Below are positions 1 through 26,120 of a stretch of 26,120 bases of DNA, one piece after another (positions within the stretch are counted from its first letter, which is position 1; the number at the start of each line of letters is the position of its first letter). The position numbers and the translations under genes were made by a program. The notes under the pieces are model-generated. The model was given only the letters and a program-made list of their open reading frames with translations, was not told where the DNA came from and searched no databases. This DNA is from a virus: the IMG/VR virus record IMGVR_UViG_3300042540_001889, positions 1 through 26,120 of that record. One strand, 5' to 3'.

Positions 1-682
1 TTCCTGATGTACCACTTGTTCCTGAAGAACCAGATGTTCCACTAGTTCCTGAAGTACCACTTGTTCCTGAAGAACCAGATGTTCCTGATGTTCCACTTGT
101 ACCCGAAGTACCATTAGTTCCTGATGTTCCACTTGTTCCTGAAGAACCAGATGTTCCACTTGTACCTGAAGAACCACTAGTTCCTGATGTACCGCTAGTT
201 CCTGAAGACCCACTAGTTCCTGATGTTCCACTTGTACCCGAAGTACCATTAGTCCCCGATGTTCCACTTGTTCCTGAAGAACCAGATGTTCCACTAGTTC
301 CTGATGTTCCACTTGTACCTGAAGAACCACTAGTTCCTGATGTACCGCTAGTCCCTGAAGACCCACTAGTTCCCGATGTTCCACTTGTTCCTGAAGAACC
401 TGATGTACCACTTGTTCCTGATGTTCCACTTGTACCTGAAGAACCAGATGTTCCTGAGGTACCACTAGTGCCAGACGTACCATTAGTTCCTGATGTACCA
501 CTTGTACCTGAAGAACCACTAGTTCCTGAGGTTCCACTTGTTCCTGAAGAACCAGATGTTCCTGAAGTACCACTACTACCAGACGTACCATTAGTTCCTG
601 AAGTACCGTTAGTTCCTGAGGTTCCACTTGTTCCTGAAGAACCAGATGTACCACTAGTTCCTGAAGAACCAGATGTTCCTGC
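1..682 (-). repeat. Gly-X-Y coding repeat block 4, continues past the window
   Basis: At least 75 triplets, with GSS (codon TCT) much more frequent than in block 2. A higher-order duplication is visible: the segment from about 90 recurs from about 225, with a 135-nt offset that becomes 153 nt after an 18-nt insertion. The block has no end inside the window. Confidence 0.9.
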
Positions 683-3600
683 TTGTCCACCTAAAATTAT
701 AGCAAACTCAGTATTATCAGAAATAGACCCTGAGCCTGAAGAAGCAATCTGTAATACGTCATAGTTTTCGAATCCCCCTACTGAAGGTAGTACTTGAGTT
801 ATTCGTAATACTTTGAAAATTGAAGAATTATTAACACTAACAATTTTTAATATTGTTCCAACAGTTAATAGGTTTAATAAAGTAACAAAAGACACCTGTG
901 GGTCAAAAGCAGTATCGTCTATTGCAATAGAAGTAGTTGTTGCTCCAAAGTCTTCCCCACTATCTAATGAAAAATAAGTTAATCCTGGATCGACATTAGT
1001 GTCGGTGTTTCCTGTGAACCTCCATATTGCAAGGTTTCCTTCAAGTCCACTACTTCCACTAGTACCTGAACTACCACTTGTTCCTGAACTACCACTAGTA
1101 CCTGAAGTACCACTAGTACCTGAAGTACCACTAGTACCTGAAGTACCACTAGTACCTGATGTACCATTTGTACCTGAAGTACCACTTGTTCCTGAAGTAC
1201 CACTAGTTCCTGAAGTACCAGATGTACCTGAAGTACCACTAGTTCCTGAGGTTCCACTAGTTCCCGAAGTACCGCTGGTACCTGATGTTCCTGATGTACC
1301 ACTAGAACCTGATGTACCACTAGTACCTGAAGTGCCAGATGTTCCTGAAGTTCCACTTGTACCTGAAGTACCTGATGTTCCGCTAGTTCCTGATGTTCCT
1401 GAAGTTCCGCTAGTTCCAGATGTACCACTTGTTCCTGAAGTACCATCCAAAGAAGTTCTTAGAATCGCTAAAATCATCGGCTCATTGTCCACAAAAGTAT
1501 GGTCATATGAGTCCAAAGTTACTGGAATTGACCAATATTGTGAAGTTGCCTCAGTTGGTGTACCCGATACTGTCCATATTTGATTTTGAGATGTAAGAGT
1601 TTGATTTTGAAGAGTAATTTTATTACCTATTTGAAGTAAATTTAGAATTATACCAATATCATCTCCATCAGTATCAATATGATTCACATATATAATTGTC
1701 GATCCTGATTGTGTTGCATTATTCCATTGAATAAATCCTATCGCGGGTTGTCCGTCTTGAGTATCGGTATCTGCTTGATATTCAAAAATAGAAGTCGCTC
1801 CACCGTTAACACCACTACTTCCTGATGTACCAGATGTTCCACTAGTTCCTGATGTACCAGATGTTCCACTTGTACCTGAAGTTCCGCTTGTACCTGAAGT
1901 TCCGCTTGTGCCTGATGTACCACTAGTTCCTGATGTACCTGAAGTACCACTAGTTCCTGATGTACCTGAAGTACCACTAGTTCCTGATGTACCACTTGTT
2001 CCTGATGTACCACTAGTTCCTGATGTACCACTAGTTCCTGATGTACCACTAGTTCCTGATGTACCACTAGTTCCTGATGTACCTGAAGTACCACTAGTTC
2101 CTGATGTACCACTTGTTCCTGATGTACCACTAGTTCCTGATGTACCACTAGTTCCTGATGTACCACTAGTTCCTGATGTACCACTAGTTCCTGATGTACC
2201 ATTAGTTCCTGATGTTCCGCTAGTTCCCGATGTTCCGCTAGTTCCTGATGTACCTGATGTACCTGATGTACCGCTAGTTCCTGATGTTCCTGATGTACCG
2301 CTAGTTCCACTAGTTCCTGATGTACCACTAGTTCCTGATGTACCACTTGTACCTGAAGTACCACTAGTTCCTGATGTACCACTTGTACCTGAAGTACCAC
2401 TAGTTCCTGATGTACCACTTGTCCCATTTGTACCACTAGTACCTGAAGTACCACTAGTACCTGAAGTACCACTTGTTCCCGAAGTACCACTAGTTCCTGA
2501 AGTACCACTTATTCCCGAAGTTCCTGATGTACCGCTAGTTCCTGATGTACCACTAGTTCCTGATGTACCACTTGTTCCTGATGTACCACTAGTTCCTGAT
2601 GTACCACTTGTTCCTGATGTACCACTTGTCCCATTTATACCACTAGTACCTGAAGTACCACTTGTTCCCGAAGTACCACTAGTACCTGAAGTACCACTAG
2701 TACCTGAAGTACCACTTGTACCACTAGTTCCCGAAGTTCCACTAGTTCCCGAAGTTCCACTAGTTCCCGAAGTTCCACTAGTTCCCGAAGTTCCACTAAT
2801 TCCCGAAGTTCCACTAGTTCCTGATGTACCACTAGTTCCTGAGGTACCACTAGTACCTGATGTACCTGAGGTACCACTAGTCCCTGACGTACCATTTATA
2901 CCTGAGGTACCTGAAGTACCACTTGTACCACTAGTTCCTGAGGTACCACTAGTACCTGATGTTCCGTTAGTTCCTGATGTTCCGCTAGTTCCTGAAGTAC
3001 CACTTGTTCCTGATGTACCACTTGTTCCTGAAGTACCACTAGTTCCTGAGGTACCACTAGTACCTGATGTTCCGCTAGTTCCTGATGTTCCGCTAGTTCC
3101 TGAAGTACCACTTGTTCCTGATGTACCACTTGTTCCTGAAGTACCACTTGTTCCTGAAGTACCACTTGTTCCTGAAGTACCACTTGTTCCTGATGTTCCG
3201 CTAGTTCCCGAAGTTCCACTAGTTCCCGAAGTTCCACTAGTTCCTGATGTACCACTTGAACCAGATGTACCACTTGAACCAGATGTACCACTTGTTCCTG
3301 ATGTACCGCTAGTTCCTGACGTTCCTGAAGTTCCACTTGAACCAGAGGCTCCACTAGTTCCTGAGGTACCATTTACACCCGAAAGACCTGATGTACCGTT
3401 AGTACCTGATATACCACTAGTTCCTGAAGTACCACTTGTACCTGAAGTACCACTTGTACCTGAAGTACCAGATGTACCAGATGTACCAGATGTTCCACTA
3501 GTTCCTGATGTACCTGATGTACCACTTGTACCTGAAGTTCCGCTTGTACCTGAAGTTCCGCTTGTACCTGAAGTTCCGCTTGTGCCTGATGTACCACTAG

Positions 3601-5596
3601 TTCCTGATGTACCTGATGTACCGCTAGTTCCTGAGGTTCCGCTAGTTCCAGATGTACCACTTGTTCCTGAAGTACCATTGGTTCCTGATGTACCACTTGT
3701 TCCCGAAGTACCACTAGTTCCTGAAGTACCACTTGTTCCCGAAGTACCACTAGTTCCTGAAGTACCACTTGTTCCTGAAGTACCACTTGTTCCTGAAGTA
3801 CCACTTGTACCTGATGTTCCACTTGTACCTGATGTTCCACTAGTTCCTGATGTACCTGATGTTCCGCTAGTTCCTGAAGTTCCGCTTGTACCTGAAGTTC
3901 CACTAGTACCTGATGTACCTGATGTACCTGATGTACCACTAGTACCTGAAGTACCAGATGTACCTGAAGTTCCACTTGTTCCTGAAGTACCATTGGTTCC
4001 TGATGTTCCTGAGGTACCAGATGTACCGCTAGTTCCTGATGTTCCTGATGTACCGCTAGTTCCTGAAGTTCCAGATGTTCCACTTGTTCCTGAGGTTCCT
4101 GAAGTACCACTAGTTCCTGATGTTCCGCTAGTTCCTGAAGTACCACTAGTACCTGATGTACCACTAGTTCCTGATGTACCACTAGTTCCTGAGGTTCCTG
4201 ATGTACCTGATGTTCCGCTAGTTCCTGATGTTCCGCTAGTTCCTGAAGTGCCACTAGTACCTGATGTACCACTAGTTCCTGAGGTTCCTGATGTACCTGA
4301 TGTTCCGCTAGTTCCTGATGTTCCTGATGTTCCACTAGTTCCTGAAGTACCACTAGTACCTGAAGTACCACTAGTACCTGATGTACCACTAGTTCCTGAT
4401 GTACCTGATGTACCACTAGTTCCTGATGTACCTGATGTTCCAGATGTTCCGCTAGTACCTGATGTACCACTAGTTCCTGATGTACCACTAGTTCCTGATG
4501 TACCACTAGTTCCTGATGTACCACTAGTACCTGATGTACCACTAGTACCTGAAGTTCCACTTGTTCCCGAAGTACCACTAGTACCTGAAGTACCACTAGT
4601 ACCTGATGTTCCTGAGGTACCAGATGTACCACTAGTTCCTGATGTACCACTTGAACCAGATGTACCACTTGTTCCTGATTGTCCAATAACTATCACGATA
4701 AACTCAGAATTGTCAGCAATAAACCCTGACCCTCCTGATGCTACCTGTTGAACACTAAAATCTTCGAAACTACCTACTAAAGGTGTAACACCCGTAATTC
4801 GTAAAAGTTTGAAAAATGTTGGATCGTCAACTTTAACAATTTTTAATATTGTTCCAATCGTTAATCCATTAAGTATTGTTCCAAAAGATACTTGAGGACT
4901 ATAAGCAGTATCATTTATTGCAATAGATGTAGTAGTAGCACCGAAGTCATCTCCACTGTCTAATGAAAAATAAGTTAGTCCAGGATTGATAGAAGTATCA
5001 GTATTCCCTGTGAATCTCCATGCCGCAAGGTTTCCTTCTAATCCACTAGTTCCGTCAGTTCCTGATGTACCACTCGATCCAGATGTACCACTCGATCCAG
5101 ATGTACCACTAGTTCCTGATGTTCCACTAGTACCTGATGTACCGTCTGTACCTGATGTACCATTAGTCCCTGATGTGCCATTAGTTCCTGATGTTCCGCT
5201 AGTTCCCGATGTTCCACTAGATCCCGAAGAACCTGAGGTTCCACTAGTACCTGATGTACCGTCTGTACCTGAAGAACCATCTGTACCTGATGTACCATTA
5301 GTCCCTGATGTACCGTCTGTACCTGAAGAACCGCTAGTTCCCGAAGAACCGTTTGTACCTGAGGTACCACTAGTTCCCGAAGAACCGTTTGTACCTGAGG
5401 TACCACTAGTTCCTGAAGTTCCATTGATACCAGAGGTGCCTGAGGTACCTCCTGTTATGCTAGCCGTAAAGGACGAAAAAGCTATTTGACCCGAGGTCCC
5501 CGAGGTACCTCCAGTATAGTCCGTAACTATATATATCCTATCGTCTGGAGCTGCCGATAGAACTATAGGTAAATCAGTTATTCTAGTGTTTGACAT
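1..5596 (-). CDS. Giant collagen-like (Gly-Thr-Ser)n phage fibre protein, C-terminus beyond window
   Basis: The frame opens at the ATG at 5596-5594 and stays open to the window edge, giving at least 1865 residues. Residues 1-30 (starting [10 protein letters not shown]) resemble the short N-terminal segments of phage fibre proteins that may dock to the virion. Gly-X-Y triplets follow, overwhelmingly GTS with some GSS, GTN and GTD. Blocks lie at about residues 49-185, 306-1262, 1385-1517 and 1639-1865. Three non-repeat islands separate them: A1 (186-305), B (1263-1384) and A2 (1518-1638). A1 and A2 are about 70% identical by hand alignment. Gly-X-Y repeats are known to form trimeric collagen-like rods in phage fibres, so I infer a long tail or head fibre. 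It is the last gene of a tail-gene block. The repeats contain almost no proline. No Shine-Dalgarno is visible. The role and its place on the virion are inferred; the reading frame itself is certain. Confidence 0.88.
683..1045 (-). other. Globular island A2, paralogue of A1
   Basis: Residues 1518-1638 begin [16 protein letters not shown] and match island A1 along the whole length, including a central GTILKIV segment and the closing Gly-Gln before the repeats resume. The DNA differs at many third positions, so the duplication is not very recent, unlike the near-identical repeat DNA around it. Confidence 0.8.
1046..1444 (-). repeat. Gly-Thr-Ser coding repeat block 3
   Basis: About 44 Gly-X-Y triplets, mostly GTS with occasional GSS and GTN, joining island B to island A2. 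The reading frame is continuous on both sides. Confidence 0.9.
1445..1810 (-). other. Globular island B in the collagen-like protein
   Basis: Residues 1263-1384 form a non-repetitive stretch beginning [20 protein letters not shown]. It shows no obvious sequence similarity to islands A1 and A2 but has a similar length of about 120 residues. It contains several Trp and Tyr residues and an Asp/Gly-rich segment (HIDTDGDD) that could bind a metal ion. The family is not recognised. Confidence 0.75.
1811..4681 (-). repeat. Gly-Thr-Ser coding repeat block 2, about 319 triplets
   Basis: This is the longest block: about 957 residues of Gly-X-Y without a phase break that I can find, mostly GTS. The 9-nt unit often pairs into an 18-nt unit encoding GTSGTS. 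Rare variants include GIN near 2635, GAS near 3350 and GLS-GVN near 3370-3390. Longer segments recur, such as the near-identical stretches around 1867-1936 and 3530-3606, and a tandem duplication around 4118-4323, which points to expansion by recombination or slippage. Confidence 0.92.
4682..5041 (-). other. Globular island A1 in the collagen-like protein
   Basis: Residues 186-305 are non-repetitive and begin [16 protein letters not shown]. The mix of aromatic and hydrophobic residues suggests a folded beta-rich domain. It aligns without gaps to island A2 (683-1045) at roughly 70% identity, so one was duplicated from the other. I do not recognise the family. It could be a trimerisation, spacer or receptor-binding domain. 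Confidence 0.8.
5042..5452 (-). repeat. Gly-X-Y coding repeat block 1 (N-terminal)
   Basis: This 9-nt coding repeat holds about 45 Gly-X-Y triplets after the N-terminal head of the collagen-like protein. It differs from the later blocks in its many Asp and Asn substitutions (GTD, GTN) and GSS triplets, and one triplet is GIN. It ends where island A1 starts. Confidence 0.9.
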
Positions 5597-5600
5597 AAAC

Positions 5601-5608
5601 TATAAATA
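5601..5608 (-). promoter_or_regulatory. TATTTATA motif before the collagen-like gene
   Basis: The coding strand reads ATATTTATAG, with the 8-nt motif ending only 4 nt before the ATG. The motif recurs before other transcription blocks in this window. This copy is so close to the start that a promoter here would give a nearly leaderless mRNA. It may be chance in AT-rich DNA. Confidence 0.3.
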
Positions 5609-5647
5609 TATTTTTTGTTTTTTTATTTAATTTTTTTAATAACAATT

Positions 5648-6130
5648 TTATGATGGCGGAATTTCTTCTTGTACTATTAATGGATTTCCATCTTGTGTTA
5701 TAATATCTATTCCGTCCTGAGTAATAATTTGAACCTCAAAGATTAGAGGTGTACTACTTGGTGTTGGAGTATTTGTTAGTGTTGGAGTATTTGTAGGAGT
5801 TTGAGTTGGAGTTTCTGTATTAGTAGGTGTTATTGTTGGCGTTACGGTATGAGTAGGAGTAATTGACGGAGTCGGTGTAACAGTTGGAGTTTGTGTTGGT
5901 GTTGGAGTAGTGCATTGTATGTTGACCACCACTCCATCAAGCATGTCATTTCTTGTTACTGCCGAGTAATAAATGTCATTATCAACAAAAACATTAAATG
6001 GTCCTAAGGCGTTAGAATTAGCCGTTAATCTAACAATATACGTTGTACATCCAGTTACTGAAATTTGCTGTTCAATTTGATTATCGCAACCTGGTGCAAT
6101 ATTCGTAACTAAAATAGAATAAGTAGTCAT
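5648..6130 (-). CDS. Small phage protein with Thr/Pro linker, likely virion-associated
   Basis: 160 residues in three parts. Residues 1-73 form a small domain with four cysteines (15, 28, 73 and neighbours of similar type), including a VTGC...GPFNVFV pattern that resembles the start of the 711-aa SprB-type protein. Residues 74-128 are a Thr/Pro linker built from PT steps. Residues 129-160 hold a duplicated IITQDG motif. The linker looks like an extended surface spacer, and I infer a structural or adhesin role from the position between the SprB-like genes and the giant fibre gene. It stands alone: a 91-nt gap with a TATTTATT motif precedes it and 51 nt of AT-rich DNA follow it. The start at 6130 has no Shine-Dalgarno. 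The exact function is unknown. Confidence 0.75.
5747..5911 (-). repeat. Thr/Pro-coding low-complexity tract
   Basis: Coding for residues 74-128 of the 160-aa protein. On the plus strand it appears as recurring GTTGGAGT and GTNGGNGT words. The repeat is degenerate rather than perfectly tandem. Confidence 0.8.
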
Positions 6131-6145
6131 TCAATGGTTTTATTA

Positions 6146-6153
6146 AATAAATA
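6146..6153 (-). promoter_or_regulatory. Candidate promoter element TATTTATT
   Basis: The coding strand reads GTATTTATTTAA, 15 nt before the ATG at 6130. It differs by one base from the TATTTATA motif found 15-16 nt before the starts at 12554 and 21105. It lies in a 91-nt gap, which fits the start of a transcript. Confidence 0.35.
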
Positions 6154-6221
6154 CCACGAGACTTCTATTTGATTTCTAAACTTTGTAAAAATGAATTATG
6201 ATTGTTTTTTTGATAAAAAAA

Positions 6222-6527
6222 TTACTCTAAAATTATCTCCATATTAACAACGCAAGACGCTAATTCTATGGTGATTTGGAACGCACAACCAAAGGTACAA
6301 GTTAATATTTTAATTACTTCACAATTATTACCATCAACTAATCGAAGCATAATTTCAGGTGCAGTTGAAAAAATAGATGGTATGACCGTGTTGTACTCCA
6401 CAACAGGTGGAACGGGTCCTGAAGAAATTGTACCTATTAATGTTTGATTATTTCCATATATATCCGAAATATATACAGTAACCGGAAAAGTACCACCTGA
6501 AATTTCTGTAATTCTTATCTGTGTCAT
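6222..6527 (-). CDS. Small SprB-repeat-like protein
   Basis: 101 residues from the ATG at 6527, which overlaps the stop of the upstream 711-aa gene as ATGA. A start three codons earlier (6536) is possible but would overlap more. The protein reads like a single SprB-type unit: a GGTFPVTVYISD strand pair followed by LRLVDGNNC, then a short tail with further cysteines. This matches the repeat unit of its neighbour, so it may be a partner or a detached unit of the same adhesin. The overlap implies translational coupling. No signal peptide or membrane segment is visible. The function is inferred from similarity and position only. Confidence 0.75.
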   Translation of the reverse strand: MTQIRITEISGGTFPVTVYISDIYGNNQTLIGTISSGPVPPVVEYNTVIPSIFSTAPEIMLRLVDGNNCEVIKILTCTFGCAFQITIELASCVVNMEIILE

Positions 6528-8659
6528 GATAAACAAATTATATTATATCCAATTACTAAATCGATTACAATTTCCTCTCCTTCCAAAGAAGTATTATTTC
6601 TACTTGTTTCGATAGTTATTTGATTATTTAGTTGGTCGATTATAACATTCCCAACGCCAGGTATTCCTAATAATAAAGTACGAATTGTGTCATACCATTG
6701 ATTATCTGTTGGAACTTGGACTAATGAAGTTGATGTAAAGAAATTTTGTGATGCAACTATCCCTGATGGATTCACAGAAACTTTGGCCGTAAACGTCGCA
6801 CTTATTAAATCACAACTTGTATTTCCTGAGGTTAAATCAAAAAATCCTTCATTTAACATTTGTAGTAATCCAAATTTGGTTGGAGATTGAATGTTGAATA
6901 CTTCAGCTCCCATAACATAAGTCTGATAGGAGACCGAATTGGTGTTACAATTTATAGTTGTATTTCTTGTTAATGAACAACCATTTGCATCTACCACGGT
7001 CAAAGAATAGGTACCCGCAGTCAATCCACTAACTTGGATTTGTTGTGGTTCATTTGGTATATTGTCCGACCAATTAAAGATGAACGGAGGCTCACCTGAA
7101 GTAATAAATGCAGTAATCTTTCCACTTGACCCACTACCACAAGAAGTACTATATAAAGAATAGTTTAAGGGTTGACTACTCGGGACTAATATATTTCTTG
7201 TTTGTACACATCCATCCGCATCAGTGACAGTAACAACATGAGTTCCTGATGATAAGTTATTAAACGTTACCGCAGTTAAGTTTGTATCAATTACGTTCTG
7301 TATTCCATCAACAGAATAATCCAAAGGCAAAGTTCCTCCCGTTGTTGTTAGAATTGTAACCGAACCATTATTTTGATTACAACTTGTCCCTGCAACTTGT
7401 GTTGAAATTGTAAATTTGTTTTGAGCGACTAAAGTTACTTCCTGTAAATAAGAACAACCACTATTATCGGATACACCTACAGTATATGTTCCTCCACTTA
7501 GATTTCTAAAAATTTGAGTACCCTGAGAATTACTTATATTCAACTGATTACCCGTTGGGCTAATCAAAGTATACGTGTATGGCACAGTTCCCCCAACAAC
7601 ATTTATAGTAATCGAACCGTTATTACTTGAACAAGTAGAATTTTGTCCTTGAACTGAAACACTTGTAATTCCGCCAGGTGTTTCGAGTGTGGTACCCGCG
7701 GTCATCTGACATAAACCCGCATCTGTCACTAAGAAATTATATTGTCCTGCTGAAAGTCCTGAAATTGAAAACGTTCTTGAATATGATACTAAGACATCAC
7801 CTGTAGATGCCGAATAATAAAAAGGCTCAGTACCACCAGTGATGGTCATGTTAATAACTCCATTCGATTGAAGACAAGTTGGAGGTGTTGAGGTAAATAA
7901 CCCAAGTCCAACTGGACTAACATTAGTTATTGTTGCAGATTTTGATAAAGTACATCCATATGCGTCTTTAACTTCAACAGAATATGAACCCGCAGTTAAC
8001 CCTGTAATTGTACTACCCGTCAACCCATTACTCCAAAGATAAGTATAAGGAGACAGACCCGTTTGACCAGTTACAAAAATTTTCCCTATCGGTGTTCCTC
8101 CACAACTTGAATTTGGTACCACATATAAACCAAAATCCAAAGGTTCCGATTCTTGAACTATAAATGTCTGAGTAAATGCCGTACACCCTCCAAGGTCAGT
8201 TACTTCCAAATAATATGTTCCAGCACTTAGTTCACCAAAAACAACCGTATCTGTATTTGTAGTTGCTGAAGTAAGATAGTTGTTATTTACATCATACAAC
8301 GAATAATTGGTTGATGAATATAATGAAGTTGATGTACCAGTAACCGACCCATTGTTATCTCCACAAGTAGTATTTTGTACCGCAACTATAGACCCGCAAA
8401 CTCCACTTGAAATCGGAATGTTTATTAAAAATTCACTATTAACAGGTAAAGTACTGTCATTAACTCTTAATTGATAAACATTACTTGCTAAACCAACTAA
8501 AGAGGCAGGTTGTGCTACTATAGTTTGAGACGCATAAGACGGACTGATAAACTCTACGGTATATGGAGGTGTTCCTGCACTAACAAAAAGATTAAAAGCT
8601 CCCGAATTATTATTGGAGCAATCACCTGTTACTGTTATGTTATAATTTAATACCGCCAT
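6524..8659 (-). CDS. SprB-type repeat protein, probable phage adhesin or tail-tip protein
   Basis: 711 residues built from about seven units of some 80 residues, with unit cysteines at about 14, 99, 186, 262, 343, 427 and 507. Each unit has a Cys-x-x-Asn-Asn-Gly-Ser type start, a GGT-x-P-Y turn and a close like GLSAGTYxVxVTDxxGC. This is the pattern of SprB repeats, known from Bacteroidetes gliding adhesins and other secreted proteins of that phylum. Residues 580-711 form a different C-terminal module that resembles the C-terminus of the upstream 995-aa protein (shared VPTxxxW and an ITI strand). There is no signal peptide, as expected for a virion part. The start at 8659 shares its A with the upstream stop (TAATG). 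I infer a host-binding structural protein; the repeat family is the firm part. Confidence 0.8.
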   Translation of the reverse strand: MAVLNYNITVTGDCSNNNSGAFNLFVSAGTPPYTVEFISPSYASQTIVAQPASLVGLASNVYQLRVNDSTLPVNSEFLINIPISSGVCGSIVAVQNTTCGDNNGSVTGTSTSLYSSTNYSLYDVNNNYLTSATTNTDTVVFGELSAGTYYLEVTDLGGCTAFTQTFIVQESEPLDFGLYVVPNSSCGGTPIGKIFVTGQTGLSPYTYLWSNGLTGSTITGLTAGSYSVEVKDAYGCTLSKSATITNVSPVGLGLFTSTPPTCLQSNGVINMTITGGTEPFYYSASTGDVLVSYSRTFSISGLSAGQYNFLVTDAGLCQMTAGTTLETPGGITSVSVQGQNSTCSSNNGSITINVVGGTVPYTYTLISPTGNQLNISNSQGTQIFRNLSGGTYTVGVSDNSGCSYLQEVTLVAQNKFTISTQVAGTSCNQNNGSVTILTTTGGTLPLDYSVDGIQNVIDTNLTAVTFNNLSSGTHVVTVTDADGCVQTRNILVPSSQPLNYSLYSTSCGSGSSGKITAFITSGEPPFIFNWSDNIPNEPQQIQVSGLTAGTYSLTVVDANGCSLTRNTTINCNTNSVSYQTYVMGAEVFNIQSPTKFGLLQMLNEGFFDLTSGNTSCDLISATFTAKVSVNPSGIVASQNFFTSTSLVQVPTDNQWYDTIRTLLLGIPGVGNVIIDQLNNQITIETSRNNTSLEGEEIVIDLVIGYNIICLS

Positions 8660-11646
8660 TAGTTAATAGTACAATTTATACTTATATTTATCCCCGAATT
8701 CAAGGAAAGTGTCTCGTTAATATTTCTCTCCGTACAAGTTAGACTTGTAATTGTTAACAAATTACCATTTAAGAAATATGTAAATCCATAGTCATATAGT
8801 TGTGGAAGATATTGTATTAAAGCATTTCTCCACATTGTATTCGTTGGTACATCCGTTAGTCCATACCCAACATAATATAATTCTTTGATTATTATATCAC
8901 CACCGATTCTTAAGTCAACATACCAATTACTTTCAACTGAATTTTGGATACAATCATTTAATGTCAGTCCACTCTGTGTCAACATATTGTTAACCCTATT
9001 AGATAATATACTACTGAAATTACTTACATCCACATCACCATTCAACCAAGGGAATATGTTAAAGTCAGTATATTCAGTTGTGCATGTATAATCAAAAATA
9101 CTAGATATGATGAAACAAGGGTCGACAGGAACAGGAATAAATTGACATCCTCTTTGTCTTCTATAAACAAACTTCTGTCTTTGAAATATTGAATTTTCCA
9201 TTCTAACTCCCGTATTCCATATTGTTGTCGCAGGAATCATTTGTTCCACTAACTTCATCCAAAAAGGGCCAATACCATTTACATAATCAATTAATTTTTG
9301 ATAGGTATATTTGTTATTAGGTAACCCAACAGTACTTTCAGATTCAATATACTTCCAAAAGATTGATTGTAAGGTAGGATATCCTCCTGTTTTACCATCC
9401 GTGATATATTGACGGTTTCTAACATTAATCATGTTCTCCCAAAAAGTTTGAGAGAATTCAAAAAACGTTTTCTTTTTTGGTTCTGGGTTTATAAATGTAG
9501 AATCAACTCCGCCAGGTACAGGATATCCAACTGTTAGTCCTGATTCAGGAATCGGATAGTCATATCTTCTTGATTGAGTCCAAACATCATATACTAAACC
9601 TTGCGCTGGATTTAAGAAAAGGTCAACGTTTTTAACATTCAAAACTAACTTTTCATCATCAACAAAATAATATGCATTGTAATCTGCACTTGTTGAAACT
9701 CTAATTCTATCATCTTCCTCTAACCAAGACTTATTGTTATCAACCACTTTTCTAAGTTTGAACCCTTCCGTCATATATGGGAAGTCTCTGAATCTATTTA
9801 GATAAAGTTGCCCATAACTAAATGGCGTTAATTGTGTTTGAATATTGAAATTTTGTCCCGTAAATACCTGACCTGTGATAGTGACTTCATCAGGACTTCT
9901 ATGTGATGGAGTTGATTCATACCATCCAGCTCCTAACTGAAAGAAATAACTCTCAGTATTAACAGGTGCCTTTGGAAATCCTTCCAAATCTACAGGATAA
10001 TCATCCAATCTTGTTGTTACATCTTGATATGTGTTTGTGGAAGTAAACGCACTAAAAGTCTGACCTTTTATTTTATACGTCGATCCAGGAATAAAACCTG
10101 GAGTACTCTCAACATATGTTCCTCCTGAAATTGCCGCCCATTGAACACCAAATTGGTCCATATTTATTTTTTGGTCCGCCAAATAAATGTGTTCATTAAA
10201 CTCTATCAATGAATCAGGTGCTCCGATTAATCTTAACATGAATTCAACAGACCTTCTTGTCCCTTTTGATTTGAACAAATAAGATGCATTCAAAATTAAA
10301 TTACGATAAAACGCGTAGTTTAATTCAGTTGGTGTTAAGGCTCTAGCGTATCCAGGATATGTTGGAGTCGAAGTATTTCCGAACACCGAACTTAGAAAGT
10401 TTTCATTTGTTATTGGTGAAAAGTTTGAACTCCATCCAAGTGTTTGTGCCAAGTTAACTAAAAGTTGTGATGGTATATCATTTGAAGGATTGTAACTAAC
10501 TGAATTCATATAAGCTAATGCATCTATGAACTGTTTGATTTGGTCAAAACTTCTTCCGTAAATTTGAAATATCTTCTCAACCTTACGTCCAAGTGTATCG
10601 AATTCTTTAAGGGAATCCGAAACCAAAAATCTTGAAATCAAATTGGTTTTGAATGAATCCAAATTAATCGCAATCGCTTCAAGTTGGGTTAAATAGTTTT
10701 CAAATAAAAATGATTTAATATCTAAATTCCAAGTTCCTTCTTTAGGCCATGTAACTTGTTGATAATCTGTAAAAAATTGTCCCGCCTCATTCTGTTGTGG
10801 AACTTGAAATATTGCAGTATATTCAGGTCTGATAAGTCTGTTCAATAGAAATTTTTGTACCTCATCGAAATCTTCTGCAAATATTCTGTCAACAACAAAA
10901 TCATTTGGTCTTACTTGAAATCCCTCATTAGTTGTAGTCGCAGTTGTACCAAATGGTGCACCTGACACAATAAATTCAATAAATCCTGTTGATAATGTTT
11001 GTGATGGAGTGAATGAAATTACATTAAATATATTATCATTAATCGCAATACAATAATCTAAGTATGTATTATATAAATTTCTATATGGAGAAACCGTAAT
11101 CTCCCTTACTGATAAGTTTGTCGCAGCACTTAATGAATAATCAATATCAAATGGGTTATTGATTCTGCTAGTGTTTATTCTAAATGTAGTTTCATTTAAT
11201 GTTGAATCGTAAACTATATTAGTCGCTGTCGCACCGGTAACGAAATCCTCATTATTGAATTGTATATCTAAAGATGCTGGAAATCTATGAATAATTTCGG
11301 TAATTGAGACTTGAAATCGCTTACTTAATGACCCATACATTGAGAAGTTCAGAACCTGTGACACATCATAGTTCGGATATACTCTGAACTGTGTCGCCAT
11401 TATTCGTCTACTCTCAGTTAAATCACTAATGTTCAATCCCTCCAAACTTATCGGTTCAGAGAATGCCCCAACATTAAAATCTCTAGTTACTCTTTCTGTA
11501 ACCGAAGTTGTGAACTCAAAGTTACCTTGCGTAAGTCCTCCTCCTTCAACTGTTTGTAATCCTACAATATTGTCAGAGAAGGTTGCAGCACCACTACCTG
11601 GCCGTGGTGGGTAAAAAAATTTGGTAGTCCTTTGAGTCGTAGCCAT
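8659..11646 (-). CDS. Large baseplate/tail protein with gpI (TssG/gp7)-like module
   Basis: 995 residues. Around residues 385-480 there is an ordered pattern of an LVNLAQTLGW motif, a stretch reading RNLILNASYLFKSKGT (KGT at 461-463) and a helix with RLIGAP. This resembles the P2 tail protein gpI family, whose members (T4 gp7, T6SS TssG) pair with gp6/J/TssF in the baseplate wedge. That similarity is by eye only. The N-terminus is Gly/Pro-rich, and the middle looks beta-rich. The last 115 residues resemble the C-terminus of the downstream SprB-type protein. The gene starts within a TAATG overlap with the 302-aa gene and ends in another, so three genes are coupled. Structural role is likely; wedge identity is a working idea. 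Confidence 0.7.
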   Translation of the reverse strand: MATTQRTTKFFYPPRPGSGAATFSDNIVGLQTVEGGGLTQGNFEFTTSVTERVTRDFNVGAFSEPISLEGLNISDLTESRRIMATQFRVYPNYDVSQVLNFSMYGSLSKRFQVSITEIIHRFPASLDIQFNNEDFVTGATATNIVYDSTLNETTFRINTSRINNPFDIDYSLSAATNLSVREITVSPYRNLYNTYLDYCIAINDNIFNVISFTPSQTLSTGFIEFIVSGAPFGTTATTTNEGFQVRPNDFVVDRIFAEDFDEVQKFLLNRLIRPEYTAIFQVPQQNEAGQFFTDYQQVTWPKEGTWNLDIKSFLFENYLTQLEAIAINLDSFKTNLISRFLVSDSLKEFDTLGRKVEKIFQIYGRSFDQIKQFIDALAYMNSVSYNPSNDIPSQLLVNLAQTLGWSSNFSPITNENFLSSVFGNTSTPTYPGYARALTPTELNYAFYRNLILNASYLFKSKGTRRSVEFMLRLIGAPDSLIEFNEHIYLADQKINMDQFGVQWAAISGGTYVESTPGFIPGSTYKIKGQTFSAFTSTNTYQDVTTRLDDYPVDLEGFPKAPVNTESYFFQLGAGWYESTPSHRSPDEVTITGQVFTGQNFNIQTQLTPFSYGQLYLNRFRDFPYMTEGFKLRKVVDNNKSWLEEDDRIRVSTSADYNAYYFVDDEKLVLNVKNVDLFLNPAQGLVYDVWTQSRRYDYPIPESGLTVGYPVPGGVDSTFINPEPKKKTFFEFSQTFWENMINVRNRQYITDGKTGGYPTLQSIFWKYIESESTVGLPNNKYTYQKLIDYVNGIGPFWMKLVEQMIPATTIWNTGVRMENSIFQRQKFVYRRQRGCQFIPVPVDPCFIISSIFDYTCTTEYTDFNIFPWLNGDVDVSNFSSILSNRVNNMLTQSGLTLNDCIQNSVESNWYVDLRIGGDIIIKELYYVGYGLTDVPTNTMWRNALIQYLPQLYDYGFTYFLNGNLLTITSLTCTERNINETLSLNSGINISINCTIN

Positions 11647-12554
11647 TAACTAGTTATATTTGTAAAGTTTTTACTGAAATCGATATTATTACCTCTACTT
11701 TGTCTAACCTCATAAAGAAGAGCATTAAATTGGTCTCTAATTTCGTATAGGTTGTATTGTCTGTATATGTTATCGTTAGAGTCGTAGATAGTGTAGATAC
11801 CATCATCAATAGACTTGGTTTGATTACCATATAGAGCAATAGCAAGAGAAGAAATATCGTACTCAACCATTTCAATCTCAATAGATACTGGATTGAAGAA
11901 GGTATTAGAAATAATAATATCTTGGTCAGGCTGTCCGATGTACGGAGTTGCGTTTGGTTTGTTTGTTGGCGATGAAGATGGTGAAAGAGTTAGGAATATC
12001 AAATTTGAGTTTCCTTCAACATATCTATATCTAATTGCCTTTTGCGTTGTATTAACTTCATTTGTCACAACAGGTTCACAGAAAAAACTTGATGTTACAA
12101 CTCTGAAGAAATTAGGAATTTTTGACCCATCAGCATTTAGATATTCAACTCTGAATCCAACCAATCCTTGTGGAACAAATTTGTTTTGATATTGTGTTGG
12201 TACATCAGAAATGTCAATTATAATACCCTTCACGTTCGGTAATGCACTTAATACACCACAATCACTAATTACCGTTCTAATCTCTGCAGGTCTAATATAT
12301 AAAGTGTAAATCCCCAACGCGTTGAACTGATTTGCGGGTAATGTTAAATTATAAAGTCCTCCTAAAACTTCAACCCCAGCATTCCCCCCTGTTTCGGAGT
12401 TTGCGAAGTAAGGTCTTAATATTGTTTGTGCATCCAACTTTGTTAGGACAAATTGGTCTGTCACATCCCTTGTGGGTGTGTAATTCATAATGATATCAAC
12501 ATCCGCTGGTGAAACATCTGAAGGTCTTATTGTACCGTATGAGCCGATTGCCAT
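11646..12554 (-). CDS. Phage structural protein, family not recognised
   Basis: 302 residues beginning MAIGSYGTIRPSDVSPADVD. It has no membrane segment, signal peptide or catalytic motif that I can see. The middle is rich in beta-type alternation; the end (from about 255) has a more helical, charged stretch. It is the first gene of a coupled block with the 995-aa, 711-aa and 101-aa genes, and it follows a 39-nt gap carrying a TATTTATA motif 16 nt before its ATG. Its position in the tail-gene chain suggests a baseplate or tail component. I cannot assign a family. Confidence 0.7.
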   Translation of the reverse strand: MAIGSYGTIRPSDVSPADVDIIMNYTPTRDVTDQFVLTKLDAQTILRPYFANSETGGNAGVEVLGGLYNLTLPANQFNALGIYTLYIRPAEIRTVISDCGVLSALPNVKGIIIDISDVPTQYQNKFVPQGLVGFRVEYLNADGSKIPNFFRVVTSSFFCEPVVTNEVNTTQKAIRYRYVEGNSNLIFLTLSPSSSPTNKPNATPYIGQPDQDIIISNTFFNPVSIEIEMVEYDISSLAIALYGNQTKSIDDGIYTIYDSNDNIYRQYNLYEIRDQFNALLYEVRQSRGNNIDFSKNFTNITS

Positions 12555-12570
12555 ATTCTCTTATTTAATT

Positions 12571-12578
12571 TATAAATA
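12571..12578 (-). promoter_or_regulatory. Candidate promoter element TATTTATA
   Basis: The coding strand reads GTATTTATAAAT, 16 nt before the ATG at 12554, inside a 39-nt gap between two coupled gene blocks. The same motif at a similar distance precedes the starts at 21105 and 6130 (one mismatch). Confidence 0.45.
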
Positions 12579-12593
12579 CTTTATTTCCTTTTT

Positions 12594-13688
12594 TCAATTA
12601 ATTCTTTCTTTATTAACTACGTTGAAAAATCCATATCCATAGTTAATCATATCTCCCAAGTTATCCACTTCACCTAACCTCATCACTCTTTCATAAGCAC
12701 TATTCTTCCCTCTTTCCACGAATACGTTGGTTTGTATTTGAGCTTGGTCAATTACTTTGAGTAAAACCTCATCTTTAGTGATAGGTTGCGCGGTCAAATT
12801 ATTTGATGTTAATCCCGATGATTCTTGGAAGAATATTGTGGTTCCATCATTGTAATCATAGTAATGAACACCAGTAATTGTATAGGCAGTAAATACAGGA
12901 TTTATATCTGATATTGCCCCCCATATTTGTCCATAACTAATTACAGGTACACCAACTTGAAATTTAGGACTACCATACAATGCCAATTCATTAACTCTAG
13001 ATTTTGTATTTCCTGAAACCATGAATGGAATTGTAACATAGTTATTAGATGTCTGAGCCGAAACTACGTTCACAGCGTCTCCCGAAAAAATGTAATCGTA
13101 AGATACAGGTGTCCCAATCCAATTTCCTGTGGATGGTGCAAAAAATGCTTCCCCCTGTGGATTAAAAACTACAACATCGGTAAATGGAACATTGATTGTT
13201 TTTGATACCTTCGTTATACCCCAAGGATTAGTTTGCTCCAAAGTTATAGTATATTGTTTGGTCGCGGTTGTATAAGTATGACTTATTGAATTGGGTGCGT
13301 AAGTTGTTATGGTTTGTTTCGGGCTTCCATCTCCCCAATCCACTCTATACACCGACAAATCCAAAAACTTTTGAAACTCATCCGAAGTATTGTAAACATT
13401 CCATACATATGGATTAGTTGTTGTTGATGAGAATAAAAAGTTTGTTACAACATCTTTTTGTAACACCGCTCCATCAAATGGACTATAATATCCCACATCA
13501 ACCGCAGTTTGTCTTAGTAGTATAGGCACCGATAAATTAGTAAGTAATGATGTCCCATTAGGTCCTGAACTAACAACTTGTGTCATTGCAGAATAAACAC
13601 CAACAGGCGTTCCTTGATAATTTACAACAGACAAGTCCTTTGCAACATTCTCAGGTGAAACAATAAATCTATAGGTATCCTGTGACAT
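12594..13688 (-). CDS. Phage structural protein with PKD-like domain
   Basis: 364 residues. Residues 113-150 carry the hallmarks of a PKD domain: VDWGDGSP at 116-123, then SHTY at 136-139 and YTITL at 146-150. PKD domains are beta-sandwich modules common in surface and secreted proteins, often in adhesion or as spacers. The rest, including a C-terminal helical part with VFVERGKNSAYERV, is not recognised. The start ATG at 13688 overlaps the upstream stop by one base (TAATG), so it is coupled to the 277-aa gene. It is the last gene of its block. The domain call is fairly firm; a virion role is inferred from context. Confidence 0.75.
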   Translation of the reverse strand: MSQDTYRFIVSPENVAKDLSVVNYQGTPVGVYSAMTQVVSSGPNGTSLLTNLSVPILLRQTAVDVGYYSPFDGAVLQKDVVTNFLFSSTTTNPYVWNVYNTSDEFQKFLDLSVYRVDWGDGSPKQTITTYAPNSISHTYTTATKQYTITLEQTNPWGITKVSKTINVPFTDVVVFNPQGEAFFAPSTGNWIGTPVSYDYIFSGDAVNVVSAQTSNNYVTIPFMVSGNTKSRVNELALYGSPKFQVGVPVISYGQIWGAISDINPVFTAYTITGVHYYDYNDGTTIFFQESSGLTSNNLTAQPITKDEVLLKVIDQAQIQTNVFVERGKNSAYERVMRLGEVDNLGDMINYGYGFFNVVNKERIN

Positions 13689-14521
13689 TATTGTGGTGGA
13701 TTTACATACTCATACCATTTTATGGGGATATTGGTCCCCACCCTTTGTCCACTAGTATTAAACACTTGGTAAGTCTGTGTTTCATAATCAAGTCTTACTG
13801 TGTAATAGAAAAACTGTGTATTATCAAAATAAAACTTGTTATTTTTACTCAAGTTGACTTGAGGCCCGTTAGTGAGATCTATTGGATTTGCCCCTCTACC
13901 TGTCATCATTTTTGTAAACTGACCCGTCTTCGCATTAAAAAACTTAGCAGTCATATAAAATGTATTTATGTTAAGGAAATTTCGTTTCTTCAACCAATAC
14001 ACAAAAAACCCTTCCTTATCACCAACATAATCCAAAACAAATTGTGGCTTTCTAATGTTAACCAACGTCCTCTGCATTTGAGTTTCCATAATTAAACCTT
14101 GTTGTGTCGGTAATATGATTGTCAAATAATTTGTTTGTTGCTTCTCATCAGGTGTGTCATAAAAATCCAATTTGAAAAACGAGTTAGCGAATACGTTCTC
14201 ATAATAATATACTTCTTGTGGAGTAAATCCCTCACTTAGATAATCGATTCTCCAATTACTTGAATCATCAAGAGACCCTCCAGAATAAAAGTAAAATTCG
14301 TAATTAATTAAGGTATCATTTGTAGTACCTGTTGCAGGTGCGTGTGCGAATCTTGAGACTTCGAAATCTCTTCCTTTACCTATAACATCTCTAATGGCTT
14401 TCTCCTCATACTCATCAATAGCCAAATCTAACCCCAAATAATCCCACTTGAGTTCAACAGGAATGTTGATTTGTTTGTCAACAAAGCCAGTTTGTTTAAT
14501 TACAAATTTATTCGCACTCAT
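13688..14521 (-). CDS. Phage structural protein, family not recognised
   Basis: 277 residues from the ATG at 14521; a TTG one codon earlier (14524) would also be in frame, but the ATG is the natural choice. The start lies inside the last codons of the 565-aa gene, a 14-nt overlap. The sequence is rich in Tyr, Phe and Asn and looks beta-rich, beginning MSANKFVIKQTGFVDKQIN. No membrane segment or enzyme motif is visible. Context in the baseplate/tail block makes a structural role likely. The family is unknown to me. Confidence 0.7.
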   Translation of the reverse strand: MSANKFVIKQTGFVDKQINIPVELKWDYLGLDLAIDEYEEKAIRDVIGKGRDFEVSRFAHAPATGTTNDTLINYEFYFYSGGSLDDSSNWRIDYLSEGFTPQEVYYYENVFANSFFKLDFYDTPDEKQQTNYLTIILPTQQGLIMETQMQRTLVNIRKPQFVLDYVGDKEGFFVYWLKKRNFLNINTFYMTAKFFNAKTGQFTKMMTGRGANPIDLTNGPQVNLSKNNKFYFDNTQFFYYTVRLDYETQTYQVFNTSGQRVGTNIPIKWYEYVNPPQ

Positions 14522-16205
14522 CAATTAGTGGTTTAATTGCAAAATCAAATCCATCAAGATTATCATTATAATTTATTCCTTCAGGTATCAATCTGAAAAT
14601 CACTTGGGTATACGGATATTGTGCCGAATTCAAAAATGGATAATCAACCCCACGACGTAAGTTGTCAATAAACCCATAGGTATAAATATCTCTCCATCTG
14701 AACTCTTGGTCTGCCGTGGAGTAAAATGCCCAACTCGGTACATTATCAATTAAACCCAATTCAGCGGTCTCTATATAATCCGAAAAAACTTTCAGAACCA
14801 TAGTGTTATGTGGCTTATAATAATAACCTGGTGAATTGGTTGAAAAATTATCCGTAGTCTGAAAAACCTGTTGGTTAAACTTTATCTTATGATAATATGG
14901 TGATACTACACGTTCTACTTGTTCATAGTCATTCCACTCACAAAAATCACCATCCATGACATCTCCAGGTTTCAAATCTGTGTTGTAATAAAATGTTTTA
15001 GTCGCACCATTGGTGAGAGTATATGCCGAAACTGGTATACTTGTGTTTGACCTTTGATTATTTAAGTCCCACCAAGGAGTTGGAGTTTTTGCTAAATTAA
15101 ATTCCCATCCTTGTTTCAAACCAACCCCATTGAATGATTGATTAAAATATCCTGAATAACCCTTATTAACAATAGTAAGACTTATTTCATTCAGTGGTCT
15201 TTTTTGATTATCTAAAAAACCCGCAAAGTCTAAATCATAGTTAGATGTTACATCATATGCATTACTACTAGATTTTTGAGATATTCTTGTAACGTTGTTT
15301 GGAGTTATAGAACTATATTCCAATTTTTTTTCTTCCCCAAATACATTTTTTTCAAATCCCGCTTTTGTAATTGCAAGGTCGTTTAAGTTAGTCAACACCT
15401 TATATTTTTTTACATAATATTTTGACCTAGTTTCTGTTAAGTTGTCAGGGTTAATTACCCTCCTAAACGTTCCAATCGTGCCATTACTAAATGTGGCTCC
15501 TGTAAATCCAATGTTAAATAAATTAAAAACATGTGTACTACTTCCAAACAATCCATTACCAATGGAATATACCTGAAATATATTAGAACCCCTATAAGTT
15601 AAAGATAACTCAACGTATTCTCCTGTAGTTAGTCCATGAGGAGCAACACAAACAAATGAAACCAACCCATTACCATTTTGCGTAGTATTCCTGATTGAGA
15701 ATGGTATTCCACTAGACGCAATCCAATTGACATCATTATTTGTTGTCGAGTAGTATGTTAATTGTCTATTACTATCATTCTCGTACGGGTATGTTAAGTA
15801 ATACATCCAATTATAAGTGTAGGCACTTTTTGCTTTGTACTGAAAGTGATTGTCCCCCACATTAGGTCTATAAAAATCAAACTCGTAATATTGAGGAAAC
15901 CCTCTCCATATCCCACTTTGTTTTGAACCTACAGGGTCACTGTAATAAAGGTTGTATTGGAAAGGTAAATAAGTTGTTGTACCAGTATACGTGTTGTCAT
16001 ACAAGTATGTAATCTTGAAGGTAGGTCTGAATATCGTACTAGTCTGTCTCTCATCATCATAAATCTGAGCCAAATTCAAGGTCGAAGTCCTATCATACTC
16101 AGTGAGTTCTTGACTCTGCTCCTGAAGCGTTACAGAAAGTTCCTCATCTAAAGATGGGGCTCCCTTATATCTAAGTCCACTCGGTATTATTGTATACTTA
16201 TTCAT
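14508..16205 (-). CDS. Large phage structural protein, family not recognised
   Basis: 565 residues, very rich in Tyr, Asn and Thr, with a beta-rich look. A segment near 190 reads APHGLTTGEYVEL, a turn seen repeatedly in phage tail and fibre proteins, though it is not diagnostic. No signal peptide or membrane segment is visible. The start codon overlaps the end of the upstream 1635-aa gene (ATGAATAA, 8 nt), and its own end overlaps the next gene by 14 nt, so the three are translationally linked. By position after gp6 and the 1635-aa gene it may be a baseplate part such as a gp8 counterpart, but I see no sequence proof of that. Confidence 0.7.
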   Translation of the reverse strand: MNKYTIIPSGLRYKGAPSLDEELSVTLQEQSQELTEYDRTSTLNLAQIYDDERQTSTIFRPTFKITYLYDNTYTGTTTYLPFQYNLYYSDPVGSKQSGIWRGFPQYYEFDFYRPNVGDNHFQYKAKSAYTYNWMYYLTYPYENDSNRQLTYYSTTNNDVNWIASSGIPFSIRNTTQNGNGLVSFVCVAPHGLTTGEYVELSLTYRGSNIFQVYSIGNGLFGSSTHVFNLFNIGFTGATFSNGTIGTFRRVINPDNLTETRSKYYVKKYKVLTNLNDLAITKAGFEKNVFGEEKKLEYSSITPNNVTRISQKSSSNAYDVTSNYDLDFAGFLDNQKRPLNEISLTIVNKGYSGYFNQSFNGVGLKQGWEFNLAKTPTPWWDLNNQRSNTSIPVSAYTLTNGATKTFYYNTDLKPGDVMDGDFCEWNDYEQVERVVSPYYHKIKFNQQVFQTTDNFSTNSPGYYYKPHNTMVLKVFSDYIETAELGLIDNVPSWAFYSTADQEFRWRDIYTYGFIDNLRRGVDYPFLNSAQYPYTQVIFRLIPEGINYNDNLDGFDFAIKPLIDECE

Positions 16206-19200
16206 CTACAGAATACTTTGTTTTGAATTTATCCAAAGAGGTTTGTCCGACAATAGTTCCAAAATAAAATTGGAATGGTGCCCCAACCACAAATTTTTGT
16301 TTCAATGCTCCCGTTGCAATGTATTGGCCATTACCGACTGTACCATTGACATTGAATATATATCCTCGTGCATTCAAATCATTAGATTCTGAATTGTTAC
16401 TCCAAAAATATGGAGTATCAGATGCATATCTATCTAAAGACTGATATCTCACATTTTGCACAATATCGGAAGATGCTGTCGCCCAGTTATTATTTTGATT
16501 ACCAAAAATAATATTAGTGTCACTAAGTCTCCACTGATAGAATGGAACCACCTGTGATTTTATACTATAAGGGTATGGATAATAGCCTATGTCATCGGTA
16601 CCTCTGAAATTTATTCTACCAGGTGCCAGATAATCTTTAGTTTGTAAATCTTCCGTAGTAGACGAAAACCATACTGCAATCGTTGGATTCTTTTCAGTAC
16701 CTAAAATCTGTGTAGGTGGATTTGTATCACCCGAGAAAGCGTCATAATATTCAGGTGAAAAATTAATATTTCCAATTTCACTATTAATTGACAACAGTTG
16801 AGCAAGGTCTCCATCTATTCTTCTTTCAGGTCTCGAAAATAATTGATTAATGGAGTTATCTCCTGCAGGTATTAATTGTTGTAAGAAATTTTCATCAGTA
16901 ATTCTTGAAATTACAAACAAATTAATCAAATCAGATGTATCTCCATAGCTTGTTGGATTTATGTTAGGTAATATAAATCCTCGAGTTGTAGGGTCAAAAG
17001 TTATCTCAGAATAGAAATAATCTTTCATTCCCAAATTTATGATAGTGGTAGGGTATAATAAGTTCAAATCATTAATACCTCCATCTTGTTTGTTTACTAT
17101 TTTTCCAACAAATTTGTTTGTTATAAAACTGTATGGGCTACTTCTATAATAAAAGTTGTTACTATCCCGATTATAATAAACAACATCTTCACAAAACATA
17201 ACTTCCCTAACCCGATTTTGTGTGTTGAAAAACGTATTAACTTGTATCGGAAAGAAATATAATGAACCGTTAATCCAATTGTTCATAAATGATTGGGCAA
17301 GTACTCCTCTACAAAGACCATAGAAAAATCTGAATCTATATCCCCACTCATTAAAGTTACTTATATCCTTTCCCAAATCTCTTAAAGGTCTTCGTAAGAA
17401 CATATAACAACCTCTCTCAACCGCATCCTTTGTAGTACACTCTTGATTAACCTCAAAATTACTCCCAAATCCTTGGTAACAATCCAAACCGACCATATTT
17501 TCACAATTAAAAGACGATAATACAGTTGTATAGTTGGGTAAACCTTCGGCATCAGCAAAAGGGATTTCAGCACCTAAACTATATGGTGGTAAACCTAATG
17601 ACGCATCTAATTCTGGAATTTCATAAAAAACAAAATTATTGTTTTGTTGTAACAGAGCAGGATTTGTCTGCCACGAACTTCCATTAAGAGCGTCAGATGA
17701 TGGTAATCTATCAGTTCTCATCACATTAATAACTTTAGATGAAATTGACATAGGATTAGCCGACAAAGAAGGATAAGCATTCGGTGTATAGTATTCATAT
17801 CTTACGTCGTTATAGTTGAAAAAAAGCGAAAGTATTTGTGATACTAGACCAGCGATCGAAAGACCAAATAAAACATTCAATAGTAAAATTAACCCTCCAA
17901 TTCCTCCACTTGCAAAAACAAGTGGAGCCAGAAGTCCAAAAGATGCAGGTGCTAAAATAAGGGGAGCTAATGGTGATATATTAAATCCAGTTATATTTGA
18001 AAATATATAAGAAGCTCCAGAAACATCCTCGGATTCATCGTATTTTGCCGCATTTCGATTTATAGAATAAAAATCATTGTTAGTTTTAGTAACCATAGCA
18101 GTTACTCCTCCCATATTCTTATCGTTTAATCTATTTATATTAGAGTTCGCATCGATGCTTCCATAGTAACCTACTGTTGAAGTTGTGAATCCCGAAAAAT
18201 CACTACCAGGTGTAAAAAAATAAGAAGGATAAAACATTCCGTTCTGGTTAAATGGTTGAACAGATATATTAGTTTGATTTAATTTTTGTATTGGGATATT
18301 AACTCTTGTTTGAGCGGTAATTACCAAATTAGTATCATCAATATTTTTACCAAATAATGCCCCCAATGAATATTCATTATTATATTTCGGAGAATATGGG
18401 TCAACCCCCCTTTGTAAAATAAGAATGAATTGGTCTTCAATGTCAGAAAATGCATCTAATGGACTTATTAAATAATCATTTTCATTTCTCGTATATCCAG
18501 CTCCAATTCCGGCGACCTTCCTTTGTTTAGCTAAAATTACTCGTGTTGGAGAGACAATTACATTTGGGAAAGCTTCTAGAGTTTCAATATTCCATATCTT
18601 AATAGCATCTGCAACTGTAATAGCAGTAACCACTTGATAATATTCTCTGTCTTGCGGATAAACTTGTCTTGTTATAGTACTACCTGTAGGTAATGTATAT
18701 AAAACAGTTTGGTCAGTCGTTTGAGTAACAGCATAACTAACATTAATTGAAGTTGCTTGTTGAATTGTTGTTCCAGTAATTCCATTAACAATATTATTTT
18801 CAGTTTGAGCAGTAAACAAAAAGTTTTTATCTGTTGTAGTTGCAGGATCCACCGAAGTTAGTAATTGACCTGATTCGTAAAACTGATTGGATAATACTGT
18901 TATTGTATTGTCAAAGTGAAATTTACCAAAGTTTGAATCTTTTGCAAAAGTTACTTTTATTTTATTAAGGTTGTCAAAATATGAAGGTCTCGTATTGAAT
19001 ATGTTTATACGTTCTCCAATAGTTAAACTTTCAGAAAAAGCAAAATGTTTTCTTTCATCAGATTCATCTGATAAAAATTTAACTACCGACGATTTTGGTG
19101 TTTTGAAAACATTCAAATCTGCAACATCATCATTATTTCCAGCAATTGCCTGTGCAAAAATATCAGACTTTATTTGTACATCATCAGATGGAGTACCATC

Positions 19201-21105
19201 AGCTCCAAAAATAGACTCTAATCCTTCAATATAATTTGGTGGAAATGAAACATAAGATAAAACCCCATTAGTTCCACCGAGTAATGCTTTGGAATCCACC
19301 TGAGCCTCATTACATGAACAAGATTGACAATCAGGATAAGTTATCATCGGAAATCTTATTGTGAAATCTTTCGTTTCACATTTTAGTCTCAATCCATTAC
19401 AAATAAATTGGAAGGGTCTAAACCCAAGAAGTTTTACTCGGCACAAATCACAAAGTGCTTGAATTGTAATTGTGTAAATAAACAAAAGTAAGTGAGCAAC
19501 TATCAATAATACTATCCCAACAAACTGAATCACTGTGAATATTATAGAAAATAAAAAGTATAACAAATCAAAGTTTTTGAACCCATCATTAACAGGAAAC
19601 TTATTAATAGTACTATCACAACTGTCATCATCAATTTCTTTTATCCCAATAAATCTACCTCGCCCATCTCCTTTTTTATATTGGTCAATTAATGATGATA
19701 CAGTATAAACTCTATTGAATTGAAATTCATAAAAAGTGTCTTCGCAATCAATTATTTCATTTAATCTATCTATCTGTTCCGATCCAGTAAACCCATTTGT
19801 ATATCCACTCCAAGCCAAACCAAAATAATAAGAACTTTCTTGAAGATTTTTCGCAGTTTGACTTGGTGAATTGTTCGGATCTGTTGTGGAATTAACCCAT
19901 CCATATTCTTTCACATTAGGAACCAAATAACTTGGCCTTCTAGTTTGTATGGTTAAATCGTTCGCTTGTGACCATTTTATTTTGAACCTGTACTTACTTT
20001 TAGTTGGTATACCGAGAGTAGAATCGTTAGACAAAACTCTTTCTCCAAATTCATTTGTCACAACATAATCCAAATTCATTGGTAGTTCCGTTAACCAAGT
20101 CCCATCTCCATCGATTACATTACCCGCTTGTTCTAACTCATAAACCTCTAATACAGGATTACCATCCTCATCTTGTTGTATTGTTTGTCTTATTGCTAAT
20201 ATTTGGCCAGGCCCAGAAGTAAGCCCACACAAATTACCCATATTATCTTTAGGTTTACAACCTCCAAACGTTTCACCAAATAGTCTAAGTCCAGGTCTAA
20301 TTCTGAATTTATCAGGTGAAGAAAACATTGACCCCATAAAGACTGAAGTTGGTTGAATATCTACATTCGCATCATCTCGTAAATCAAAATCTAATCTATT
20401 GATTGATATGTCACATATTTCAGGATCTCCCCATAAAGGAGAAATTTCAGCATTTTTAGTTAGATTAATAATTTGAGGTAAGGAATTCAAATCAGCAGAT
20501 GACCTAAATTTATTTCCCGCAACTTGTGCTTCAGTCGCTAAACCCATTCTAATTAAATCTTGTGGTGTTAAGGAGAACTCACCTATGTCTGAAAGGTCAA
20601 CATCCATCACTATGGTCTGTTCTCCGAGTGGAACTCCCATTATCATATAGTCCCCACTATCATTTGTTCTAGAGGTAAACCTGTAATACTTGTCGTAGAT
20701 TTCTACTGTAGTGCTTCCTGTTAGAACATCTGATTTTGAAGGTAATGTTCCTGTTGCAGAGTGTTTTGAATACGATGGTGTATAAGGAAGTAAATTATAT
20801 CTATACCCATCATCGTTCCTATCGTTTGGAGATTTGTATGGATATATACTTGTAATTATTGGGTTTGATTCATCAACCTCTTCGATTGGAATGAATATTG
20901 AAACTCTGGCGTTTGGGACGCCAAATCCATTATTTGCTGTGACTCTACCTACCAAAACACCATAGTCCGCACAACTTCTTGTGTAGATATCCGTTTGTTG
21001 TATTTTAAGAGATAGTATTTCTAAGAACTCAAACTCTTGGTCTAATTGTACATTAATTGATTTGTTAATACCAAGTTCGGTCTTAATTCTATATGAATCA
21101 CCCAT
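16198..21105 (-). CDS. Very large baseplate-region protein with membrane-like segments and Cys cluster
   Basis: 1635 residues. Residues 48-160 resemble a carboxypeptidase-regulatory-like beta-sandwich, with YGVLVGRVTANNGFGVPNARV and a later TNDSGDYMIMGVPLGEQ. Residues 514-551 form a strongly hydrophobic run of 38 residues. Directly after it comes a cysteine cluster (552, 555, 569, 576, 593, 596, 598) with two CxxC pairs, a possible metal site. A second hydrophobic, Gly/Leu-rich region lies at about 1041-1093. Membrane-like segments are unusual in a baseplate-region protein and could serve membrane contact or penetration, or pack inside the particle. The gene follows gp6, the place of gene 7 in T4, but I see no gp7 similarity. 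A 98-nt gap with a TATTTATA motif precedes it. The function is unknown. Confidence 0.75.
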   Translation of the reverse strand: MGDSYRIKTELGINKSINVQLDQEFEFLEILSLKIQQTDIYTRSCADYGVLVGRVTANNGFGVPNARVSIFIPIEEVDESNPIITSIYPYKSPNDRNDDGYRYNLLPYTPSYSKHSATGTLPSKSDVLTGSTTVEIYDKYYRFTSRTNDSGDYMIMGVPLGEQTIVMDVDLSDIGEFSLTPQDLIRMGLATEAQVAGNKFRSSADLNSLPQIINLTKNAEISPLWGDPEICDISINRLDFDLRDDANVDIQPTSVFMGSMFSSPDKFRIRPGLRLFGETFGGCKPKDNMGNLCGLTSGPGQILAIRQTIQQDEDGNPVLEVYELEQAGNVIDGDGTWLTELPMNLDYVVTNEFGERVLSNDSTLGIPTKSKYRFKIKWSQANDLTIQTRRPSYLVPNVKEYGWVNSTTDPNNSPSQTAKNLQESSYYFGLAWSGYTNGFTGSEQIDRLNEIIDCEDTFYEFQFNRVYTVSSLIDQYKKGDGRGRFIGIKEIDDDSCDSTINKFPVNDGFKNFDLLYFLFSIIFTVIQFVGIVLLIVAHLLLFIYTITIQALCDLCRVKLLGFRPFQFICNGLRLKCETKDFTIRFPMITYPDCQSCSCNEAQVDSKALLGGTNGVLSYVSFPPNYIEGLESIFGADGTPSDDVQIKSDIFAQAIAGNNDDVADLNVFKTPKSSVVKFLSDESDERKHFAFSESLTIGERINIFNTRPSYFDNLNKIKVTFAKDSNFGKFHFDNTITVLSNQFYESGQLLTSVDPATTTDKNFLFTAQTENNIVNGITGTTIQQATSINVSYAVTQTTDQTVLYTLPTGSTITRQVYPQDREYYQVVTAITVADAIKIWNIETLEAFPNVIVSPTRVILAKQRKVAGIGAGYTRNENDYLISPLDAFSDIEDQFILILQRGVDPYSPKYNNEYSLGALFGKNIDDTNLVITAQTRVNIPIQKLNQTNISVQPFNQNGMFYPSYFFTPGSDFSGFTTSTVGYYGSIDANSNINRLNDKNMGGVTAMVTKTNNDFYSINRNAAKYDESEDVSGASYIFSNITGFNISPLAPLILAPASFGLLAPLVFASGGIGGLILLLNVLFGLSIAGLVSQILSLFFNYNDVRYEYYTPNAYPSLSANPMSISSKVINVMRTDRLPSSDALNGSSWQTNPALLQQNNNFVFYEIPELDASLGLPPYSLGAEIPFADAEGLPNYTTVLSSFNCENMVGLDCYQGFGSNFEVNQECTTKDAVERGCYMFLRRPLRDLGKDISNFNEWGYRFRFFYGLCRGVLAQSFMNNWINGSLYFFPIQVNTFFNTQNRVREVMFCEDVVYYNRDSNNFYYRSSPYSFITNKFVGKIVNKQDGGINDLNLLYPTTIINLGMKDYFYSEITFDPTTRGFILPNINPTSYGDTSDLINLFVISRITDENFLQQLIPAGDNSINQLFSRPERRIDGDLAQLLSINSEIGNINFSPEYYDAFSGDTNPPTQILGTEKNPTIAVWFSSTTEDLQTKDYLAPGRINFRGTDDIGYYPYPYSIKSQVVPFYQWRLSDTNIIFGNQNNNWATASSDIVQNVRYQSLDRYASDTPYFWSNNSESNDLNARGYIFNVNGTVGNGQYIATGALKQKFVVGAPFQFYFGTIVGQTSLDKFKTKYSVDE

Positions 21106-21120
21106 GTAATATCTTTAGTT

Positions 21121-21128
21121 TATAAATA
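21121..21128 (-). promoter_or_regulatory. Candidate promoter element TATTTATA
   Basis: The coding strand reads CTATTTATAAAC, 15 nt before the ATG at 21105, in the 98-nt gap after the gp6-like gene. It shares a ten-base core (CTATTTATAA) with the copy at 23549-23556. I saw no clear terminator hairpin in the rest of this gap. Confidence 0.45.
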
Positions 21129-21203
21129 GTTTATGTGTAATTTTTAAGAATTAAAAGCACACACATTATAAATTATAAACCAAAGTATTGGATAATAAAC
21201 CGA

Positions 21204-23042
21204 TTATGAAAAAGTAGTAGATTGGAAATTCTGAACCGAAACCTTAATATCTTTATTTGGATATCTGATTTGGTATACCTGTGATGGTTGTGCAAAAATT
21301 GTTGAGTTGACTGGTTGAATCTCTCTTGTCTCAGGATTAGAATATTCCATAGAAGTTTCCTCAGATGAATACTGACCACCAACATTATTAAAAACTTTAA
21401 TTCCTGAAACAGTTAAAACTCCATTTTGGTTTTGAATAATACTTTGAATTTCAGATAAATAGACATTCTGTCCCAACTCCCTTACTTGTGGATTAAAATA
21501 AGCCGAGATTCTATCCACAACATCAGCAATAACTTGACCTGAATTCTGAGCCGATGTCAAAACAATAGAAACTTCAAAACTCAAATCGATAACCTCAGCA
21601 GTAAGAATAGATATATAATCATTCATCATTCTATAGTTAGAAAGATACGTCGCGACATTTTGTTTTAAGGTATTTGATACAATATTTGTTAACTTTCCTG
21701 AAGTATCATATGATAATAATTGAATCAAAATTTTGTTGTTGTTTTCAGTAACTGAAACTTTGGCAGGTGCACCAAACTCTGATGGCATATTTCTGATAAT
21801 AGACTCATAATCTTGTACTGTAACGGCTCTCTTTTGAGCTGAGAAGTTAAATGAAACATAGTTTCTAATTTCTTCAAGTGACGGTAACCCCGCTCCACCG
21901 ATTGCAGCAGTAACGTTATTACATCTCAAAGAATTAACTACTGATGAGTTAGTAAGTTCGGATGGTCCATTAACAAAGAAAGACACGGTACCAATTTGAG
22001 TAATAACATTTGTACCTAAGTTAGTACCTAAACCACCACCAATTCTATATTGGACAAATAAAGTTGAGTTTGGAGTTAAAGCAGACCCTAAAGATATGTT
22101 GTTCGAATATCTTTGTAAATCTATTGTCGTCCCTAATGTCGTGAATTGGTCAAGAGCATCTTGTGCTGTATTTGTACCACCACCAAAAGTTAATTTTTTG
22201 AATCCTTCAGGTGTATATTCACTAATAAATCTATTTGGTGTTTGAATATACCTACCAACCTTAATACCTGGCTGGTCGGATACTTTTGTCGGATCTTCAA
22301 TAAAGACCCTATCCTCAGCCAAAGCATCTACCTCATACCATTTGTTAGATGGTCCTAAAAATTCCGCACTTGTTGGTATGTTGGTGTATTCAGTTCCACT
22401 TTTTAATAAAACACTCGTTATACCTAATACATTTTTTTCAGGTAAAAATAATTCAAAAAATGGCTTAACATCATTTGGTGTAATAATTCTTTTGAACACC
22501 TTAGTAATACCATTAACAACCAGTTCTCTTTTAGTAATTGTATAATTAACTAATATATTATTCGCGTTGAAGTTAGGTATCTTAAGTCTATTAGGGAATC
22601 CTTGGGCATTGTATGGTGATGTGAAATCAACATCATATATATTTTCAAAAACAATACCAGCACCTGAAACTTGAGACCCACGTGATAAAATTCCAAGATA
22701 CCTTTCATCTTCTTTATCCCCAAAGGCCGGTACCGTAATTGAAAAATCTACTAAAGATACTGATGGTCTTTGTCCAGGCAGTTTCAATCCATAAGTTCTT
22801 GCAATATTATATATTGAAGACCTTTGTTGAGCATATTGCAATACTGTTTCTTGTATACTCCTATCGATGTGATAATGTAAGTTGTCCGCAACAGCAGCAT
22901 TCAAGTCTAAAAATACTGAGAATACAGATGCGTCATTAAAATCCTGAATCAGTTCAGGATAATATGTTCTCACATAATTTAGTAACTCAGTTCTTATTCC
23001 TTGATAATCTCTGGTTGTATATGAAATTTTACGATTTGCCAT
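21204..23042 (-). CDS. Baseplate wedge protein, gp6 / baseplate J-like
   Basis: 612 residues, against about 660 in T4 gp6. The N-terminus (ISYTTRDYQGIRTELLNYV, then DFNDASVFSVFLDLNAAVAD) and the middle stretch around RNMPSEFGAPAKVSV match the gp6/J family as I know it: a start that packs in the wedge core and a region that dimerises to close the inner baseplate ring. The family joins gp25 and gp7/gpI in the wedge and triggers sheath contraction. The gene follows the gp25-like gene after 5 nt, the usual pairing of these two in contractile-tail systems, and has no Shine-Dalgarno. The 3' gap separates it from the 1635-aa gene. Family assignment is confident; the exact subtype is not. Confidence 0.88.
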   Translation of the reverse strand: MANRKISYTTRDYQGIRTELLNYVRTYYPELIQDFNDASVFSVFLDLNAAVADNLHYHIDRSIQETVLQYAQQRSSIYNIARTYGLKLPGQRPSVSLVDFSITVPAFGDKEDERYLGILSRGSQVSGAGIVFENIYDVDFTSPYNAQGFPNRLKIPNFNANNILVNYTITKRELVVNGITKVFKRIITPNDVKPFFELFLPEKNVLGITSVLLKSGTEYTNIPTSAEFLGPSNKWYEVDALAEDRVFIEDPTKVSDQPGIKVGRYIQTPNRFISEYTPEGFKKLTFGGGTNTAQDALDQFTTLGTTIDLQRYSNNISLGSALTPNSTLFVQYRIGGGLGTNLGTNVITQIGTVSFFVNGPSELTNSSVVNSLRCNNVTAAIGGAGLPSLEEIRNYVSFNFSAQKRAVTVQDYESIIRNMPSEFGAPAKVSVTENNNKILIQLLSYDTSGKLTNIVSNTLKQNVATYLSNYRMMNDYISILTAEVIDLSFEVSIVLTSAQNSGQVIADVVDRISAYFNPQVRELGQNVYLSEIQSIIQNQNGVLTVSGIKVFNNVGGQYSSEETSMEYSNPETREIQPVNSTIFAQPSQVYQIRYPNKDIKVSVQNFQSTTFS

Positions 23043-23047
23043 CTATA

Positions 23048-23518
23048 TTAAATATTAATAATTACAAAATCACTTTGAGCAAAAGTCGATCTGTTGTTTG
23101 AGTAATCTATTCTAATTTTTGCAGTATATTCTGAGGTACCTTTTCCTGGTAATCTATAAATTGGAGATTCACTTGTACCTATAATGTTTTCACCTATCAT
23201 AGTATCAACTTCCTCCATTGGGTCTGCCGGTGTAATTGTTATCTGATTTAATAAAAGGTTCGGCATAAATTGTTGAACCGCATCCCTAATATCTGATTGA
23301 ATTGCATCAAAAGTCAAACCATCGAATGGTTCAAATAAGAATTCGTATAATCTAGTACCAAATTCAGGTAAATAATATCTACTTCCCTTCCTTGTTAAAA
23401 GTAAGTGAATTAAATCAGATTTTACCTGTTGAGATTCTAGTTGAGTAAGTTCTAAAAAATCACCACGTCTAGAATCTCTGAATGGAAAATTAATACCATA
23501 TGTAACTCCGTTCGCCAT
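23048..23518 (-). CDS. Baseplate wedge protein, gp25-like (GPW/gp25 family)
   Basis: 156 residues. The family signature is clear: RKGSRYYLPEFGTRLYEFLF at 43-62, followed directly by the Glu-Pro pair of the EP motif, then the helix DAIQSDIRDAVQQF and the beta strand NQITITPADP. This protein (T4 gp25, P2 gpW, T6SS TssE) has a lysozyme-like fold without activity and joins the wedge core to the first sheath ring. An insertion around 103-125 separates the two last strands. The gene begins a block with the gp6-like gene 5 nt later. A TATTTATA motif lies 30 nt upstream, just beyond the nrdA terminator. Confidence 0.92.
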   Translation of the reverse strand: MANGVTYGINFPFRDSRRGDFLELTQLESQQVKSDLIHLLLTRKGSRYYLPEFGTRLYEFLFEPFDGLTFDAIQSDIRDAVQQFMPNLLLNQITITPADPMEEVDTMIGENIIGTSESPIYRLPGKGTSEYTAKIRIDYSNNRSTFAQSDFVIINI

Positions 23519-23548
23519 AAAGATAAATATAAGTCCCTTGTTTTTCCT

Positions 23549-23556
23549 TATAAATA
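23549..23556 (-). promoter_or_regulatory. Candidate promoter element TATTTATA before gp25
   Basis: The coding strand reads GCTATTTATAAGG, 30 nt before the ATG at 23518 and 5 nt beyond the T-rich end of the nrdA terminator. A promoter is expected here if that terminator works, which makes this the best-placed copy of the motif. Confidence 0.5.
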
Positions 23557-23560
23557 GCCC

Positions 23561-23590
23561 AAAATAAAAAATCCCGATATATATCGGGAT
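23561..23590 (-). terminator. Intrinsic terminator of the nrd block
   Basis: A perfect 20-nt palindrome at 23571-23590 (ATCCCGATAT and its complement) can form a hairpin with a GC-containing base. On the coding strand it is followed at once by TTTTTATTTT. It starts 11 nt after the nrdA stop codon. It is a textbook rho-independent terminator for the minus strand. Confidence 0.88.
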
Positions 23591-23601
23591 TAATTATTTA
23601 A

Positions 23602-26028
23602 TTAAGAGGAACAACCGAAACATTCAATTTCAATTCCTTCAGGTTTTGGTGGTAAATTCATATTACTATAATCAATTTTAGGAACCTCCACACTTGTTTT
23701 TATTGTCTTTGACTTTGATAAGTCCAACGCTAAGTGTTTAGCACCAGTTGAAATTGCCTTAGTCCTTACATAATAACATAATGTTTTCAAACCTTTTTCC
23801 CACGAGTGAAAGTGAGATGATGTAATTTTAGACAACGTAGGGTTCGACATATATATGTTCATAGACTGAGACTGGTCGATGAATGGTGCTCTATCAGCCG
23901 ACATATTAATCAAGTCTCTCTGAGAAATCTCCCAAATTGTTTTGTACTTAGGAATTAAATGTTCAATTCTCTTAACCTTTTTGTTATAGTTTTTGTCTTC
24001 AGGGTCAAGGTATTGATTAAAATTAATGTTTTGAATAGAACCTTCATTCAAAATAATTTCATTCTTCAAATCTTCAGACCAAATACCAATTTTTTCAAAG
24101 TCATTAATTAAGTACTTGTTCACAATCATAATTTCCCCACCAACAACTCTTCGGTTGAAGAGTGCTGAATGTGCTGGTTCAGTCATTTCAAATGAACCTG
24201 TAATTTTTGCTGAAGATGCAACTGGCATCTGAGCGGTAAATAAGGAGTTACAAACACCAAACTCTTGAACATCTTTCTTTAGTGTTTCCCAATCTAAGAA
24301 TAACTCAGATTCATTAATTTCCCACATATCAAATTGGAAGATACCTTTTGACATTGGAGAACCTTTGAAGAATTCGTAAGGGTGTCTAATTCCTTTCTTA
24401 CACAAATCATTACTTTCAGTAATTGCTGCGAAGTAAATTGCTTCAAAAATATTTTTGTTCAAAGTCTTAGCCTCATCAGAAGTGAAAACATAATCCAAAA
24501 GACAGAATACATCCGCTAAACCTTGTACTCCAATACCAATTGCTCTTTGTTCTAAACCTCCTTTAAGACCTTTTTCAGTTGAATAATTATTCTTGTCGAT
24601 AACATTGTTCAACGCTCGTACTGCTTTTCTAACTTCTTGAATTAATAATTTGTAGTCAAACTTTCCCTCAACAATAAAGTTTTTAAGAACGATTGATGAT
24701 AAAGTACAAATCGCTGTTGTGTTCTCATCAGTATACTGATAGATTTCATTACACAAGTTAGATTGTTTAATCACACCAATGTTTTGATGGTTGGTTTTCT
24801 TGTTCGCACTATCTTTAGCACATAAGTAAGGAACCCCAGTTTCAACTTGAGATTCAATTACTTTACTCCAAATCTCTTGGGCTTTCACTTTACGACCAAT
24901 ACCAGCATTAATCGCTAACTGATAGTTTCTTTCATATTCGTCACCAAAACATTCCTGTAAAGGTTTGATACCTGCTTTGATAATATCATTTGGACAGAAC
25001 AAATACCAATCTTCATTGTTTTTTACCGCTCTCATGAAATTATCAGGAATCCAAAGTGCTGTAAATAAGTCTCTCGCTCTCAATTCTTCTGCACCTGTAT
25101 TCTTTTTGATTTCCAACAAGTCGAAAATATCTTTGTGCCACGGTTCCAAGTAGATTGCGGCACTACCAGGTCTTCTACCTTGTTGATTAAAGAATCTTAA
25201 AGATTCATTAACAATCTTCAAGTACTTCAACAAACCACCGGCGAATCCACCTGAAGACGTAATTCGACTTTCTTTACTTCTGATGTTAGACATCGATAAT
25301 CCAATACCCGCAGCATCAGAAGAATATGTTGAAATATCATTTAAGGTTTTTAATAATCCTTCTCTTGAATCTGAATTATTATAATGTAACACACAAGAAG
25401 CAAGTTGAGGAACTTTGGTTCCTGCGTTAATCATTATTGGAGTCGCCTTAGAAATCCTCTGACTTGATAATGAATGATAATACTCCACAGCCTCTTCGAA
25501 TGAATTGGTTACCCACAATGCCACTCTCATGTACATGTGTTGAGGTCTTTCGATTGTTCTTCCTTCAGGTGTCTTCAATAGATACATTTCTTGTAATGAT
25601 CTCCATCCGAAATAATCAAAATTGTAATCATTATCATGATTGATAACCTCATCAATCTTAGACGGACCATACTTTTCGGCGATATACATTAGTTCATCAT
25701 GAACGACACCATCAACATGAAGAGCATGCATCACGTTATAAAAACTTGGTTCAGTTTCTTTATGATATGATGAGATTGCAACCGAAGCTGCAAGTCTTGA
25801 ATAATCATAATGACTGCCAGTGTATGCTGCGGCAATCTCGTAAACAAGTTTGTCTAACTCTTTTGTTGTTATATTACCTTCAGTTGGTACTGATGTAATC
25901 ACCTTAATGAAAATTTCATCAGAGTTTACAGTCAAACCTTTTGCTGCTCGTTTAATTCTATTATAAATTTTTTGAGGGTTGAATGAAACATCCTCCCCAC
26001 CTCTTTTTTTAATTTTTAATGACATCAT
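23602..26028 (-). CDS. nrdA: Ribonucleoside-diphosphate reductase large subunit, class I
   Basis: 808 residues (T4 NrdA has about 750). The enzyme reduces ribonucleoside diphosphates to deoxy forms for phage DNA synthesis. Residues 1-90 form an ATP-cone (start SLKIKKRGGEDVSFNPQKIY), the allosteric activity site. The active-site residues are present: Cys212 in LASCVL, the SNLCNEI motif with radical Cys426 and Glu428, and Cys441 in ICTLSS. The radical-path tyrosines are Tyr752-Tyr753 (CYYVRT). The C-terminal CFGC (803-806) is the swinging thiol pair that takes electrons from a thioredoxin or glutaredoxin. All the key residues look intact. A second ATG one codon in is an equal choice of start. 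nrdB ends 18 nt upstream and a terminator follows, so the two form one transcript. Confidence 0.96.
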   Translation of the reverse strand: MMSLKIKKRGGEDVSFNPQKIYNRIKRAAKGLTVNSDEIFIKVITSVPTEGNITTKELDKLVYEIAAAYTGSHYDYSRLAASVAISSYHKETEPSFYNVMHALHVDGVVHDELMYIAEKYGPSKIDEVINHDNDYNFDYFGWRSLQEMYLLKTPEGRTIERPQHMYMRVALWVTNSFEEAVEYYHSLSSQRISKATPIMINAGTKVPQLASCVLHYNNSDSREGLLKTLNDISTYSSDAAGIGLSMSNIRSKESRITSSGGFAGGLLKYLKIVNESLRFFNQQGRRPGSAAIYLEPWHKDIFDLLEIKKNTGAEELRARDLFTALWIPDNFMRAVKNNEDWYLFCPNDIIKAGIKPLQECFGDEYERNYQLAINAGIGRKVKAQEIWSKVIESQVETGVPYLCAKDSANKKTNHQNIGVIKQSNLCNEIYQYTDENTTAICTLSSIVLKNFIVEGKFDYKLLIQEVRKAVRALNNVIDKNNYSTEKGLKGGLEQRAIGIGVQGLADVFCLLDYVFTSDEAKTLNKNIFEAIYFAAITESNDLCKKGIRHPYEFFKGSPMSKGIFQFDMWEINESELFLDWETLKKDVQEFGVCNSLFTAQMPVASSAKITGSFEMTEPAHSALFNRRVVGGEIMIVNKYLINDFEKIGIWSEDLKNEIILNEGSIQNINFNQYLDPEDKNYNKKVKRIEHLIPKYKTIWEISQRDLINMSADRAPFIDQSQSMNIYMSNPTLSKITSSHFHSWEKGLKTLCYYVRTKAISTGAKHLALDLSKSKTIKTSVEVPKIDYSNMNLPPKPEGIEIECFGCSS

Positions 26029-26046
26029 AGATATAAAAATATTAAA

Positions 26047-26120
26047 TTAAAAATCAGAATCAAATGATAACTCTTCATTTAGTTTAGCTTTTTGGTATTC
26101 CATTGTTCTTGACTCAAAGA
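26047..26120 (-). CDS. nrdB: Ribonucleoside-diphosphate reductase small subunit, C-terminal end only
   Basis: The last 23 codons of a gene entering from the right edge. The peptide starts FESRTMEYQKAK and ends SFDSDF before a TAA at 26049-26047. It resembles the NFFExRxxEYxKA end of NrdB/NrdF small subunits, where the acidic, Phe-ending tail docks into the large subunit. The next gene downstream is nrdA, which supports this. The order nrdB then nrdA is the reverse of T4. The call rests on a short stretch, so it is likely rather than certain. Confidence 0.75.
   Translation of the reverse strand, partial: FESRTMEYQKAKLNEELSFDSDF

Follow-up and report, generated by a model that had tools for sequence, protein, structure and literature searches.

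A seven-unit SprB-repeat protein in the baseplate gene module of a family of large tailed phages

The baseplate module and its SprB-repeat protein

The window analyzed here is an entire 26-kb IMG/VR record (IMGVR_UViG_3300042540_001889; 26,120 nucleotides). Its minus strand encodes, in order, ribonucleotide reductase, a gp25-like protein, a Baseplate_J/gp6-like protein, and proteins of 1635, 565, 278, 364, 302 and 995 aa, followed by a 711-aa protein with SprB repeats, a 101-aa protein, a TP-rich protein of 160 aa and a collagen-like fibre (Table 1). The stop codon of the 995-aa gene overlaps the ATG that starts the 711-aa ORF (TAATG), and the ATG of the 101-aa ORF (coding part 6225-6527) overlaps in turn the stop codon of the 711-aa gene (ATGA). 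An alternative TTG start at 6536 would yield a product of 104 instead of 101 aa.

This gene context, with gp25, Baseplate_J, the 995-aa gene and the fibre genes, supports the assignment of the 711-aa gene to the phage tail. Over part of its length, the 995-aa protein matches one of 1336 aa encoded in Microcystis phage Mel-JY01 behind a gp6-like gene and a tail-lysozyme gene, a setting that supports a baseplate role for the 995-aa protein as well. Sequence searches of the PDB returned nothing for the 711-aa family and only weak matches, none of them to phage proteins, for the 995-aa family, and a PHROGs search with the latter gave no useful match. The TP-repeat protein ranges from 160 to 720 aa among relatives and is thus a variable linker adjoining the fibre gene.

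Table 1. Features of the window (all on the minus strand) and the evidence for each
Feature	Coordinates	Strand	Evidence
Collagen-like tail fibre, cut by window end	2..5596	-	PHROG tail fibre families
TP-repeat linker protein; 160 aa in the window, as long as 720 aa in relatives	5648..6130	-	ORF and related loci
101-aa all-beta protein, ATGA overlap with SprB gene; SprB kinship putative only	6222..6527	-	Profiles, model, orthologs
711-aa SprB-repeat protein: a C-terminal domain after seven Ig-like/SprB units	6524..8659	-	PF13573 E 3.1e-19; AF2 pLDDT 82; about 41 distinct orthologous loci
C-terminal alpha/beta domain (aa 587-711), outside the SprB family; probable paralogue of C-terminal part of 995-aa protein	6527..6901	-	Model; hhalign 22.5; P 0.003 with more members
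Unit 7 (aa 495-572), most conserved unit	6944..7177	-	SprB stretch 7061-7144; mean pairwise identity 0.71
Unit 6 (aa 414-494)	7178..7420	-	Model and alignment; Cys427, Cys484 invariant
Unit 5 (aa 331-413)	7421..7669	-	SprB stretch 7553-7645, over cut-off; Cys343, Cys402 invariant
Unit 4 (aa 250-330)	7670..7912	-	SprB stretch 7796-7897, over cut-off; Cys262, Cys317 invariant
Unit 3 (aa 173-249)	7913..8143	-	SprB stretch 8018-8122; Cys186, Cys236 invariant
Unit 2 (aa 93-172)	8144..8383	-	Model and alignment; Cys99, Cys159 invariant
Unit 1 (aa 1-92), most variable; variable loop about aa 40-52	8384..8659	-	Beta-sandwich in model; profile match to later units E 1.5e-8; mean pairwise identity 0.55
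995-aa conserved baseplate-module protein	8659..11646	-	80 loci at 79-100% identity; distant match in Microcystis phage Mel-JY01 baseplate array
Baseplate_J/gp6-like baseplate wedge protein	21204..23042	-	PF04865 29.9 bits, cut-off 21.1; PHROG baseplate wedge
gp25-like baseplate wedge protein	23048..23518	-	PF04965 42.3 bits, cut-off 27.2

The SprB family of Pfam (PF13573; curated cut-off 28 bits) matched the 711-aa protein in five stretches with a total of 68.8 bits (E 3.1e-19), and is by far its best Pfam family. When the whole window was scanned with the same model, single units scored 12-36 bits and two exceeded the cut-off on their own. BiPBP_C also scored above its own cut-off in this protein; no Ig family was among its Pfam matches, and the BACON domain (PF13004) was absent from them up to E 1. 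An AlphaFold model built from 36 family members (mean pLDDT 82) contains seven beta-sandwich units in succession (aa 1-572), a linker of poor prediction quality (aa 572-587) and an alpha/beta domain without SprB similarity that makes up the last 125 aa, with a pTM of 0.34 that leaves the relative placement of the domains free. Unit 1 is not strongly detected by Pfam, but profile comparison relates it to the later units (E 1.5e-8). These results confirm what an earlier note, made from the DNA letters, had read from the motif pattern: SprB repeats, about seven in number. That the protein is encoded among tail genes, as the note also said, is supported by the gene context. To the same note the 101-aa neighbour had looked like one more unit, which was not confirmed: SprB matched none of 24 orthologs of that protein (0/24, up to E 1) and its profile likeness to the units of the 711-aa protein is weak (P 0.0035). 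The 101-aa protein is all-beta in a structure model of moderate quality (pLDDT 68), which found no significant match in a PDB fold search; given the degenerate SGGTYPI...VDxNGC pattern that it carries, it may be a very diverged SprB unit.

By inspection the 711-aa protein has no signal peptide (MAVLNYNITVTGDC is without a hydrophobic stretch). As to sorting domains of the type IX secretion system (T9SS), neither CHU_C nor TIGR04131 matched, and TIGR04183 stayed below threshold (19.4 bits against a cut-off of 23) at an internal position. Because it lacks both features, the protein is not a secreted adhesin of the host type.

The C-terminal domain resembles the C-terminus of the 995-aa protein, with an hhalign score of 22.5 compared to a mean of 12.9 (sd 2.6, maximum 20.4) for controls with shuffled columns and no more than 16.1 where windows of the 995-aa protein outside its C-terminus were used. 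With more diverse members, the match extends to the last residues of both proteins (P 0.003). The two domains are likely, although not proven, to be paralogous.

Conservation and variation among relatives

The 711-aa protein belongs to a widespread family of large tailed phages that seems to be uncultured and probably infects Bacteroidota; related contigs are as long as 326 kb. Directly after the 995-aa gene, and starting within about 10 bases of its stop, an ORF with SprB motifs was present in 76/76 loci, these being the ones among 80 with enough downstream sequence (the remaining four have <360 bases left); removal of near-copies left about 41 distinct SprB proteins. Relatives at about 49% identity keep the same gene order, with the SprB gene after the 995-aa gene. 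The protein can serve to mark the baseplate module in these large phages.

C-terminal extensions aside, orthologs are mostly 709-717 aa long and differ by single-residue indels, and all of their cysteines (17/17) are invariant across 36 sequences. Because length is constant down to about 49% identity and every cysteine is retained, we regard the protein as a fixed structural component. Pairwise identity averaged 0.55 in unit 1, against 0.60-0.71 in the remaining units and 0.675 in the C-terminal domain, and the 995-aa protein reached 0.80; conservation within the 711-aa protein peaks near the C-terminus and is lowest in unit 1, whose variable loop shows small indels in the alignment. The dN/dS ratio across units was about 0.05-0.10, a rough value only because dS is near saturation. 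Each unit carries about two invariant cysteines, which might form disulfides after release; the protein is presumably assembled in the reducing cytoplasm.

In a few relatives a TP-rich linker is appended at the C-terminus, followed in two of them by about 300 further residues. Orthologs with both a C-terminal TP linker and an extra domain were seen at L095:12985-16383, L086:12985-16245 and L100:12985-15573. The extension in L095 matches the YVTN beta-propeller of 1l0q (E 1.4e-8), and a close relative of this propeller occurs in L099 as a separate downstream ORF. Related phages also encode a second protein of 829-949 aa that combines TP-rich linkers with about two SprB-like units (L205:15388-17877, L215:10711-13200, L209:10378-13227 and L210:9505-12189), roughly 20-60 kb away from the first gene. 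In one distantly related phage (L228/G013) whose baseplate genes are in the same order, no SprB gene follows the homolog of the 995-aa gene; there, SprB-like units scoring 20.7 bits, below the Pfam cut-off, occur within the homolog of the 1635-aa protein, in its C-terminal part (L228:3109-7416).

Origin of the repeats and the probable host

When bacterial and archaeal genomes were scanned with the profile of the family, 63 loci emerged, all but one (62/63) titled Bacteroidota and the other a MAG titled Sphingomonadales. These cellular relatives are 24-36% identical to the phage protein, mainly over the repeats, and in tblastn the matches to Bacteroidota proteins that run across the array have E values down to 1e-52, calculated relative to the candidates only. 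In a tree of phage and bacterial units, each unit position of the phage protein forms its own clade (support 0.63-1.0); a single clade for all phage units was not rejected (AU p 0.256), the tree having too few columns, and for this reason it does not discriminate between uptake of the complete array and uptake of a single unit that was then amplified. The domain capture from the host put forward in the earlier note is plausible from the distribution of relatives.

That note also took the repeats as support for a Bacteroidota host. The host assignment itself is likely on evidence independent of SprB, namely a lack of Shine-Dalgarno enrichment: in the 326-kb relative, used because the window alone has too few genes, 13 of 315 genes carry a Shine-Dalgarno-like motif, compared to 10.4 expected by shuffling, a chance level that resembles a Cellulophaga phage (2/56) and differs from phages of Klebsiella (28/49) and Microcystis (16/58). 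The SprB match alone is poor evidence of host because a Hoc-like protein from a Klebsiella phage passes the PF13573 cut-off too (36.4 bits). A Bacteroidota-type promoter motif, also considered as host evidence, was dropped because its excess in the 326-kb relative was shared by the Microcystis phage control.

A candidate baseplate stalk and its alternatives

We consider it probable, at about 0.7, that the 711-aa protein has a structural place in the baseplate or the fibre-attachment region, as a seven-unit SprB/Ig-like stalk serving as spacer or adaptor. The fixed chain of seven SprB-type Ig-like domains would form an elongated, rigid stalk that places receptor-binding parts at the cell surface of the Bacteroidota host. 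The parts so positioned would be the TP-rich linkers, the collagen-like fibre and, in some relatives, the C-terminally fused beta-propeller, and these varying parts are likely determinants of host range. Consistent with this reading, the gene overlaps its neighbours and is flanked by baseplate genes (gp25, Baseplate_J and 995-aa) on one side and by the collagen-like fibre on the other, and the best solved relative of its product is an elongated bacterial adhesin, the grappling hook protein GhpA of Aureispira sp. CCB-QB1 (E 1.5e-18, Z 11.9). GhpA shares the long beta-sandwich chain, but it is bacterial, several thousand residues long and only 10-20% identical to the phage protein. We infer that the 711-aa protein is present in the virion, and likewise infer both its stalk role and which of its ends would be distal. 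The C-terminal extensions suggest one orientation; the low conservation of unit 1 may point to the opposite one, with unit 1 as the distal, binding end.

Precedents differ in how closely they correspond. A full-length structural match, A0A6J5LD72 of an uncultured Caudovirales phage (UniProt/BFVD; 714 aa, 36% identity, E 2.6e-62), is very probably an ortholog. It is named by its domain only, and the sources compared give no role or gene context for it; because it already bears the name 'SprB repeat', assigning this domain in phages has a precedent. Among described systems, the nearest is a tail-associated tandem array, the crAss-BACON repeats of crAssphage, in which each position forms its own clade (de Jonge 2019, PMC6949934). 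Both are Bacteroidota-associated arrays of Ig-fold domains in a tail gene section with position-specific clades, but the crAss-BACON array belongs to PF13004 rather than PF13573, occurs in other phages and has eight domains rather than seven. SprB would be a further domain family of Bacteroidota surface adhesins, the second after BACON, to serve as a fixed tandem array in phage tails. A literature search that took in few of the subscription journals retrieved no paper connecting phage virions with SprB repeats.

SprB repeats occur in cell-surface adhesins. The units might accordingly be adhesive themselves, captured from a Bacteroidota adhesin for binding host polysaccharide in the way proposed for BACON arrays of crAssphage. 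This is the least unlikely of the alternatives, given the titles of the cellular relatives, the variable loop of unit 1 with its small indels and the crAssphage precedent (PMC6949934). Receptor-binding surfaces usually change fast, however, and here the number, order and sequence of the units are conserved across the family; variation in this region falls on the TP-rich, collagen and propeller parts. A protein so well conserved and so constant in length fits a structural stalk better than a surface under rapid change. Any weak carbohydrate affinity of the units would be putative, and the binding of the same polysaccharides or of the gliding machinery that the earlier note raised would be speculative.

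It is somewhat more doubtful that the Pfam match reflects generic Ig-fold similarity, the units being ordinary phage Ig-like decoration domains with no descent from Bacteroidota adhesins. Such a reading would account for the SprB score of the Klebsiella Hoc-like protein and for the BiPBP_C match, yet SprB is the leading family by a wide margin with no Ig family beside it, the tblastn matches run across the array to Bacteroidota proteins, and the best solved structure is a Bacteroidota adhesin. The Hoc-like decoration proteins of T4-like Klebsiella phages resemble the 711-aa protein in having Ig-like units that match the SprB model, but their best family is Ig_3, they are short, they are often annotated as head decoration and their host is enterobacterial.

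That the array is a host-derived mimic contacting the gliding adhesin layer or its polysaccharide ligand, the phage docking on a moving surface, is very improbable, and that it mimics or engages the gliding adhesin system, the virion docking on or riding a moving surface track, is a shade more so: family resemblance to SprB and a likely Bacteroidota host are all that speak for it, the protein lacks a sorting domain and so is no T9SS client, its identity to cellular relatives is just 24-36%, the SprB model also matches a Klebsiella phage protein, and an Ig-fold stalk accounts for the data without gliding. The SprB-type T9SS adhesins of Bacteroidota share PF13573 repeats with the stalk candidate, which differs from them in having neither signal peptide nor sorting domain, a fixed set of seven units and a place in a phage baseplate cluster.

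An SprB protein of another kind was seen in a 642-kb huge phage, LR756502; no close phage relative of it was found in the viral collections searched. This 1670-aa protein (L218:9448-14460; LR756502.1 around 514378-519390) combines 13 SprB stretches with a T9SS type-B sorting domain (CHU_C E 5e-14, TIGR04131 E 2e-13) and what looks like a signal peptide. Judged by these domains it is a phage-encoded, host-type secreted surface adhesin, different from the 711-aa protein, and it could serve in superinfection exclusion, cell aggregation or surface remodelling.
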